The notes under the pieces were generated by a model, which was given only the letters and a program-made list of their open reading frames with translations, searched no databases and was not told where the DNA came from. Of a stretch of 59,503 bases of DNA, positions 1 through 59,503 are shown in pieces (position 1 is the stretch's first letter; each line of letters begins with the position of its first letter). This DNA is from Burkholderiales bacterium (GTDB taxonomy: Bacteria; Pseudomonadota; Gammaproteobacteria; Burkholderiales; Burkholderiaceae_C), in assembly GCA_003963075.1 (NCBI GenBank), contig RXJV01000076.1, forward strand, positions 1 through 59,503, read 5' to 3'. Position numbers and translations under genes: made by a program.

Positions 1-188
1 GCCTGACGCGCACAGCATCGGCGGGAGCAGCCCCTCGGTGGGCGATCACCATGCTGATCGCCTGCTTCAACGGTTTGCCTCAACCACGGGGCGCCCGAAA
101 ACACCTGGCGGTGCGGCCGCCCAGGCTGCCGAGACCAAGGCCTTCGATCACCGCCTGATTCCCGCATGGCCATGAAGCCCGCCAACAC

Positions 189-212
189 AAAAAGCCCGGC
201 CAACGGCCAGGC
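189..212 (-). terminator. Rho-independent terminator of the tRNA-Val pair
   Basis: Read on the minus strand, an 8-bp stem with one mismatch (plus-strand arms 194-201 and 205-212, 3-base loop) is followed by a run of five T. It lies 26 bases past the CCA end of the distal tRNA, as expected for the end of a tRNA transcript. Confidence 0.7.
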
Positions 213-237
213 GAGTTCGAGAAGTGGGTTGGGAAGT

Positions 238-312
238 TGGTGGGCGGTGAGGGTTTCGAACCCCCGACCCCGTCCGTGTGAAGGACGTGCTCTACCCCTG
301 AGCTAACCGCCC
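238..312 (-). tRNA. tRNA-Val (CAC)
   Basis: The minus strand folds as a full cloverleaf. The acceptor stem GGGCGGT pairs with ACCGCCC and the anticodon stem CGTCC pairs with GGACG around the loop TTCACAC, giving anticodon CAC for GTG codons. The T loop is TTCGAAA and CCA is encoded. The T stem has one G-U pair (GGGGG against CCCTC), so it is slightly weaker than its neighbour's. It is the second gene of a tandem pair. Confidence 0.95.
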
Positions 313-396
313 GAGTTTTTTGCGGGGATCGGACCCCGTTTGGTTTCCCAGCTGCTGACTGCAATCAGGTCACGACAGACACATGCGTGCCGTCGT

Positions 397-471
397 TGGT
401 GGGCGGTGCAGGGTTCGAACCTGCGACCCCTGCCGTGTGAAGGCAGTGCTCTACCGCTGAGCTAACCGCCC
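397..471 (-). tRNA. tRNA-Val (CAC), second isodecoder
   Basis: Cloverleaf with the same acceptor stem and anticodon loop TTCACAC (anticodon CAC) as the neighbouring tRNA. Here the anticodon stem is CTGCC/GGCAG and the T stem GCAGG/CCTGC, both perfectly paired. CCA is encoded. The two copies differ by paired, compensating changes, so they are distinct isodecoders rather than a fresh duplication. It starts 55 bases after the stop of dnaQ and may share its transcript. Confidence 0.95.
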
Positions 472-526
472 TGAATCGCCGGGCTCGCGCCCGACATGCA
501 GCCCCAGACATCCGGGAAGCCCGCGA

Positions 527-1255
527 TTATGCCACGGGTTCAGGCGGCTCCAACGCACGCCATCGGCAGCTGCCGCCGGCGGCCTTGTCGAGGTCGGCCA
601 GCATCTTGGCGTGGGCCTCGATCTCGGCCGCATCGGCCCGCAGCACCGGCAGCACGAAACAGCTCAGGTCCACCGCGTCGACCGCGGCCTGCGCCTCGCC
701 GCCGGACGCGTCGCCGTGGTCATCCATCAGCAGCGCGTCCTGGCCGCGGGTCAGGCGGATGTAGACGTCGGCCAGCAGCTCGGCGTCAAGCAGGGCGCCG
801 TGCAGCACACGCTTGGTGTTGTCGACCTCCAGGCGGCGGCACAGCGCGTCGAGCGAGTTGGCCTTGCCGGGGAAGAGGTCGCGTGCCATCAGCAGCGTGT
901 CGCGCACGCCGGCCACATGGTCGGTCAGCACGCCGCGCTTCAGGCGCTTGAGCTCGGCATTGACGAAGCCGATGTCGAACGGCGCGTTGTGGATGACGAG
1001 CTCGGCGCCCGCCAGGTAGTCGAGCAGCTGATCGACGATTTCGGCGAACTTGGGCTTGTCGGCCAGGAACTCCTCGGTCAGTCCGTGCACCCGCAGCGCA
1101 TCCTCGTGGCTGGCGCGCTCCGGGTTGATGTAGAGGTGGAGGTTGTTGCCGGTCAGCTGGCGGTTGAGCATCTCGACGCAGCCGATCTCGATGATGCGGT
1201 CGCCCTTGTCGGCGTCGAGGCCGGTGGTTTCGGTGTCGAAGAAGATCTGCCGCAT
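527..1255 (-). CDS. dnaQ: DNA polymerase III epsilon subunit, 3'-5' proofreading exonuclease
   Basis: Exonuclease subunit of the replicative polymerase core, removing mispaired 3' nucleotides. The 242-residue product has the DEDDh signature: FDTETTGL at the N terminus (Asp7, Glu9), HNAPFDIGFV in the middle, and HGALLDAELLADVY with the catalytic His and Asp. Length fits the family. The ATG at 1255 is chosen because it begins MRQIFFDTETTG, the usual DnaQ N terminus; a longer reading would run back into lgt. The start lies 4 bases after the lgt stop, so both genes are probably one transcript. RNase T-like exonucleases share the fold, but length and N terminus favour DnaQ. Confidence 0.93.
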   Translation of the reverse strand: MRQIFFDTETTGLDADKGDRIIEIGCVEMLNRQLTGNNLHLYINPERASHEDALRVHGLTEEFLADKPKFAEIVDQLLDYLAGAELVIHNAPFDIGFVNAELKRLKRGVLTDHVAGVRDTLLMARDLFPGKANSLDALCRRLEVDNTKRVLHGALLDAELLADVYIRLTRGQDALLMDDHGDASGGEAQAAVDAVDLSCFVLPVLRADAAEIEAHAKMLADLDKAAGGSCRWRALEPPEPVA

Positions 1256-1259
1256 CGCG

Positions 1260-2081
1260 TCAGCCCGCAGGCCTTTGGTTGCGCCTGGTGGCCCACACGA
1301 AGATGGCGATGCCGGCGAGAACCATGGGCACACACAGCCACTGTCCCATGCTCAGTCCGGTGCGCGCCGCGAACTCCGTCAGAAAGGCGTCGGGCTCACG
1401 GAAATACTCGGCGGCAAATCGAAGCACGCCATAACCCACCATGAAGACACCGGAAATCTGTCCCGTCGCACGAGGCTTGCGTGCGTAGAACCACAGGATG
1501 ATGAAGAGCAGCAGGCCCTCGCCGGCCGCCTGATACAGCTGCGATGGATGCCGGGCGAAGCCCACGGGATCATTCGCTTGCGGAAAGATCATCGCCCAGG
1601 GCAAGTCGCTAGGTGCCTGGCGCCCCCACAGCTCGCCATTGACGAAATTGCCCAAACGCACCGAGACGATGCCCGTGGGCACACAGGGCGCGATCAGATC
1701 GGAAACCTCGAAGAAGCCACGCCCCCGGCGACGCGCGAACAGGAAGAGGCCGAGCAGCACGCCCAGCAGCCCACCGTGAAACGACATGCCGCCCTTCCAC
1801 ACCGCCAGCACCTCGGTCAGATGGCTGACGTAATAGTCCGGCTTGTAGAACAGGCAGTAGCCCAGACGACCACCGAGCACGACGCCGAGCACGCCGTAGA
1901 AGAGCACATCGTCGACATCCTGCTTGGTCCAGCCGACGGCCACATGCTGGGGCATGCGCGCACGCCGGCCCGCCAACCACAGAAAGAGGCCGAAAGCGAC
2001 AAGGTAGGTGATGCCGTACCAATGCACGGCGAGCGGGCCAAGGCGGACCGCGATGGGATCGAACTGGGGGTGAACCAACAT
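1260..2081 (-). CDS. lgt: Prolipoprotein diacylglyceryl transferase
   Basis: Inner-membrane enzyme that transfers diacylglycerol from phosphatidylglycerol to the lipobox cysteine of prolipoproteins, the first step of lipoprotein maturation. The 273-residue product is very hydrophobic, with about seven membrane segments. It shows the Lgt signature around [13 protein letters not shown], plus [11 protein letters not shown] and [12 protein letters not shown], which belong to conserved loops of the family. The start [12 protein letters not shown] is typical. dnaQ follows 4 bases downstream. The upstream TPR gene ends 71 bases away. Confidence 0.95.
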
Positions 2082-2152
2082 GGCTCAGTCGGGGAAGCAG
2101 GCAGCGGCGCGCATCATAGCCAGCCCCCTGCCCCGTCCCGGCTCGAGCCGGC

Positions 2153-3136
2153 TCAGGCCAGCGTCGCGAGCAGCTTCTTGGCGTCCTCGACGTTCTTCGG
2201 GTTGGCACGCTTGTTCTGCGTGAAGCGCTCCAGCGCCGCCTTCGCGCCGGCCTTGTCGCCCTTGGCCAGCAGGGCCTGGCCCAAGCGGTGGTCGATCGGC
2301 AAGCGCTCCGCGCCCTCCAGCGTGCGGGCGCGCTCCAGCGACTTGATGGCTTCATCGGGCTGCCCCATCTCGTTGAGCACGCGCCCAAGGCCGTAGGGGC
2401 CGGCCGCGTGGGCCGGGTAGTCCCGCTGCAGCGCTTCAAAGATCGCACGCGCCTTGGGCAGGTTCTTCTGCTCCATCTGCTCGAAGCCAAGGCGCAGCCA
2501 GTTGCCGCGCAACTCACGTGCCACCGTGCGGTCATCCGCCGGCTTGACGCTGGCGAGCTCGCGCTCGGCACCGGCCCAGTCCTTTTCGTTCATGGCCAGC
2601 ACGGCACGCAGCAGTTTGGCCTGCTCCGGCTGGCGGGCCTGAACTTGATCCGCGAGCTCCCTGGCCTTGGCGACGCTGCCGCCGGCAAAACTCGGTGCCA
2701 TCAGGTAGAACTGGGACAGGCCGTTGCGGGCCTCGAAGAGCGTCGGGTCGAGCTGCACGGCCTTGGCCAACTGATCCTTGGTCTTGCTGGCCAGCCCGGG
2801 CAACTTGAAGACGCTGGCCGTCATCGCCTGCTGCCCGTAGATGCGGCCCAGCGCATAGCTGCAGATCGCCTGCTGGCGCTTGTCGGCGCAAGCCTGCAGG
2901 GCCGGCAGCGCGGCGTCCATGCGGGCCGCATCGTTGTCGTCGACGGCAGCCAACGCAAGCGCGACGGCCGCCTGGTCGTCTTCGGGTTCGGCCTTGGCGC
3001 GGGCCTGGGCGGCGCGGGCCAGGTCTGCAGACCTGCCGGCATCCAGCCAGGCCTGCCATTGCGGGTCCTTCAGGACGTCGGCGGATGCAGCGGCTGCCAG
3101 CAGCGACAGCGCGAGCGGAAAAAGTCGAAATTTCAT
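2153..3136 (-). CDS. Periplasmic TPR-repeat protein, function unknown
   Basis: The 327-residue product starts with a clear signal peptide (MKFRLFPLALSLLAAAASA, cleavage after about residue 19). The remainder is Ala- and Leu-rich helical repeats: sequences such as LDPTLFEARNGLSQFYL and YPAHAAGPYGLGRVLNEMG match the TPR pattern of small residues at fixed spacing. It has no catalytic motif, so it is probably a scaffold or assembly factor in the periplasm. It sits in the same direction as lgt, 71 bases upstream, and behind a LysR gene; neither neighbour explains its role. Confidence 0.75.
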   Translation of the reverse strand: MKFRLFPLALSLLAAAASADVLKDPQWQAWLDAGRSADLARAAQARAKAEPEDDQAAVALALAAVDDNDAARMDAALPALQACADKRQQAICSYALGRIYGQQAMTASVFKLPGLASKTKDQLAKAVQLDPTLFEARNGLSQFYLMAPSFAGGSVAKARELADQVQARQPEQAKLLRAVLAMNEKDWAGAERELASVKPADDRTVARELRGNWLRLGFEQMEQKNLPKARAIFEALQRDYPAHAAGPYGLGRVLNEMGQPDEAIKSLERARTLEGAERLPIDHRLGQALLAKGDKAGAKAALERFTQNKRANPKNVEDAKKLLATLA

Positions 3137-3211
3137 GAATTGCTCTCCATTGCGACCCGCATTGAACGCGCCGCGACCGCCCGCCGACGCCGGGGTTTAC
3201 GAGATGTGACT

Positions 3212-4078
3212 TCAGGCATGCCGGCTCACGTGTTCGACGAAGCGCGCCACGGCAGGCGATGCGTCCGAGCGCCAGATCAGACTGGTCTCAACCTCGGGCG
3301 CGCCTGGCATCGCGCGGTAACTCACCCCGGCACGCTGCAGGCCCTGCAGGCTGGCTGGCACCCAGGCCACGCCAATGGCCGCCGACACCAGGTTGATGAT
3401 GGTCTGCATCTGGATCGCTTCCTGGCCGATCTGCACGCCCTGGCCGGCGCCGCCATGATGGGTCAGGATGGCGTCGTACAGCGACGGTGCCACCTCGCGC
3501 GGGAAGATGACCAGCGGCGCCGCGCGGCACTGGGCATCGGTGGGCGGCCGATCGCTGCTGGGCAGGGCCAGCACCAGCGGCTCGATGCCAACGGACAGCC
3601 GCTCGAAGCCCGCCGGTGCATCGCCGGGCGTGTGGATGACGAAGCCGGCATCGATATTGCCGGCGGCGAAGTCGCGCAGTTGCACATCCAGCGTCGCCTC
3701 GCGCAGCGCCAGGGACACCTGGGGGCAGGCCTCGCGAAACGAGCGCAGCCACAGCGGCAGGCCGCCAAAGCCGACCGTTGAAACGAAGGCCAGGCGCAGC
3801 CGTCCGGCGAGGCCCCGGGCCACGGCCCTCACCTCCTGCGGCAGCGCCGCGGCCTCGGCCAGCAGCCTGGTCGCCAGGGCCTGCAGCGCCGTACCGGCCG
3901 GCGTCAGCCTCACGCTGCGGCTGCTGCGCTCGAAGAGCTGCACGCCGAGCTGGGCTTCCAGCTTGCGCACGGCCTGGGTCAGCGGCGGCTGGCTCATGTG
4001 CAGCGCCTGGGCCGCACGGCCAAAGTGCAGCAGCTCAGCCACCGCGAGGAATTGCTGGAGGGGACGCAGTTCGATCAT
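3212..4078 (-). CDS. LysR-family transcriptional regulator, divergent from ilvD
   Basis: DNA-binding regulator of 288 residues. Residues 1-60 form a winged HTH (LRPLQQFLAVAELLHFGRAAQALHMSQPPLTQAVRKLE, given here in part as QPPLTQAVRKLEAQLG), and the rest is the periplasmic-binding-like effector domain ending near residue 285. The ATG at 4078 gives the usual LysR N terminus MIELRPLQQFL; the reading frame stays open upstream but has no LysR character. The gene is divergent from ilvD with a 91-base gap, the classic LysR layout, so it may regulate dihydroxyacid dehydratase; this is an inference. The effector is unknown. Confidence 0.88.
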   Translation of the reverse strand: MIELRPLQQFLAVAELLHFGRAAQALHMSQPPLTQAVRKLEAQLGVQLFERSSRSVRLTPAGTALQALATRLLAEAAALPQEVRAVARGLAGRLRLAFVSTVGFGGLPLWLRSFREACPQVSLALREATLDVQLRDFAAGNIDAGFVIHTPGDAPAGFERLSVGIEPLVLALPSSDRPPTDAQCRAAPLVIFPREVAPSLYDAILTHHGGAGQGVQIGQEAIQMQTIINLVSAAIGVAWVPASLQGLQRAGVSYRAMPGAPEVETSLIWRSDASPAVARFVEHVSRHA

Positions 4079-4169
4079 TGATTCACCGCAGATATCAATA
4101 AAACACGAACAATATATTTGATGCGAAGGCTTCCAAGCGCCACACTGGCGCCATCGACAGGAGACCTTG

Positions 4170-5849
4170 ATGAGCTTCAACCGCCGCAGCAGGAACATCA
4201 CCGAGGGCGTGGCCCGTGCGCCCAACCGCTCCATGTACTACGGCATGGGCTACCAGGAGAGCGACTTCGGCAAGCCGATGATCGGCATCGCCAACGGCCA
4301 CTCGACGATCACACCCTGCAACTCCGGCCTGCAAAAGCTCGCCGACGCGGCGGTCATCGGCCTGAAGGCTGCGGGCGCCAATGCCCAGCTGTTCGGCACG
4401 CCCACCATCTCCGACGGCATGGCCATGGGTACCGAGGGCATGAAGTACTCGCTGGTGTCGCGCGAGGTCATCGCTGACTGCGTCGAGACCTGCGTCGGCG
4501 GCCAATGGCTGGATGGCGTGATGGTCATCGGCGGCTGCGACAAGAACATGCCCGGCGGCATGATGGGCATGCTGCGCGCCAATGTGCCGGCCCTCTACAT
4601 CTACGGCGGCACGATCAAGCCCGGCCACTACAAGGGCCAGGATCTGAACATCGTCAGCGTCTTCGAGGCCGTGGGCCAGTTCAGCGCCGGCAAGATGAGC
4701 GAGGAAGACTTCTGCCAGATCGAGAAACGCGCGATCCCCGGCAGCGGCTCCTGCGGCGGCATGTACACCGCGAACACCATGAGCTCGGCCTTCGAGGCGC
4801 TGGGCATGAGCCTGCCCTACTCATCCACGATGTCCAATGTCGAGGACGAGGTGGTCGAGAACGTGAAGAAGGCCTCCGCGGTGCTGGTCGAGGCGGTCAA
4901 GGCCGACCTGAAGCCGCGCGACATCGTCACCAAGAAGTCCATCGAGAACGCCGTCGCCGTGATCATGGCCACCGGCGGCTCGACCAATGCGGTGCTGCAT
5001 TTCCTGGCCATCGCCCACGCGGCAGGCGTGGACTGGAGCATCGACGACTACGAACGCATGCGCAAAAAGGTCCCGGTGCTGTGCGACCTCAAACCGAGCG
5101 GCCAGTTCCTGGCGGTGGATCTGCACAAGGCCGGCGGCATCCCGGCCGTGATGAAGGAGCTGCTCAAGGCCGGCCTGCTGCATGGCGACTGCATCACCAT
5201 CACCGGCAAGACGGTGGCCGAGAACCTCGCCGAGGTGCCCGATCTGTCGCCCGAGCAGCAGGTCATCCGCCCGGCGTCTCAGCCCATCTACGCCCAGGGT
5301 CACCTGGCCATCCTGAAGGGCAACCTCAGCCCCGAGGGCTGCGTCGCCAAGATCACCGGGCTGAAGAATCCCGTCATCACCGGCCCGGCGCGCGTGTTCG
5401 ACGACGAGCAGTCGGCGTTGGCCGCCATCATGGCCGGCAATATCGTCGCCGGCGACGTGATGGTGCTGCGCTACCTCGGCCCCAAGGGCGGTCCGGGCAT
5501 GCCCGAGATGCTGGCACCCACCGGCGCGCTGATCGGCCAGGGACTCGGAGAGAGCGTGGGCCTGATCACCGATGGCCGTTTCTCAGGGGGCACCTGGGGC
5601 ATGGTGGTGGGCCATGTGGCGCCCGAGGCCTACGAGGGCGGCGTCATCGCCCTCGTGCAGGAGGGCGACACCATCACCATCGACGCCCACCGGCTGCTGC
5701 TGGAGCTGCAGGTCAGCGATGAGGAGTTGGCGCGGCGGCGCGCGGCCTGGGTCAAGCCGGCGCCACGCTACACCCGCGGCGTGCTGGCCAAGTTTGCGAA
5801 GAACGCATCCAGCGCCAGTTCCGGCGCGGTGCTGGACCGCTTCGACTGA
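4170..5849 (+). CDS. ilvD: Dihydroxy-acid dehydratase
   Basis: Catalyses the penultimate step of valine and isoleucine synthesis (dihydroxyacid to 2-oxoacid), using an Fe-S cluster. The 559-residue product has the family's signatures: [11 protein letters not shown] and [14 protein letters not shown] supply cluster cysteines, and [15 protein letters not shown] lies near the C terminus. The ATG at 4170 is chosen over a TTG three bases earlier because AGGAGA lies 5 bases before it and [13 protein letters not shown] matches the family. A LysR gene is divergent upstream. Confidence 0.96.
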
Positions 5850-5863
5850 CGCGGCGCTGCGGG

Positions 5864-6124
5864 TCAGCGCTTCTTCTTGGCCCCGGGCCTGAACTGCCCG
5901 AGGGCCTCCAGAGCCTTCTCGCGCCGCTGGGCCTTTTTTGCGTCCATCGCCTCCATGGCCTTGCGCTGGGTCAGCCCGGTCGCGTCGGAAAACATCCACC
6001 ATGCCAGCGCGAGCCCGAAGGGCGACAGCACGATGGCCCAGGCCCAGAAACCATCCTGGTGGAACTGAACAAAGCCGCCAAGCTTGAGCACGATCAACAG
6101 CACGCCGATCAACACGAATGCCAT
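5864..6124 (-). CDS. Small Trp-rich membrane protein, TIGR04438 type
   Basis: An 86-residue protein starting MAFVLIGVLLIVLKLGG. It has two hydrophobic segments (about residues 1-15 and 27-45), a Trp-containing stretch FWAWAIVLSPFGLALAWWMF and a highly basic tail ending PGAKKKR. This layout fits the small Trp-rich family common in Burkholderiales; the family name is from memory. The start at 6124 begins at the first hydrophobic segment; a longer frame exists but its extra residues look non-coding. Function unknown. It is convergent with ilvD and divergent from the cytochrome gene. Confidence 0.75.
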   Translation of the reverse strand: MAFVLIGVLLIVLKLGGFVQFHQDGFWAWAIVLSPFGLALAWWMFSDATGLTQRKAMEAMDAKKAQRREKALEALGQFRPGAKKKR

Positions 6125-6183
6125 GCGGCATCTCCTTCGGGTATCTTTGCAGTCACTGTAGTCCAACATCCCGAAAGGTTTGC

Positions 6184-6480
6184 ATGAAAGTCCTGATCCT
6201 CAGCCTGGCGTTGATCGCCCCCGCCGCCTTCGCCAACCAGGAGCTGGCGCAGAAGAAGAACTGCATGGCCTGCCATGCGCTGGACAAAAAGCTGGTCGGC
6301 CCGGCCTACAAGGATGTCGCGGCCAAATATGCCAAGGACAAGGACGCCTACAAGAAGCTGGCCGAGAAGATCCAGAAGGGCGGCTCCGGCGTCTGGGGCC
6401 CCGTGCCCATGCCGGCCAACGCCCAGGTGAACCCCGCCGAGGCCGAGACCCTGGCCAAGTGGGTGTTGACCATCAAGTAA
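6184..6480 (+). CDS. Periplasmic monohaem cytochrome c (c551/c552 type)
   Basis: Small electron carrier of 98 residues. A signal peptide (MKVLILSLALIAPAAFA) precedes mature sequence NQELAQKKNCMACHALDKK, where CMACH is the covalent haem site. The likely axial Met is in GPVPMPANAQV, and the C-terminal helix is AETLAKWVLTI. The total length matches cytochrome c551/c552 precursors. AAAGG lies a few bases before the ATG. It is followed by a hairpin terminator shared with the convergent acs gene. Confidence 0.92.
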   Translation: MKVLILSLALIAPAAFANQELAQKKNCMACHALDKKLVGPAYKDVAAKYAKDKDAYKKLAEKIQKGGSGVWGPVPMPANAQVNPAEAETLAKWVLTIK

Positions 6481-6527
6481 ACCGCCCCGCCCGGCGGACC
6501 CTGCCCCGCTCGACGCGCAGGAAGTGA

Positions 6528-6551
6528 AAAGGCCCGCTGACGCGGGCCTTT
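6528..6551. terminator. Bidirectional hairpin terminator between cytochrome c and acs
   Basis: Perfect 10-bp stem AAAGGCCCGC / GCGGGCCTTT with a 4-base loop, between the convergent cytochrome c and acs genes. A-rich and T-rich arms at the two ends let it act in either direction. Confidence 0.75.
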
Positions 6552-6572
6552 GCGTTGGGGCAAGACGGTGGA

Positions 6573-8534
6573 TCAGTAGGCCTGCCCGAGCTGCTCCAGG
6601 ATGGCGGGATTTTCGAGGGTGCTGGTGTCCTGCGTGACGCTTTCCCCCTTGGCCACCGAGCGAAGCAGGCGCCGCATGATCTTGCCGGAGCGGGTCTTGG
6701 GCAGGTTGTCACCAAAGCGGATGTCCTTGGGCTTGGCGATCGGGCCGATCTCCTTGGCCACATGGTCGCGCAGCTGCTTGGCAATGGCCTTGGCCTCGTC
6801 GCCGGTCGGGCGCGGGCGCTTCAGCACGACGAAGGCGCAGATGGCCTCGCCGGTGGTGTCGTCCGGCCGCCCCACGACGGCCGCCTCGGCCACCAGTTCG
6901 GTGCAGCTCACCAGGGCCGATTCGATTTCCATCGTGCCCATGCGATGGCCCGACACGTTCAGCACGTCGTCGATGCGGCCGGTGATCGTGAAGTAGCCGG
7001 TCTCGGCATCGCGGATGGCGCCATCCCCGGCCAGGTAATAGCCCTTGAGCTCGGCCGGGTAGTAGCTCTTCTTGAAGCGCTCGGGGTCGCCCCAGATCGT
7101 GCGGATCATGCTGGGCCAGGGCTTCTTGACGACCAGGATGCCGCCCTGGCCGTTGGGCACATCGTTGCCGGTCTCGTCGACGATGGCGGCCGTGATGCCC
7201 GGGAAGGGCAGCGTGCAGGAGCCGGGCACCAGCGTCGTCACGCCGGGCAGCGGCGTGATCATGTGGCCGCCGGTCTCGGTCTGCCAGAAGGTGTCGACGA
7301 TGGGGCAGCGGCCGCCGCCGACATGCTCGTGGTACCACTCCCAGGCCGCGGGGTTGATCGGCTCGCCCACCGAGCCGAGCAGGCGCAACGACGACAGGTC
7401 GTAGTTCTTGGGATGCACGGCCGCGTTGGTCTCCGCCGCCTTGATCAGCGAGCGGATCGCCGTGGGCGCCGTGTAGAAGATGCTGACCTTGTGCTTCTGG
7501 ATCATCTGCCAGAAGCGGCCGGCGTCCGGGTAGGTGGGCACGCCCTCGAACACGATCTCGGTGCCGCCCAGCGCCAGCGGGCCATAGGCGATGTAGCTGT
7601 GGCCGGTGACCCAGCCGATGTCGGCCGTGCACCAGAACACGTCGTCGTCCTTCAGGTCGAAGGTCCACTTCGTGGTGAGCGCCGCATGCAGCAGGTAGCC
7701 GCCGCTGCTGTGCTGCACCCCCTTGGGCTTGCCGGTGGAGCCCGAGGTGTAGAGCAGGAACAGCGGATGCTCGGCCTCGACCCACTCCGGCGGGCAGGTG
7801 CTGGGCTGGGCGGCGGTCAGCTCGTGCAGCCACAGGTCCCGGCCTTCGGTCCACCCAATGCTGCCGCCGGTGCGCTTGTAGACGATGACGTCCTTGAGCG
7901 TCGGGCAGGCGTTGTCGGCCAGGGCCTCATCGACGATGGCCTTCAGCGGCAGGGATTTGCCGCCACGCTGCTGCTCGTCGGCGCAGATCAGCGCCACGGC
8001 ACCGGCGTCCTGGACGCGGTCACGCAGGGACTGGGCCGAGAAGCCGCCAAACACCACCGAGTGCGTCGCGCCGATGCGGGCGCAGGCCTGCATGGCCACC
8101 ACGCCTTCCACCGACATCGGCATGTAGATGACGACGCGATCACCCTTCTGGATGCCACGGGCCTTCAGCGCATTTGCCAGCTGGCTCACGCGCGCCAGCA
8201 GGTCGGCATAGGTCACGGTCGTGACGGCGCCGTCATCCGCCTCGAAGATCAGCGCCGTCTTGCCGCCCTTGCCCGCCTCCACATGCCGGTCCAGACAGTT
8301 GTAGGAGACATTGAGCTTGCCGTCCTCGAACCACTTGAAGAACGGCGCCTCGCTGTCGTTGAGGGTCTTGGTGAACGGCGTCTGCCAGCTCAGCAGCTCG
8401 CGGGCCAGGCGCGCCCAGTAGCCGGCGTAGTCCGCTTCGGCCTCGGCCACCAGCGCCGCATAGCCCGCTTCGCCCTTGACATGGGCTTGGGCAACCCAGT
8501 CGGCGCTGGGGGCGTAGGTGTTCAGCGTGCTCAT
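6573..8534 (-). CDS. acs: Acetyl-CoA synthetase (AMP-forming)
   Basis: Activates acetate to acetyl-CoA through acetyl-AMP. The 653-residue product has the P-loop-like [15 protein letters not shown] motif, the adenylate-forming core, [10 protein letters not shown], and the C-terminal [13 protein letters not shown] whose Lys is the acetylation-controlled residue in this family. The ATG at 8534 is preceded by AGGAGA and gives [13 protein letters not shown]; the frame's longer upstream part lacks family similarity. It is divergent from the YqhA-type gene with 109 bases between. Confidence 0.96.
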
Positions 8535-8643
8535 GGACGATCTCCTGAAAATTGACTTGCGATGCACTGTGCACGGAACGACTGACGATGCCCTGACGGC
8601 GTGACATGGGTCACAATCCGGCGCCGTTGTTCCCGAGCCGCCC

Positions 8644-9264
8644 ATGCGCCCCGACCCCCAGTTGCGCCCCCTGCCCCGCCTGATCTTCGCCAGCCGCTGG
8701 CTGCAGCTGCCGCTGTACCTCGGGCTGATCGCCGCACAGGCCGTCTACGTGTTCCAGTTCTGGACCGAGCTGGTGCATCTGATCGAGGCCGCCTTCGGCG
8801 ACCAACATGCGCTCGAGATGCTGGTCAAGAGCATTGGCTACAAGAGCGCTGCGATCAAGGATGCCGCGGGCGACGTGGTCGGCTACGAGCCCATCGCCAA
8901 GCTCAACGAGACCATCCTGATGCTGGTGGTGCTGGGCCTGATCGACGTGGTGATGATCTCGAACCTGCTCATCATGGTCATCGTCGGCGGCTACGAGACC
9001 TTTGTCTCGCGCATGGACCTCGCCGGCCACCCGGACCAGCCCGAATGGCTCAGCCATGTGAACGCTTCGGTGCTGAAGGTCAAGCTCGCCACGGCCATCA
9101 TCGGCATCAGCTCCATCCACCTGCTCAAGACCTTCATCAACGCCGACAACTACGGCGAGAAGACCCTGCTGTGGCAGACATTGATCCATGTCGCATTCCT
9201 GCTGTCGGCCATGGCCATTGCCTACACGGACCGGCTGCTGCCCGCCCCCGAGCACAAGCATTGA
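8644..9264 (+). CDS. YqhA/UPF0114-family inner-membrane protein
   Basis: A 206-residue protein with about three to four membrane segments (residues about 14-40, 100-125, 150-165 and 170-195). Sequence such as [20 protein letters not shown] and [12 protein letters not shown] fits the UPF0114 (YqhA, TIGR00645) family, whose function is not established. It stands between acs (divergent) and fumarase, 55 bases upstream of the latter, and could be co-transcribed with it. Confidence 0.85.
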
Positions 9265-9319
9265 TCCTGGCGCGGTCGCCGGATAATCCCTGCCGTAGTC
9301 CACCTCACCCGACTCCGCC

Positions 9320-10861
9320 ATGACCGTCACGATCCGCCAGCAAGACCTCGTCGACAGCGTTGCTGCCGCCCTCCAGTACATCAGCTACTACCACCCGGCC
9401 GACTACATCGCCCACCTGGCCCGCGCCTACGAGAGCGAGGCCTCGCCCGCCGCCAAGGACGCCATCGCGCAGATCCTGACCAACAGCCGCATGTGCGCCG
9501 AGGGCAAGCGGCCCATCTGCCAGGACACCGGCATCGTCAACGTCTTCCTGAAGATCGGCATGGACGTGCGCTGGGAGGGCTTCAGCGGCAGCATCGAGGA
9601 CGCCGTCAACGAGGGCGTGCGCCGCGGCTACCTGAACCCGGACAACAAGCTGCGCGCCAGCGTGCTGGACGACCCGATCTTTGCCCGCAAGAACACCAAG
9701 GACAACACCCCCGCCGTCGTGCAGATGGAGCTGGTGCCCGGCAACACGGTGGACGTGATCGTCGCGGCCAAGGGCGGCGGCTCGGAGAACAAGAGCAAGG
9801 TCTACATGCTCAACCCGAGCGACGACATCGTCGACTGGGTGCTCAAGACCGTGCCGACCATGGGCGCCGGCTGGTGCCCGCCGGGCATGCTGGGCATCGG
9901 CGTCGGCGGCACGGCCGAAAAGGCCGCCCTGCTGGCCAAGCAGGCGCTGATGGAAGACATCGACATGTACGAGCTGCTGCAGCGCGGCCCGCAGAACAAG
10001 CTCGAAGAGCTGCGCATCGAGCTCTACCAGAAGGTCAACGCTTTAGGCATCGGCGCGCAGGGCCTGGGCGGCCTGACCACCGTGCTGGACGTGAAGATCA
10101 AGACCTTCCCCACCCACGCCGCCAGCAAGCCGATCGCGATGATCCCGAACTGCGCAGCCACGCGGCATGCCCACTTCGTGCTGGACGGCAGCGGCCCGAG
10201 CTACCTCGACGCCCCCAGCCTGGACCTGTGGCCCGATGTGCACTGGGCGCCGGACTACAACAAGAGCAAGCGCGTCGACCTGAACACGCTCACGCCCGCC
10301 GAGGTGGCGAGCTGGAAGCCCGGCGACACCCTGCTGCTGAACGGCAAGATGCTGACCGGCCGCGACGCGGCCCACAAGCGCATCCAGGACATGCTGGCCA
10401 AGGGCGAGCCGCTGCCGGTGGACTTCACCAACCGCGTCATCTACTACGTCGGCCCCGTGGACCCGGTGCGCGACGAGGTGGTGGGCCCGGCCGGCCCCAC
10501 GACGGCCACGCGCATGGACAAGTTCACCGAGATGATGCTGGCCAAGACCGGCCTGATCGCAATGGTCGGCAAGGCCGAGCGCGGCCCGGTGGCCATCGAG
10601 TCGATCAAGAAGCACAAGAGCGCCTACCTGATGGCCGTCGGCGGCGCCGCCTACCTGGTCAGCAAGGCGATCAAGGGGGCCAAGGTCGTCGGCTTCGAAG
10701 ACCTTGGCATGGAGGCCATCTACGAGTTCGACGTGGTCGACATGCCGGTGACCGTGGCGGTGGACGCCAGCGGCACCAGCGCCCACATCACCGGCCCGGC
10801 CGACTGGCAGCAGCGCATCGCCTCGGGCAAGGCGGTGGCCATCCCGGTCACCGCGGCCTGA
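9320..10861 (+). CDS. fumA: Fumarate hydratase, class I (4Fe-4S)
   Basis: Interconverts fumarate and malate in the citric acid cycle. The 513-residue product is the single-chain class I form, with an N-terminal alpha domain (RPICQDTGIVNVF, cluster Cys), a middle CAATRHAHFVLDGSGPS stretch, and the C-terminal beta domain (GPTTATRMDKFTEMML). Length agrees with FumA/FumB-type enzymes, which are oxygen-sensitive. L(+)-tartrate dehydratase is related but normally two separate subunits. Confidence 0.93.
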   Translation: MTVTIRQQDLVDSVAAALQYISYYHPADYIAHLARAYESEASPAAKDAIAQILTNSRMCAEGKRPICQDTGIVNVFLKIGMDVRWEGFSGSIEDAVNEGVRRGYLNPDNKLRASVLDDPIFARKNTKDNTPAVVQMELVPGNTVDVIVAAKGGGSENKSKVYMLNPSDDIVDWVLKTVPTMGAGWCPPGMLGIGVGGTAEKAALLAKQALMEDIDMYELLQRGPQNKLEELRIELYQKVNALGIGAQGLGGLTTVLDVKIKTFPTHAASKPIAMIPNCAATRHAHFVLDGSGPSYLDAPSLDLWPDVHWAPDYNKSKRVDLNTLTPAEVASWKPGDTLLLNGKMLTGRDAAHKRIQDMLAKGEPLPVDFTNRVIYYVGPVDPVRDEVVGPAGPTTATRMDKFTEMMLAKTGLIAMVGKAERGPVAIESIKKHKSAYLMAVGGAAYLVSKAIKGAKVVGFEDLGMEAIYEFDVVDMPVTVAVDASGTSAHITGPADWQQRIASGKAVAIPVTAA

Positions 10862-10875
10862 TCCGCTGCGCCCGA

Positions 10876-11163
10876 TCAACGCGCCGGCGCCGATGCACCG
10901 GCCGGCGGCGGGGGCGGCATGTCCTTGGGCCGGCAGGCCAGCGGCCGGCCGTCGGGCGCACCGCAGGTGCCGGTCAGCGCGCGGCCCCGGTGGGTGAAGC
11001 TGCAGTCGGCGCCGGCCTTGGCCGTCTTGCAGGCGGTCAGCGCCTCGGCCGGCGGGCCGCGGTGTTCGCCTGCGGGCGGCGGGCCGCTCGGGGGTTGGGC
11101 TTGGGCTTGGGCTTGGGCTCCGGCCGCAGCGAGCAGCAGGCTCAGGAACAGGCGGGTCTTCAT
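10876..11163 (-). CDS. Small secreted Cys-containing protein, unknown
   Basis: A 95-residue product with a signal peptide (MKTRLFLSLLLAAAGAQA). Then come an AQ-repeat, a Pro-rich linker (QPPSGPPPAGEHRGPPAE), a compact core with four Cys (ACKTAKAGADCSF and GTCGAPDGRPLACRP) and a Pro/Ala tail. The AQ repeat is encoded by four TTGGGC hexamers at 11095-11118 on the plus strand. Four Cys suggest two disulfides in the periplasm. The gene ends 14 bases from the convergent fumarase gene; no function can be given. Confidence 0.6.
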   Translation of the reverse strand: MKTRLFLSLLLAAAGAQAQAQAQPPSGPPPAGEHRGPPAEALTACKTAKAGADCSFTHRGRALTGTCGAPDGRPLACRPKDMPPPPPAGASAPAR

Positions 11164-11297
11164 CGTGAGGCTCCATCAGGGGTTGAGGTGGACGCCATCT
11201 TGCGGGCCGATCGTGTGGGAAATGTATGCATCGGCTCCACAATGCTTCACGATTCGCGGCCGCCGGCTCGCGGTGCCGGCACCCACTCCTGCACCCC

Positions 11298-12152
11298 ATG
11301 CTCCTGACACGCACCACCGCCCTTCTCGTGCTGCTGTGCAGCCTGTCGGCCACCGGCCATGCGCAGGCGCCCGCCGCCTGTGCGCTCACGCCGGTTCAGG
11401 GCGAGATGCGTGAGCTGCCCTCGGGCGGACGCCAGCGCATCTACCGGCTCTTCGTGCCCGCCAGCGCCGCGGGCCAGGCCCGGCTGCCGCTGGTCATCGA
11501 CCTGCACCCCAGCGGCGGCAACGCCACCGCCCGCGCCAAGGAGTCCGGCTTCGAGGCCCTGGCCGCCCGCGAGGGCTTTGCGGTGGCGACCCTGCAGGCC
11601 GAAGACTCGCGCTGGAACGTGCCGGTGTCGTCCGCACGCGCCGACGACCTGAAATACGTCATCGACGTGCTCGACGACATCGCGGCGCGCACCTGCATCG
11701 ACCCAGCCCGCGTCTACGCCACCGGCTTCTCCGGCGGCGCACGCATGTCCTCGCTGCTCGGCTGCCGGCTGAACGACCGCATCGCGGCCATCGCGCCGGT
11801 CGGCGGGCTGCGCTGGTTCGGGCCCTGCGGCGGGCGTGCAGTACCGGTACTCGCGGTGCATGGCCTGGCCGACCTGACCAACCCCTACGAGGGCCATGGC
11901 GACCGCGGTGCCGAATGGGTCGAAAGCGTGCCCGAGGCGCTGGCCGGCTGGGCGATGCACAACCGCTGTCAGCCCCAGCTGAAGCAGGACGCGCAACCGG
12001 CCCCGCTGGCCGTGGTCCGCTACGCCGGCTGCTCGGACGGCAGCGAGGTGCGGCTGCTGCGCGTCGACCGCATGGGCCATGTGTGGCCGCGCGCGGAGGT
12101 CGACGCCAGCGCCGTGGTCTGGCAGTTCTTCAAGGCCCACCCGATGCGTTGA
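11298..12152 (+). CDS. Secreted PHB-depolymerase-like / feruloyl-esterase-like alpha/beta hydrolase
   Basis: Probably a secreted ester hydrolase. The 284-residue product has a signal peptide (MLLTRTTALLVLLCSLSATGHA) and the LpqC/poly(3-hydroxybutyrate) depolymerase-like core: LPLVIDLHPSGGNA (oxyanion region), ATGFSGGARMSSLLGC with the G-x-S-x-G nucleophile, VHGLADLTNPY (acid region) and RMGHVWPR (catalytic His). The ATG at 11298 starts the signal peptide; upstream in-frame codons add a non-hydrophobic stretch. The actual substrate cannot be told. Its end overlaps the convergent mscS-like gene by 23 bases. Confidence 0.8.
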   Translation: MLLTRTTALLVLLCSLSATGHAQAPAACALTPVQGEMRELPSGGRQRIYRLFVPASAAGQARLPLVIDLHPSGGNATARAKESGFEALAAREGFAVATLQAEDSRWNVPVSSARADDLKYVIDVLDDIAARTCIDPARVYATGFSGGARMSSLLGCRLNDRIAAIAPVGGLRWFGPCGGRAVPVLAVHGLADLTNPYEGHGDRGAEWVESVPEALAGWAMHNRCQPQLKQDAQPAPLAVVRYAGCSDGSEVRLLRVDRMGHVWPRAEVDASAVVWQFFKAHPMR

Positions 12153-13434
12153 CCGGGCCGGCCACCGGCAGCGGCCCGCGTTGGTGGATGACCCGCTGCG
12201 GGTAGGGAATTTCGACCCGCAGCGCCCGCAGCGTGCGCAGGATGGCCAGGTTCACGTCGGAGCGCACGCCGCCACCGCCGTTCTCAGGGTCCTTGATCCA
12301 GAAATGGACGGTCAGCTCGACGCCATCGGGCTGGAACTGGCTGAGCTGCGCGATCGGCCCGGGCTCGCTCAGCACCCGCGGCACCTCGCCCACGGCCGCC
12401 GTCAGCGCGCCCATGACCGCCTCCACATCGCAGTCGTAGGGCACCTGCACCGTCGTCGACAGCAACACGCAGGGGTCGGCGAGCGACGAGTTCTCGACGC
12501 GCTGCGTGATCAGCAGCTCGTTGGGCACGATGGCTTCCTTGCCGGCCAGCGAGCGGATCACGGTGTAGCGCGTCTTGATGTCGCTGACGCGCCCCTCGAA
12601 GCCGTCCACCCTGACCATGTCGCCGATGCGCAGCGAGCGCTCGGCCAGGATCACGAAGCCACTCACATAGTTGGCCGCCAGCTTCTGCAGGCCAAAGCCC
12701 AGGCCCACGCCCAGCGCGCCGCCCAGCACGCCCAGCGCCGTCAGGTCGATGCCGGCGGCCGACAGCGCGAGCAGCAAGCCGATGAACAGCAGCACCGCGC
12801 GCACCGCGTTGGCCGCGATCTTGCGCATCGACAGGTCCAGCGACTCGCGGCGCAGCAGCTGCGACTCGATGGCAGACGAAATCCACAGCGCCAGCACCAG
12901 CACCAGCACCGCGGTCAGGCCGCCCTCGATCATGTTGCGCAGCGTCAGGTGGACGCTGCCGACCTTCCAGCCGATGTCGTCCAGCTCATCCATCATCACC
13001 GGCCACAACCCGGTGATCCAGAGCACCGCGCCGAGCCAGACCAGCCATGAGCCCAGGCGCTCCACGCCCTTGATGACGGTCGACGCCGGCCAGGCCGCCG
13101 CCAGCACCCGGGCCACCAGCCGGATGGCCGCCAGCGACACCAGCAGGGGCAGCACCAGCTTGAACAGCGCCGGGCTCAGGCCGAAGACCGGCAGCAGCCG
13201 CCGCGCCGCCAGCGCAAAGCCGACGGCCAGCAGCGGCAACAGCGCCCCGTCGATGAGACGCTTGCCGAACAGCACACTGAAGGGCCGGTTCTCGCGCGCC
13301 CTCGAGAGCACGGCGCTGACCAGGCCGGCCAGCAGCAGGCTGGCCAGCAGCAGCATCCACTCGCCCAGCGCGGCCGCGCTGAAGGCGCGGCCCAGCAGGG
13401 CCTGCAGTTCATTCAGGCTCAGAGGTTGGTGCAT
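12130..13434 (-). CDS. MscS-family mechanosensitive channel
   Basis: The 434-residue inner-membrane protein opens under membrane tension. Five or so membrane segments occupy residues 1-220. The pore-lining helix region includes LTALGVLGGALGVGLGFGLQKL, with the typical Gly/Ala periodicity (shown here in part), followed by ANYVSGFVILAERSLRIGDMV and a cytoplasmic beta domain (VDGFEGRVSDIKTRYTVIRS). The C-terminal cytoplasmic cage ends near residue 420. It lies 6 bases downstream of the deacetylase-like gene and is likely co-transcribed. Confidence 0.92.
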   Translation of the reverse strand: MHQPLSLNELQALLGRAFSAAALGEWMLLLASLLLAGLVSAVLSRARENRPFSVLFGKRLIDGALLPLLAVGFALAARRLLPVFGLSPALFKLVLPLLVSLAAIRLVARVLAAAWPASTVIKGVERLGSWLVWLGAVLWITGLWPVMMDELDDIGWKVGSVHLTLRNMIEGGLTAVLVLVLALWISSAIESQLLRRESLDLSMRKIAANAVRAVLLFIGLLLALSAAGIDLTALGVLGGALGVGLGFGLQKLAANYVSGFVILAERSLRIGDMVRVDGFEGRVSDIKTRYTVIRSLAGKEAIVPNELLITQRVENSSLADPCVLLSTTVQVPYDCDVEAVMGALTAAVGEVPRVLSEPGPIAQLSQFQPDGVELTVHFWIKDPENGGGGVRSDVNLAILRTLRALRVEIPYPQRVIHQRGPLPVAGPVNASGGP

Positions 13435-13440
13435 GAGATT

Positions 13441-14376
13441 TCAGAGATCGGCAAGCGCGCGCAGATGGACCCCAACGCTGCGTGAGAGAGCGTGCAGGTT
13501 GTAGCCCCCTTCCAGCACGGACACGATGCGGCCCCGCGCATGGCGCTCGGCCACCGCCTTGAGCTTGAGGGTGATCCACTCATAGTCGGCCTCAACCAGC
13601 CCGAGCTGGCCGAGGTCATCGTCGCGATGGGCGTCAAAGCCGGCCGACACGAAGATCATGTCGGGCTTGAAGCGCTCAAGAGCCGGCAGCCACATGGCCT
13701 CGACCACCTCGCGCACCTCGCCGCCGCGCGTATAGGGCGGGATCGGCACATTGACCATATTGGTGCCCTTGGGCACCGCGCCGCTGTAGGGGTAGAGCGG
13801 ATCCTGGAACAGGCTGACCATCAGCACCCGGTCGTCGCCGGCGATGATGTCCTCGGTGCCATTGCCATGGTGGACATCGAAGTCGACGATGGCCACGCGC
13901 TTCAGGCCGCGCACGTCCAGCGCATGCCGTGCCGCGATCGCCACGTTGTTGAAGAAGCAAAACCCCATGCTCTGGTCGCGCGTGGCATGGTGGCCCGGCG
14001 GGCGCACCGCGCAGAAGGCGTTGTCGGCCCGGCCATCGATGACCACATCGGTCGCGCGCACGGCAGCGCCGGCTGCGGCGAGCACCGCCGCCCAGGTGTG
14101 AGCGTTGGCCGAGGTGTCGGGGTCCACCGCGCGGCGCCCGCCGGATTCGGCGCAGTCGCGCAGCAGCGCGCCGATCTCGGCGACATAGCCATGGGTATGC
14201 GCCAGCTCCACGTCCTTGAGGTCGACCGGGCCGGCATCGAAATGCTCCAGCGCCGGGTCCAGGCCGGAGGCGATCAACCAGTCGTCGATGGCCGCCAGCC
14301 GGGCCGGGCACTCGGGATGGCCCTCGCCCATGTCATGGCGGCGGCATTCGGGGGGATTGAAGTAGGCAGTGGGCAT
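13441..14376 (-). CDS. Histone-deacetylase-family metal-dependent amidohydrolase
   Basis: A 311-residue enzyme of the arginase/deacetylase fold, which in bacteria acts on acetylpolyamines or other acetylated compounds. Visible are RPPGHHATRDQSMGFCFFNN (active-site His pair), VAIVDFDVHHGNGTEDI (metal-binding Asp and His) and FVSAGFDAHRDDDLG (second metal Asp). Substrate is unknown. Its gene is the first of a pair with the MscS-type channel and is divergent from the moxR-like gene (32 bases between starts). Confidence 0.9.
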   Translation of the reverse strand: MPTAYFNPPECRRHDMGEGHPECPARLAAIDDWLIASGLDPALEHFDAGPVDLKDVELAHTHGYVAEIGALLRDCAESGGRRAVDPDTSANAHTWAAVLAAAGAAVRATDVVIDGRADNAFCAVRPPGHHATRDQSMGFCFFNNVAIAARHALDVRGLKRVAIVDFDVHHGNGTEDIIAGDDRVLMVSLFQDPLYPYSGAVPKGTNMVNVPIPPYTRGGEVREVVEAMWLPALERFKPDMIFVSAGFDAHRDDDLGQLGLVEADYEWITLKLKAVAERHARGRIVSVLEGGYNLHALSRSVGVHLRALADL

Positions 14377-14408
14377 GAAGCGCTTGTCTCTTGCTATGGT
14401 CCAGCCTC

Positions 14409-15347
<939 letters not shown>

Positions 15348-15373
15348 TTGAGTTGGTGTGGGGTTGGGACTTA

Positions 15374-15397
15374 ATATTTGAGACCTGACCCCGAATT
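15374..15397 (+). repeat. Left REP-like inverted repeat
   Basis: ATATTTGAGACCTGACCCC (15374-15392) is an exact reverse complement of 16146-16164; with one mismatch the match extends to about 24 bases. It begins 27 bases after the MoxR stop. With its partner it brackets a 750-base cassette of two small genes, next to a REP-associated transposase gene. Confidence 0.85.
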
Positions 15398-15412
15398 TTC
15401 GATGTCGACGAC

Positions 15413-15766
15413 ATGACCGCCCTTGCCCGCGCTACGAATCCGGATATGAACATTCCAAATCCGTCGATGGAAGTGATTCGGGATGCTCTGGGGCAGACCG
15501 ACACCGTTGCGGGGTACGTCAACACGTGGCCGTGGAGTACGCCGGTCATCAACTCCAAAATTTACGGTGGCACTCTTTCCGCGGCCCAGCGTGTTGACCT
15601 TTACAACACCATCGTTCATGAGTCGTGGCATTACGACAAGCAGAGCTTCTACAACCGAGATAGCCCGAAAAGTGAGCGAGAGGCGAAGGCTCAGGCAGAT
15701 GCACGGACCGCGAAGAACCGCTCGAAGATTGACGGAGCTAAGAACTCATGCGGGTGCGGGAAATGA
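15413..15766 (+). CDS. HExxH metallopeptidase-like toxin fragment (probable Rhs/polymorphic-toxin C terminus)
   Basis: A 117-residue protein with VHESWHY at residues 68-74, an HExxH zinc-peptidase motif (His69, Glu70, His73), and a basic Cys-containing tail (NSCGCGK). The frame stays open upstream to the REP-like repeat, reading FDVDDMTALARA, which looks like the interior of a longer protein. It thus resembles the detached C-terminal toxin domain of an Rhs or similar polymorphic toxin; that identity is an inference. ATGA at 15763-15766 couples it to the small membrane protein behind it. It may be a functional orphan or a dead fragment. Confidence 0.5.
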   Translation: MTALARATNPDMNIPNPSMEVIRDALGQTDTVAGYVNTWPWSTPVINSKIYGGTLSAAQRVDLYNTIVHESWHYDKQSFYNRDSPKSEREAKAQADARTAKNRSKIDGAKNSCGCGK

Positions 15767-16095
15767 CGCGCAGCGTTCTGAGGATTGCGCTCGGTGCTCA
15801 GGCGCTGATTTGTGCACTCGCGCTTTGGATTGGCAGCAAGCTGATGGGTTGGCGCGCCTTGACGCCAGACGAGATTGCTGGCTCGCCAGACGCCCGATAC
15901 GTCGTTGAAACGCTCTTGATGCGATGGGGATTCGTAACTGGGGCGTGTGTCGGCCTGGCGATTGGGCTGGCGCTTATGGTGATAGCGCAACGCCGTGACA
16001 AGACGCGGCCTACCGTTACGACGCGCATCTCATGGATGGCTGTCGTCATTCCTCCGTTGGTCGTCTTGAGTTTCGGCGTCGCCCTATGGAGGTAG
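15763..16095 (+). CDS. Small membrane protein, candidate immunity partner
   Basis: A 110-residue protein with three predicted membrane segments (about residues 5-22, 48-72 and 88-108). It starts in the ATGA overlap with the HExxH gene, which is why this ATG is preferred over the one 15 bases earlier. A membrane protein translationally coupled behind a toxin-like domain suggests an immunity protein, but no family was recognised and the role is inferred from position only. Its codon use is less GC-biased than that of the surrounding genes, consistent with foreign origin. Confidence 0.5.
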   Translation: MTRSVLRIALGAQALICALALWIGSKLMGWRALTPDEIAGSPDARYVVETLLMRWGFVTGACVGLAIGLALMVIAQRRDKTRPTVTTRISWMAVVIPPLVVLSFGVALWR

Positions 16096-16140
16096 GCCAG
16101 TGCGCCGACTTCCGGCGGCGGATTGGCATCAACACCTAGG

Positions 16141-16164
16141 AATTTGGGGTCAGGTCTCAAATAT
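16141..16164 (-). repeat. Right REP-like inverted repeat
   Basis: GGGGTCAGGTCTCAAATAT at 16146-16164 is the exact reverse complement of the left copy at 15374-15392. It lies 39 bases before the REP-associated transposase start, the usual location of REP elements relative to this transposase class. Confidence 0.85.
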
Positions 16165-16203
16165 AAACCCCCACTCCCGCCGCTGATCGGCTAGATTTCC
16201 CCC

Positions 16204-17109
16204 ATGTCTCGCCCCCTCCGCATCGAGTTCCCCGGCGCGCTGTATCACGTCACCTCACGCGGTGACCGGCGCGAGGACATCTTTGTGGATGACGCCGACC
16301 GCGCCCGATTGCTGGCGGTGGTGGCCCAGGGCATGGCACGGTTTGATGCACAAGTGCTGGCCTATTGCCTGATGAGCAACCACTACCACTTCGTGTTGCA
16401 CACCGGCCAAGCCAACCTCTCGGCGCTGATGCGCCACATCAACGGCGTCTACACGCAAGCGTTCAACCGCCGGCACGGCAAGGTCGGGCATTTGTTCCAG
16501 GGGCGCTTCAAGGCCATCCTGGTGGACCGGGAGGTCTATCTGCTGGAGGTCTGCCGCTATGTGGAGCTGAATCCGGTCAGGGCCGGCATGGTGGCGGGCG
16601 CAGGCGATTGGCCGTGGTCGAGCTACCGCGCCCATGTGGGCCAATCCAGTGTGCCGGCTTGGCTCGGCAGCGGCGACTTGTGGGCCTACCTGCTGGGGCG
16701 AGACGCCGAGACCGACGCCGACCGTGATCGCGCGCAGCGCCTGTATACCGAACTCGTCGCCGCAGGCGCCGGTGTGGCGCTGTGGGCCGAGAGCCTGAAC
16801 CGGCAGATCTATCTGGGCGACGACCAGTTCGTCGGGCGCATGCTGGAGGCCGCCTTGCCCAGCGCCAAACGCAGCGCCCCGGTGCCCAAGGCGCAACGCA
16901 GTTCCACACGCAGCCTGGCCGACTGGCTGGCACAGTGCGGCAGCCGCGAACAAGCGCTGTACCGCGCGTACACGGAGAGCGGGCTGACGATGACGGCGAT
17001 GGCTGCCGAACTGGGCCTGACGGTGGCGCGGGTCAGCCAGTTGATTGCCAAGGCCGAAAGGCAGGCGCTGGCGACGGACTCCGCTGTGCAGGCAACATCC
17101 ACCCGATGA
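16204..17109 (+). CDS. REP-associated tyrosine transposase (RAYT, Y1/HUH family)
   Basis: Single-strand-specific nuclease that cuts and rejoins REP hairpins. The 301-residue product starts MSRPLRIEFPGALYHVTSRG, the usual N terminus. LMSNHYHFVLHT holds the HUH metal site and VCRYVELNPVRAGMV the catalytic Tyr. After residue about 235 comes an added helical domain with an HTH-like end (GLTMTAMAAELGLTVARVSQ). Length exceeds the minimal IS200-type enzyme but is normal for long RAYTs. Its stop overlaps the DUF58 start in ATGA (17106-17109), so DUF58 translation may depend on it. Confidence 0.92.
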   Translation: MSRPLRIEFPGALYHVTSRGDRREDIFVDDADRARLLAVVAQGMARFDAQVLAYCLMSNHYHFVLHTGQANLSALMRHINGVYTQAFNRRHGKVGHLFQGRFKAILVDREVYLLEVCRYVELNPVRAGMVAGAGDWPWSSYRAHVGQSSVPAWLGSGDLWAYLLGRDAETDADRDRAQRLYTELVAAGAGVALWAESLNRQIYLGDDQFVGRMLEAALPSAKRSAPVPKAQRSSTRSLADWLAQCGSREQALYRAYTESGLTMTAMAAELGLTVARVSQLIAKAERQALATDSAVQATSTR

Positions 17110-18089
17110 ACCCTCTGCAGTTGGCTCGCCAACGCTGGCAAGCCTGGTGGCAGGCCCGCCAGCCCGCCGCCGACGTCCACCTCACCACCCAGCGCAACGT
17201 CTACATCGTGCCGACGCTGGCCGGGCTGGCCTTCTGCGGCACGCTGGGCGTGCTGCTGCTGGCCAGCATCAACGAGCAGTTGAGCCTGGGCTATGCGCTC
17301 ACCTTTGCGCTGACCGGCGCGGGCCTGGCGTCCATGCACACCACCCACGCGAATCTGCGCGGCCTGCAGATGGACCTGCGGGCGCCCGAGGGCGTGCACG
17401 CGGGTGACGACTACGCGCTGGAGCTGCGCCTGCACAACCCGGGCGGCGCGCGCTTCGGCATCGCCGTCAGCGCGCAGCTGGAGGACGGCCTCACCGAGCC
17501 GGCCTGGGTCGACGTGCCGGCCTTGGGCCACGCGGTGCTGGGCCTGCGCCTGCCCGCCAGCCGGCGCGGCCTGTGCGCCCTGCCCAGGCTGGTGATCACC
17601 ACGCGCTTTCCGCTCGGATTCTTTCGCGCCTGGAGCTACTGGCGGCCGGCGAGCCGGGTCTGGGTCTACCCGCGCGCCGAGCCTACGCCGCCGCCCTTCC
17701 CGGCCCAGGCCGATGCCGGCGGTGCGGACGCCGCCGGCAGCCGCCTGTCCACCACGGGCACCGACTTTGCCGGCGTGCGCAGTTACCGCCGCGGCGACTC
17801 GCTGAAGCAGATCCTGTGGCGCAAGTCCGCCCTCGCGCTGGACCAGGGCCTGGCGCCGTGGGTGCGCGAGACGGAAGCGCCGCTGGCACGCGACCTGTGG
17901 CTGGACTGGCGCGACACCGCCGGCCGCGACATCGAGGCCCGGCTGTCGCGCCTGACCGCCTGGGTGCTGGCCGCCGAGCGCCTGGGCCAGCCCTACGGCC
18001 TGCGTCTGCCCGGCCGTGAGCTGGGGGCATCGCTGGGCCCCGCCCACCGCCAGGCCTGCCTGCAAGCGCTGGCCGAGGTGGCCGCATGA
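17106..18089 (+). CDS. DUF58-domain protein (MoxR partner)
   Basis: A 327-residue protein with two membrane segments near residues 35-80 and a von Willebrand A-like DUF58 region in the C-terminal half; GTDFAGVRSYRRGDSLKQIL is the family's core motif. Starts at the ATG inside the transposase stop overlap and ends in an ATGA overlap with the transglutaminase gene, so these are one translational unit. It presumably works with the MoxR ATPase upstream. Function is unproven in this family. Confidence 0.9.
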   Translation: MNPLQLARQRWQAWWQARQPAADVHLTTQRNVYIVPTLAGLAFCGTLGVLLLASINEQLSLGYALTFALTGAGLASMHTTHANLRGLQMDLRAPEGVHAGDDYALELRLHNPGGARFGIAVSAQLEDGLTEPAWVDVPALGHAVLGLRLPASRRGLCALPRLVITTRFPLGFFRAWSYWRPASRVWVYPRAEPTPPPFPAQADAGGADAAGSRLSTTGTDFAGVRSYRRGDSLKQILWRKSALALDQGLAPWVRETEAPLARDLWLDWRDTAGRDIEARLSRLTAWVLAAERLGQPYGLRLPGRELGASLGPAHRQACLQALAEVAA

Positions 18090-20107
18090 GCCGCCTGGCC
18101 GCCGCCTGGGCCCGGCTGCCGCGCGATGCGCGCGACAGCTTCTTCCTGCTCGGCGTCATCAGTGCCGTGGTCGCGCCGCATATGGCCCACCTGCCCGCCT
18201 GGGCCACGGGCCTGACCGGCCTGGTGCTGCTGTGGCGCGGCCAGATCGCCTGGCGGCAGCGCCCGCTGCCGAGCCGCTGGTGGCTGCTGGTGGTGGTGGC
18301 CGCGTGCACGGCCCTGACCTGGCTGAGCTTTCGCACCCTCATCGGCCGCGAGGCGGGCATCACGCTGCTGGCGGTGCTGATGGCGCTCAAGACCCTGGAG
18401 CTGCGCGCGCGGCGCGACGCCTTCGTCGTGTTCTTCCTCGGCTTCTTCCTGGTGCTGACGCAGTTCCTGTACTCGCAGTCGCTGCTGACGGCGGCCTGGT
18501 CCCTGGTCTCGCTGTGGGCGCTGCTGGCGGCGGTGGTGCTGGCCCAGATGCCCACGGGCCTGCCCAGCATCGGCATCGCCGCGCGCCGCGCCGCCGGCAC
18601 CACGGCGCTGGGCCTGCCGGTGATGGTGCTGCTGTTCGTGATGTTCCCGCGCATCGCGCCGCTGTGGGGCGTGCCGACCGAGGCCATCGGCCGCACCGGG
18701 CTGTCCAACCAGCTCGAGTTCGGCGCAATGAACGAGATCGCCAACGATGACGGCATCGCGATGCGGCTGCGGTTCGACGGCCCGCCACCGCCGCCCGACC
18801 AGCGCTATTTCCGCGGCCCGGTGCTGACCCGCTTCGACGGCAAGACCTGGCGGGCGCCCGACGGCCGCCTCAGCCAGGTCTGGCTGCGCGGGCGCGATGA
18901 CCTCACCACGTTGGGCCCCAGCCTGCGCTACCAGATCACGCTGGAGCCGCTGCGCATCCCGGTGCTGCCGCTGCTGGAGATGAGCCCCGGTGCGGTCGGC
19001 AGCGAGCTGGCGCTTCCCGAGCTGACCCTGGTGCGCGGCCCCGAGCTGCAATGGCTGTCGCCCCGCCCGATCACCGAGCGCCTGCGGCTGACGGCCACCG
19101 CCCACCCGCGCTGGCAGGCCGGCGAGGGGCGCAACCGGCTGCAGCAGCAGACCGACGCCGAGCTGCCCGCCGGCTTCAACCCGCGCACCCTCGGCTGGGC
19201 TGCCGAACTGGCCCGCCAGCCCCGCTTTGCCGCGCTGGAAGCAGGCCCGCGCGCCCGGGCCCTGGCAGCGGCGGTGCTGCAGCACATCCGCGAGCAGGAC
19301 TTCCTCTACACCCTGTCCCCGGGCCGCTACGGTGAGAGCTCGCCGCATCTGATCGACGAGTTCTGGTTCGACCGCCGGCTCGGCTTTTGCGAGCACTTTG
19401 CGTCGGCCTTCGTGGTGATCATGCGGGCCATGGACGTGCCGGCCCGCATCGTCACCGGCTTCCAGGGCTGGGATGCCGAGCCGCAGGACGGCGACTTCGT
19501 CGTGCGCAATGCCAACGCCCACGCCTGGGCCGAGTTCTGGGTGGAGGGCCAGGGCTGGGTGCGCAGCGACCCCACCGCCGCCGTCGCGCCCAACCGCGTC
19601 ATCCAGGGCCTGGCGCTGCAGCCGCAGCCGGGCGTCATCGGTCAGCTCAACCCGACGCTGTGGCGCGCGCTGCGCGGCGGTTGGGAGACGGTCAACAACC
19701 GCTGGCAGCAGCTGGTGCTGAACTACTCGCGGCAGAACCAGTTCGACCTGATGAAGCAGCTGGGCATCGAACAGCCCGATTGGGCCGCCTTGGGCCGGCT
19801 GATCGCCATGGTGCTGCTGGCCGCGACGCTGGCCTCGGCGGCGTGGATACGCTGGAGCAGCCGGCCACACGACGCCTGGAGCCGCCAGCGGGCGCGCATC
19901 CTCGCGCTGCTGGCGCCCTCGGGCGTGGCCTTGGCCGCCCATCAGAGCCCGGCGGCCTGGGCGCTGGCCTTGCGCAGCCAGCTCGGCCAAAGGGCCGAAC
20001 CCGCCGCCCAGTGGCTGGAGCGCCTGGAACGCTCGCGTTATGCGCTCGCAGGCGCTGCGCCGGACTGGGCCGAACTGCGCGCTGCGGCCCGTATGCTGCG
20101 CGCGTGA
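18086..20107 (+). CDS. TgpA-type membrane transglutaminase-like protein (DUF3488)
   Basis: A 673-residue protein with six or so N-terminal membrane segments (residues about 10-200), a periplasmic transglutaminase-like core and a C-terminal membrane segment (about residues 565-585) with a cytoplasmic tail. The catalytic triad is visible: Cys in RRLGFCEHFASAFVVIMRA, His in RNANAHAWAEFW and Asp in GWVRSDPTAAV. Such proteins are found with MoxR and DUF58 and are important for viability in Pseudomonas (established for TgpA). The stop overlaps the next gene's GTG. Confidence 0.92.
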   Translation: MSRLAAAWARLPRDARDSFFLLGVISAVVAPHMAHLPAWATGLTGLVLLWRGQIAWRQRPLPSRWWLLVVVAACTALTWLSFRTLIGREAGITLLAVLMALKTLELRARRDAFVVFFLGFFLVLTQFLYSQSLLTAAWSLVSLWALLAAVVLAQMPTGLPSIGIAARRAAGTTALGLPVMVLLFVMFPRIAPLWGVPTEAIGRTGLSNQLEFGAMNEIANDDGIAMRLRFDGPPPPPDQRYFRGPVLTRFDGKTWRAPDGRLSQVWLRGRDDLTTLGPSLRYQITLEPLRIPVLPLLEMSPGAVGSELALPELTLVRGPELQWLSPRPITERLRLTATAHPRWQAGEGRNRLQQQTDAELPAGFNPRTLGWAAELARQPRFAALEAGPRARALAAAVLQHIREQDFLYTLSPGRYGESSPHLIDEFWFDRRLGFCEHFASAFVVIMRAMDVPARIVTGFQGWDAEPQDGDFVVRNANAHAWAEFWVEGQGWVRSDPTAAVAPNRVIQGLALQPQPGVIGQLNPTLWRALRGGWETVNNRWQQLVLNYSRQNQFDLMKQLGIEQPDWAALGRLIAMVLLAATLASAAWIRWSSRPHDAWSRQRARILALLAPSGVALAAHQSPAAWALALRSQLGQRAEPAAQWLERLERSRYALAGAAPDWAELRAAARMLRA

Positions 20108-21192
20108 AAACGCCGACGTCCCGATTGCTGAACCCGCCGACCGCCCTGCTGGCAACCCTGACCCTGACGGCCGCCCTGAGCGCCCAGGCGGCCCCCCGCC
20201 ACGCCCGTTCTGAGCCGCCCCCTCAGCCGCTGGGCCCACGCCCCGAACTGGTCGCCTTTGCCGACACGCTGGCGAACGACACCGGTTGGGATGCCACCGC
20301 GCTTCGCGACCTGCTGGCCCAGGCCCTGGACCTGCCGCGCGTGCGCCAGCTCATCCTGCCGGCGCCGGCGGGCGCCGCCAAGACCTGGGCAGCCTACCGC
20401 GAGCGCTTCATCGACAGCCGGCGCATCGACGCCGGCCTGGCTTTCTGGGCCGAGCACGAAGCCGCGCTGGCCCGGGCCGAAAGCCAGTACGGCGTGCCGG
20501 CCGAGATCATCATCGGCATCCTCGGCGTCGAGACCTTTTATGGCCGCATCACCGGCGGCTTCAAGGTGCTGGACGCGCTGGCCACGCTGGCCTTCGACTT
20601 CCCCGCCGAGCACCCGCGCGCCGCCGAGCGCCAGGCCTTCTTCAGGCGCGAGCTGGCCGAGTTCCTGAGGCTCTGCCGCGACAACGGGCTGGACCCCGCC
20701 GAGGTGCGCGGCAGCTATGCCGGCGCGCTGGGCCTGCCGCAGTTCATGCCCGGCAGCTGGCGCCAGTACGCGGTGGACTTTGACGGCGACGGCCGCATCG
20801 ACCTGTTCGCCAGCCCGGCGGACGCGATCGGCAGCGTGGCCCACTACCTCGCCGAGCAGGGCTGGAAACCCGCCCAGACGACCCACTACACGGTGCAGCT
20901 GCCGGCCGACCCGCTGTCGCGCCGGCGCCTGCTGGCACCGGACATCCGGCCGCACTTCAGCGCCGCCGAGCTGCTAGCCGAAGGCGCCACACTGTCCGAA
21001 GCCGCGCGCGACCATGACGGGCCGCTGGCCGTGATCGAGTTGCAGAACGGGCCCCACATGCCCGCCACCGTGCGGCTCGGCACCGAGAACTTCTGGGCCA
21101 TCACGCGCTACAACTGGTCGGCCTATTACGCGATGGCCGTCATCGAGCTTGGCCAGGCCGTGAGGGCGCGCCGCGCCCCGGCGCCACGCTGA
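20104..21192 (+). CDS. mltB: Lytic murein transglycosylase B
   Basis: Cleaves peptidoglycan glycan strands non-hydrolytically. The 362-residue product has a signal peptide (KTPTSRLLNPPTALLATLTL and onward, to about residue 28), the SLT/MltB fold with IIGILGVETFYGRITGGF where Glu is catalytic, YAGALGLPQFMPGSWRQYAV, and a C-terminal ENFWAITRYNWSAYYAMAV. The start is GTG inside GTGA, overlapping the previous stop (20104-20107), so it is translationally coupled to the transglutaminase gene. A lipobox is not evident, so it may be the soluble form. Confidence 0.9.
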   Translation: MKTPTSRLLNPPTALLATLTLTAALSAQAAPRHARSEPPPQPLGPRPELVAFADTLANDTGWDATALRDLLAQALDLPRVRQLILPAPAGAAKTWAAYRERFIDSRRIDAGLAFWAEHEAALARAESQYGVPAEIIIGILGVETFYGRITGGFKVLDALATLAFDFPAEHPRAAERQAFFRRELAEFLRLCRDNGLDPAEVRGSYAGALGLPQFMPGSWRQYAVDFDGDGRIDLFASPADAIGSVAHYLAEQGWKPAQTTHYTVQLPADPLSRRRLLAPDIRPHFSAAELLAEGATLSEAARDHDGPLAVIELQNGPHMPATVRLGTENFWAITRYNWSAYYAMAVIELGQAVRARRAPAPR

Positions 21193-21493
21193 GCACGCGG
21201 CGGCCGGGCAAGCAACCGACGCGGCCCTGCACCGTCGAAACGGTGGCCAGCATCCCTCGAAATGCGATCCCCGGAGCCTTGAACGGTCGACGACGGACCT
21301 GCTTGGGTTCTGTGCCAACAGCCTCCGCCAGAGAAGCATGACGCCCAGCGCCATGCTCGGCGCTGCAATCGCGGAACGCGAATAGCGAATGCGACGGTTG
21401 GCTCGTATTATTGAACGCGAAACATTCGTCACATTGCGTCAGTTGCAGGACCTTCAGTTGCAGCTGCCGCGCCCATCCTTCCTCCGAGAAAAC
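21193..21493. other. Non-coding stretch upstream of MFS gene
   Basis: About 300 bases between mltB and the MFS exporter gene. No ORF with protein character, RNA gene or clear hairpin terminator was seen. Composition is noticeably less GC-rich than the flanking core genes, in line with the MFS/TetR insert that follows. Confidence 0.4.
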
Positions 21494-22717
21494 ATGACCC
21501 GCCACATTGATGCGCCGCCCCGCGATTCCACCGGGCAAGCCGGCAGCAACGTCTTCCTCAAGCTGCTGCCGCTCACACTGACCGTGTTCGTCGGGTTCCT
21601 GACCATCGGCATCCAATTGCCGGTGCTCCCGCTGCACGTGCACCACACACTGCACAGGGACGAACTGATCGTGGGCCTTGTCATCGGCTCGCAGTTCGCC
21701 GCGGCGCTCTTGTCACGCGCTTGGGCAGGCAACTTCGCGGACCTGAAAGGAACGAATCGAGCGGTCAAGCTCGGTTTGAGCCTGGCCGCAGGTTCCGGCA
21801 TCGTCTACCTGCTCTCGCTCGCGCTGCTGACCAACCCTGCGGCGTCCACATGGGTCCTCGTCGCCGGTCGGCTGTTGCTGGCCGTCGGTGAAAGCCTGCT
21901 TGTCACCGGCGCCATCGGCTGGGGCATCGGACTCGTCGGACCGCAGAACACCGGCAAGGTCATGGCTTGGGTCGGCACCGCCATTTACGGGGCGTTCGCT
22001 GTCGGGGCACCGCTGGGTGTTGCATTGAACGCCAGCCACGGATTTGCGGGTGTGTGCGCCGCGGTAGTGACCATCCCAGCACTGGCCTTCGCCGTCATCG
22101 CACGGGTGCCGACGGTGCCTCCGCTCGCGAGCCGCCGCACGCCCTTCTACTCGGTGCTTCGAGCAGTCAGCGGCCCAGGCACGGGGCTCGCGCTGTGCAG
22201 CGTGGGCTTCGGCGTCATCACCGCATTCATTGCGCTGTTGTTCGCGGACAAGCAGTGGGGAGACTCGGCGCTTGCGTTCACGGCATTCGGCGTGTCTTTC
22301 ATCGGCGCTCGAATCCTCTTCAGCCACCTGCCCGACAAGATCGGTGGCGCCAAGGTGGCACTGGTCTGCGTTGTCATCGAAGCGCTTGGCCTGCTGCTCA
22401 TCTGGCAGGCAGGCTCCGCCCTGTCGGCCTACGTCGGGGCGGCAATCACCGGGTTCGGCTACTCGCTCGCATTTCCGGGTTTCGGCGTCGAGGCTGTGCG
22501 GCGCGCACCGCCCCAGGCACGTAGCCTGGCGATGGGAGCGTATGTCGCATTTCTCGACATCTCCCTGGGTGTTGTGAGCCCCGCTGCCGGCGCGCTGGCA
22601 AAGGCCCACACCGTCCATGCGGTCTACCTTGCCGCTGCCGTGGCGGTCGCCCTTTCGGCCTTCGTGGCCATTGCCCTGCTGATGTCCAAGCCCCAACACA
22701 AAGGCAGCATTGGCTGA
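21494..22717 (+). CDS. MFS transporter, YhhS/YfcJ-like
   Basis: A 407-residue membrane protein with about 12 transmembrane segments. Similarity from memory to YhhS/YfcJ (UPF0226): FLTIGIQLPVLPLHVHHTL at the start, GLVIGSQFAAALLSRAWAGN, GWGIGLVGPQNTGKVMAWVG, and SLGVVSPAAGALAKAHTVHA near the end. The ATG at 21494 gives MTRHIDAPPRD before the first segment; the upstream open frame has no hydrophobic pattern. Likely a drug or metabolite exporter, substrate unknown. The gene converges with a TetR regulator; codon use and GC are lower than nearby genes, suggesting horizontal gain. Confidence 0.85.
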   Translation: MTRHIDAPPRDSTGQAGSNVFLKLLPLTLTVFVGFLTIGIQLPVLPLHVHHTLHRDELIVGLVIGSQFAAALLSRAWAGNFADLKGTNRAVKLGLSLAAGSGIVYLLSLALLTNPAASTWVLVAGRLLLAVGESLLVTGAIGWGIGLVGPQNTGKVMAWVGTAIYGAFAVGAPLGVALNASHGFAGVCAAVVTIPALAFAVIARVPTVPPLASRRTPFYSVLRAVSGPGTGLALCSVGFGVITAFIALLFADKQWGDSALAFTAFGVSFIGARILFSHLPDKIGGAKVALVCVVIEALGLLLIWQAGSALSAYVGAAITGFGYSLAFPGFGVEAVRRAPPQARSLAMGAYVAFLDISLGVVSPAAGALAKAHTVHAVYLAAAVAVALSAFVAIALLMSKPQHKGSIG

Positions 22718-22849
22718 AATCAGCCACGCCCTCCGGCACTGTTGCTGTCATCGCGCGTGACCTGGATCGGGCCTGTTATGAGCTGGTCGCGATTGCTGCT
22801 CAGGTTGCGTCGGATGACCCACGAGTTGCCGCCACTCGTGTCGATTTGA

Positions 22850-23530
22850 TCAAGACCCTCGGCGGCCCCTGGGCCGCACTTTCTCAGCAGCGTCAGGTAT
22901 CGCAGCTTCAAGGCTGCTGATGTAGGCGCAGAACATGTCCGCTACGGCATCGGAGTAGGCCTTGATTTCCGATGCCTTGCGCGGACTTGCGGAGAAGTCA
23001 TGCCCCACCATGCTCAACGTGGTGAGCACCAGCTGGCCTGCGATGGCCCGTGCCGCATCGGATGCTCCGGGTGCCGCCTCTTTCATGAAATTGCTGATCG
23101 TCGAGTTGACCGCGGACTTGGCTTCCACGGCTTCCGGCGCGTCGCGGTAGAGCGGCGCTGCGTCATTCAGCGCCACCCGCATGTCGGCTTCCGCGCATTC
23201 CGATTGGATGAAGGTGTGCACGAGAACCCGAATCCTCTCAAGCGGAGGCTTCCTGTCGTCCTCGAGGATGCGGCTGAGCGTGCGTGTCGTTTCACGCCAT
23301 TCATCGGTCTGCAGCCTGAACAGGATCGATGCCTTGTTCGGAAAGTACTGATACACCGACCCAACGCTGACCCCGGCCTTCTCCGCCACCCGCGCCGTGG
23401 TGAAGCGATTCGCCCCCTCCTTGGAGAGAACCTGCACGGCGGCCTCAAGGATGGACGCCACGAGTCCAGCGGACCGCGCCTGCTTTGGCTGCTTTCTGGA
23501 GGTGATTTGGGGCGGTTTGCGCGTAGACAT
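22850..23530 (-). CDS. TetR/AcrR-family regulator
   Basis: A 226-residue repressor. The N-terminal HTH spans about residues 18-65: ILEAAVQVLSKEGANRFTTA then RVAEKAGVSVGSVYQYFPNK, the TetR signature. The remaining helices form the ligand domain with the pattern seen in TetR_C family members, and the C terminus ends in basic residues. It faces the MFS gene tail to tail (132 bases between stops) and may control it, which is an inference from proximity only. Confidence 0.88.
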   Translation of the reverse strand: MSTRKPPQITSRKQPKQARSAGLVASILEAAVQVLSKEGANRFTTARVAEKAGVSVGSVYQYFPNKASILFRLQTDEWRETTRTLSRILEDDRKPPLERIRVLVHTFIQSECAEADMRVALNDAAPLYRDAPEAVEAKSAVNSTISNFMKEAAPGASDAARAIAGQLVLTTLSMVGHDFSASPRKASEIKAYSDAVADMFCAYISSLEAAIPDAAEKVRPRGRRGS

Positions 23531-23830
23531 GGGCGTTCAGAGGCGAACTGAAGACTGCGACCGGCCAATGCGACCAAATCATCGCATCCCAACGATACAG
23601 CAGCTCCTGCCCAGCCGGCGACGGTTGGATTGCTTCCGGAATGCGCAGCATGGCCCGCAGGTGCCGGCACCGAGGCGCCGTGCGCCGGGAGGGCCTACTG
23701 CGTGGGGTTGGACACCTTGGTCGGCACAAGAACCAGCGCCGTTTCTGCCGCGCGCCCGGCGGCAGGATGTACGAGCCCGACCAGTGCGCCGACCCGATTC
23801 CGCAAGGCCGAGCCCGCCCCGATTGAGCGG
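23531..23830. other. Non-coding stretch upstream of tetR-like gene
   Basis: 300 bases from the TetR start to the stop of comEC. Small frames here lack protein character or are too short to support. It presumably carries the TetR gene promoter; no clear dyad operator or terminator was found by eye. Confidence 0.35.
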
Positions 23831-26284
23831 CTATCCGCCTTCCCAGTCCGGCCCGGTGACCTCATCAGGCGCAATCGGCGGCGCGACCCGGTCGCTCCAG
23901 TAGCGGCGGCTCAGCGCCCGCTCGCAGCTTGCGGCGCCGCCATCGCTGCGCCAGCGCCAGGCGCCACAGGACGGGCTGGACACCACGGCGATGCCGGCCG
24001 CCTGGTAGCGTGCCAGCACCGGCGGTGCCGGATGGCCGAAGCGGCTGCGGTAGCCGGCCTGCACGATGCCGACCGCCGGCCGCACCGCCGCGAGGAACTC
24101 GGCGCTGGACGAAGTCTTGCTGCCGTGGTGAGGCACCAGCAGCACATCGGCATGCAGGTCGCCGGGGCTGTCGCCGTGGCGCTGCGCCAGCCGCCTCTCC
24201 TGCTCGGCCTCCAGGTCGCCCGCCAGCAGCGCCCGCCGGCCCGAGGCCGAACTGATGCGCAGCACGCAGGACAGGTCGTTGGGCTTGAGCCCGGCCTCGT
24301 AGTGCGCCGGCGTCGGGTGCAGCATCTCGAAGCGCACGCCGTCCCAGGTCCAGCCCTGGCCGGCCTCGCAGCGCCGGGCCGGCGGGCCGGCGTGCAACAG
24401 CGGGTGGCCCGACTCCAGCGAACTGCGCAGTTCGGCCACCGGCAGCGCCTGCATCAGCGTTGCCGCGCCGCCGACATGGTCGCTGTCGCGATGGCTGAGC
24501 ACCAGCAGGTCCAGCCGCTGCACGCCCTGGGAGCGCAGCAAAGGCAGCAGCACACGCTCGCCGGCATCGGCGCCCGGCGCATAGGCCGGGCCGGTGTCGA
24601 ACAGCAGTGCATGGCCCTGGGTCCGGATCAGCACCGCATTGCCCTGGCCGATGTCCGGTGCGAGCAGCTCGAATTCACCCGGCGGCGGGCGTGGCACCGC
24701 GGGCCACAGCAGCGGCAGCGTCATCGCCAGGCCGGTCAGCCGCAGCCGCCAAGGCAGGCGCATCACCATCAGCGCCGCGCCCAGCAGCGCGAGGCCCTGC
24801 GCCCACAGCGGCGCCGCCGGCAGCCACCAGACCGCCGCCGGCCAGGCCGCCAGCAGCCTGAGCCAGGCCATCAGCCCCTGCATCAGCAGCGCGGCCAGGG
24901 ACCACAGCGGCGCGAACAGGCCGCCCAGCAGCGCCAGCGGCGTGATGACAAAGCTGATCAGCGGAATCGCCACCAGATTGGCCAGCAGGCCGACGAGTGA
25001 CAGCTGGGCGAAGCAGATCAGGCTCAGCGGTGCGAGGCCGACCGTCGCGATCGACTGGGTGCGCAGCGCGGCGGCCAGTCGATCGCGCCAGGTCCGCGAC
25101 GTGTCGCCGCCGGCCGCCATCAGCAGGCCCACCGCGCCGAAGGACAGCCAGAAGCCCGGCTGCATCAGGGCCCAGGGGTCGGCCGCCGTGACCGCCACGG
25201 CCGCGCCGAGCAGCACCAGCGGCCAGGGCCAGCGCAGGCCGAGGGTCTGCAGGCCGGCCACGGTGGCGAGCATCACGACCGTGCGTTGGGCCGGCACCCC
25301 CCAGCCCGAGAACAGCGCATAGCCCAGCGCGGCGGCCACACCCAACCAGCGCGCGGCCAGCGGCGCCGGCAGGCGCAGGCAGAGCCAGGTGCTGCGCCGC
25401 CACAGCGGGCCGAGCAGGGCCGCCGCCAGCCACGCAAACAGCGTGACATGCATGCCCGACACGCTGAGCAGATGCGCCACGGCGGTGTCGCGGAACAGGC
25501 CCCAGTCGGCATGGCTGATCGCGTTCTGGTCACCCAGGCTCAATGCAGCGAGCACGCCGGCCATGCCGGGATCGGCCACGTGGGCACGGATGGCCGTGCG
25601 CAGCCGCTGGCGGGCGGCGTCGATCTCCCACCAGGGTGCCGCCTGCAGGCGCTCGCTGCCACCCGGCCGCACGCTGCCGCTGGCGCGCAGGCCTTGCTCG
25701 AACAGCCACAGCTCGGCGTCGAAGCCGCCCGGGTTGCTCAGGCCGTGGGCGCGCTTGAGCCGGGCCGTGAAGCGCCAGCGCTCGCCGGCGCTGATCGGCG
25801 GGGCCTCTGCGAACGCCTGGGCGGCAGCGGCGGGCGCCGTCCCGCCCTGCGCGCCGCCATAGGCCAGCAGCATCAGGCGCCGCGGGATCTCGGGCGGCAG
25901 GGCCGCACCGGCCGGACCCACCGATTCGACCGCGAACTCAAAGCGCCAGCCGGGCACCCCTCCCTGGCCGGTGATCGCAATCGGCAGCGAATCCACCCGG
26001 CCGCTGAGCACCAGGTCGCGCCCCTCCCAGGCCGGGTGCAGTTCGGGCGTCATGCGCCATTGCGCACGCAAAGCGCCCTGGGTGAAGGCCAGCAGCGCGA
26101 CACAGGCAGCCAACGCCAGCCAGTGCCGACGTGACAGCAGGCCAAGCAGCAGCACCGCCAGCGCGAGGGCCGCGAGTTCCGGCGTGGTCGGCAGCCGCTC
26201 GCAGCGGTGCAGCAGCGCCAGGCCCGCCAGCCAGGCCAGACCGGCGGCCACCAGTTCCCGCGCTCCCCACGGCTGCCTTGCCAA
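23831..26284 (-). CDS. comEC: DNA internalization protein ComEC/Rec2
   Basis: Forms the inner-membrane channel for transforming DNA in naturally competent bacteria. The 817-residue product has an N-terminal membrane pair (LVAAGLAWLAGLALL), a DUF4131-type soluble domain, a large multi-membrane Competence region (VAHLLSVSGMHVTLFAWLAA, the family's conserved stretch), and a C-terminal metallo-beta-lactamase-like domain (LLVLSHRDSDHVGGA and VLLVPHHGSKTSSS). All parts appear intact, so the protein is likely functional; competence would also need a type IV pilus not in this window. It is divergent from the RidA gene. Confidence 0.94.
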   Translation of the reverse strand: MARQPWGARELVAAGLAWLAGLALLHRCERLPTTPELAALALAVLLLGLLSRRHWLALAACVALLAFTQGALRAQWRMTPELHPAWEGRDLVLSGRVDSLPIAITGQGGVPGWRFEFAVESVGPAGAALPPEIPRRLMLLAYGGAQGGTAPAAAAQAFAEAPPISAGERWRFTARLKRAHGLSNPGGFDAELWLFEQGLRASGSVRPGGSERLQAAPWWEIDAARQRLRTAIRAHVADPGMAGVLAALSLGDQNAISHADWGLFRDTAVAHLLSVSGMHVTLFAWLAAALLGPLWRRSTWLCLRLPAPLAARWLGVAAALGYALFSGWGVPAQRTVVMLATVAGLQTLGLRWPWPLVLLGAAVAVTAADPWALMQPGFWLSFGAVGLLMAAGGDTSRTWRDRLAAALRTQSIATVGLAPLSLICFAQLSLVGLLANLVAIPLISFVITPLALLGGLFAPLWSLAALLMQGLMAWLRLLAAWPAAVWWLPAAPLWAQGLALLGAALMVMRLPWRLRLTGLAMTLPLLWPAVPRPPPGEFELLAPDIGQGNAVLIRTQGHALLFDTGPAYAPGADAGERVLLPLLRSQGVQRLDLLVLSHRDSDHVGGAATLMQALPVAELRSSLESGHPLLHAGPPARRCEAGQGWTWDGVRFEMLHPTPAHYEAGLKPNDLSCVLRISSASGRRALLAGDLEAEQERRLAQRHGDSPGDLHADVLLVPHHGSKTSSSAEFLAAVRPAVGIVQAGYRSRFGHPAPPVLARYQAAGIAVVSSPSCGAWRWRSDGGAASCERALSRRYWSDRVAPPIAPDEVTGPDWEGG

Positions 26285-26364
26285 TGCCCTTCCTCACGCC
26301 CTTTGAATTGGGGCCGGGGTGTAGCATGCCGCGGTTTTTTCCTCGCGCCACCGCGCTTCCCCGC

Positions 26365-26829
26365 ATGAGCTCTACCGCCATCCAAGCCAAGCTCGCCGAG
26401 CTCGGCATCAGCCTGCCGCCGCTGTCCGCGCCGGCCGCCGCCTACCTGCCCTTCACCCGCACCGGCAATCTGCTGTTCGTCTCCGGCCACATCGCCAAGA
26501 AGGACGGCAAGCCCTGGGTCGGCCAGCTTGGCAAGGACGTCGACACCGCCACCGGCCAGCTGGCCGCGCGCGCGGTCGCGATCGACCTGCTCGGCACGCT
26601 GCAGGCCGCCGCCGGTGACCTCGCCAAGGTGCGCATCGTCAAGGTGATGAGCCTGGTCAACAGCACGCCGGACTTCACCGAGCAGCACCTGGTCACCAAC
26701 GGCTGCTCGGAACTGCTGGCCACGGTGCTGGGCGACGCCGGCAAGCATGCGCGCAGCGCCTTCGGCGTCGCGCAGATCCCGTTCGGCGCCTGCGTCGAGA
26801 TCGAACTGATCGCCGAGATCACCGGCTGA
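26365..26829 (+). CDS. RidA-family (YjgF/YER057c) protein
   Basis: A 154-residue member of the RidA superfamily, small trimeric proteins; the archetype deaminates reactive enamine/imine intermediates. The variant here has SSTAIQAKLAELGISLPP at the start, GNLLFVSGHIAK in the middle and SAFGVAQIPFGACVEIELIA at the end. The RidA active-site Arg is not obvious: the position is occupied by RSAFGVAQIPFGACVE, whose Arg lies a few residues earlier, so enzymatic activity is uncertain. Its stop overlaps the dsbB start by one base. Confidence 0.85.
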   Translation: MSSTAIQAKLAELGISLPPLSAPAAAYLPFTRTGNLLFVSGHIAKKDGKPWVGQLGKDVDTATGQLAARAVAIDLLGTLQAAAGDLAKVRIVKVMSLVNSTPDFTEQHLVTNGCSELLATVLGDAGKHARSAFGVAQIPFGACVEIELIAEITG

Positions 26830-27320
26830 TGTTCATCCAGCCTTCCAAGCTGCCGGCCCGTGCGCTGGCGGGCATGGCCGTGGCGAGCTTCGCCGCCGTC
26901 GGCGTTGCGCTGGTGGCCCAGCACCAGTTTGGCGTCAAGCCCTGCCCCTGGTGCGTGCTGCAACGCGGCATCTTCCTGGTCCTGGGCGGCTTCGCGCTGC
27001 TGGGCTGGCTGGTGCAGGCACAGCGCGCGTTGCGCCAGGCGGCCCTGGTCGCGGTGCTACTGCTGTGCGCGGCCGGCCTGACGGCGGCGGTCTTCCAGCA
27101 CGAGGTGGCGTCGCAGACGGCCTCCTGCGCGATGGGCCTGGCCGACAAGATCGTCACGGCGCTCGACCTTGAGGACCTCTGGCCGGCGGTGTTCATGATC
27201 ACCGCCAACTGCGCCGAGGCTGCGGCCTACCGCTTCATCGGCCTGCCCTACGAGGTCTGGAGTGGCCTGCTGTTTGCGGCCATGGCCGCGGCAGCCGCCT
27301 GGGGCCTGACGCGGCGCTGA
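26829..27320 (+). CDS. dsbB: Disulfide bond formation protein DsbB
   Basis: Membrane protein that reoxidises DsbA and passes electrons to quinone. The 163-residue product has four membrane helices. The first redox pair is FGVKPCPWCVLQRG (CxxC), the second Cys pair lies in the periplasmic loop: TASCAMGLADK and FMITANCAEA. The pattern YEVWSGLLFAAM marks the last helix. The ATG shares its A with the RidA stop, so the two are translated together; no functional link is apparent. Confidence 0.94.
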   Translation: MFIQPSKLPARALAGMAVASFAAVGVALVAQHQFGVKPCPWCVLQRGIFLVLGGFALLGWLVQAQRALRQAALVAVLLLCAAGLTAAVFQHEVASQTASCAMGLADKIVTALDLEDLWPAVFMITANCAEAAAYRFIGLPYEVWSGLLFAAMAAAAAWGLTRR

Positions 27321-27332
27321 GACCGCCGGCGT

Positions 27333-28142
27333 TCAGGGCTGATAAACCAACTCGCCGGCATGCTGGCGCCACAGCTTGCCGGCGGTGCCATCGCGAATGG
27401 CCAAATGCAGCTCGCGGTCGATCGCGCCGATCAGGCCCGCTGCCGGGCCGCCACGGCGGGTCAGCAGATGTTTGGTCGGACCGCTGGCCCAGGCCGGACG
27501 CATGGAGGCCAGATCGGCCCGTTTGCCGAGCATGTCCTGGTGGTGCTGCCAGAAGCCGGCCAGCACCTCCAGCTCCTCGAGCACATAGTCGCAGCGGCCG
27601 CGCCGCAGCTTCTCGATCAGCTTGATGTAGCTGGACACGCCGGTGTCGAGCTCGGCCGCGTCGATGCCGTAATGCGCATAGCTCGCCCCATGCATGCCGC
27701 AGCCGCGCAGCGCGCGCAGATCGTCGCGCGTGCGCGGCGACACCGGCGCATCACGGCGCGACCACACCTGCGGCGTCAGGGTGTTGTAGGCCATGGAGTA
27801 GGCATAGACGCGGGCCCGCTCGTCGTCAAGATAGGCATCGGCCACGAAGTCCACTTCGCCGGCGGCGACCATCTTCAGGCAGCGCGCCCACGGCAGGTTG
27901 CTCAGGATCTGCACCGGCCGGCCGATGCGGTCGAACACCCTCTGCAGCAGGTCCACCGTGAAACCGGCGATGCGGTCGGTGCGTTGGCCCTGGCTGTTGC
28001 GCACCCAGTAGGTCCAGGGCGGCGGTTCCGGGTCGACACAGACGCGCACCGTCTGGGCCGACGCCGATGACCCGAGCAGGGCCAGCGCCAGCAGCCCGGT
28101 GGCGCACAGTCCGCTGCTGAACCTCTGCTTAGACCGCCGCAT
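27333..28142 (-). CDS. Periplasmic solute-binding protein, family 3
   Basis: A 269-residue protein with a signal peptide (MRRSKQRFSSGLCATGLLAL and onward, to about residue 28), then an SBP_bac_3 fold: VCVDPEPPPWTYW at the start, DRIAGFTVDLLQRVFDRIG, and AAGEVDFVADAYLDDERA. It lacks adjacent ABC permease genes, so it may be a stand-alone binding or signalling protein rather than part of a transporter. The ATG at 28142 starts the signal peptide. It ends 13 bases before the convergent dsbB stop. Confidence 0.78.
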   Translation of the reverse strand: MRRSKQRFSSGLCATGLLALALLGSSASAQTVRVCVDPEPPPWTYWVRNSQGQRTDRIAGFTVDLLQRVFDRIGRPVQILSNLPWARCLKMVAAGEVDFVADAYLDDERARVYAYSMAYNTLTPQVWSRRDAPVSPRTRDDLRALRGCGMHGASYAHYGIDAAELDTGVSSYIKLIEKLRRGRCDYVLEELEVLAGFWQHHQDMLGKRADLASMRPAWASGPTKHLLTRRGGPAAGLIGAIDRELHLAIRDGTAGKLWRQHAGELVYQP

Positions 28143-28239
28143 GAAAAGCCCCTGCCAGCTCCGATGCGCGCCCCCGCGCTGTCTGCAGTCTATCGGCGCG
28201 ATCGGCCCGCCGGCCAGCCCGCCGCCTGGGATCGGGGGG

Positions 28240-30018
28240 TCAACGCCCCAGCACCACGCCCTCGCGCCGCGGGTCGGCGCCGCCGGTCCAGCCGTCACGG
28301 GTCTTCAGCAGCACCTGAAGACCGCTGGTCAGATCGGTCTGCGTGACCACATGACCGCGCGCCTGCAGCTCCGTGCGCTGATTGGCGCTCAGCGCGCCGG
28401 GTTCGACGATCAGCTGGCCGGTGTTGAAATCGCCGAAGTTCGGCAGATCCACCGCCTGCTGGGCCGGCAGGCCCCAGGCCAGCGCGCCGGTGAGCACCTT
28501 GGCGACGTAATGGATGATGACCGGCCCGCCCGGCGAACCGGCCACCATCAGCAACTGGCCGTCGCGGTCGAACACCAGCGTGGGCGCCATGCTGGAGCGC
28601 GGGCGCTTGCCGGCCTCGACACGGTTGGCCACCGGCTGGCCATCGGCGCCGACCGGCCGCAGCGAAAAATCGGTCAGCTGGTTGTTGAGCATGAAGCCAC
28701 CGGCCAGGCCGCTGCCGCCGTCGCTCATCACGCGGCTGCCGAAGGCCGATTCGACGCTGGTGGTCATCGAGACCGCACGCCCCCGTGCGTCGACCACGCT
28801 GATGTGGCTGGTGCCGTGTTCCGGCTGCTCGGCCTGTGGCGCCAGCGCCTGCTTGACCCCGGCCGGCCGGCCGGCGGTCGCGGTGGGCATGGCCTGGCTG
28901 CCGATCAGCGCGCCGCGCTGCTTCAGATAGGCCGGCGCGAGCAGGCTCTGCCAGTCCCCGCCGGGTGCGCTGACAAAGGCCGGGTCGCCGATGTACTGCG
29001 CACGGTCGGCAAAGGCGAGCTTGGCCGATTCGGCATAGGCATGCAGCCAGTCCACCGTCAGGCCCGGCGCCGCCTGGGCGGCGGGCTGGGTCTCGAGCAG
29101 GCCGAGGATCTGCATCAGCGTCAGATGGCCGGAGCTGGGCGGGCCGAATCCGCAGACGCGATAACGGCGCCAGTCGGTGCACAGCGGCGGCCGCACGAGC
29201 GGGCGGTAGCCGGCCAGGTCGGCCGCCGTCAGCAGGCCAGGTCGGGCATGGCCCTTGACCCGGCGCACGATGTCCTCGGCCACCGCGCCCTCGTAGAAGG
29301 CCTGGGGGCCGCGCTGGGCAATGCCGCGCAGCACGGCGGCGTAGGCCGGGTTCTTCAGCAGCGTGCCGACCGGCTTGGGCTGGCCGTCGGCCGCATAGAA
29401 GTAGGGCCCGGCCTGGGGGTCGGCGCGCAGGGCGGCCTCGCCGGTCAGCAACTCGTGCAGCCGCGGGCTGATCGCGAAGCCCTGCTCGGCCAGCCGGATG
29501 GCCGGCTCGAAGAGGCGCGCCCAGGCCAGCTGGCCGTGCTGACGGTGGGCCTCGGCCAGCATGGCCAGCACGCCAGGCACGCCGGTGGACAGGCCACTCT
29601 GGATGGCGTCGCGCATCGGCAGCGGCTGGCCGTCGGGCTTCAAAAACAAGGCCGGCGTGGCGGCGGCCGGCGCAGTCTCGCGGCCGTCGAAGGCCTGCAC
29701 CTGGCGGCCGTCCCAGTGCACCAGGAAGGCGCCGCCGGCGATGCCGCTGGACTGCGGCTCGACGAGGCCCAGCACCGCCTGCATGGCGATCGCCGCATCC
29801 AGCGCGGAGCCACCGGCACCAAGCATCTCGACACCCGCCGCCGCCGCCAGCGGATTGGCCGCCGTGGCAGCAAAACGTTTGGCAGGCGCCGTCAAGCTGG
29901 CCTGGCGGGCGGTGCGGGTGGTGGCGGCTTCGGGCTGGTCCACCGCCTGGGCGGCAGCGGGAAGCACAAGGGCCAGGCCCAGGGCGGCCAGCAGGGGTGC
30001 ATTCAGGTCAAGGCGCAT
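28240..30018 (-). CDS. ggt: Gamma-glutamyltranspeptidase
   Basis: Periplasmic Ntn hydrolase that hydrolyses or transfers the gamma-glutamyl group of glutathione. The 592-residue precursor has a signal peptide (MRLDLNAPLLAALGLALVLP), a large-subunit region (VEMLGAGGSALDAAIAMQAV), and the self-cleavage point before Thr in HGTSHISVVDARG (about residue 403), which becomes the catalytic Thr of the small subunit. The C terminus has FGDFNTGQLIVEPGALSA. Start codon is uncertain among three ATGs between 30018 and 30036; the last gives the cleanest signal peptide. Confidence 0.92.
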   Translation of the reverse strand: MRLDLNAPLLAALGLALVLPAAAQAVDQPEAATTRTARQASLTAPAKRFAATAANPLAAAAGVEMLGAGGSALDAAIAMQAVLGLVEPQSSGIAGGAFLVHWDGRQVQAFDGRETAPAAATPALFLKPDGQPLPMRDAIQSGLSTGVPGVLAMLAEAHRQHGQLAWARLFEPAIRLAEQGFAISPRLHELLTGEAALRADPQAGPYFYAADGQPKPVGTLLKNPAYAAVLRGIAQRGPQAFYEGAVAEDIVRRVKGHARPGLLTAADLAGYRPLVRPPLCTDWRRYRVCGFGPPSSGHLTLMQILGLLETQPAAQAAPGLTVDWLHAYAESAKLAFADRAQYIGDPAFVSAPGGDWQSLLAPAYLKQRGALIGSQAMPTATAGRPAGVKQALAPQAEQPEHGTSHISVVDARGRAVSMTTSVESAFGSRVMSDGGSGLAGGFMLNNQLTDFSLRPVGADGQPVANRVEAGKRPRSSMAPTLVFDRDGQLLMVAGSPGGPVIIHYVAKVLTGALAWGLPAQQAVDLPNFGDFNTGQLIVEPGALSANQRTELQARGHVVTQTDLTSGLQVLLKTRDGWTGGADPRREGVVLGR

Positions 30019-30058
30019 TCCCCGCATCTTAGGCAAGCGCCGGCCGTCGCACGGCGAC

Positions 30059-31438
30059 TCAGAAGTAGCCCATGTCGCGCTGGCTGTAGTTGACGATCTG
30101 CGGCATCACCGTCGGCAGGTCGGTGGCGCTGACACCCATCCACTGGGCCAGCGTGGCGCCGAGCTGGTCGACCGCGGTCGTGGGCAACAGCCGCCCTTGC
30201 CCGACGTCGTCCGGCCCATTGACCGACACCGAGGGCAGCTTGCCCCAGAACTGCCCGCCCCTGACCGCGCCGCCGAGCACGAAGTGATGGCTGCCCCAGC
30301 CGTGGTCGGAGCCGTCGCCATTGCTGGTCAGCGTGCGGCCGAAGTCGCTGGCGGTGAAGGTCGTCACCTGGTTGGCCACGCCCAGCTCCACCGTGGCCGC
30401 GTAGAAGCTGGCCAGCGCGTCGTTCACGGCCGTCAGCAGGCCGGGATGCTGGGTCACCAGGTTGTCGTGCAGGTCGAAGCCGCCGATCGACACGAAGAAG
30501 ACCTGGCGCGTGGCGCCCAGGGCCTGGCGCGCGGCGATCAGCTTGGCGACGATCAACAACTGGTTGGACAGGCTGCTGGTGGTGTCGAACACGGTCTGCA
30601 GCGCCGGCACGTTGGCGAGTGCCGTCGAGATGCTGGACTGCGCGTTGACCGAGCGGTTGACGACGGTGTTGAGGTCGGCCTCCATCCAGTGGCTGCGGTC
30701 GTTCGCCGTGATCAGCCCGCGCAGCGCGGTGGCACAGGCCTGGGAGCCGTACAGCGGCTTCAGGATGGCATTGATCGGCACCGCGCCGCTGGTCGAGACC
30801 TGGTACTGCACTGCCTGCCGCCCCGCCATGAACACCGCATTGCCCGAGGCATTGATGCAGGTGAAGGCCGAGGTGCCGTTGCCTGACAGGAACAGGTCGC
30901 CGATGCGGCCGCCCCAGCCCGTGGTGGCACCCTCGGGCGAGCTGCTCTGCCAGACCGACTGCTGGTCGTTGTGCGAGAACAGCTTGGGCGGCAGCGGCAC
31001 GTTCTGGGCCTTGAACTGGGCCAGCGTGGTGGGCTGCACCAGCGTGCCGACGTTGAGCTGTACGCCGAGCTTGCCGGCGTCCCACAGGCTCTTGAGCTTG
31101 CCGAGCTGCGGCGCCAGCGCCATCTGGCGGCCGCCGATGCCCAGGCCCAGCGCGGTGGCCGCGAGCTGGTCGCGCGGCGTGGCCAGGGCCTGGCGGATGG
31201 TGGCGTAGGCGTCGTAGCTGGGTTGGTCGAAGGGCACCAGGGTGTTGCCGTAGTCGTTGCCGCCGTACATGAACACGCAGACCAGGGCCTTGTAGTCGGT
31301 CGGCGCGGTGGCCGCGGCGGCCTCGCCCAGCGCCGCCAGGTTCAGCGCCCAGGGCGCGGCCGTGCCGGCCACGCCGAGGGCCGAGGCACGGCGCAGGAAT
31401 TCGCGGCGCTGCAGTTCGGGGATGCGGTTGATCTTCAT
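30059..31438 (-). CDS. DUF1501 protein with Tat signal
   Basis: A 459-residue protein with a twin-arginine export signal (RREFLRRASALGVAGTAAPW) near the N terminus, followed by a phosphatase/sulfatase-like DUF1501 domain: ALVCVFMYGGNDYGNTLVPF, FSHNDQQSVWQSS, GGFDLHDNLVTQHPGLL, and SDFGRTLTSNGDGSDHGWG. The Asp/His-rich motifs look like metal ligands. Family members occur beside DUF1800 genes; here DUF1800 is 10 bases upstream and the pair is a transcriptional unit. Exact activity unknown. Confidence 0.9.
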   Translation of the reverse strand: MKINRIPELQRREFLRRASALGVAGTAAPWALNLAALGEAAAATAPTDYKALVCVFMYGGNDYGNTLVPFDQPSYDAYATIRQALATPRDQLAATALGLGIGGRQMALAPQLGKLKSLWDAGKLGVQLNVGTLVQPTTLAQFKAQNVPLPPKLFSHNDQQSVWQSSSPEGATTGWGGRIGDLFLSGNGTSAFTCINASGNAVFMAGRQAVQYQVSTSGAVPINAILKPLYGSQACATALRGLITANDRSHWMEADLNTVVNRSVNAQSSISTALANVPALQTVFDTTSSLSNQLLIVAKLIAARQALGATRQVFFVSIGGFDLHDNLVTQHPGLLTAVNDALASFYAATVELGVANQVTTFTASDFGRTLTSNGDGSDHGWGSHHFVLGGAVRGGQFWGKLPSVSVNGPDDVGQGRLLPTTAVDQLGATLAQWMGVSATDLPTVMPQIVNYSQRDMGYF

Positions 31439-31448
31439 GGACGTCCCC

Positions 31449-33137
31449 TCACTTCTGGATCTGGTATTCCGGGCAGGCCATCAGCATCAGGATGCTGGCC
31501 TGCACGCGGCTGAGCTTGCCGGCATCGGTGGTCGCCGCGATCGTCGCGACCGCCGTGCTGATCACGGACTGGGTGGCGGCCGAGATGCCGCCGCCGCCGA
31601 GGCGAAGCGCGAGATTGGCCACCAGGCCCGGCGCGTCGCCGGCCAGCGCCAGCTCGGCGGTGTAGCTGGGCTTGACCTCGCCGACACCGTTGGCAATGGC
31701 GCCCTGCATGAAGTTCAGATAGCCAGCCACGGTGCTTTCGTTGCAAAGCTGGAACTCGGGGGCCGTGACGGCGCGGCTGCCCAGCTGCGAGCTCGGCGGC
31801 ACATAGCCAGGCCGGAAGAAATTGAAGACCGTCGGGCTGCGCAGCGGGCTCTGGCCGAGACGGTTGGCGGGGTTGGTCGTGTCGCCGATATTCCACAGGC
31901 CGGTGGCCGACGTGACGCCGAACGTGCGCCCCCACTGCAGGAAGCGCAGCACCGGCTCGCGCAGCTTGCCGGCACCGGCGCCGGTCGGCACCGTGCGCGC
32001 CTCGGTGTCGAGCAGGATGGCGCGCACCACGGCCTTCAGGTCGCCACGCACGCCGCTGCCGTTGTCAGCCCAGACGGCGGAGATGCGCGCCACATAGGCC
32101 GGGCTCGGGTTGCTCGTGACCAGGCGCTGGATCAGCTGCCGCCCGATGAAGGGGCCGACATTGGGGTGGGCGGCCAGCGTGTCCAGCGCGATCTTCAGCG
32201 CGCCCGGGCCATCGGCGGTGGCCGGCACATCGACATTCAGCACCTTCTTGGCGCCGGGCGAGAAGCGGGCCGGGTTGTTGACCATCGGCTTCTTCAGGAA
32301 GGCGGGGTCGGTGGCGCTCGCGCTGTCGGCGTCCCAGCCGGTCAGCACCCGGGCCAGGTCGGTGATATTGGTCTGGGTGTAGGTCTCCAGCGGTTTGCCG
32401 CCGGCATCGAGCTTGACGCTGCCATCCGCATTGAGCTGGTACAGGCCGATGGACAGCAGCTGCATCACCTCGCGGGCGTAGTTCTCGTCGGGCACGCGGC
32501 CGGTCTTGGGATCCTCCTTGAGGTTGCCCCGCATGTTCAGATAGGCGCCCATGCCGTTGGACAGCGACACGGCCTCCAGCAGGTCACGGTAGGTGCCGAA
32601 GGCGCGCTGCTCCAGCATGTCCAGGTAGGCCGCAACCGCAAAGCCCCGCCACGCGATCGGCAGGCCGTTCGTCGAGATCACGAAGATCTCGGTCAGCGCC
32701 AGCACCACGCGCTGGCGCAGGGTGTCGGGTGCGGTCAGCAGCTTGCGCCAGATGGTGTTGTCCAGCCCGCCGAAGTCGTTGCGGTGGTCGACGGTTGCGT
32801 AGCCGTTGGCCACCATCCAGTCGAAGTGGCTGTCGGTGACCGGCAGCGCGAACTGCGCGTCGAGCCAGGCCGCATAGCCATTCGCCTTGACGGTGGCGAT
32901 GTCGGCGCTGCTGGCCGCAAAGCCTGCCTGGGTCAGGAAGCGCGCTGCCTCGGCATCGGTGGGAAGCGCAGGAGGCGGTGGCGGCGGTGGGGGCGGGGCA
33001 CCGGCACTGCCGCCGCCGCCACAGGCAGTCAGCAAGGACGCTGCAGCGGCAGCCACCGCAAGGCCGGCGATCGGGTCCGGATCGGTAGGGCCGGCTGCGG
33101 CGATGGTCTCGGTATCGGGCGTTGGCGGTGCGCGCAT
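31449..33137 (-). CDS. DUF1800 lipoprotein
   Basis: A 562-residue product, likely exported and lipid-anchored: a hydrophobic stretch ends in SLLTACGGGGSAG, a lipobox with Cys39, followed by a run of prolines. The rest is the DUF1800 domain (TDAEAARFLTQAGFAASSAD, FDWMVANGYATVDHRN, PDENYAREVMQLLSIGLY, GRQLIQRLVTSNPSPAYVAR). It is the first gene of the DUF1800-DUF1501 pair. The ATG at 33137 is chosen because earlier in-frame codons do not add signal-like sequence. The N-terminal region before the hydrophobic part is unusually long for a lipoprotein signal (about 23 residues). Function not known. Confidence 0.85.
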   Translation of the reverse strand: MRAPPTPDTETIAAAGPTDPDPIAGLAVAAAAASLLTACGGGGSAGAPPPPPPPPPALPTDAEAARFLTQAGFAASSADIATVKANGYAAWLDAQFALPVTDSHFDWMVANGYATVDHRNDFGGLDNTIWRKLLTAPDTLRQRVVLALTEIFVISTNGLPIAWRGFAVAAYLDMLEQRAFGTYRDLLEAVSLSNGMGAYLNMRGNLKEDPKTGRVPDENYAREVMQLLSIGLYQLNADGSVKLDAGGKPLETYTQTNITDLARVLTGWDADSASATDPAFLKKPMVNNPARFSPGAKKVLNVDVPATADGPGALKIALDTLAAHPNVGPFIGRQLIQRLVTSNPSPAYVARISAVWADNGSGVRGDLKAVVRAILLDTEARTVPTGAGAGKLREPVLRFLQWGRTFGVTSATGLWNIGDTTNPANRLGQSPLRSPTVFNFFRPGYVPPSSQLGSRAVTAPEFQLCNESTVAGYLNFMQGAIANGVGEVKPSYTAELALAGDAPGLVANLALRLGGGGISAATQSVISTAVATIAATTDAGKLSRVQASILMLMACPEYQIQK

Positions 33138-33241
33138 GGGATCCTCGCTCTGAGCAGGCGGCATCGTCGCCCAACGCAAACGGGCCGGCTTGCGCCGACC
33201 CGTCGAAGCCCAATCTTTGGTGAGCAAATGTGAGCTTTACT

Positions 33242-33880
33242 TCACAGCAATGGCACGCCGGTCTTGCTCTGCGCGAACTCGCGGGTCACGCCTTCGGCCA
33301 GCTCCACGACGCGGATGCCCGCGGGCGTCACGTCGAACACGCCCAGGTCCGTGATGATGCGGTCCACGACGCCCACGCCGGTCAGCGGCAGCGTGCAGGC
33401 CGGGATGATCTTCAGGTCCTCGCTGCCGTCCTTCTTGCGGGCCACGTGCTCCATCAGCACGATGACGCGCTTGACGCCGGCCACCAGGTCCATCGCGCCG
33501 CCCATGCCCTTGACCATCTTGCCCGGGATCATCCAGTTGGCCAGGTCGCCCTTGCCGCTGACCTGCATCGCCCCCAGGATGCTCAGGTTGATCTTGCCGG
33601 CGCGGATCATCGCGAAGCTGTCGTGGCTGCCGAAGATGCTGGAGCCGGGCAGCGTGGTCACGGTCTGCTTGCCGGCGTTGATCAGGTCGGCGTCGACCTC
33701 GTCCTCGGTCGGGAAGGGGCCGATGCCCAGCATGCCGTTCTCGCTCTGCAGCCAGACTTCCTTGTCTGCCGGCACATGGTTGGCCACCAGCGTCGGGATG
33801 CCGATGCCGAGGTTCACATAGAAGCCGTCTTCCAGCTCCTGGGCCGCCCGCGCGGCCATCTGGTCTTGGGTCCAGGGCAT
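33242..33880 (-). CDS. scoB: 3-oxoacid CoA-transferase subunit B
   Basis: Transfers CoA between acyl donors such as succinyl-CoA and a 3-oxoacid. The 212-residue B subunit has the catalytic-Glu region [12 protein letters not shown] (Glu in SENG) and [20 protein letters not shown] near the start. Its start lies 2 bases after the stop of subunit A, so both are made together. Substrate specificity (acetoacetate versus 3-oxoadipate) cannot be told from sequence, so the symbol is provisional. Confidence 0.9.
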
Positions 33881-33882
33881 GG

Positions 33883-34590
33883 TCAGGCCTCCTTCTTTTC
33901 AGAGAGCGTGCGCTTCTCGATGCGCTTCTCGGGGTGGGCGTTCAGCACGATGCGCTGCACATAGATGCCGGGCAGGTGCACGTCGTCCGGGTCGATCTCG
34001 CCGGTCTCGACGATCTGCTCGACCTCGACCACCGTGAGCTTGCCGGCCATCGCCGCCGCGGGGTTGAAGTTGCGGGCAGTGCGGCGGAACACCAGGTTGC
34101 CGCTCTTGTCGGCCTTGTAGGCCTTGACCAGCGCCACGTCGGGCACCAGGGCCTGCTCGAGGATGTAGGTGTGGCCGTCGAACTCGCGCGTCTCCTTGCC
34201 CTCGGCGATCAGCGTGCCCACGCCGGTGCGCACGAAGAAGGCCGGGATGCCGGCACCGCCGGCGCGCAGCTTCTCGGCCAGCGTGCCCTGCGGCGTGAAC
34301 TCCAGCTCCAGCTCGCCGGCCAGGTACTGGCGCTCGAACTCCTTGTTCTCGCCGACATAGCTCGAGATCATCTTCCTGATCTGGCGCGTCTCCAGCAGCT
34401 GGCCGAGGCCGAAGCCGTCGACGCCTGCATTGTTCGAGATCACGGTCAGGTTCCTGACACCGCTGTCGCGCAGCGCGGCGATCAGTGCCTCCGGGATGCC
34501 ACACAGACCGAAGCCGCCCACGGCCAGCAACTGCCCGTCCTTCACGACGCCGCGCAGCGCTTCCTCAGCGCTCGGGTACACCTTGTTCAT
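33883..34590 (-). CDS. scoA: 3-oxoacid CoA-transferase subunit A
   Basis: The 235-residue A subunit of the same transferase. It starts [20 protein letters not shown] and contains the CoA-binding [20 protein letters not shown] motif, and the C-terminal [20 protein letters not shown]. Lies directly upstream of subunit B. The divergent gene 81 bases away encodes a PAS-LuxR regulator that may control it. Confidence 0.92.
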
Positions 34591-34671
34591 GCCATCGTCT
34601 CCTGGCGTTTGACAATGGGCGCAAGGGTACTATCGCCCGCCCTCAGCCGTCGATTACGCAAGATCGCCTAA

Positions 34672-35226
34672 GTGGAACCCGCCGCCCTCGACTACCGCCA
34701 TGCCTTCCAGTTCGCCCCGGTCGGGCTGGTGCTGTCGGTGCAGCGCCAGATCGTCGACTGCAACGAGCGGGTGCTGCAGATCTTCCAGACCACGCGCGAG
34801 CAGCTGCTCGGCCGCAGCTTTGCGGTGATGTACCCGAGCGCCGCCGAGTTCGAGCGCACCGGCGAGCGCATCGTCGCCAGCCTGGACGCCGAGGGCCACT
34901 ACGCGGACGACCGCGTGATGCGCCGGCTCGGGACGGCCGAGCTGTTCTGGTGCCACGTGACCGGCCGCGCACTCGACCCGACCCACCCGCATGCCCAGGG
35001 CATCTGGAGCTTCGAGGACCTGTCGGCGCGGCGCCAGATCACGGCCGACCTAACGCCCCGCGAGCGCGAGATCGCGGCGCTGCTGGTGGAGGGGCAGACC
35101 AGCAAGCTGATCGGCCGCCGGCTGGGCGTGAGCCCGCGCACGGTGGACATCTACCGCGGCCGGCTGATGAAGAAGTACGCCGCCGCCAGCACGCCCGAGC
35201 TGATCCACAAGCTGCTGAGCGCCTGA
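34672..35226 (+). CDS. PAS-LuxR type transcriptional regulator
   Basis: A 184-residue protein: a PAS sensor domain (about residues 5-115, FAPVGLVLSVQRQIVDCNER) followed by a LuxR/GerE HTH at the C terminus (LTPREREIAALLVEGQTSKL, then IGRRLGVSPRTVDIYRGRLM). No receiver domain. The start is GTG at 34672, directly after an in-frame stop; the next codons are MEPAALDYRHAF-like. It is divergent from scoAB, so a role in regulating CoA-transferase expression is likely but inferred. Ligand of the PAS domain unknown. Confidence 0.85.
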   Translation: MEPAALDYRHAFQFAPVGLVLSVQRQIVDCNERVLQIFQTTREQLLGRSFAVMYPSAAEFERTGERIVASLDAEGHYADDRVMRRLGTAELFWCHVTGRALDPTHPHAQGIWSFEDLSARRQITADLTPREREIAALLVEGQTSKLIGRRLGVSPRTVDIYRGRLMKKYAAASTPELIHKLLSA

Positions 35227-35239
35227 GCCGGCGCCGCGC

Positions 35240-36082
35240 TCAGGTGAACACGCCCTGGCGCAGCCACTTGGTCGCGACCCATTTCTCGCCCTCAAGCACC
35301 GGTGAGCCGCCGTGCAGGGTCTGGGTGGACGGGTGCGGACGGTCGTAGCTGAAGAACACCGCGTTGCCCTTGACCGGCGCCACGTCCAGGCCGATGTCCG
35401 GAAAGATGGTCGAGCCGCCGGCGCCGGGCGTATTCAGGTAGATCACCAGCGTCCCGACCCGCTGGCCGCCGCGCTTGAGGATGCCCGGCGTGCTGACATG
35501 GGCGGGGTCGAAGTAGTCGTAATGCGGCTGGTACTCGGCGCCGGGCCGGTAGCGCAGCACCTGCAGGCCCTCACCGTGGTCCAGCGGCCAGCGCAGCAGC
35601 GTCGCGATGCGCGCCTCGACGCGCCGGATCAGGTCAGATTCACCGCGCTCGAAGAACATGCCGTCGCTGGTGCGCGCGGCATTCACCTCGCTGCCCTCGG
35701 CGCCGGTGGCCACGGTCTCGGAGCGCGCCAGGCGCGTACTGGCCAGCGCGACGATGCCATCGCATTCCGCCTCGCTCAGCAGATCGGCGAACACCACCAC
35801 GCGCGGCTGGCGCAGGGCCATCACGACCTTGACCGCCCGGTCACCCGCCATCACCACCGGCGCAAAGCGGCTGAGGTCGGGCTCGGGCAGGCCGGGCGTG
35901 GCCTGCACCGCCGGCGCCGGCGTGGCGGCCTGGCCCAGCGTGCGGGCCAAGGCCTCGCGGGCGACGACCTCGTCCCAGCCGCTGCCGATCACCGCCGCCA
36001 GGATGCTGTCTGAGGCATGCCCGGCCTGGTCCTGCTCGGTGATCCACGCACAGAGTTCGGGGGTGATGACTTGCTGGCTCAT
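35240..36082 (-). CDS. 2-oxoglutarate/Fe(II) oxygenase, prolyl-4-hydroxylase-like
   Basis: A 280-residue enzyme with the double-stranded beta-helix. Iron ligands are HxD in GAEYQPHYDYFDPAHVS and a distal His in SYDRPHPSTQTLHGGSPV, with the 2-oxoglutarate-binding Lys in GEKWVATKWLRQG. The N-terminal about 80 residues (PELCAWITEQDQAGHASDSI) form a helical extension. Fits the P4Hc family; in bacteria the substrate (peptidyl proline or other) is often unknown. It starts in an ATGA overlap with the YaaA stop. Confidence 0.9.
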   Translation of the reverse strand: MSQQVITPELCAWITEQDQAGHASDSILAAVIGSGWDEVVAREALARTLGQAATPAPAVQATPGLPEPDLSRFAPVVMAGDRAVKVVMALRQPRVVVFADLLSEAECDGIVALASTRLARSETVATGAEGSEVNAARTSDGMFFERGESDLIRRVEARIATLLRWPLDHGEGLQVLRYRPGAEYQPHYDYFDPAHVSTPGILKRGGQRVGTLVIYLNTPGAGGSTIFPDIGLDVAPVKGNAVFFSYDRPHPSTQTLHGGSPVLEGEKWVATKWLRQGVFT

Positions 36083-36858
36083 GGTTGGCGGCGGAAGACG
36101 AGACGATCGGGCGCGGAGGCCTCGGGGGCGAAGCGGTAGCCATCCGAGTCAAAGGCGGTCAGGCCCTCGGGCGTTTCCAGGCGATGCTGGATCGCAAAGC
36201 GGGCCATCAGGCCGCGGGCCCGCTTGGCGAAGAAGCTGATGATCTTGTACTCGCCGTTCTTCCAGTCCTCGAACTGGCAGTCGACGACGCGCGGCTTCAG
36301 CACCTTGCGATCGGCCGCGCGGAAGTACTCCTGCGACGCCAGGTTGACGATGACCGGCGCCTTCTCGCCGCGGGCGAGCTGGTTCAGGTGCTCGGCCAGC
36401 CGGTCGCCCCAGTAGTCGTAGAGGCTGGCGCCGGCCGGCGTGGCCAGCCGCGTGCCCATCTCCAGCCGGTAGGGCTGCATGCGGTCCAGCGGGCGCAGGA
36501 TGCCGTACAGGCCCGACAGCATGCGCACATGCTGCTGGGCCCAGGCCAGGTCCTCGGTGCTCAGGGTTTTGGCATCCAGGCCGTCGTAGACATCGCCGTT
36601 GAAGGCCAGCACCGCCGGTTTGCTGTTGCGCTCGGTGAAGCGCGGACTCCAGGCGGCGTAGCGTTCGACGTTGAGTTGCGCGAGCGGCTCGGAGAGGTCC
36701 ATCAGCGCCCGCACCTGCTCGACGCTGTGGCCACGCAGCACGTCGATCAGTGCGGCCGTGTCGGCCAGGAATTGCGGGCGGGTCAGCGACGCCGCCAGTT
36801 CGGGCGGCGTCGGCGTGTCGTAGTCGAGCGACTTGGCGGGCGAGAGCAGGAACAGCAT
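36079..36858 (-). CDS. yaaA: YaaA peroxide-stress protein (DUF328)
   Basis: Lowers intracellular free iron during peroxide stress in E. coli (established for that homologue). The 259-residue product starts MLFLLSPAKSLDYDTPTPPE, the family's N-terminal signature, with RMLSGLYGILRPLDRMQPYR and VVDCQFEDWKNGEYKIISFF as further conserved stretches. The ATG at 36858 is chosen on this basis: the frame is open far upstream, but the extension only mirrors the neighbouring membrane gene in another frame. Its stop overlaps the oxygenase start in ATGA. Confidence 0.94.
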   Translation of the reverse strand: MLFLLSPAKSLDYDTPTPPELAASLTRPQFLADTAALIDVLRGHSVEQVRALMDLSEPLAQLNVERYAAWSPRFTERNSKPAVLAFNGDVYDGLDAKTLSTEDLAWAQQHVRMLSGLYGILRPLDRMQPYRLEMGTRLATPAGASLYDYWGDRLAEHLNQLARGEKAPVIVNLASQEYFRAADRKVLKPRVVDCQFEDWKNGEYKIISFFAKRARGLMARFAIQHRLETPEGLTAFDSDGYRFAPEASAPDRLVFRRQP

Positions 36859-36886
36859 GGGCGCGGATTTTGGCCCAGGCCCGGCC

Positions 36887-37303
36887 TCACTTCGCCCGGC
36901 GCTCGAGCACTTCGAACAGCGCCATGCCGGCGAGCATGGCGGCGACAAAGCCGAGCGCCTTGGCGTCGCCCACGGCGGCAACGACCAGCGCGGGTCCCGG
37001 GCACAGCCCGGCCAGTCCCCAGCCGACGCCGAACAGCAAGCTGCCGCCGACGAGTCGCCGGTCCACCCCGGCGGACTGTGGCAGTTGCATCGGCAGGCCC
37101 AGCAAGCTCTCGCGCCATCGGGCCGCCAGTGCAAACACCGGCAGACCGACGGCGATCGCACCCGCCATCACCAAGGCCAGCGACGGGTCCCAGGCCCCGG
37201 CCAGATCCAGAAAGCCCAGCACCTTGGCTGGGTCCACCATGCCCGAGACGATCAGGCCCAGGCCAAACAACAGGCCCGACAGGGCCGCCACGATGAAGCT
37301 CAT
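36887..37303 (-). CDS. DUF6691/YedE-like half-transporter (C-terminal half)
   Basis: A 138-residue membrane protein with four helices, starting MSFIVAALSGLLFGLGLIVS with the motif GLIVSGMVDPAKVLGFLDL (as in YeeE/YedE sulfur transporters) and ending near GWGLAGLCPGPALV. It matches the second half of the fused YeeE/YedE protein. The first half is the neighbour upstream, 10 bases away. Probably a thiosulfate or sulfur-compound carrier as a two-protein unit. Controlled by the BigR-like regulator of the same operon. Confidence 0.88.
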   Translation of the reverse strand: MSFIVAALSGLLFGLGLIVSGMVDPAKVLGFLDLAGAWDPSLALVMAGAIAVGLPVFALAARWRESLLGLPMQLPQSAGVDRRLVGGSLLFGVGWGLAGLCPGPALVVAAVGDAKALGFVAAMLAGMALFEVLERRAK

Positions 37304-37313
37304 GTCGAAGCCC

Positions 37314-37742
37314 TCAGATCAGATGCCGCAGGCTGAACACCGTCGCAAAACCGGCGCCCATGAAGGTCAGCGTCGCCACCGCGGAGCGCAGCGACCGCCG
37401 CGACAGCCCGCAAACGCCATGGCCACTGGTGCAGCCCGCCCCGTAGCGTGTGCCAATGCCCACCAGCAGGCCGGCGCCCAGCAGCAGCGGCCAGCCGGCA
37501 TCGATGCGCGGCGTCAGCGGCGCGGCCAGCGCGCCATACAGCCAGGGGGCCGCCGCCAGGCCCGTCACAAACGCCAGCCGCCAGGCGCGCTCGCCCGGCG
37601 CAGGCCTCAGCAGGCCGCCGACGATGCCACTGATGCCGGCAATGCGCCCTGCCCCCAGCACGAGCACCGCCGCTGCAATGCCGATCACGACGCCACCCAG
37701 CAGCGCCGTGCCCGGCGTGAACGCCGTCCAGTTCAAGTTCAT
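37314..37742 (-). CDS. YeeE/YedE-like half-transporter (N-terminal half)
   Basis: A 142-residue membrane protein with four or so helices. It shows the YeeE/YedE motif TRYGAGCTSGHGVCGLSRRS, whose Cys residues are thought to bind or relay the sulfur group. MNLNWTAFTPGTALLGGVVI begins the first helix; the ATG is inside the ATGA overlap with the BigR-like stop. Together with the following DUF6691 protein it forms a split YedE transporter. Confidence 0.9.
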   Translation of the reverse strand: MNLNWTAFTPGTALLGGVVIGIAAAVLVLGAGRIAGISGIVGGLLRPAPGERAWRLAFVTGLAAAPWLYGALAAPLTPRIDAGWPLLLGAGLLVGIGTRYGAGCTSGHGVCGLSRRSLRSAVATLTFMGAGFATVFSLRHLI

Positions 37743-38065
37743 CGGGTCTCCTTGGGGCAATACAGCGCGTAGAGCGTTTGCAACACGGTCAGCAGTCGCG
37801 CGTCGGCGATGCCGTAAAAGATCTTCTTGCCGTCGCGCCGGGTCTGCACCAGGCCCTGCCGACGCAGCACGCCCAGCTGTTGCGACAGCGTGGGCTGCAC
37901 GATGCCCAGCGCCGCCTCCAGGTCGCCGACGCTGTGCTCGCCCTGCGACATCTGGCACAGCAGCAGCAGCCGCTCGGGGTTGCCCAGGGCCTTGAGCAGC
38001 GCGGCCGCATCGCCGGCGGCCGCGCGCAGCCGCTGGGGATCGATGGATGCAGACCGCTCAGGCAT
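37739..38065 (-). CDS. bigR: BigR/SqrR-type ArsR-family sulfide-responsive repressor
   Basis: A 108-residue winged-helix repressor. The DNA-binding core reads LKALGNPERLLLLCQMSQGE then VQPTLSQQLGVLRRQGLVQT. Two Cys stand where BigR and SqrR carry their redox pair: Cys37 in LLLLCQM and Cys103 in ALYCPKETR; in those proteins a disulfide or polysulfide bridge releases DNA. Starts at 38074 and earlier would lie inside the -10 box; the ATG at 38065 fits a near-leaderless transcript. It heads the YedE operon and faces the Blh-type gene across a palindromic operator. Confidence 0.88.
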   Translation of the reverse strand: MPERSASIDPQRLRAAAGDAAALLKALGNPERLLLLCQMSQGEHSVGDLEAALGIVQPTLSQQLGVLRRQGLVQTRRDGKKIFYGIADARLLTVLQTLYALYCPKETR

Positions 38066-38071
38066 GGCAGA

Positions 38072-38093
38072 CATTATATCAATTGATATAATG
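38072..38093. promoter_or_regulatory. BigR-type operator with overlapping divergent -10 boxes
   Basis: A perfect 22-base palindrome centred between 38082 and 38083, half-site CATTATATCAA. Both strands contain TATAAT: 38087-38092 on plus, 38078-38073 on minus. On the minus strand TTGGTT lies 16 bases upstream as a weak -35. A repressor bound here would block both -10 boxes at once, shutting the YedE operon and the divergent Blh gene. Transcription from the minus -10 would start at or one to two bases before the regulator's ATG at 38065. Confidence 0.8.
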
Positions 38094-38118
38094 AAACCAA
38101 CCACCCACCGGAATCGCC

Positions 38119-38982
38119 ATGAGCGTCGCCATCCAAGCCTTCCATGATCCCGCCACCGGCACCGTGAGCTATGTCGTGCACGACCCCGCCACGCGTCGCG
38201 CGGCCATCATCGACCCGGTGCTCGATTACGAGGCCGCCGCCGGCCGCACGTCGACGCGATCCGCCGACGCGCTGCTCGCCCATCTGCGCCGCCACGACCT
38301 GAGCCTGCAATGGGTGCTCGAAACCCATGCCCATGCCGACCACCTGTCTGCCGCGCCCTATCTGAAGCAGCAGGCAGGCGGCCAGATCGCGATCGGCGAG
38401 CGCATCCGCGAGGTGCAGGCCAGCTTCGGCCGGCTGTTCAACCAGCCGGTCGACGATGACGGATTCGATGTGCTGTTGCGCGACGGCGAAAGCTTCCAGA
38501 TCGGCGACCTGCAGGCCACCACCTGGTTCGTGCCGGGCCACACGCCGGCCGACATCGCCTTCCAGATCGAGGATGCCGTCTTCGTTGGCGACACGCTCTT
38601 CATGCCGGACCTTGGCTCGGCGCGCACCGATTTCCCCGGCGGTGATGCGAGCCAGCTCTACCGTTCGGTGAAGCGCCTGCTGGCGCTGCCGCCCGAGACG
38701 CGGCTGTTTGTCTGCCACGACTATCCGCAGGGTCGCAAAGCCCGCTGGCAGACCACGGTGGCCGAGCAGCGCCTGCACAACATCCACATGCACGACGGCA
38801 CGACCGAGGCCGCCTTCGTCGCGATGCGCCAGGCGCGCGATGCGACGCTGGGCATGCCCGCGCTGATCCTGCCGTCGCTGCAGGTCAACATCCGCGCCGG
38901 CCAGTTGCCGGCACCGGAAGCAAACGGCCTGCGCTATCTGCGCATCCCGATCAATGGCCTACCCGAGGCCAAGCCTTCCTGA
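38119..38982 (+). CDS. Blh/persulfide-dioxygenase-like MBL-fold hydrolase
   Basis: A 287-residue metallo-beta-lactamase-fold protein of the ETHE1/Blh group, acting on glutathione persulfide or related sulfur species in sulfide detoxification. Metal site: ETHAHADHLSAAPYL (HxHxDH), VPGHTPADI (His), AVFVGDTLFMPDLGSARTDF (Asp) and LFVCHDYP (His). Starts 25 bases after the shared palindromic operator, so it is likely regulated by the BigR-like repressor. Usual companion of BigR and YedE in other proteobacteria. Confidence 0.92.
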   Translation: MSVAIQAFHDPATGTVSYVVHDPATRRAAIIDPVLDYEAAAGRTSTRSADALLAHLRRHDLSLQWVLETHAHADHLSAAPYLKQQAGGQIAIGERIREVQASFGRLFNQPVDDDGFDVLLRDGESFQIGDLQATTWFVPGHTPADIAFQIEDAVFVGDTLFMPDLGSARTDFPGGDASQLYRSVKRLLALPPETRLFVCHDYPQGRKARWQTTVAEQRLHNIHMHDGTTEAAFVAMRQARDATLGMPALILPSLQVNIRAGQLPAPEANGLRYLRIPINGLPEAKPS

Positions 38983-39012
38983 ACCGGGCCGAGGCTCGCC
39001 GCCAAGGCCAAT

Positions 39013-39036
39013 AAAAAGCCCCGCCATGGCGGGGCT
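39013..39036 (-). terminator. Hairpin terminator (tolC; possibly shared with Blh gene)
   Basis: A 20-base perfect palindrome AGCCCCGCCATGGCGGGGCT at 39017-39036, flanked on the plus strand by a run of five A at 39013-39017. On the minus strand this gives a stem followed by T's, right after the tolC stop. It lies 30 bases after the convergent Blh stop too, so it may stop both. Confidence 0.78.
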
Positions 39037-39059
39037 GGTGCTGCGGGAAGCGCCCGGGC

Positions 39060-40415
39060 TTACTTGACCAGCAGGGTGTTCACCGCGGAAACGTCCTCGG
39101 GGCGCAGTTGCCCCGATGCCTGGCGCAGCTTGAGGCCATTGACCACGACGTCGTAGCGCGCCTTGGCCAGATCGCGCTGGGTCGAGTAGAGCTGCGTCTG
39201 CGCGTTCAGCACGTCCAGGTTGACGCGCACGCCGACCTTGTAGCCCAACTGCGTGGCCTCCAGCGCGAGCTTGGTGGACGACTCGGCCGCCTCGTAGGCG
39301 CTCACCTGGGCCTTGAGCGACTGCACGCCGAAGAAGGCGCGGCGCGTCGCCTCGGCAACGCTGCGGCGGGCGAAGTCGAGGTCGTTGCGGGCCTTGTCCT
39401 CCAGCACCAGGGTCTCCTTGATGCGGTTCTGTGTCGCACCGCCGGTGTAGATCGGGTAGGTGAAGGTCAGGCCGACGCTGGCGGTCTTGGTGGTCCCCAC
39501 GGCCGAGGCCGTGCTGGCCGCACCGCTGAGGCTGTTGTGCAGGTTCTGGCCGCCCAGGTTGGCCGTCGCATCCAGCGTCGGCTTCTCGCCGGCCCGGGCG
39601 ATCTGGGTGTCGAGCTGTGCGAGCTCCAGGCCCAGCCGCGCCTTGCGAATGGCCGGATGCTGGTCGTCGCCGGTGGCGACCCAGGTGTCGATGTTGTCGC
39701 TCGGCAGAGCCGGCAGCGCCACCGGCGTGGCCAAGCCCTTGGGCTCGACGCCGACGCGCCCGACGAACTGGTCGAGCGTGACGCGCTTGACGCGCAGGTC
39801 GTTGTCGGCCGCCAGCTCCTGGGCCACAGCCAGGTCGTAGCGCGCCTGGGCTTCACGCGTGTCGGTGATGGTGGCCGTGCCGACCTCGAAATTGCGCTTG
39901 GCCGAGGCCAGCTGCTCCGCGATCGCGGCCTTGTTGGCCCGCGAGGTGGTCAGCGCATCCTTGGCGGCCAGCACGTCGAAATAAGCCGTGGCCAGGCGCA
40001 CGATCAGGTCTTGCTCGGCGATCTCCAGATCGGCCTGGGCCGCCGCATAGCCGCGACGGGCCTTGTCGATGGTCGGCGTGTTGGCGGCGTTGTAGACCGA
40101 ATACTTGCCCTGCAGACCCGCCGCCAACGTCGTGCTGTTGATGCTGGACGGCCCGGGCCCGCTGGGCAGCTCGGTGCGTGCCTGGGTGCCAGTGACCGAC
40201 AGGCCCAGCGTGGGCCGCAACAGCGCCTCGGCCTGGGCCGTGCGGGCGGCGGCGGCGTCGGCCGCGGCCTTGCTGGCCAGGTAGGTGGCGTCATATCCCC
40301 GCGCGGCGTCGTAGAGGTCTTGCAGGCTCTGGGCCTGGGCCGTGCCGGCGAGCAGGAGGCCGGCCGCAAGGGCCAGCGGTTGCAGGTTCAGGCGACGGGC
40401 TTGGACAAAGGGCAT
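39060..40415 (-). CDS. tolC: TolC-family outer-membrane efflux protein
   Basis: Outer-membrane exit channel for multidrug and type I export. The 451-residue product has a signal peptide (RRLNLQPLALAAGLLLAGTA and onward), TolC helical repeats (LQDLYDAARGYDATYLASKA at the start, TFTYPIYTGGATQNRIKETL, GYKVGVRVNLDVLNAQTQLY). The trimeric barrel signature YTGG is present. The ATG at 40415 begins the signal peptide; earlier in-frame sequence overlaps the upstream gap. The PIMT-like gene lies 145 bases upstream in the same direction, a common betaproteobacterial arrangement. Confidence 0.93.
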   Translation of the reverse strand: MPFVQARRLNLQPLALAAGLLLAGTAQAQSLQDLYDAARGYDATYLASKAAADAAAARTAQAEALLRPTLGLSVTGTQARTELPSGPGPSSINSTTLAAGLQGKYSVYNAANTPTIDKARRGYAAAQADLEIAEQDLIVRLATAYFDVLAAKDALTTSRANKAAIAEQLASAKRNFEVGTATITDTREAQARYDLAVAQELAADNDLRVKRVTLDQFVGRVGVEPKGLATPVALPALPSDNIDTWVATGDDQHPAIRKARLGLELAQLDTQIARAGEKPTLDATANLGGQNLHNSLSGAASTASAVGTTKTASVGLTFTYPIYTGGATQNRIKETLVLEDKARNDLDFARRSVAEATRRAFFGVQSLKAQVSAYEAAESSTKLALEATQLGYKVGVRVNLDVLNAQTQLYSTQRDLAKARYDVVVNGLKLRQASGQLRPEDVSAVNTLLVK

Positions 40416-40560
40416 GGGATTCCTTGACTGGAGCAAAGATGAAGCAGCGGCCGGGGTTATAGACGCAAACCTCGCCACTGACGGAAGCCATGCGACGACT
40501 TGCGCGCGCAGGGCCCTGATCCGGCGATTTGGCGCGACGGGCTGCATGCGGGCTGGCCGA

Positions 40561-41214
40561 TCAGAAGCTGAAGGCCGGCGCCTCGGCGAAACCGGGCAGG
40601 CGGCCGGCCACAGTGTCGAACAGTTCGACCCGGCGGAAATCGTTGGCACCGGTGCGCGTGACCAACACCGCGCGCATAACGGGCTCCACACCGACGATGG
40701 CTGCGAGCCGACCGCCGACCTTGAGCTGGTTCAGCAGCACCTGCGGCACCTCGGCGACCGAACCGGACAACAGGATCGCGTCGAAGGGCTCTTCGGCGGC
40801 CAGGCCATGGGCGCCGTCCTGGTTCAGCACGGTCACGTTCAGCACGCCGGCCCGCCTGAGGTTGGCCGTGGCCTGGGCCGCCAGGCCGGCATCGGCCTCC
40901 AGTGCGATGACGCGCTGTGCCCGGTGGCCGAGCAGCGCGGCAAGGTGGCCGGTGGCGGTGCCGATCTCGAGCACCTTCTCGTGGCGCTGCACCTTCAGCT
41001 CCTGCAGCAGACGCGCTTCGACCTTGGGCGCCAGCATGCGCCGCGTGGCGGTCAGTGGCAGTTCGATGTCGACGAAGGCCTGATGCCGGTGAGCCTCGGG
41101 CACAAAGTCCTCGCGGTGAACGATCTGCAGCAGCTCCAGCACGCCGGCATCGAGCACGTCCCAGGGGCGGATCTGCTGCTCGATCATGTTGAAGCGGGCT
41201 TGTTCGAGGTTCAT
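40561..41214 (-). CDS. Protein-L-isoaspartate O-methyltransferase-family enzyme
   Basis: A 217-residue SAM-dependent methyltransferase of the PIMT (Pcm) family, which repairs damaged aspartyl residues. SAM site VLEIGTATGHLAALLGH, upstream conserved QQIRPWDVLDAGVLELLQIV (the family's N-terminal region). The typical PIMT motif with a Ser/Thr-rich TISQP loop is not obvious; instead the region reads ELPLTATRRMLAPKVEARLL. So this is the PIMT-like variant found beside tolC in betaproteobacteria, and its activity may differ. Start at 41214 gives MNLEQARFNMIEQQ. Confidence 0.82.
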   Translation of the reverse strand: MNLEQARFNMIEQQIRPWDVLDAGVLELLQIVHREDFVPEAHRHQAFVDIELPLTATRRMLAPKVEARLLQELKVQRHEKVLEIGTATGHLAALLGHRAQRVIALEADAGLAAQATANLRRAGVLNVTVLNQDGAHGLAAEEPFDAILLSGSVAEVPQVLLNQLKVGGRLAAIVGVEPVMRAVLVTRTGANDFRRVELFDTVAGRLPGFAEAPAFSF

Positions 41215-41273
41215 CTGATTCTCCGGGGCTCGGTGGGGCAAACTGAAAACCAAAATTCTAGAGGCGAGGCCCC

Positions 41274-41909
41274 TCAGCCCGGCGCGGCCAGCAGGCCATG
41301 CAGCAGCAGCGACATCTGCGCCTGCAGCATCTCGGCCGCACCCATGGACGGGCCGCACACGTCGTAGTCCGCAAACGAGTGCTCGTGCAGCATCAGGTGC
41401 AGCATCGGCGCGATCAGCATGTGCACCGTGGCCTCGACCGGCACCGCGCGGAATTCGCCGGCATGCATGCCGCGCTGCACCAGATCACCGAGCAGGGTCT
41501 TCGACGGGCTGATGACCTCGTCGACATAGAACTGCGCCAGCTCGGGGAAGTTCTTGGCCTCGACCAGCATGATCTTGCTGATCGCGCCGGCGTTGCCCTC
41601 GCCGACCTTGGCCCACCAGGCCTGCATCATCTGGGCGAGCAGCTCGGCGATGGAGCCCTCGTACTGCGCGGCCTGGGCGGCGGACTCGGTGATGTGGACC
41701 CCCAGGTTCTCGCGCACCACGGCCTTGAACAGCTCTTCCTTGCTCGGGTAGTAGCGGTAGAGCGTGCCCTTGGCCACACCGGCTCGTGCGGCCACCTCCT
41801 CGCTGCGGGTGGCGGCAAATCCCTTCTCGACGAACAGCTCCAGCGCCGCCGTCAGCAATTCCTGCGGGCGGGCGTCCTTGCGGCGTTGTCGGGGGGTGGC
41901 GGTGGCCAA
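41274..41909 (-). CDS. TetR/AcrR-family regulator
   Basis: Repressor with an N-terminal HTH (ELLTAALELFVEKGFAATRS followed by EEVAARAGVAKGTLYRYYPS, the TetR signature) and a large helical effector domain (VHMLIAPMLHLMLHEHSFAD). There is no ATG: TTG at 41909 gives a usual short TetR N terminus (MATATPRQRRKDARPQ) and is preferred, while TTG at 41969 would add 20 residues. Neither has a strong ribosome site. A link to the neighbouring tolC is possible, as TetR regulators often control efflux, but is inferred. Confidence 0.82.
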   Translation of the reverse strand: MATATPRQRRKDARPQELLTAALELFVEKGFAATRSEEVAARAGVAKGTLYRYYPSKEELFKAVVRENLGVHITESAAQAAQYEGSIAELLAQMMQAWWAKVGEGNAGAISKIMLVEAKNFPELAQFYVDEVISPSKTLLGDLVQRGMHAGEFRAVPVEATVHMLIAPMLHLMLHEHSFADYDVCGPSMGAAEMLQAQMSLLLHGLLAAPG

Positions 41910-42033
41910 GGCGGCGAAGTTAATGACCGAAGGGTCAGTAATGTAGCCGGCCGCGCCAGCCGCCGGCAAGCCTGTGCCACAGGTGCTCGCTACACTGCGC
42001 CGCCTTTTGACCGAGTTCGCCTGGAGCCTTTAC

Positions 42034-42858
42034 GTGGATGTCATCCTGCTGATCAAAGCCGCCATCATGGGCATCGTGGAGGGGCTCACCGAGTTCCTGC
42101 CGATCTCGTCGACCGGCCATCTCATCCTGACCGGCAGTCTGCTCGGCATGACCGACGCCAAGTCCAAGGTTTTCGACATCGCGATCCAGAGCGGCGCCAT
42201 CCTGGCCGTGTTCATCGTTTACTGGGCCCGCATCCGCGAGGCTCTGACGGGGCTGGCCAGCAGCGACAAGCAGCGCCGCTTCGTGCTGAACGTCTTCATC
42301 GGCTTCCTGCCGGCGGCCATCGTTGGCCTGACCGTCTACAAGGCGATCAAGGCCCACCTGTTCAACGCCCCGGTCGTGGCCGGCGCCTTCATCGTCGGCG
42401 CGCTGATCATCCTGTGGGTGGAAAAGGTGGCCAAGCCGCAGCCCCGCATCCAGACCGTGGACGACATGAGCGCGCTGGACGCGGTCAAGGTCGGCCTGGT
42501 GCAATGCCTGGGCATGATCCCCGGCACCAGCCGCTCGGGCGCCACCATCATCGGCGGCATGCTGCTGGGCCTGTCGCGCAAGGCCGCGACGGACTACTCC
42601 TTCTTCCTGGCCATCCCGACGCTGCTCTCGGCCGGCGGCTACAGCCTCTGGAAGGAGCGCGACGCGTTGTCGATGGCCGACTTCCCGATGTTCGCGGTCG
42701 GCTTCGTCGTCAGCTTCCTGGCCGCCTGGGCCTGCGTGCGCTGGCTGCTGCGCTACGTTTCCAGCCACACCTTCGTGCCCTTCGCCTGGTACCGGATCGC
42801 CTTTGGCGTCATCGTGCTGGCCACCTGGGTGACGGGCACGGTCGTCTGGGCCGACTGA
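42034..42858 (+). CDS. uppP: Undecaprenyl-diphosphatase (bacitracin resistance)
   Basis: Recycles the lipid carrier undecaprenyl diphosphate to the monophosphate for peptidoglycan synthesis. The 274-residue membrane protein has [20 protein letters not shown] near the start (the catalytic Glu/Ser region) and [20 protein letters not shown] further on. Start is GTG at 42034, with GGAG 7 bases upstream; a GTG 60 bases earlier would add residues without family similarity. The following gene starts in a one-base overlap. Confidence 0.95.
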
Positions 42859-43412
42859 TGGCCGCGCGGGATCTGGCTGCCTCGCTGCTGCCGGATTCCC
42901 ACTTCGAGGAACGCCACTGCATCCGCGGCATCGATGCGCCGCTCGAGACACTGCGCGCCACCATCCTCGGGTTCGATGACCACAGCGATGCCTGGCTGAA
43001 CGCGCTGCTGTGGCTGCGCGAGCTGCCGGCGCGCCTGGTCTACCGCTGGCGCCCTGACCTGGGCCTGGCACCCAACCAGCCCCGCTTCGGGCTGGCCAGC
43101 TTCACGCGGCTCGTGGACGACCACACCGGCGTGGCGTTCGGCCTGGCCGGCTGCTTCTGGCGGCTGAACTTCGGCCTACAGCCTTTCACGCCTGACAACC
43201 CGCCCGGCATCGCCAAACTGGTGTTGAGTTTCCAGTGGCAGCGCAACGCGGCCGGCCACCACGATCTGACCACCGTGACCCGCATCTACTGCACCGACGA
43301 CCGCGCCCGACGCCGGATGGCGCTGTACTGGGCGGTCATTCGCCCGTTCAGCGGGCTCATCCGGCTGCGCCTGCTGAATCACATCCGGCGCGCGTCCCAG
43401 GCCCCGCACTGA
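42858..43412 (+). CDS. Conserved hypothetical protein between uppP and map
   Basis: A 184-residue soluble protein, starting [20 protein letters not shown]. Features seen: FEERHCIRGIDAPLETLRAT at the N terminus, RFGLASFTRLVDDHTGVAFG and AAGHHDLTTVTRIYCTDDRA, and a Trp/Arg-rich end. The layout (about 180 residues, polar face with a Gly/Trp central stretch) is reminiscent of START/SRPBCC-type ligand-binding folds, but this is a guess and no family motif is decisive. The start overlaps the uppP stop by one base, so it is translated with it. Confidence 0.6.
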   Translation: MAARDLAASLLPDSHFEERHCIRGIDAPLETLRATILGFDDHSDAWLNALLWLRELPARLVYRWRPDLGLAPNQPRFGLASFTRLVDDHTGVAFGLAGCFWRLNFGLQPFTPDNPPGIAKLVLSFQWQRNAAGHHDLTTVTRIYCTDDRARRRMALYWAVIRPFSGLIRLRLLNHIRRASQAPH

Positions 43413-43445
43413 TCGGGGCCACCAGGTGCAGTCGATAATCCGCAC

Positions 43446-44267
43446 ATGGCCATCACGATCAAGACCGCTGCCGACATCGCCGGCATGCGCATCGCCGGGC
43501 GCCTGGCATCCGAAGTGCTCGACATGCTCACGCCGCATGTCAAGCCGGGTGTCACGACCAATGAGCTCGACCAGCTCGCCCACGACCACATCGTCAACGT
43601 CCAGCAGGCGGTCCCCGCGCCACTGAACTATTGCCCGCCGGGCTACATCCCCTACCCCAAGTCGATCTGCACGTCAGTCAACCAGCAGGTCTGCCACGGC
43701 ATCCCGAACGACAAGCCGCTGAAGAACGGCGACATCGTCAACATCGACGTCACCGTCATCAAGGACGGCTGGCACGGCGACACCAGCCGCATGTTCGTCG
43801 TCGGCGAGGGCTCCATCGCGGCCAAGCGGCTCTGCGCGTTCACCTACGAGGCCATGTGGAAGGGCATTGCCAAGGTTCGCCCCGGCGCGCGGCTGGGCGA
43901 TATCGGCCATGCCATCCAGACCTTCGCCGAAAACGCCGGCTTCTCGATCGTGCGCGAGTTCTGCGGCCATGGCATCGGCCGCGTCTTCCACGAGGAGCCC
44001 CAGGTGCTGCACTACGGCCGCCCCGGCACGCTGGATGAACTGGTGCCCGGCATGATGTTCACGATCGAGCCCATGATCAACGCCGGCCGGCGCGAGATCC
44101 GCGAGCTGGGCGATGGCTGGACCATCGTCACCAAGGACCGTTCCCTGTCGGCCCAGTGGGAGCACACCATCCTCGTCACCGACAGCGGCTACGAGGTGAT
44201 GACGCTGTCGGCCGGCAGCCCGCCGCCGCCGGCCTTCATCACCCCCGCCGCAACCGTCGCCGCCTGA
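43446..44267 (+). CDS. map: Methionine aminopeptidase, type I
   Basis: Removes the initiator Met from nascent proteins. The 273-residue product has all five metal ligands visible in their motifs: [20 protein letters not shown] (two Asp), [16 protein letters not shown] (His), [10 protein letters not shown] (Glu) and [11 protein letters not shown] (Glu). Substrate His lies in NQQVCHGIP. Length fits type Ia with a short C-terminal tail. Ends 1 base before glnD. Confidence 0.96.
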
Positions 44268-44268
44268 C

Positions 44269-46857
44269 GTGGCCACCGTCGCCCAACTCCGGCAGCAGTT
44301 CAGGGCCGGCAAGCAGGCGCTGATCGACGGCTTCCTCGCCGCCCGGCCCAGCCAGGCCGGGGCGCAAACCTTGCTGCGCCGTCTGGCCCGCCATGTCGAC
44401 GACACCTTGCGGGCGCTGTGGGCCGAGGCGGGCATGCCACCAGGCTGCTGCCTTGCCGCGGTCGGCGGCTACGGCCGCGGCGAACTGTTTCCGCACTCCG
44501 ATGTCGATGTCCTCGTGTTGCTGCCCGACGGCGACGGGGCCGATGTCCACGGCCCGGTCAAGGCCGCCATCGAAGGCTTCATCACCTCCTGCTGGGATGT
44601 CGGGCTCGAGATCGGCTCGTCGGTGCGAACGCTGGATGAATGCCTGAGCGAATCGCAGGCCGATGTGACCGTCCAGACCGCCCTGCTCGAAGCGCGCCCG
44701 CTGGCCGGAGAAGCCGGGCTGTTCCGCGAGATGTCCCGCCGCTTCATGCGGGCGATGGACGCCAAGGCCTTCTTCCGCGCCAAGACGCTGGAAGCACTGC
44801 AGCGCCACACCAAGTTCGACGACACGCCCTATGCGCTGGAGCCCAACTGCAAGGAGAGCCCCGGCGGCCTGCGCGACCTGCAGATGCTGATCTGGATCGC
44901 CCGCGCGGCCGGCCTGGGCAAGACCTGGAAGGAACTCAGCGCACGCGGCCTCATCACCGCGTTCGAGAGCCGCCAGCTGCAGCGCAACGAGGGCCAGCTG
45001 CGCCTGATCCGCGCGCGGCTGCACGCGGTGGCCGGCCGGCGCGAGGACCGGCTGGTGTTCGACCTGCAGACCGCCGTGGCACACAGCTTCGGCTTCCAGC
45101 CCACCGGCGCACAGCGCGCCTCCGAGGTGCTGATGCGGCGCTACTACTGGGCGGCCAAGGCGGTCACGCAGCTGCACCAGATCCTGCTGCTCAACCTGGA
45201 GGAGCAGATCAACGGCTCCCAGCAGGACCTGCTGCAACCGCTCGACGGCCACCCCGAGTTCCTGGACCGCGGCCGCATGCTGGAGGTCGCCACGGACGAC
45301 CTCTACCAGCGCGACCCGCACGCCATCCTGCGCACCTTCCTGGTCTACCAGCAGACGCCGGGCATCAAGGGCCTGTCGGCGCGCACGCTGCGGGCGCTGT
45401 ACAACGCGCGCGGCCTGATGGACGCCGCCTGGCGGCGCGACCCGGTCAACCGCGCCACCTTCATCGCGATGCTGCGCCAGCCCGAGGGCCAGACCCATGC
45501 CTTCCGGCTGATGAACCAGACCTCGGTGCTGGGCCGCTACCTGTGGGTGTTCCGCGCCATCGTCGGGCAGATGCAGCACGACCTCTTTCACGTCTACACC
45601 GTGGACCAGCACATCCTGATGGTGCTGCGCAATGTGCGGCGCTTCTTCATCCCCGAGCACGCCCACGAGTACCCGTTCTGCTCGCAGCTCGCCGCGCAGT
45701 TCGATCAGCCCGAGCTGCTCTACATCGCCGCCCTCTTCCACGACGTGGCCAAGGGCCGCGGCGGCGACCACTCCGAACTCGGCGCCAGCGAGGTGCGCCG
45801 CTTCTGCCGCCAGCACGGCCTGAGCGCGCAAGACAGCGCACTGTGCGTATTCCTGGTCGAACACCACCTGACGATGTCGCGCGTGGCGCAGAAGGAAGAC
45901 CTCGCCGACCCCGAGGTCATCGCCGCCTTTGCCGCCAAGGTGGGCGACGCGCGCCGGCTCACCGCCCTCTACCTGCTGACCGTGGCCGACATCCGCGGCA
46001 CCAGCCCCAAGGTCTGGAACGCCTGGAAGGGCAAGCTGCTCGAAGACCTCTACCGCATCACGCTGCGCGCCCTGGGCGGAGCGCGCATCAATGCCGACGC
46101 CGAGATCGAGGCCCGCAAGCAGGAGGCCCGTCAGGCCCTGGCGCTGCACTCGCAGCTGCCCGGCACCGAGGAGCCGCTGTGGAAGACGCTGGCCGTCAGC
46201 TATTTCGCCCGGCATGACGGCGCCGAGCTGGCCTGGCATGCGCGCTCGCTGTGGCGCCATGTGCAGACCCAGGTGCCGGTTGTCTGCGCCCGCCCCTCGC
46301 CGATCGGAGAGGGCCTGCAGGTGCTGGTCTATGCACCCGACCAGCCCGACCTGTTCGCCCGCATCTGCGGCTACTTCGACGGCGCCGGCTTCAGCATCCT
46401 CGACGCCAAGGTGCACACCACGCGCGGGGGCTATGCACTGGACACCTTCCAGGTCATCCGCCCCGAGGCCGACGTGCACCATCGCGACCTGGTGCAGCTG
46501 GTCGAGCACAAGCTCGGCGCCGCGCTGCAGGCCGGCGGCCCGCTGCCCGAGCCGCGGCGCGGCCGGCTGTCGCGCCGGGTCAAGAGCTTCCCCTACTCGC
46601 CCCGCATTTCGCTGCGCCCGGACGAACGGGCCACCGCCTGGCTGCTGACCATCTCCACCAGCGACCGCGCCGGCCTGCTCTACGCCATCGCCCGCGTGCT
46701 GGCCCGCCATGGCATCAACCTGCAGCTCGCCAAGATCTCCACGCTGGGCGAGCGGGTGGAAGACACCTTCCTCGTCGACGGCGCGGCCCTGCAGCAGAAC
46801 AAGGCACAGCTGCAGATCGAGAGCGAGCTGCTCGACGCTGTGTCACTGCCCGCATGA
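44269..46857 (+). CDS. glnD: [Protein-PII] uridylyltransferase / uridylyl-removing enzyme
   Basis: Nitrogen sensor that adds or removes UMP on PII in response to glutamine. The 862-residue product has the nucleotidyltransferase site [19 protein letters not shown] (Gly-Arg and Asp-x-Asp), the HD uridylyl-removing site [17 protein letters not shown], and two C-terminal ACT domains (about residues 690-770 and 790-860, seen as [20 protein letters not shown] and [20 protein letters not shown]). The start is GTG, one base after the map stop. Confidence 0.95.
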
Positions 46858-46861
46858 AAAG

Positions 46862-46910
46862 CCCACCCCCTACCGGCTGCGCCGGCCCCCTCAAGGGGGC
46901 GCGGTCAGTG
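46862..46910. repeat. GC-rich dispersed hairpin repeat
   Basis: Contains GCCCCCTCAAGGGGGC (46885-46900), a perfect 6-bp stem with a 4-base loop, within a C-rich block. A related sequence with the same structure lies at 48915-48975. Such elements are scattered in intergenic gaps of Burkholderiales genomes; function is not established. It occupies most of the 130-base gap between glnD and mnmH. Confidence 0.7.
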
Positions 46911-46987
46911 GCCTGGCAAAGCCAGTTCCACGACCGCCGCGCGGTCATGCACCACGCCGCAAACGGCATGCAGTCTGATCGGCGCCC

Positions 46988-48064
46988 ATGAGTTACACCA
47001 TCAGTGTGGGCGAGGCCATCGCCGAGCTGGACCGCTTCGACGCCATCCTCGATGTGCGCTCACCGGCCGAGTTCGCGGAAGACCACCTGCCCGGCGCCGA
47101 GAACTGGCCGGTGCTCGACGACGAGGAGCGCCGCATCGTCGGCACGCTCTACGCGCAGAACCCGCTGGAGGCCCGGCGCCTCGGCGCGGCCCTGGTGGCC
47201 CGCAACGTCGCCCGGCTGCTGGACGAACGCACCGGCGGCCGGCCAAAGACCTGGCGGCCGCTGGTCTACTGCTGGCGCGGCGGGCAGCGGTCGCTGTCGC
47301 TGCACTGGTTTCTCGGCCAGATCGGCTTCCGCTCCCGCCAGCTGGTCGGCGGCTACAAGGCCTACCGCAGCCGCGTACGCGACGATCTCGCCACGCTGCC
47401 GGCCCAGTTCGACTGGCAGGTGCTGTGCGGCCGCACCGGCAGCGGCAAGACACGGCTGCTGCAGGCCCTCGCGCGCGAAGGCGCCCAGGTGCTGGACCTG
47501 GAGGCGCTCGCCGCCCACCGCGGCTCGGTGCTCGGCGCCCTGCCCGACCTGGCCCAGCCCACGCAGAAATCCTTCGACAGCGCGCTTTGGGCCCGGCTGC
47601 GGCAGCTGTCGCCGGCACGGCCGGTGTATGTCGAGAGCGAGAGCCGCAAGATCGGCCGCATCGCGCTGCCCGAGGCCCTGCTCGCGGCGCTGCGCGGCGA
47701 ACGCAGCGGCTGCGTCTGGCTGGACATGCCCGATGCCGCGCGGGTCGAGCTGCTGCTGCAGGACTATGGCCACTTCGCCGCCGACCCCGAGCGCTTCTGC
47801 GCCGCGCTGGACGGCCTGGTCGAGCTGCGCGGCCGTGCCCGCGTCGAGGCCTGGCAGGCCCAGGCCCGCCAGGGCGACTGGGCCGGCGTGTTCGCGGCGC
47901 TGATGCGAGACCACTACGACCCGGGCTATGAGCGTTCGCTGCGGGGCCACTATCCGGCGCTGGCGCAGGCCTTCAGGCTCGCGCTGCCCGCGGCGGATGA
48001 TGAGACCCTGGCCCGCGCCGCACGCGACCTGCTGCGGGCCGACGCCCACCTCGCCCGGCGTTGA
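46988..48064 (+). CDS. mnmH: tRNA 2-selenouridine synthase
   Basis: Converts 2-thiouridine at the wobble base of some tRNAs to 2-selenouridine via a geranylated intermediate. The 358-residue product has an N-terminal rhodanese domain with the active Cys in LVYCWRGGQRS, and a C-terminal P-loop domain with Walker A GRTGSGKTRLLQ. It requires selenophosphate; the selD gene is not in this window. Confidence 0.94.
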   Translation: MSYTISVGEAIAELDRFDAILDVRSPAEFAEDHLPGAENWPVLDDEERRIVGTLYAQNPLEARRLGAALVARNVARLLDERTGGRPKTWRPLVYCWRGGQRSLSLHWFLGQIGFRSRQLVGGYKAYRSRVRDDLATLPAQFDWQVLCGRTGSGKTRLLQALAREGAQVLDLEALAAHRGSVLGALPDLAQPTQKSFDSALWARLRQLSPARPVYVESESRKIGRIALPEALLAALRGERSGCVWLDMPDAARVELLLQDYGHFAADPERFCAALDGLVELRGRARVEAWQAQARQGDWAGVFAALMRDHYDPGYERSLRGHYPALAQAFRLALPAADDETLARAARDLLRADAHLARR

Positions 48065-48110
48065 CCCGCATCAAGCCCGCAGCGCCGCCGCACGGCGACA
48101 CTGGCGCGCG

Positions 48111-48905
48111 ATGCCCAACCGTTTCAGTGAACAAGCGCTGCGTGAGTCGCAGGCCTTCGGCGTGCGGCCCATCCCGCTGCTGCGGCCGCTGGGCTGGCTG
48201 TCGCGCGGCTGGCACGACCTCTGGCAGGCGCCGCTGATCTCGCTGGCGCAGGGAGCGGTGATGGCCCTGTTCGGCGCCCTGCTCTGGGGGCTGGCGCATG
48301 AGCGCTTCTGGCTGCTGTCCGGCGCGTTCAGCGGCTTCCTGCTGGTGGCGCCGGTGCTGGCGACGGGCTTTTACGCCTGCAGCCGCGAGCTCGACCACGG
48401 CGGGCGGCCCGGATGGCGCACGCTGGCCGCGGTCTGGCGCCCCCATGACGGGCGCCTCATCGTGTTCGGCGTGCTGCTCGCCTTCGCCGGCACCGGTTGG
48501 GTGATGTGCTCGGCCAGCCTCGTCGCCGGCTTCGCCCCCACGCCCGTGCGCACCCCGCACGACTTCCTCGTCCACGTCGTGCTGAACGATGCCTCCCACC
48601 TGTTCGAACTGTGGCTGGCCCTGGGCGCGGTGCTGGCCGCGCCGGTGTTCGCGTCCAGCGTTGTCGCGATCCCCGCCCTGCTCGATCAGCCGCCGAGCAA
48701 GCTGGGCGTGTTTGGCGCCGTGCTGACGAGCTGGCGCGTCGTGCTGGAGCATCCGGCCCCCATCGCCCTGTGGGCGGCACTGCTGATGGGCCTGACCCTG
48801 GTGGGCATGGCGACAGCGCTGGTCGGTCTGGTCCTCATCGGGCCCTGGCTGGGCCATGCGAGCTGGCACGCCTACCGCGACCTCGTGACCCGGCGCAAGG
48901 ACTGA
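48111..48905 (+). CDS. DUF2189-domain membrane protein
   Basis: A 264-residue protein with about six membrane segments (starting near residue 35). N-terminal stretch FSEQALRESQAFGVRPIPLL and central LLVAPVLATGFYACSRELDH are the DUF2189 signatures. Function unknown. It follows mnmH by 46 bases in the same direction and precedes the dispersed repeat. Confidence 0.85.
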   Translation: MPNRFSEQALRESQAFGVRPIPLLRPLGWLSRGWHDLWQAPLISLAQGAVMALFGALLWGLAHERFWLLSGAFSGFLLVAPVLATGFYACSRELDHGGRPGWRTLAAVWRPHDGRLIVFGVLLAFAGTGWVMCSASLVAGFAPTPVRTPHDFLVHVVLNDASHLFELWLALGAVLAAPVFASSVVAIPALLDQPPSKLGVFGAVLTSWRVVLEHPAPIALWAALLMGLTLVGMATALVGLVLIGPWLGHASWHAYRDLVTRRKD

Positions 48906-48914
48906 GATGCCCAG

Positions 48915-48975
48915 GCCCCCACGCTCACTTCGTTCGCTGCCCCCCGAGGGGGCGCGTCAGCGCCTTCGGGCGGCC
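48915..48975. repeat. GC-rich dispersed hairpin repeat, second copy
   Basis: Related to the element at 46862. It has CCCCACGCTCACTTCGTTCG followed by a G/C-rich hairpin around CCCCCGAGGGGG. Fills the 83-base gap between DUF2189 and DUF2788 genes. Confidence 0.7.
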
Positions 48976-48988
48976 GGGCGGCGCTGAC

Positions 48989-49207
48989 ATGTTCGGCTAC
49001 ACCGAAGCGGAGATCGCGCAGTTTGGCCTGACCTTCGGGGTCTCGGCCTTCATGCTCTACATGGTCTTCATCATCCTGCAGCTGGCGCGGGAGTCGAAGG
49101 CCGGGCGCTTCGGCACCTTCGTGCTGCTGCTGGGCCTGGGCTTTGGTCTGGTCGGCTTCGCGGCCAAGGGTGTCATCAAGTTCTTGCTGCAGGGCCACCT
49201 CGGATGA
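48989..49207 (+). CDS. DUF2788 small membrane protein
   Basis: A 72-residue protein with two membrane segments (about residues 12-30 and 42-66). It starts MFGYTEAEIAQFGLTFGVSA and has ARESKAGRFGTFVLLLGLG, the pattern of the DUF2788 family. Function unknown. Its stop overlaps the YitT-type gene start in ATGA, so the two are co-translated. Confidence 0.82.
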   Translation: MFGYTEAEIAQFGLTFGVSAFMLYMVFIILQLARESKAGRFGTFVLLLGLGFGLVGFAAKGVIKFLLQGHLG

Positions 49208-49827
49208 GCGACCTCAGCACACGCATCAGCCGCAGCCTTCGCCACAGCCGGCTCGAGGACGCCCAGGCCCTGCTGACCGGCACGCTGTTCGCTGCGCTGG
49301 GCGTGGCCCTGTTCAAGCAGGCCGGCATGCTCAGCGGCGGCACCGTCGGCCTGGCCTTCCTGGGCCATTACGCGAGCGGCTGGCCCTTTGGCCTGCTGTT
49401 CTTCGCGATCAACCTGCCCTTCTACGGCCTGGCCTGGCGGCGCATGGGCGCGGCCTTCACGGTCAAGACGGTGATCGCCGTGCTGCTGATGGCGGCGCTG
49501 TCGGAGGCGCTGCCGCACTGGCTGGGCATCAGCGCGATCAACCCTCTGTTCGCGGCACTGGGCGGTGGGCTGCTGATCGGTGCAGGCATGCTGATCCTGT
49601 TCCGCCATCGCGCCTCGCTCGGCGGGCTGAACGTGCTGGTGCTGTGGCTGCAGGAAACCCGCGGCTGGCGCGCCGGCATGCTGCAGGCGGGGCTGGACGC
49701 CGCCATCCTGCTGGCCGGCCTGCCCTGGGTGCCCTGGCCACGGGTGCTGCTGTCGCTGTTGGGCATGGCCGCCATCAACGCGGCGCTGGCCATCAACCAC
49801 CGACCCGGTCGCTACATGGCCACTTAG
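49204..49827 (+). CDS. YitT-family membrane protein
   Basis: A 207-residue membrane protein with about five to six segments. AQALLTGTLFAALGVALFKQ and GMLSGGTVGLAFLGHYASGW match the YitT_membrane family, as does LGGGLLIGAGMLILFRHRAS. Family function is not known; no C-terminal DUF2179 domain is present. Its end overlaps the convergent DUF3501 gene by 4 bases. Confidence 0.82.
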   Translation: MSDLSTRISRSLRHSRLEDAQALLTGTLFAALGVALFKQAGMLSGGTVGLAFLGHYASGWPFGLLFFAINLPFYGLAWRRMGAAFTVKTVIAVLLMAALSEALPHWLGISAINPLFAALGGGLLIGAGMLILFRHRASLGGLNVLVLWLQETRGWRAGMLQAGLDAAILLAGLPWVPWPRVLLSLLGMAAINAALAINHRPGRYMAT

Positions 49828-50402
49828 GCCAGGTCGCCGGCCAGGCTGGCCAGGGTCTCCGGCGCGATCTGAACATGGGCGGGATAGTGCCTGTGGTCGC
49901 AGCCCAGCTTGACCGCTGCGCCGGCCTTCACGGCCTGCCGCATCGGCGCGCTGAGTTCGAAGCGCACGAAATGCACGGCCGAGGTCTTCTCGTCGTTTTC
50001 GCGGTCCAGGTCCTCGTCGGCGATCGCGTAGACGCGCGGCTGGCCCTCGACCTCGATGAAGAGCCGGTCCTCGACGCCGATCAGCCGCGCCAGCTCGCGC
50101 CGGCGCTCGTTCGGGTCGGGGTATTCGATCAGCAGCGTGGCCTTCCAGTTCGTGCCGTCGGGCACGAGCGGCGCATAGGCATCGATCTCGGCCTGGATGC
50201 CGTCCTCTTCGAAGATCTTCTCGATGCGCAGCATCTCCTGGATCTGGTAGCGGATGGTGCGCTCGTCCTCGAACTGCAGGTTCAGATGCTCGCCCAGGCG
50301 CACGCTGCGCAGCCGGCGGTGAGCGACGATGGCCGGCTTCTCGGTCTTGCGAAAGCGCGCGTACGCTTCCAGCGTCATCAGGCTGTCGGGGGTGATGCTC
50401 AT
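49824..50402 (-). CDS. DUF3501 protein
   Basis: A 192-residue soluble protein starting MSITPDSLMTLEAYARFRKT, with RRLRSVRLGEHLNLQFEDER (here split) and a C-terminal VKLGCDHRHYPAHVQI. It is the regular partner of the two upstream genes, a CCG-domain Fe-S protein and rubrerythrin, in a conserved proteobacterial cluster. Role unknown; a function in oxidative stress handling is inferred from context. Confidence 0.85.
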   Translation of the reverse strand: MSITPDSLMTLEAYARFRKTEKPAIVAHRRLRSVRLGEHLNLQFEDERTIRYQIQEMLRIEKIFEEDGIQAEIDAYAPLVPDGTNWKATLLIEYPDPNERRRELARLIGVEDRLFIEVEGQPRVYAIADEDLDRENDEKTSAVHFVRFELSAPMRQAVKAGAAVKLGCDHRHYPAHVQIAPETLASLAGDLA

Positions 50403-51754
50403 GCGAGGAGTCCGTAGGCGGTTCGCAGCAAGGTGAGCGGGTGGGCCACTGTGGCCGACGCGCCGGTCAGCGCCATGCCCTGGGCGATGTGGTGCCCCGC
50501 GAGCGCGCAGTCGCTGGAGATGAAGTCCGGCCCGTCCTTGGCCATGGCCATGGCCTTGAACACCGGCTTGCCGATCTTCATCGCCACCGGATGGGTGGGC
50601 GTCTTCACGCCATAGGTGCCGGCATGGCCGGAACAGCGTTCAACGGTGTTGAGCTTCACCTCGACGCTCTGTCCGATCAGCTTGAACATCTCCTCGGTCT
50701 TGCGGCCGATCTTCTGCACCCGGCCGTGGCAAGGGATGTGGTAGCTGACCCGGCCCAGGGCCTGCTTGAAGTCGGTCTTCAACAGCCCGTCCTTGTGGCG
50801 GGCGATGAGGTATTCGAAGGGGTCCCACATCGCGTCCTGCACAAGCCTCACGTCCTCCTCGTCCGGGAACATCAACGGCAGTTCCTGCTTGAACATCAGC
50901 GTGCAACTCGGGATGGCCGACAGGATGGCGAAGCCGTCTCTGGCATAGGGCGCCAGCACGGCGATATTGGCCGACTTGTGCTTCTCGACGCTGTCCAGGT
51001 CACCCAGCTCCAGCTTGGGCATGCCGCAGCAGGCTTCCTTCTCGACGATCACATAGGGGATCGCGTTGTGCTCCAGCACCTTGAGCAGGTCGAAACCGAT
51101 GCCGGGTTCGTTGTAGTTGACATAGCAGGTGGAGAAGATGGCCACCTTGCCCGGTGTGCGCTCGCCATTGCTGACGACCTGAGCCTCAGACTTGGGCGCG
51201 CTCCAGCGGAAACGCTGGGGGGCCAGCGCGGGCAGCCAGGCCTCGGGGTGCACGCCGAGCTGGCGGTCCATCAGCCGCCGCGCCAGCTTGGTGCGGTTCA
51301 GCGCGTTGACCGCCTGCACCACGACCGGAATGCCGGCGAACTGGCCATGCACATCCGTCGACGCGAGGAAGCGCTCGCCGGCACTCACTTTGCCGCTGCG
51401 GAACTTGATCGCCTTGGCGCGCAGCATGGTGTGCGGGAAGTCCAGGTTCCACGCATGCGGCGGCACATAGGGGCATTTGGTCAGGTAGCAGAGGTCACAC
51501 AGATAGCACTGGTCGACGACCTTCCAGAAGTCAGCCTTGTCCACGCCATCCAGCTCGCCGGTCTTGCCCGCATCGACCAGGTCGAACAGGGTCGGGAAGC
51601 TCTGGCACAGGCTGACGCAGCGCCGGCAGCCGTGGCAGATGTCGAAGATGCGCTCCATCTCGTGGAGGCAGGCCGCTTCGTCGTAGAAGCCCGTGCTCTT
51701 CCAGTCCAGCGCGTGCCGCGTGGGCGCTTCGAGATTGCCTTCGCGAGTCATCAT
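50399..51754 (-). CDS. Heterodisulfide-reductase-like Fe-S protein (GlpC/CCG domains)
   Basis: An oxidoreductase subunit of 451 residues (450 from the second ATG). N-terminal ferredoxin-like clusters: ICHGCRRCVSLCQSFP and CYLCDLCYLTKCPYVPP. Two CCG domains follow: STCYVNYNEPGIGF with ACCGMPKLELGD, and CHGRVQKIG with CSGHAGTYGV. It lacks a FAD domain, so it resembles GlpC or HdrD and needs a redox partner, perhaps rubrerythrin. It overlaps the DUF3501 gene in ATGA. The ATG pair at 51754/51751 sits 1 base after a terminator T run, with no ribosome site. Confidence 0.88.
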   Translation of the reverse strand: MMTREGNLEAPTRHALDWKSTGFYDEAACLHEMERIFDICHGCRRCVSLCQSFPTLFDLVDAGKTGELDGVDKADFWKVVDQCYLCDLCYLTKCPYVPPHAWNLDFPHTMLRAKAIKFRSGKVSAGERFLASTDVHGQFAGIPVVVQAVNALNRTKLARRLMDRQLGVHPEAWLPALAPQRFRWSAPKSEAQVVSNGERTPGKVAIFSTCYVNYNEPGIGFDLLKVLEHNAIPYVIVEKEACCGMPKLELGDLDSVEKHKSANIAVLAPYARDGFAILSAIPSCTLMFKQELPLMFPDEEDVRLVQDAMWDPFEYLIARHKDGLLKTDFKQALGRVSYHIPCHGRVQKIGRKTEEMFKLIGQSVEVKLNTVERCSGHAGTYGVKTPTHPVAMKIGKPVFKAMAMAKDGPDFISSDCALAGHHIAQGMALTGASATVAHPLTLLRTAYGLLA

Positions 51755-51755
51755 C

Positions 51756-51781
51756 AAAAAGGGCCGCTGGCGGCGGCCCTT
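51756..51781 (-). terminator. Terminator/attenuator between rubrerythrin and Fe-S gene
   Basis: On the minus strand a perfect 9-bp stem AAGGGCCGC/GCGGCCCTT with a 5-base loop is followed by TTTTT. It lies 10 bases past the rubrerythrin stop, and the T run ends one base before the ATG of the Fe-S gene. So it may end the rubrerythrin transcript, or attenuate read-through into the Fe-S gene. Confidence 0.75.
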
Positions 51782-51791
51782 GCACAGGGAG

Positions 51792-52211
51792 TCAGTCGAC
51801 CAGCGCGTCAAGCGCCTTCTGGTAGCGGTTGGCATGGGAGCGCTCGGCCTTGGCCAGCGTCTCGAACCAGTCCGCGATCTCGTCGAAGCCCTCATCGCGC
51901 GCCGTCTTGGCCATGCCCGGGTACATGTCGGTGTACTCGTGGGTTTCGCCGGCGACCGCGGCCTTCAGGTTGTCGCGCGTGGCGCCAATCGGCAGGCCGG
52001 TGGCCGGGTCACCCACGGCCTCCAGGAACTCCAGGTGCCCGTGCGCATGACCGGTCTCACCCTCAGCGGTGGAGCGGAACAGCGCGGCCACATCGTTCTG
52101 GCCTTCGATGTCGGCCTTGTTTGCGAAGTAGAGGTAGCGGCGGTTGGCCTGAGACTCGCCCGCAAAGGCGTCCTTCAGGTTCTGCTCGGTCTTGCTTCCT
52201 TTCAAGCTCAT
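51792..52211 (-). CDS. Rubrerythrin, ferritin-like domain only
   Basis: A diiron peroxide-reducing protein of 139 residues. Ferritin-like ligands are seen in [45 protein letters not shown] and [13 protein letters not shown]. It lacks the C-terminal rubredoxin CxxC domain, so it belongs to the short rubrerythrins and must take electrons from another protein. GGAG stands before the ATG. First gene of the rubrerythrin-Fe-S-DUF3501 set. Confidence 0.93.
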
Positions 52212-52514
52212 CGCAGTCTCCGGTCGAGGGTGGGTAAAACACACGCTAGCGCGACGGCGCCGGCGCCGCCAATACATGCTTTCAATCCGGGCCATAGCAG
52301 CCCGCTATGCGGCGCGGACCCGGCTGCCGCCGCCCCGGCTGGTGCCGACGCCGCGACGCGCCGACCGGCACTTGCGGTGACGTGAGGTGATCGCAGCCGC
52401 TCGTCCCTGGTGGCGGGTTACCGGTCAGCCGCGCCGACCCTGCCGCCGAGCTGCAGGCGGCCCTGACCACAGCCGATCGCAACGCCTGTCGGCGGCTATA
52501 CTCACGAGCCGCGT
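52212..52514. other. Gap between rubrerythrin and tRNA-Ala
   Basis: 303 bases with no supported gene. It must hold the rubrerythrin and tRNA promoters; no clear box was identified. It marks the last stretch of core-type DNA before the accessory region. Confidence 0.35.
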
Positions 52515-52590
<76 letters not shown>

Positions 52591-52631
52591 CCCAGTCAAT
52601 GTCCAGAGGGGGACGGCCGTGCGCCTCGACA

Positions 52632-52660
52632 CATAAAGCTGCCACCTCGGCAGCTTTATG
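52632..52660 (+). terminator. Hairpin downstream of tRNA-Ala
   Basis: A perfect 12-bp stem CATAAAGCTGCC/GGCAGCTTTATG with a 5-base loop, 41 bases past the tRNA. The T tract after it is poor (CTTTCTG), so termination may be weak. Confidence 0.6.
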
Positions 52661-53055
52661 CTTTCTGCGGTCGATAGGCAAAGTTATGGATCCTCCCAGG
52701 CTGGTTTGCGCCGCCGAGAGCTGAGTCCGAACTGAGCGAGGATAGAGCTGACCGACTGCCTAAAGGCAACAGCGGCCCGTAGACTGCGCGACGCCGTGGG
52801 TTCAGCCCGCTGGCCCGGCCGGCCTCACCCAAGCAGCGCGCAGGGTAGCGACGTGTCCACGTTGCAATCAGCAACGCGCCCGGCGCATGAGTTGGTAGCA
52901 GAGGCCGACACGCTCGAACCGGTGGCGCCAGGGAGTTAAGGCTAAACGGCGGCGCCAAGGATTGAGACAATCCCATAAGAGACTGAAACGATGACGCGTG
53001 AATTCGCGACGATTGGCGCCTAAACTGTGACGCCAACATCAAAAAGCGGATCGCC
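52661..53055. other. Non-coding or degraded DNA at island start
   Basis: About 400 bases between the tRNA hairpin and the first accessory gene. Reading frames exist, e.g. on the minus strand, but show no protein-like composition and no recognised domain. It may be degraded sequence left at an insertion site. No direct repeat of the tRNA 3' end was seen within the window. Confidence 0.35.
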
Positions 53056-53406
53056 GTGGATCACTTGTCGGAAGTTCTCAAAATACTCGACGGCGCATTG
53101 CGCGCCAACGCGAGTATGGCTGCGAACTATGCGGGCCTGCTGGCGGACAAGCTGGAAGAAGGCGGCAATCGGCAGCAGGCACGTCAGATCCGGGAGCGGC
53201 TGGCGCGCGCTCCAGGTGCCCTGGTGTCGGTTCAAGATGCCCAGCACGGCATCAGCCTGAACAACCTGCCCGTGGACGGCGAGAGCCGCCTCCACACTGT
53301 GGACGTGAGCCGGCCGGAGCCGCGGGACGTCGGGCTGGTGCTGCCCAGCGCCATCGAGTCCCGGGTTCAGGAGTTCCTAGCCAGCGTAAAGTGCGCTGCC
53401 CCCTGA
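53056..53406 (+). pseudogene. Truncated N-terminal part of an AAA+ ATPase-like protein
   Basis: 116 residues starting MDHLSEVLKILDGALRANAS and containing LPVDGESRLHTVDVSRPEPR and GLVLPSAIESRVQEFLASV. From memory this resembles the region before the ATPase core of AAA+ proteins that occur with S8 peptidases in accessory islands. The Walker motifs are missing: the frame ends abruptly in KCAAP at DNA that looks like the edge of an IS3-type element. So it is probably a gene cut by the IS insertion. The family match needs a search. Confidence 0.5.
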
Positions 53407-53429
53407 GATCCGCAGCAGGTAGTTCTAGA

Positions 53430-53721
53430 GTCCGATCAACCCGAGATGGAGATCGGACCGATGAAGAAGCGACACACCGAGGAACAGATCATTGGGTTCC
53501 TGCGTGAGGCCGATGCTGGCCTGCCGGTCAAGGAGCTGTGCAGGAAGCATGGCTTCAGCGAGCCGAGCTACTACGCCTGGAAGGCCAAGTTCGGCGGCAT
53601 GAACGTGTCGGACGCACAGCGGCTGAAGACGCTGGAGGCGGAGAACAAGAAGCTCAAGAAGCTGCTGGCCAACTCGATGCTTGAGATCGACGCGATGCGC
53701 GAGGTGCTCAAGGGAAAGTGA
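53430..53721 (+). mobile_element. IS3-family element remnant
   Basis: Only an orfA is present; the expected larger orfB with the DDE catalytic residues is missing within the roughly 125 bases before the next gene's stop. The left edge may reach into the end of the truncated upstream gene. Extents are uncertain because no pair of terminal repeats could be identified. Confidence 0.6.
53461..53721 (+). CDS. IS3-family transposase OrfA
   Basis: An 86-residue DNA-binding transposase subunit: MKKRHTEEQIIGFLREADAG and VKELCRKHGFSEPSYYAWKA form the HTH, and LKTLEAENKKLKKLLANSML is the leucine-zipper-like helix used for dimerisation. The ATG at 53461 gives the usual MKKRHTEEQI start. In intact IS3 elements orfB overlaps its end by frameshift; here no orfB follows, so transposition is unlikely. 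Confidence 0.85.
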   Translation: MKKRHTEEQIIGFLREADAGLPVKELCRKHGFSEPSYYAWKAKFGGMNVSDAQRLKTLEAENKKLKKLLANSMLEIDAMREVLKGK

Positions 53722-53846
53722 TACCCGACGTGGTCGGTGCTTTGTGTGAGTCGTGTGCACTGGGCCGGCGGCACACCTTGGGCGTCATCCTCCACGACGC
53801 CAAGTAAGCGCCGCGCGGAGGGCTCCGGCCGGACGCCAGCGCGACC

Positions 53847-54974
53847 TCAGTTGATCGTGCTGTCGACCATGGCCTGAAGCAATTCCGCCCGGCTCAGCTC
53901 CTTGCCCTGGAACCGCACGACGCCGAAGGTGTCGTCAATGAGGTAGTCGCCGTCCTTGTAGACGTGGACATGTATGCCGCGCTCCTGGGGCCGCTCGGCC
54001 GTCCAGAGCACGGCAGGCGTGGATGCCCAGACCTGGAACGGCAACCCCGCGTAATCGTCGAGGTTGACCTCTTTCGTGACGTCGACGTACTGGTTGGCAC
54101 GACTGAACTGGTCGTGGAGCGGCTTGAGGGGCGTCGATGCGATGGGCCCTTTGCTCTTGGTGTTGTCCCGCCCGCAGTGCCCGCACAAGTGCTTGACGTG
54201 CGGCTGCCTGGCGAAATCGCCCAGATCCAGGTGCGGGAAGCCGCAGTCGCGGCAGTTGATGCAGCCCATCGCCTTCCCGTGCTCGAGCGACAGAACGAAT
54301 TCCAGGGCCGACGGCGGGGTCAGGTGGACCTTGGTGATTTCGTCGTTGCCGAACAGGTTGTATTCGGCGTTGTAGTGCAGGGAGAGCGCCTTGAAATCCT
54401 GATCGATGACCTTGTCCTCACCCGGGTTCTGCCGCACGTGGACATGGATCTTGGGGCGCCGCGGCGCGGACTTCCCCTTGTGGCTAAAGGCCGGCGGCAT
54501 GGAGCACCAGATACCCACCTCGGCGTAGTCCTTGATCTTGATGTGGTGCGGATCGACCACGTAGGACATCGGCTGATCGTGATACGAGCAGTGGACCTTG
54601 CCGCTCGCCTCCGCATTGGCGATGTCGCCCAAGGTGCCCCAGTGCCGCTGGTGCACGCGACACCACCAGCGCTGCGCGCCGTTGCGAAACTTGCCCGCAT
54701 CGACGATGTCGCAGTCCAGCACCGCGTCGTCGCCTTCCTGGGCGGGGAAGCTGCCGATCAGATCTTCGCTGGAGACCGCGATGTTGCCGAGGGTGCGGCC
54801 ATACGACCAGCAGATTGCTTCACGGGTTTCCACGGGCTGGCCCAGCGGCTGCACCTGCTGCTCGTAGCCCAGCAACCGCTGCCCGGTCTTCCTGGCGGGC
54901 TTGACGGAAACATCCCAGTCAAAGCCCCAAAGCTCAATGCGGCCGCCAGCGCCGACCCGTCGCTCGATTTCCAT
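53847..54974 (-). CDS. Cys/His-rich protein with internal duplication, function unknown
   Basis: A 375-residue protein. Candidate zinc ligands: Cys105/His108, Cys129/His132, and a cluster CINCRDCGFPHLDLGDFARQ then PHVKHLCGHCGRDN (Cys238, 241, 244, 264, 267). Two related segments, 153-180 and 312-338, both have W-x-S-x-P followed by an IHVHV stretch (177-180 and 335-338), so the protein seems to hold a repeated beta domain with a zinc ribbon between. No signal peptide or membrane segment. No family was recognised. Divergent from the MOSC/ATL gene. Confidence 0.6.
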   Translation of the reverse strand: MEIERRVGAGGRIELWGFDWDVSVKPARKTGQRLLGYEQQVQPLGQPVETREAICWSYGRTLGNIAVSSEDLIGSFPAQEGDDAVLDCDIVDAGKFRNGAQRWWCRVHQRHWGTLGDIANAEASGKVHCSYHDQPMSYVVDPHHIKIKDYAEVGIWCSMPPAFSHKGKSAPRRPKIHVHVRQNPGEDKVIDQDFKALSLHYNAEYNLFGNDEITKVHLTPPSALEFVLSLEHGKAMGCINCRDCGFPHLDLGDFARQPHVKHLCGHCGRDNTKSKGPIASTPLKPLHDQFSRANQYVDVTKEVNLDDYAGLPFQVWASTPAVLWTAERPQERGIHVHVYKDGDYLIDDTFGVVRFQGKELSRAELLQAMVDSTIN

Positions 54975-55209
54975 GCCTCACCCCTCCCAGATGAGGACCA
55001 CGACAGCTGACAGTCCAAGCACCCGGTGAACTTGATGTGAGCCGATTATCCCGCGCGACGCTGGCCAGGCGCGGCGCTGAGACGTTGGCCCGGCCGCGGC
55101 CGAGCTGCCGCTGACATCGGTTTCTACGGCGCCGGCACGCAGCGGAGAGAATGCCGCCGCTCAAGGCCACAAGACGCCTGCCACTTCACGCCCATATCCG
55201 CCCTTCACG

Positions 55210-55974
55210 ATGACCTACGCCACGCTGCGCGAGACCCACGCATCCAGCCTGACCCGTCACCCCGGCCAACGACCCGATGAGCTTGATTGGCGCCTGGCCG
55301 GCGAACTGAAGGCCATCTACAGCCGGGTAGGCAAGGAGCCTGCCCCACGGCGGATCCTGCGAGCCGAGACCATGGCGAACTACGGCATCGTGGGTGACCG
55401 GCACGCCTGTCCACATTCACCACGCCAGCTACTCATCGCCGGCGATCCCGCATATCAGCAGTTCGAGCTTCCGGAAGCGGCCCTGCGCGAGAACGTGCGT
55501 GTCAGCTTCTCGACCCTCGACCTGCGGTCAGGCGACCTCCTTCGCATCGGGCCCGACGTCGTGCTGTGGCTCACCTTCCACTGTGAGCCGTGCAGCCTCT
55601 TGGAGCGCCGGTGTCCGGGCACCATCAAGTCGATCGGCCATCACCGCGGCATGCTGGCGCGCGTGCTGCGCGGCGGCACGTTCACGGCGCGCGACGAGGT
55701 CTTCATCGCCAGGTCTTCGATACCGGCCATGAGTAACGACTGGCAGGTGCGTGTGCGTGGCGTGGCGAACGCCGTGCCAGACGGGCACTACATCATCTAC
55801 CGTCAGTTGGCAGAGATGGCCGGCGTCGCCAACGCGTATTGCCGCGCGTTTCCGAAGGTGCTGTCGAAGCTGCCACCCGACGTGGCCGGCCGGGTTCGAG
55901 GAGGCGCCAGCTCGCTGCCAGGCCCGCAATGGACTGGCGCAGAGCTCTACGACGTCAGCGAGCATTTCGCCTGA
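55210..55974 (+). CDS. MOSC domain protein with alkyltransferase-like C-terminal domain
   Basis: A 254-residue protein. Residues about 46-170 read as a MOSC domain: ANYGIVGDRHACPHSPRQLL is the conserved GDRH stretch, followed by ALRENVRVSFSTLDLRSGDL and the Cys pair FHCEPC (125, 128), typical sulfur-carrier Cys. Residues about 178-245 resemble the DNA-binding half of O6-alkylguanine transferases (VPDGHYIIYRQLAEMAGVAN), but the PCHR acceptor Cys is absent, as in ATL proteins. This domain pairing is unusual. Identity of the second domain is an inference. Confidence 0.65.
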   Translation: MTYATLRETHASSLTRHPGQRPDELDWRLAGELKAIYSRVGKEPAPRRILRAETMANYGIVGDRHACPHSPRQLLIAGDPAYQQFELPEAALRENVRVSFSTLDLRSGDLLRIGPDVVLWLTFHCEPCSLLERRCPGTIKSIGHHRGMLARVLRGGTFTARDEVFIARSSIPAMSNDWQVRVRGVANAVPDGHYIIYRQLAEMAGVANAYCRAFPKVLSKLPPDVAGRVRGGASSLPGPQWTGAELYDVSEHFA

Positions 55975-56005
55975 CGGGCCCGCCGCCTGGCCGGGGAGTG
56001 CCGGT

Positions 56006-56419
56006 CTAGCGGGAGTAGCTCGCGCCGTCGACGTCAAAGCCCGCCGCGGATAGCAGCGTCCGCACGCCGGAGAACTCCTCGGGACCGCCGAAGAACGGAC
56101 CGTCAGGCTTGTGGTGGAGGAAGAAGGCACCCTGCAACAGCCCGCAGTGGACACAGGCGTTGGCCCAACTCACCTCGCCGACCGTCTTCGAGAAGAGCGG
56201 CTTGTAGTTCGGCGCCTTCGACGCGAGTCCAGCTTTCACGGCGGCCGGCAGGCTGCTGAGACTGAGTTCGTAGACAAAGGTGGCCGCCTCCAAGCGGTCG
56301 GGCTCTTCGTCGGGCTCGAACTCTTCGAGATCGGCAACCTGCAGGGCATGGACGGGCGTCTGCTTGCCGCACTTCCAGCATGAGATGTCTGCCGACACCA
56401 GCTCGATCGGCCCGAACAA
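56006..56419 (-). CDS. Small protein with two CxxC pairs (zinc-ribbon-like)
   Basis: A 137-residue protein with ADISCWKCGKQTPVHAL near the start and NACVHCGLLQGAFFLHHKP in the second half; four Cys in two CxxC pairs could hold one zinc. The remainder is mixed, with FEPDEEPDRLEAATFVYELS as an acidic linker. Start codon is TTG at 56419, no ATG is available, and a GTG 21 bases later is also possible. It begins 20 bases after the TcmP stop in the same direction and so may be the last gene of that operon. No family recognised. Confidence 0.55.
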   Translation of the reverse strand: MFGPIELVSADISCWKCGKQTPVHALQVADLEEFEPDEEPDRLEAATFVYELSLSSLPAAVKAGLASKAPNYKPLFSKTVGEVSWANACVHCGLLQGAFFLHHKPDGPFFGGPEEFSGVRTLLSAAGFDVDGASYSR

Positions 56420-56439
56420 CTTGGTGAAGGGATGCTGGC

Positions 56440-57720
56440 TTATGCTCCGTCCACCTTGAACGAGAAGCTGAACGCCCCTTGGGGCGGCCGGCGCAAAACA
56501 TGCTCGGGCTTAAGATGCACGCGCGCGCTGGACGGTACGCCGTCGTCGCCCAGCACCTGAACCTGCTGATGCGCGCTCAGCCTGAGCAATGCCGTCTCGA
56601 CCATGTCGCGCGTGGCCGGCGTCGTGTTGATCAGCCGCATGAAGAACTGCTCGAAGCTGATGCCGTCGGGCACCTCGCTAAGGAGCCGGGGGATCTGCTC
56701 CAGCATGGTGTCTTGACTGACGGTGGCGGCCACGTCCGAGAAATCGAATCCAGTCTGCAGCTTGCCGGTGTCGTCCAGCTTGCCGATGTAGCCGGTGCTG
56801 AACATGTTGAAACCAGCGCCGCCGTAGTGGGCGAAGTGGTTGTGATGCTCCCAATGGGTCGACGCCATCACATCGCGGGCTTTCCAGTGCTGCGACAGGT
56901 GCAGCAGCCAGAAGTCGCCGAAACCCTGCTCGGGCCGAATGAAGAACGGTGTGTGGAACTTCGCCGTCGAGGCCCGCGTCACGTCCTCATACAGGTTGGC
57001 TTGCAATGCCACGCGCCACCACGGCGACTTCTTGAGCTCGTCGATCTCCGCCGCGGTCATCCCGCTGCGAATGCCGGTGGCGGCCGTGAACTGGCGCAGG
57101 TTCTTCGGATCGAGGAACTTGATCAGCGCATCTACGTAGAACGTCAGGATGACCTCGGCCTTGGCCAGCCTGCTGAAGATGTCGCTCAGGCACTGCATGG
57201 GCACGGCCGAGTAGCCGTACTGGTCGAGAACGAAGAGCGCCCGGCCTGATCTGATGCTGCGAGCCTCGCAACGCTTGATCACGGCATCGCTGTGGTCGGC
57301 GAACTGGCCATGGACCAGTCGGATCCGCTGGGAGGCCAAGGCTTGGCCATGGTTGCGTTGGACAAGCAAGTTGCGCAGGAATTCCAGCGCCGACGGACAT
57401 TCGTCGATGCAGATCAACTCGACGTCGATGTCGATGGGCTTGCGACGGTCCTGGCGCGTCATCACCAGGTACTTGGCCTCCTCGATGGCCTCAAGGATAA
57501 CCAGCGGCGATCCAGGCACTTCCCGGCCGTCCTCGTTGACGTAAAGGCCGCCGCCGCAGAAGCCGTCAACGATGGTCATCCTGATCTGTTCACGCTGCAG
57601 GCGCGAAAACAAGGTCAGGAAGTACTTGATGAGGTAGTTGCGAAGCAGCGCATGCTTGACTTCGCTATGGCGCTTCAGCAGCGGGGGCGTACTCCCCCAA
57701 ACCCAGTCGTAATGTGGCAT
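56440..57720 (-). CDS. tcmP: Three-Cys-motif partner protein TcmP
   Basis: Partner of the DUF5131 three-Cys protein next to it. The 426-residue product has methyltransferase-like landmarks: MTIVDGFCGGGLYV at residues 48-61 (motif I, Asp52), LICIDECPSALEFL at 102-115 (motif II) and ALFVLDQYGYSAVP at 161-174 (motif IV-like). They suggest a Rossmann fold that binds SAM or a nucleotide, but no target or reaction is known. The C-terminal half (PAQ-free, helical, ending FSFSFKVDGA) has no recognised domain. Starts 106 bases after the DUF5131 stop; a gap of this size weakens but does not rule out co-transcription. Confidence 0.82.
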   Translation of the reverse strand: MPHYDWVWGSTPPLLKRHSEVKHALLRNYLIKYFLTLFSRLQREQIRMTIVDGFCGGGLYVNEDGREVPGSPLVILEAIEEAKYLVMTRQDRRKPIDIDVELICIDECPSALEFLRNLLVQRNHGQALASQRIRLVHGQFADHSDAVIKRCEARSIRSGRALFVLDQYGYSAVPMQCLSDIFSRLAKAEVILTFYVDALIKFLDPKNLRQFTAATGIRSGMTAAEIDELKKSPWWRVALQANLYEDVTRASTAKFHTPFFIRPEQGFGDFWLLHLSQHWKARDVMASTHWEHHNHFAHYGGAGFNMFSTGYIGKLDDTGKLQTGFDFSDVAATVSQDTMLEQIPRLLSEVPDGISFEQFFMRLINTTPATRDMVETALLRLSAHQQVQVLGDDGVPSSARVHLKPEHVLRRPPQGAFSFSFKVDGA

Positions 57721-57826
57721 CGCGTGGCGCTGCTGCGCTCTGGTTCTCCCAGCACGCGAATGTGCACGCCCGCTAACGGAGCATCAAGATACATGTGGCG
57801 CGCCGCCGACAGCAGCGCGTTGCAGA

Positions 57827-58579
57827 TCAGGCGCACAACTGCACCGCTGCGGCCGGCATCTCGTCCCACGTGCGGCCGTTGAGCTCGCGGCCGTTGGCAG
57901 CCTTCGCCCGACGCTTGCCGTCGGCACCCCAACCACCCCATTGCTTGAAGAAGAAGGCAACCTCCTGCTCCTGGCATTGCTCACGCACCGACTCGACCCA
58001 TTCCATCTTCATGGGCCTGGCCTTCGGGCCGGACTCGCCGCCGACGATGACCCAATGGATGTCCTTGAGGTTCAGCTCGCCGACGTCCGACAGCAAGGGT
58101 TCCACCGAGAGGAACCGGATCCGAGCTGGCACGGTCCGCAGATGGTCGATCCGCGGCACGCCGTACTTCTTGTCCTCCACCGACACACCCAGCCAGGCGT
58201 TGTCGGGCACGGTGCGCGTGCGGAAAAAGCGCGCCATGCGAGCGGCACGCTTTGTCAGGATTTGGTAGGTGTGATGAGGGGTCTGCTCGATGACGGCGAA
58301 GACCTGCTCGATGTAGGCGTCCGGCACGCGGTCGTGGAACAGGTCCGACATCGAGTTGACGAAGTACACCGTGGGCTTCTTGCGCTTGAGCGGGTCGTTC
58401 AAGCGCTCAGGCAACAGCGTCAGCGCGAAGCCGTTCTCATAGCCGGGCGTGCCCATCGCATTGAGCCGCTTGGCCATGGTTTCGGCATAGCAGTTCTTGC
58501 ATCCCGGAGACAGCTTGGTGCACCCAACGGTCGGGTTCCAAGTCTGCTCCGTCCATTCGATCTTGCTGGTTGTCGTCAT
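57827..58579 (-). CDS. DUF5131 (phage Gp37/Gp68-like) three-Cys-motif protein
   Basis: A 250-residue protein with TWNPTVGCTKLSPGCKNCYA at the start: Cys20, Cys27 and Cys30 in a C-x6-C-x2-C pattern, which could hold an iron-sulfur cluster in a radical-SAM-like enzyme (inference). Other family landmarks: FVNSMSDLFHDRVPDAYIEQ, LTKRAARMARFF, WVIVGGESGPKARPMK and AFFFKQWGGWG. Reaction unknown. Its start overlaps the S24 repressor's stop (58576-58579), which makes it the first enzyme gene under that repressor's promoter. Confidence 0.88.
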   Translation of the reverse strand: MTTTSKIEWTEQTWNPTVGCTKLSPGCKNCYAETMAKRLNAMGTPGYENGFALTLLPERLNDPLKRKKPTVYFVNSMSDLFHDRVPDAYIEQVFAVIEQTPHHTYQILTKRAARMARFFRTRTVPDNAWLGVSVEDKKYGVPRIDHLRTVPARIRFLSVEPLLSDVGELNLKDIHWVIVGGESGPKARPMKMEWVESVREQCQEQEVAFFFKQWGGWGADGKRRAKAANGRELNGRTWDEMPAAAVQLCA

Positions 58580-59211
58580 CGTGCAGCTCCCTGCGTTGCA
58601 AGCTTAGCCCTCGGTGAGGGATTCGCTAGATTTCTGATGATCCCCTTCACCACGCCAAGGACATTGAATGTTCGCGTGGGGCGTCGGGGCATTAAGCCGG
58701 CCTGGTGCGGCACAAGACGCGCACCATGTCGGTCAACTTGCAATTCCTTGATGGTGTAGTCCCCATCGATCTCGGCGACGACGATGTCGCCCGGTACAGC
58801 CTGGCTGGCAGTCTCAACAACCGCAACGTCGCCGCTCAGGATGCCGGCATCGGCCATCGACTCACCCCTGACTTTGACGAACACGGTCTTCGACGGATGG
58901 GCCACGAGCAGCTGATCCAGCGTCTGCGCCTGGACCAGACCGGTGACGCTGTGATCGGCGCCGAAGCCGGCGCGCACCTCGTCTTCGCTGATCTCCAACG
59001 TGAAGAACTCTGCCCCTGGTGCGAGCCGCCCGCCAGACGACTTGCTGAGATGCCCGCTGTCAATGAGCCGCTGAGCCATCTTGTAGGCGGCGTTCTTGGC
59101 CTCGAAGCCCAAGGCCTTGGCGATCACGGCATAGGACGGAAGGCACCCTAGTCGCGCATAGAGATCGCGCAGCACGCGAAGGTGTCTCTGGTCGTTGTTG
59201 GGTCGGGCCAT
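58576..59211 (-). CDS. S24-family (UmuD/LexA-like) self-cleaving repressor
   Basis: A 211-residue repressor: N-terminal HTH (PSYAVIAKALGFEAKNAAYK) and a C-terminal S24 peptidase. Self-cleavage site Ala81-Gly82 in DEVRAGFGADHS; nucleophile Ser118 in VKVRGESMADAG; Lys155 in GDYTIKELQVD. LLVAHPSKTVFVK and FNVLGVVKGIIRNL resemble UmuD. All catalytic parts are present, so it should respond to RecA-ssDNA (DNA damage). Transcribed with the DUF5131 gene. Two dyads lie before it; it may regulate itself and the enzymes. Confidence 0.88.
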   Translation of the reverse strand: MARPNNDQRHLRVLRDLYARLGCLPSYAVIAKALGFEAKNAAYKMAQRLIDSGHLSKSSGGRLAPGAEFFTLEISEDEVRAGFGADHSVTGLVQAQTLDQLLVAHPSKTVFVKVRGESMADAGILSGDVAVVETASQAVPGDIVVAEIDGDYTIKELQVDRHGARLVPHQAGLMPRRPTRTFNVLGVVKGIIRNLANPSPRAKLATQGAAR

Positions 59212-59217
59212 GTCGCC

Positions 59218-59246
59218 ATATTAATGGACTTTCGTCCACTAATCAA
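59218..59246 (-). promoter_or_regulatory. Promoter of the S24/DUF5131/TcmP operon, probably leaderless
   Basis: Minus strand: TTGATT at 59246-59241, a 17-base spacer, then TAATAT at 59223-59218. The start site would fall 7 bases further, at 59211, the A of the ATG, so the mRNA is probably leaderless, like that of some phage repressors. The dyad at 59221-59242 fills the spacer, where a bound repressor would block polymerase. Confidence 0.7.
59221..59242. promoter_or_regulatory. Candidate operator 1
   Basis: Inverted repeat TTAATGGAC (59221-59229) and GTCCACTAA (59234-59242) around TTTC, with one mismatch per arm. It lies across the promoter spacer of the S24 repressor gene. Confidence 0.65.
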
Positions 59247-59258
59247 GTGAACGGTTGG

Positions 59259-59271
59259 TGGACGAGGTCCA
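59259..59271. promoter_or_regulatory. Candidate operator 2
   Basis: TGGAC-GAG-GTCCA, sharing the half-sites of operator 1, but with a 3-base rather than 4-base centre. It lies 12 to 30 bases upstream of the -35 box. Two sites with the same half-site make a repressor target more convincing. Confidence 0.6.
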
Positions 59272-59430
59272 GCTGCGGCCCGGCGGGCTCGGGAGGTGGC
59301 GACGCGGGGTTGTGTCTGGTCGAGCGTCGGCCAAGGCCCTCCCCTGGCCTCGGCCGCGACGACGAACGTCGTTCGAGCCGCCTACCATCCGCACAAGCGG
59401 CCGCTACAGCCGCATTGAGGGAGAGAACAG

Positions 59431-59503
59431 ATGGATGTGTTTCCCGAGCCGGGTGCTGGATGGACCCAACACCGGATGCACACCTACGTGGCGACCCGGC
59501 CGG
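59431..59503 (+). CDS. Start of a gene truncated by the window end
   Basis: ATG at 59431 preceded by GAGGGAG 7 bases upstream and followed by an open frame to the end of the window (MDVFPEPGAGWTQHRMHTYV). Only 24 residues are visible, no domain can be named. Diverges from the S24 repressor gene, 219 bases away, so could be under its operators too. Confidence 0.5.
   Translation, partial: MDVFPEPGAGWTQHRMHTYVATRP

What the first reader, a model, noticed from the sequence alone, without database searches (positions are those of the whole stretch)
56440..59211. SOS-type repressor driving a DUF5131-TcmP pair: candidate undescribed inducible system
Minus-strand order is S24 repressor, DUF5131 (three Cys in C-x6-C-x2-C), TcmP (Rossmann methyltransferase-like motifs). 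Repressor and DUF5131 overlap in ATGA; TcmP follows after 106 bases. The DUF5131/TcmP pairing is known but has no assigned function. A repressor with a full UmuD/LexA self-cleavage apparatus would couple a possible radical-SAM/methyltransferase pair to DNA damage or phage attack. A modification, repair or defence role is inference.
Basis: partly seen in the sequence, partly recalled or inferred. Interest (0 to 1): 0.85.

Follow-up and report, generated by a model that had tools for sequence, protein, structure and literature searches.

The report
Damage-switch operon with two modification enzymes
A bacterial operon in which a self-cutting repressor of the kind used in DNA-damage responses appears to control two uncharacterised enzymes, a radical-SAM-like protein and a methyltransferase-like protein, probably as an on-demand nucleic-acid modification or phage-defence system.

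Summary
On the minus strand lie a LexA/UmuD-type S24 repressor (58576-59211), DUF5131 (57827-58579, ATGA overlap) and TcmP (56440-57720, 106-base gap). The coupling is real but optional: 16 of 129 DUF5131 rows have an S24 gene within 1.1 kb upstream, 8 of 12 in the window's own clade. A second S24 type with an unrelated N-terminus, and divergent layouts, also occur. The 14 tested repressors with the window-type N-terminus all have a palindromic operator centred 15-21 bases before the start. The window's copy is the only close match in its 4.65-Mb assembly, so this looks like a local switch, not the global SOS regulon. Cleavage residues Ala81-Gly82, Ser118 and Lys155 are conserved. DUF5131 models as radical-SAM-like (TigE, spore photoproduct lyase, lipoyl synthase). 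TcmP models as an RlmJ-like methyltransferase with a C-terminal winged helix and invariant K22 and D166. The pair is already PADLOC defence candidate PDC-M30. In mycobacteria its apparent orthologues sit in a mitomycin-responsive recA cluster. Substrate, RecA dependence and defence are unproven.

The parts
58576..59211 (-). LexA/UmuD-type S24 repressor, 211 aa: N-terminal LexA-like winged helix (weak match) plus S24 self-cleavage domain
   Evidence: A81, G82, S118, K155 identical in 9 of 9 aligned
58966..58971 (-). predicted self-cleavage site Ala81-Gly82
   Evidence: aligned with UmuD Cys-Gly; invariant in 9 of 9
58858..58860 (-). predicted catalytic Ser118
58747..58749 (-). predicted catalytic Lys155
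   Evidence: 1i4v alignment
59220..59243 (-). operator palindrome ATTAGTGGAC-GAAA-GTCCATTAAT
   Evidence: leave-one-out rank 1 in the 59.5-kb window
59218..59246 (-). promoter-like TTGATT - 17 - TAATAT, whose spacer is filled by the operator; 6 bases before the ATG, so probably a leaderless transcript
   Evidence: 8 of 12 consensus matches; below the 9-of-12 threshold of the promoter scan, which found none
57827..58579 (-). DUF5131 (Gp37/Gp68 family), predicted radical-SAM-like enzyme, 250 aa
   Evidence: PF07505 E 1.1e-112; TIGR04471 radical SAM mobile pair A E 3.6e-27, below cut-off; model pLDDT 91.8; fold matches
58490..58522 (-). C20-x6-C27-x2-C30, candidate [4Fe-4S] ligands
   Evidence: C20, C27, C30 invariant in 41 of 41
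56440..57720 (-). TcmP, RlmJ-like class I methyltransferase fold, 426 aa
   Evidence: TIGR04474 E 3.7e-60; model pLDDT 88.1; Foldseek best RlmJ E 5.3e-9; K22, D52, F54, G56, D166 invariant in 34 of 34
56539..56778 (-). C-terminal GMT-like winged-helix domain of TcmP (residues 315-394)
   Evidence: PF22560 E 2.2e-7; weak match to penicillinase repressor E 0.037

Best explanation
A dedicated, damage-responsive switch drives a two-enzyme nucleic-acid modification system, most likely an anti-phage or anti-mobile-element device. At rest the S24 repressor sits on the single palindrome inside the promoter spacer and shuts off its own operon. When RecA-ssDNA filaments form (DNA damage, phage entry, foreign ssDNA), the repressor cuts itself at Ala81-Gly82 with Ser118/Lys155 and the operon comes on. 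DUF5131, a radical-SAM-type enzyme with a cluster on C20/C27/C30, and TcmP, an RlmJ-like AdoMet methyltransferase with a winged helix, then act together on DNA or RNA. Shown by sequence: layout, recurrence, operator, conserved residues. Predicted: the two folds. Inferred: RecA trigger, chemistry, nucleic-acid substrate, defence role.
For: Repressor: closest solved sequences are UmuD and LexA; A-G, Ser, Lys in 9 of 9 and, by eye, in the four more distant homologues whose sequence reaches past the Lys, L302-L305 (L306 is cut by its contig end before it). Wiring: S24 within 1.1 kb upstream of DUF5131 in 16 of 129 rows; the tree needs 8 label changes (6 forced by well-supported branches) against a shuffled mean of 15.3, 0 of 500 shuffles as low; co-directional, divergent and alternative-N-terminus forms. 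Operator: 14 of 14 tested, leave-one-out rank 1 in 13 of 13 loci, no other site over 1,365,016 bases (matrix trained on these sites), top site in 5 of 5 repressor homologues not used for training, one close match in the own assembly. Enzymes; RlmJ K18 and D164 are essential (PMC3814359, passages). Damage link elsewhere: an M. tuberculosis mitomycin cluster of differentially expressed genes is Rv2734, Rv2735c, recX, recA (PMC5057432, one passage); the same order DUF5131-TcmP-(gap of about 0.6 kb)-recA was seen in G645. Mobile/defence setting: plasmids (62 records), presence in 11 of 249 relatives, integrase, N6/N4 methylase and ResIII neighbours, PDC-M30; relatives of this repressor beside type I restriction genes and a DarG-like gene.
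Against: 113 of 129 DUF5131 rows show no S24 gene within 1.1 kb upstream, 9 of these with under 700 bases of upstream sequence, and 0 of 11 plasmid regions do, so the switch is optional. In two of the divergent S24 loci (G490, G279) my profile finds DUF5131 but no TcmP in the held 10-11 kb, so the switch does not always come with the pair. The window promoter scores only 8 of 12 and the promoter scan calls none. No DUF5131 fold hit reaches E 0.001. TcmP against RlmJ by profile is weak (probability 16%, E 0.0016), and TcmP has D-Q-Y-G instead of the DPPY of RlmJ. Adjacency to recA held in 1 of 30 mycobacterial genomes, and the paper passage seen does not state the direction of change. Defence-like neighbours were counted without a control set.
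Confidence: 0.55

Rival explanations
1. Inducible repair: DUF5131 is a radical-SAM DNA-lesion enzyme in the manner of spore photoproduct lyase, TcmP a DNA-guided partner, and the operon is an auxiliary SOS repair module rather than defence.
For: Spore photoproduct lyase is among the best DUF5131 fold matches, TMq up to 0.56. The apparent mycobacterial orthologues lie beside recX-recA and in a mitomycin-responsive cluster. One plasmid copy lies near an error-prone polymerase and another near an ATPase annotated for double-strand break repair.
Against: Patchy, plasmid- and viral-contig-borne distribution with varied neighbours, restriction genes among them. A methyltransferase partner is not expected for direct lesion reversal. 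A decayed second copy in G139 suggests dispensability.
Confidence: 0.27
2. The S24 protein is a neighbour of convenience: a mobile-element regulator (prophage or ICE type) that lies before the pair without functional meaning.
For: Most DUF5131 rows lack it. Of five further class-level homologues of the repressor, one (G829) has the pair beside it, three have no DUF5131 or TcmP in the held stretch, and one is cut by its contig end.
Against: A 4-base overlap or gaps of 18-36 bases to DUF5131 in most co-directional forms, two N-terminal types and divergent layouts sharing the neighbourhood, and an operator only at this promoter.
Confidence: 0.1
3. Repressor with a UmuD-like side role: the cleaved S24 fragment itself acts in translesion synthesis and the enzymes are incidental.
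For: The S24 domain is closest to UmuD (PRK10276 E 8.1e-21 but below its cut-off).
Against: It keeps a weakly LexA-like N-terminal domain and a cognate operator. No Y-family polymerase family was hit among the window ORFs scanned near the operon, though not every ORF was scanned.
Confidence: 0.04

Closest known systems
PADLOC candidate systems PDC-M30 and PDC-M41
   Same: DUF5131 matches M30B and M41B at E about 1e-115; long TcmP matches M30A at 4.6e-20; one short TcmP beside a divergent S24 (L055) matches M41A at 6.8e-112
   Different: the repressor matches no PADLOC model; the short TcmP of L070 matches none either; no function was found for either candidate in the papers searched
LexA (TIGR00498)
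   Same: N-terminal LexA-like domain plus S24 domain, A-G / Ser / Lys, palindromic operator, autorepression layout
   Different: 71.7 bits against a cut-off of 110.95; one local operator instead of a regulon; UmuD-like C-terminal domain
RlmJ, 23S rRNA m6A2030 methyltransferase
   Same: best structural match of TcmP; K, motif I D, PGSP and motif IV D in the same order
   Different: no PF04378 hit; no room for RlmJ's helical subdomain between motif I and PGSP; D-Q-Y-G not DPPY; added winged helix
Spore photoproduct lyase, TigE and lipoyl synthase (radical SAM enzymes; TigE's class is recalled)
   Same: among the best structural matches of DUF5131, three conserved Cys
   Different: C-x6-C-x2-C spacing rather than the common C-x3-C-x2-C (recalled); no hit at E 0.001 or better
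CapH/CapP- and ImmR/ImmA-type damage-responsive control of defence or mobile elements (recalled, no call)
   Same: local repressor inactivated by proteolysis under damage controls a mobile or defence operon
   Different: there a separate metallopeptidase cuts the repressor; here one protein carries the self-cleavage residues

Membership tests
PDC-M30 (PADLOC candidate) | M30B (DUF5131) and M30A (TcmP) encoded side by side | tested here: met
   E 1.3e-115 and 4.6e-20, adjacent genes
PDC-M30 (PADLOC candidate) | anti-phage activity | not testable with these tools
   none
LexA equivalog TIGR00498 | score over curated cut-off | tested here: not met
   71.7 against 110.95 bits
LexA-type self-cleaving S24 repressors | A-G site, Ser and Lys conserved | tested here: met
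   9 of 9, UmuD alignment
LexA-type self-cleaving S24 repressors | RecA-stimulated autoproteolysis | not testable with these tools
   none
SOS regulon member | control by the global LexA or by DNA damage | not tested
   only the local operator was examined
UmuD (PRK10276) | score over cut-off and no DNA-binding domain | tested here: not met
   74.2 against 110 bits; weak N-terminal HTH_36 and LexA matches below cut-off
Radical SAM superfamily | three conserved Cys for a [4Fe-4S] cluster | tested here: met
   C20, C27, C30 in 41 of 41; the cluster itself was not testable
Radical SAM superfamily | radical SAM barrel fold | tested here: inconclusive
   TigE E 1.8e-3, spore photoproduct lyase probability up to 1.00 and TMq 0.56, no hit at E 0.001 or better; generic barrels also listed
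Class I AdoMet methyltransferases | Rossmann methyltransferase fold with motif I and motif IV | tested here: met
   213 PDB matches at E 0.001 or better, led by RlmJ, the best 50 seen; D52, F54, G56, D166 in 34 of 34
RlmJ family PF04378 | Pfam match and DPPY motif | tested here: not met
   no PF04378 hit; D-Q-Y-G at D166
TcmP TIGR04474 | score over cut-off | tested here: met
   204.1 against 53 bits

The most novel reading that the evidence does not exclude
An inducible two-step base-modification defence: TcmP, an RlmJ-like adenine-type methyltransferase without the helical subdomain and with a winged helix, marks or positions a base, and DUF5131 rebuilds it by radical chemistry, all under a portable LexA/UmuD-like switch with its own operator that mobile defence loci (this pair, type I restriction, a DarG-like gene) have adopted repeatedly to turn immunity on only when RecA filaments form.
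Probability: 0.25. Interest if true: 0.87.

Novelty: new variant of a known kind. Interest (0 to 1): 0.62.

Why it matters
It gives a widespread orphan pair (the DUF5131 rows carry more than a dozen phylum labels) a concrete regulatory logic and a testable biochemistry. The pair could be switched on by deleting or cleaving one repressor, the operator is defined, and the models name the residues to mutate (C20/C27/C30; K22/D166; A81-G82/S118/K155). A dedicated self-cleaving switch on a candidate defence operon would show that some bacteria keep immunity off until DNA damage signals an attack. The mycobacterial recA-cluster link gives an independent hint of the same trigger.

Tried and rejected
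Global SOS membership: one close operator match in the whole assembly, the other four places at 3 mismatches, with more hits for the reversed control pattern (39 per strand), argue for a local switch (the assembly is 95.65% complete). Phage cargo: one of 50,697 phage records holds a TcmP relative at E 1e-5 or better, although DUF5131 is common in viral contigs: of the best 80 held, 38 have TcmP and 4 an S24 hit by my profiles in the held stretch, the S24 directly beside TcmP in L219 and L227; those two were not followed up. The 137-aa ORF downstream (56006-56419) has no family over a cut-off and was found in no relative among the loci compared, so it is not counted as part. An internal promoter or terminator in the 106-base gap: none called. 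TcmP by sequence against solved structures: no useful hit; DUF5131: none. Literature (titles, abstract starts and a few passages only): three-Cys-motif partner 3 papers, DUF5131 0, TcmP and related names 396 papers of which 40 were listed and none is on function, PF07505, TIGR04474 and related terms 2 papers with unrelated titles, S24 with self-cleaving, repressor, defence, SOS and phage 0 papers. A first genome-contig scan by TcmP alone found nothing. An internal recX promoter in the mycobacterial recA operon is reported as not damage-inducible (PMC3062782, passages), so part of Rv2735c expression may be constitutive.

Rows dropped before counts: for the tree I left out two duplicate loci (L045, L048), the short copies of loci held elsewhere (among L001, L013-L028, L040), one DUF5131 piece scoring under 250 bits (the broken copy L066), and all mycobacterial search loci and viral loci. 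Its 16 S24 rows include one decayed copy (L036) and one S24 gene cut by a contig end (L084). L087, whose S24 gene lies 1.7 kb upstream, counts as none there. The neighbour tallies used 124 of 281 ORFs selected; many are probably spurious frames. One search used 30 of the 31 genomes with a match (G608 left out). Structure alignments used 41 (A3) and 34 (A4) chosen sequences. The hits held are the best 80 of capped lists.
Full report
What is there. The repressor (58576-59211) matches Peptidase_S24 at 1.4e-19, with weak LexA and HTH_36 matches below cut-off at its N-terminus, LexA at 6.1e-20 and UmuD at 8.1e-21, both below the curated cut-offs. DUF5131 (57827-58579) matches PF07505 at 1.1e-112, and TcmP (56440-57720) matches TIGR04474 at 3.7e-60. 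TcmP has a C-terminal winged-helix domain (PF22560). DUF5131 and TcmP also match PADLOC models PDC-M30B and PDC-M30A, so the pair is already on a list of defence candidates. The window is a whole contig that ends 292 bases upstream of the repressor.

Is the coupling real. A TcmP search of 249 relatives found 11 genomes with a match, the own one included. Reading those loci and others showed the same S24-DUF5131-TcmP order in several. In Achromobacter sp. MYb9 (L070) and a Comamonadaceae bacterium (L071) the order is short TcmP, repressor, DUF5131, long TcmP. In G516 and G195 the repressor is divergent from a short TcmP followed by DUF5131; in G490 and G279 it is divergent from DUF5131 with no TcmP found by my profile in the held 10-11 kb. 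G829 adds a divergent TcmP-DUF5131. In G018, G033 and G311 the S24 domain is attached to an unrelated N-terminus, which I read as ribbon-helix-helix-like by eye only (Pfam sees only S24 in L041). On a tree of 129 DUF5131 rows, 16 have S24 within 1.1 kb upstream, 104 have none and 9 have too little upstream sequence; the label needs 8 changes (6 forced by well-supported branches) against a shuffled mean of 15.3, with 0 of 500 shuffles as low. The window's clade has 8 of 12. None of 11 plasmid regions has it. So the switch is an optional module that was joined to, or lost from, this neighbourhood several times.

The operator. Upstream of the repressor lies ATTAGTGGAC-GAAA-GTCCATTAAT. The 14 repressors tested with the window-type N-terminus all have a palindrome with the same core at nearly the same place, centred 15-21 bases before the start; each is better than random windows of its own locus at P 0.004 to 0.048 (L036 is a second copy in the genome of L035). 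A 20-base matrix built from 13 of them finds 14 sites in 1,365,016 bases, all at repressor starts. That result is circular for the positives, so I repeated it leave-one-out: rank 1 in 13 of 13 loci. In five further repressor homologues found by protein search only, the top site is again at the repressor start in 5 of 5, though one of these is weak (8.0 against 7.1 for the next). In the window's own assembly the pattern has one place with 0-1 mismatches and four with three. The palindrome lies between a TTGxxx element and a TAxxxT element 17 bases apart, 5 to 7 bases before the start codon, in 10 of 13 by my reading (12 of 12 consensus letters in L087, 8 of 12 in the window; the mean over 13 is 8.46 against 6.56 for letter shuffles, whose highest mean in 2000 is 7.38). 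The promoter tool, which asks for 9 of 12, calls none in the window. The short distance implies a leaderless message (inference). The three repressors with the other N-terminus share a different palindrome that ends just before their start; its P values are 0.10 to 0.11, so it rests on its conservation alone.

The enzymes. AlphaFold2 with 41 DUF5131 sequences gave pLDDT 91.8; the best Foldseek matches include the radical SAM enzymes TigE, spore photoproduct lyase and lipoyl synthase, none at E 0.001 or better, mixed with generic barrels. C20, C27 and C30 are invariant in 41 of 41. TcmP with 34 sequences gave pLDDT 88.1; the best match is RlmJ, the 23S rRNA adenine-N6 methyltransferase, at 5.3e-9, with 213 matches at 0.001 or better; nearly all of the 50 listed are methyltransferases or close fold relatives. 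Residues K22, D52, F54, G56 and D166 are invariant in 34 of 34. Profile comparison with 23 RlmJ sequences is weak (probability 16%, E 0.0016), but when forced it sets K22-H23 on K18-H19, motif I on motif I, PGSP on PGSP and D166 on the catalytic Asp, in order. K18 and D164 are essential in RlmJ (PMC3814359, passages read). TcmP has D-Q-Y-G for DPPY and no room for RlmJ's helical subdomain, so it may work like, but is not a member of, the RlmJ family.

Trigger and role. The repressor carries the cleavage residues of UmuD/LexA, which by established knowledge of that family respond to RecA-ssDNA. Independently, the M. [quoted passage not shown] the direction is not stated there), and Rv2735c is at least partly co-transcribed with recA (PMC3062782, passages). 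BCG_2748c is said to carry the three-Cys-motif partner domain (PMC7387457, one passage). recA adjacency held in 1 of 30 genomes; in the others the two lie on different contigs or over 25 kb apart. For defence speak the mobile and patchy setting, integrase, N6/N4 methylase and ResIII neighbours (7, 5 and 5 of 124 scanned ORFs; no control set), a TcmP gene listed directly after the Hna defence gene in a Sinorhizobium expression table (PMC12445080, one passage), and relatives of this repressor beside type I restriction genes and a DarG-like gene. For repair speak spore photoproduct lyase as a structural relative and the recA link. I put defence or modification at about two to one over repair.

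Verdict. The enzymes are predicted, not shown, to be radical-SAM-like and methyltransferase-like. Biological function remains open.

Noticed in passing
window 55210-55974 (+): 254-aa ORF with a MOSC domain (E 3.4e-6) and a below-cut-off match to the DNA-binding part of O6-alkylguanine transferases (E 0.015) at its C-terminus.
   Followed up: no
window 46988-48064 (+): Rhodanese domain followed by a weak P-loop-like stretch, as in tRNA 2-selenouridine synthases (family name recalled; domains).
   Followed up: no
window 49824-51895 (-): DUF3501 gene next to a CCG/4Fe-4S protein.
   Followed up: no
window 53446-53721 (+): HTH_Tnp_1 transposase ORF of IS3 OrfA type (IS type recalled) some 2.7 kb from the operon.
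   Followed up: no
window 53847-54974 (-) and 56006-56419 (-): Two ORFs with Cys pairs and no family over any cut-off; the 137-aa one starts with TTG just after TcmP.
   Followed up: partly
L156 (G000:C136): A second TcmP-family match in the same genome, with no DUF5131 beside it: the genome has one DUF5131 match, in the window.
   Followed up: partly
L036 (G139): A second, decayed copy of the operon in one genome with the same operator as the intact copy.
   Followed up: partly
L217-L296: DUF5131 is common in viral contigs; by my profiles TcmP was found in 38 of 80 held stretches and S24 in 4, beside TcmP in L219 and L227, so phages may carry DUF5131 without its partner.
   Followed up: partly
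L303, L304, L305: Repressor homologues with an operator of the same type (weak in L304) beside a DarG-like macrodomain gene and type I restriction genes: possibly a portable switch of defence loci.
   Followed up: partly
L031, L032, L041: S24 proteins with an unrelated N-terminus before DUF5131 share another palindrome that ends just before the start codon.
   Followed up: partly
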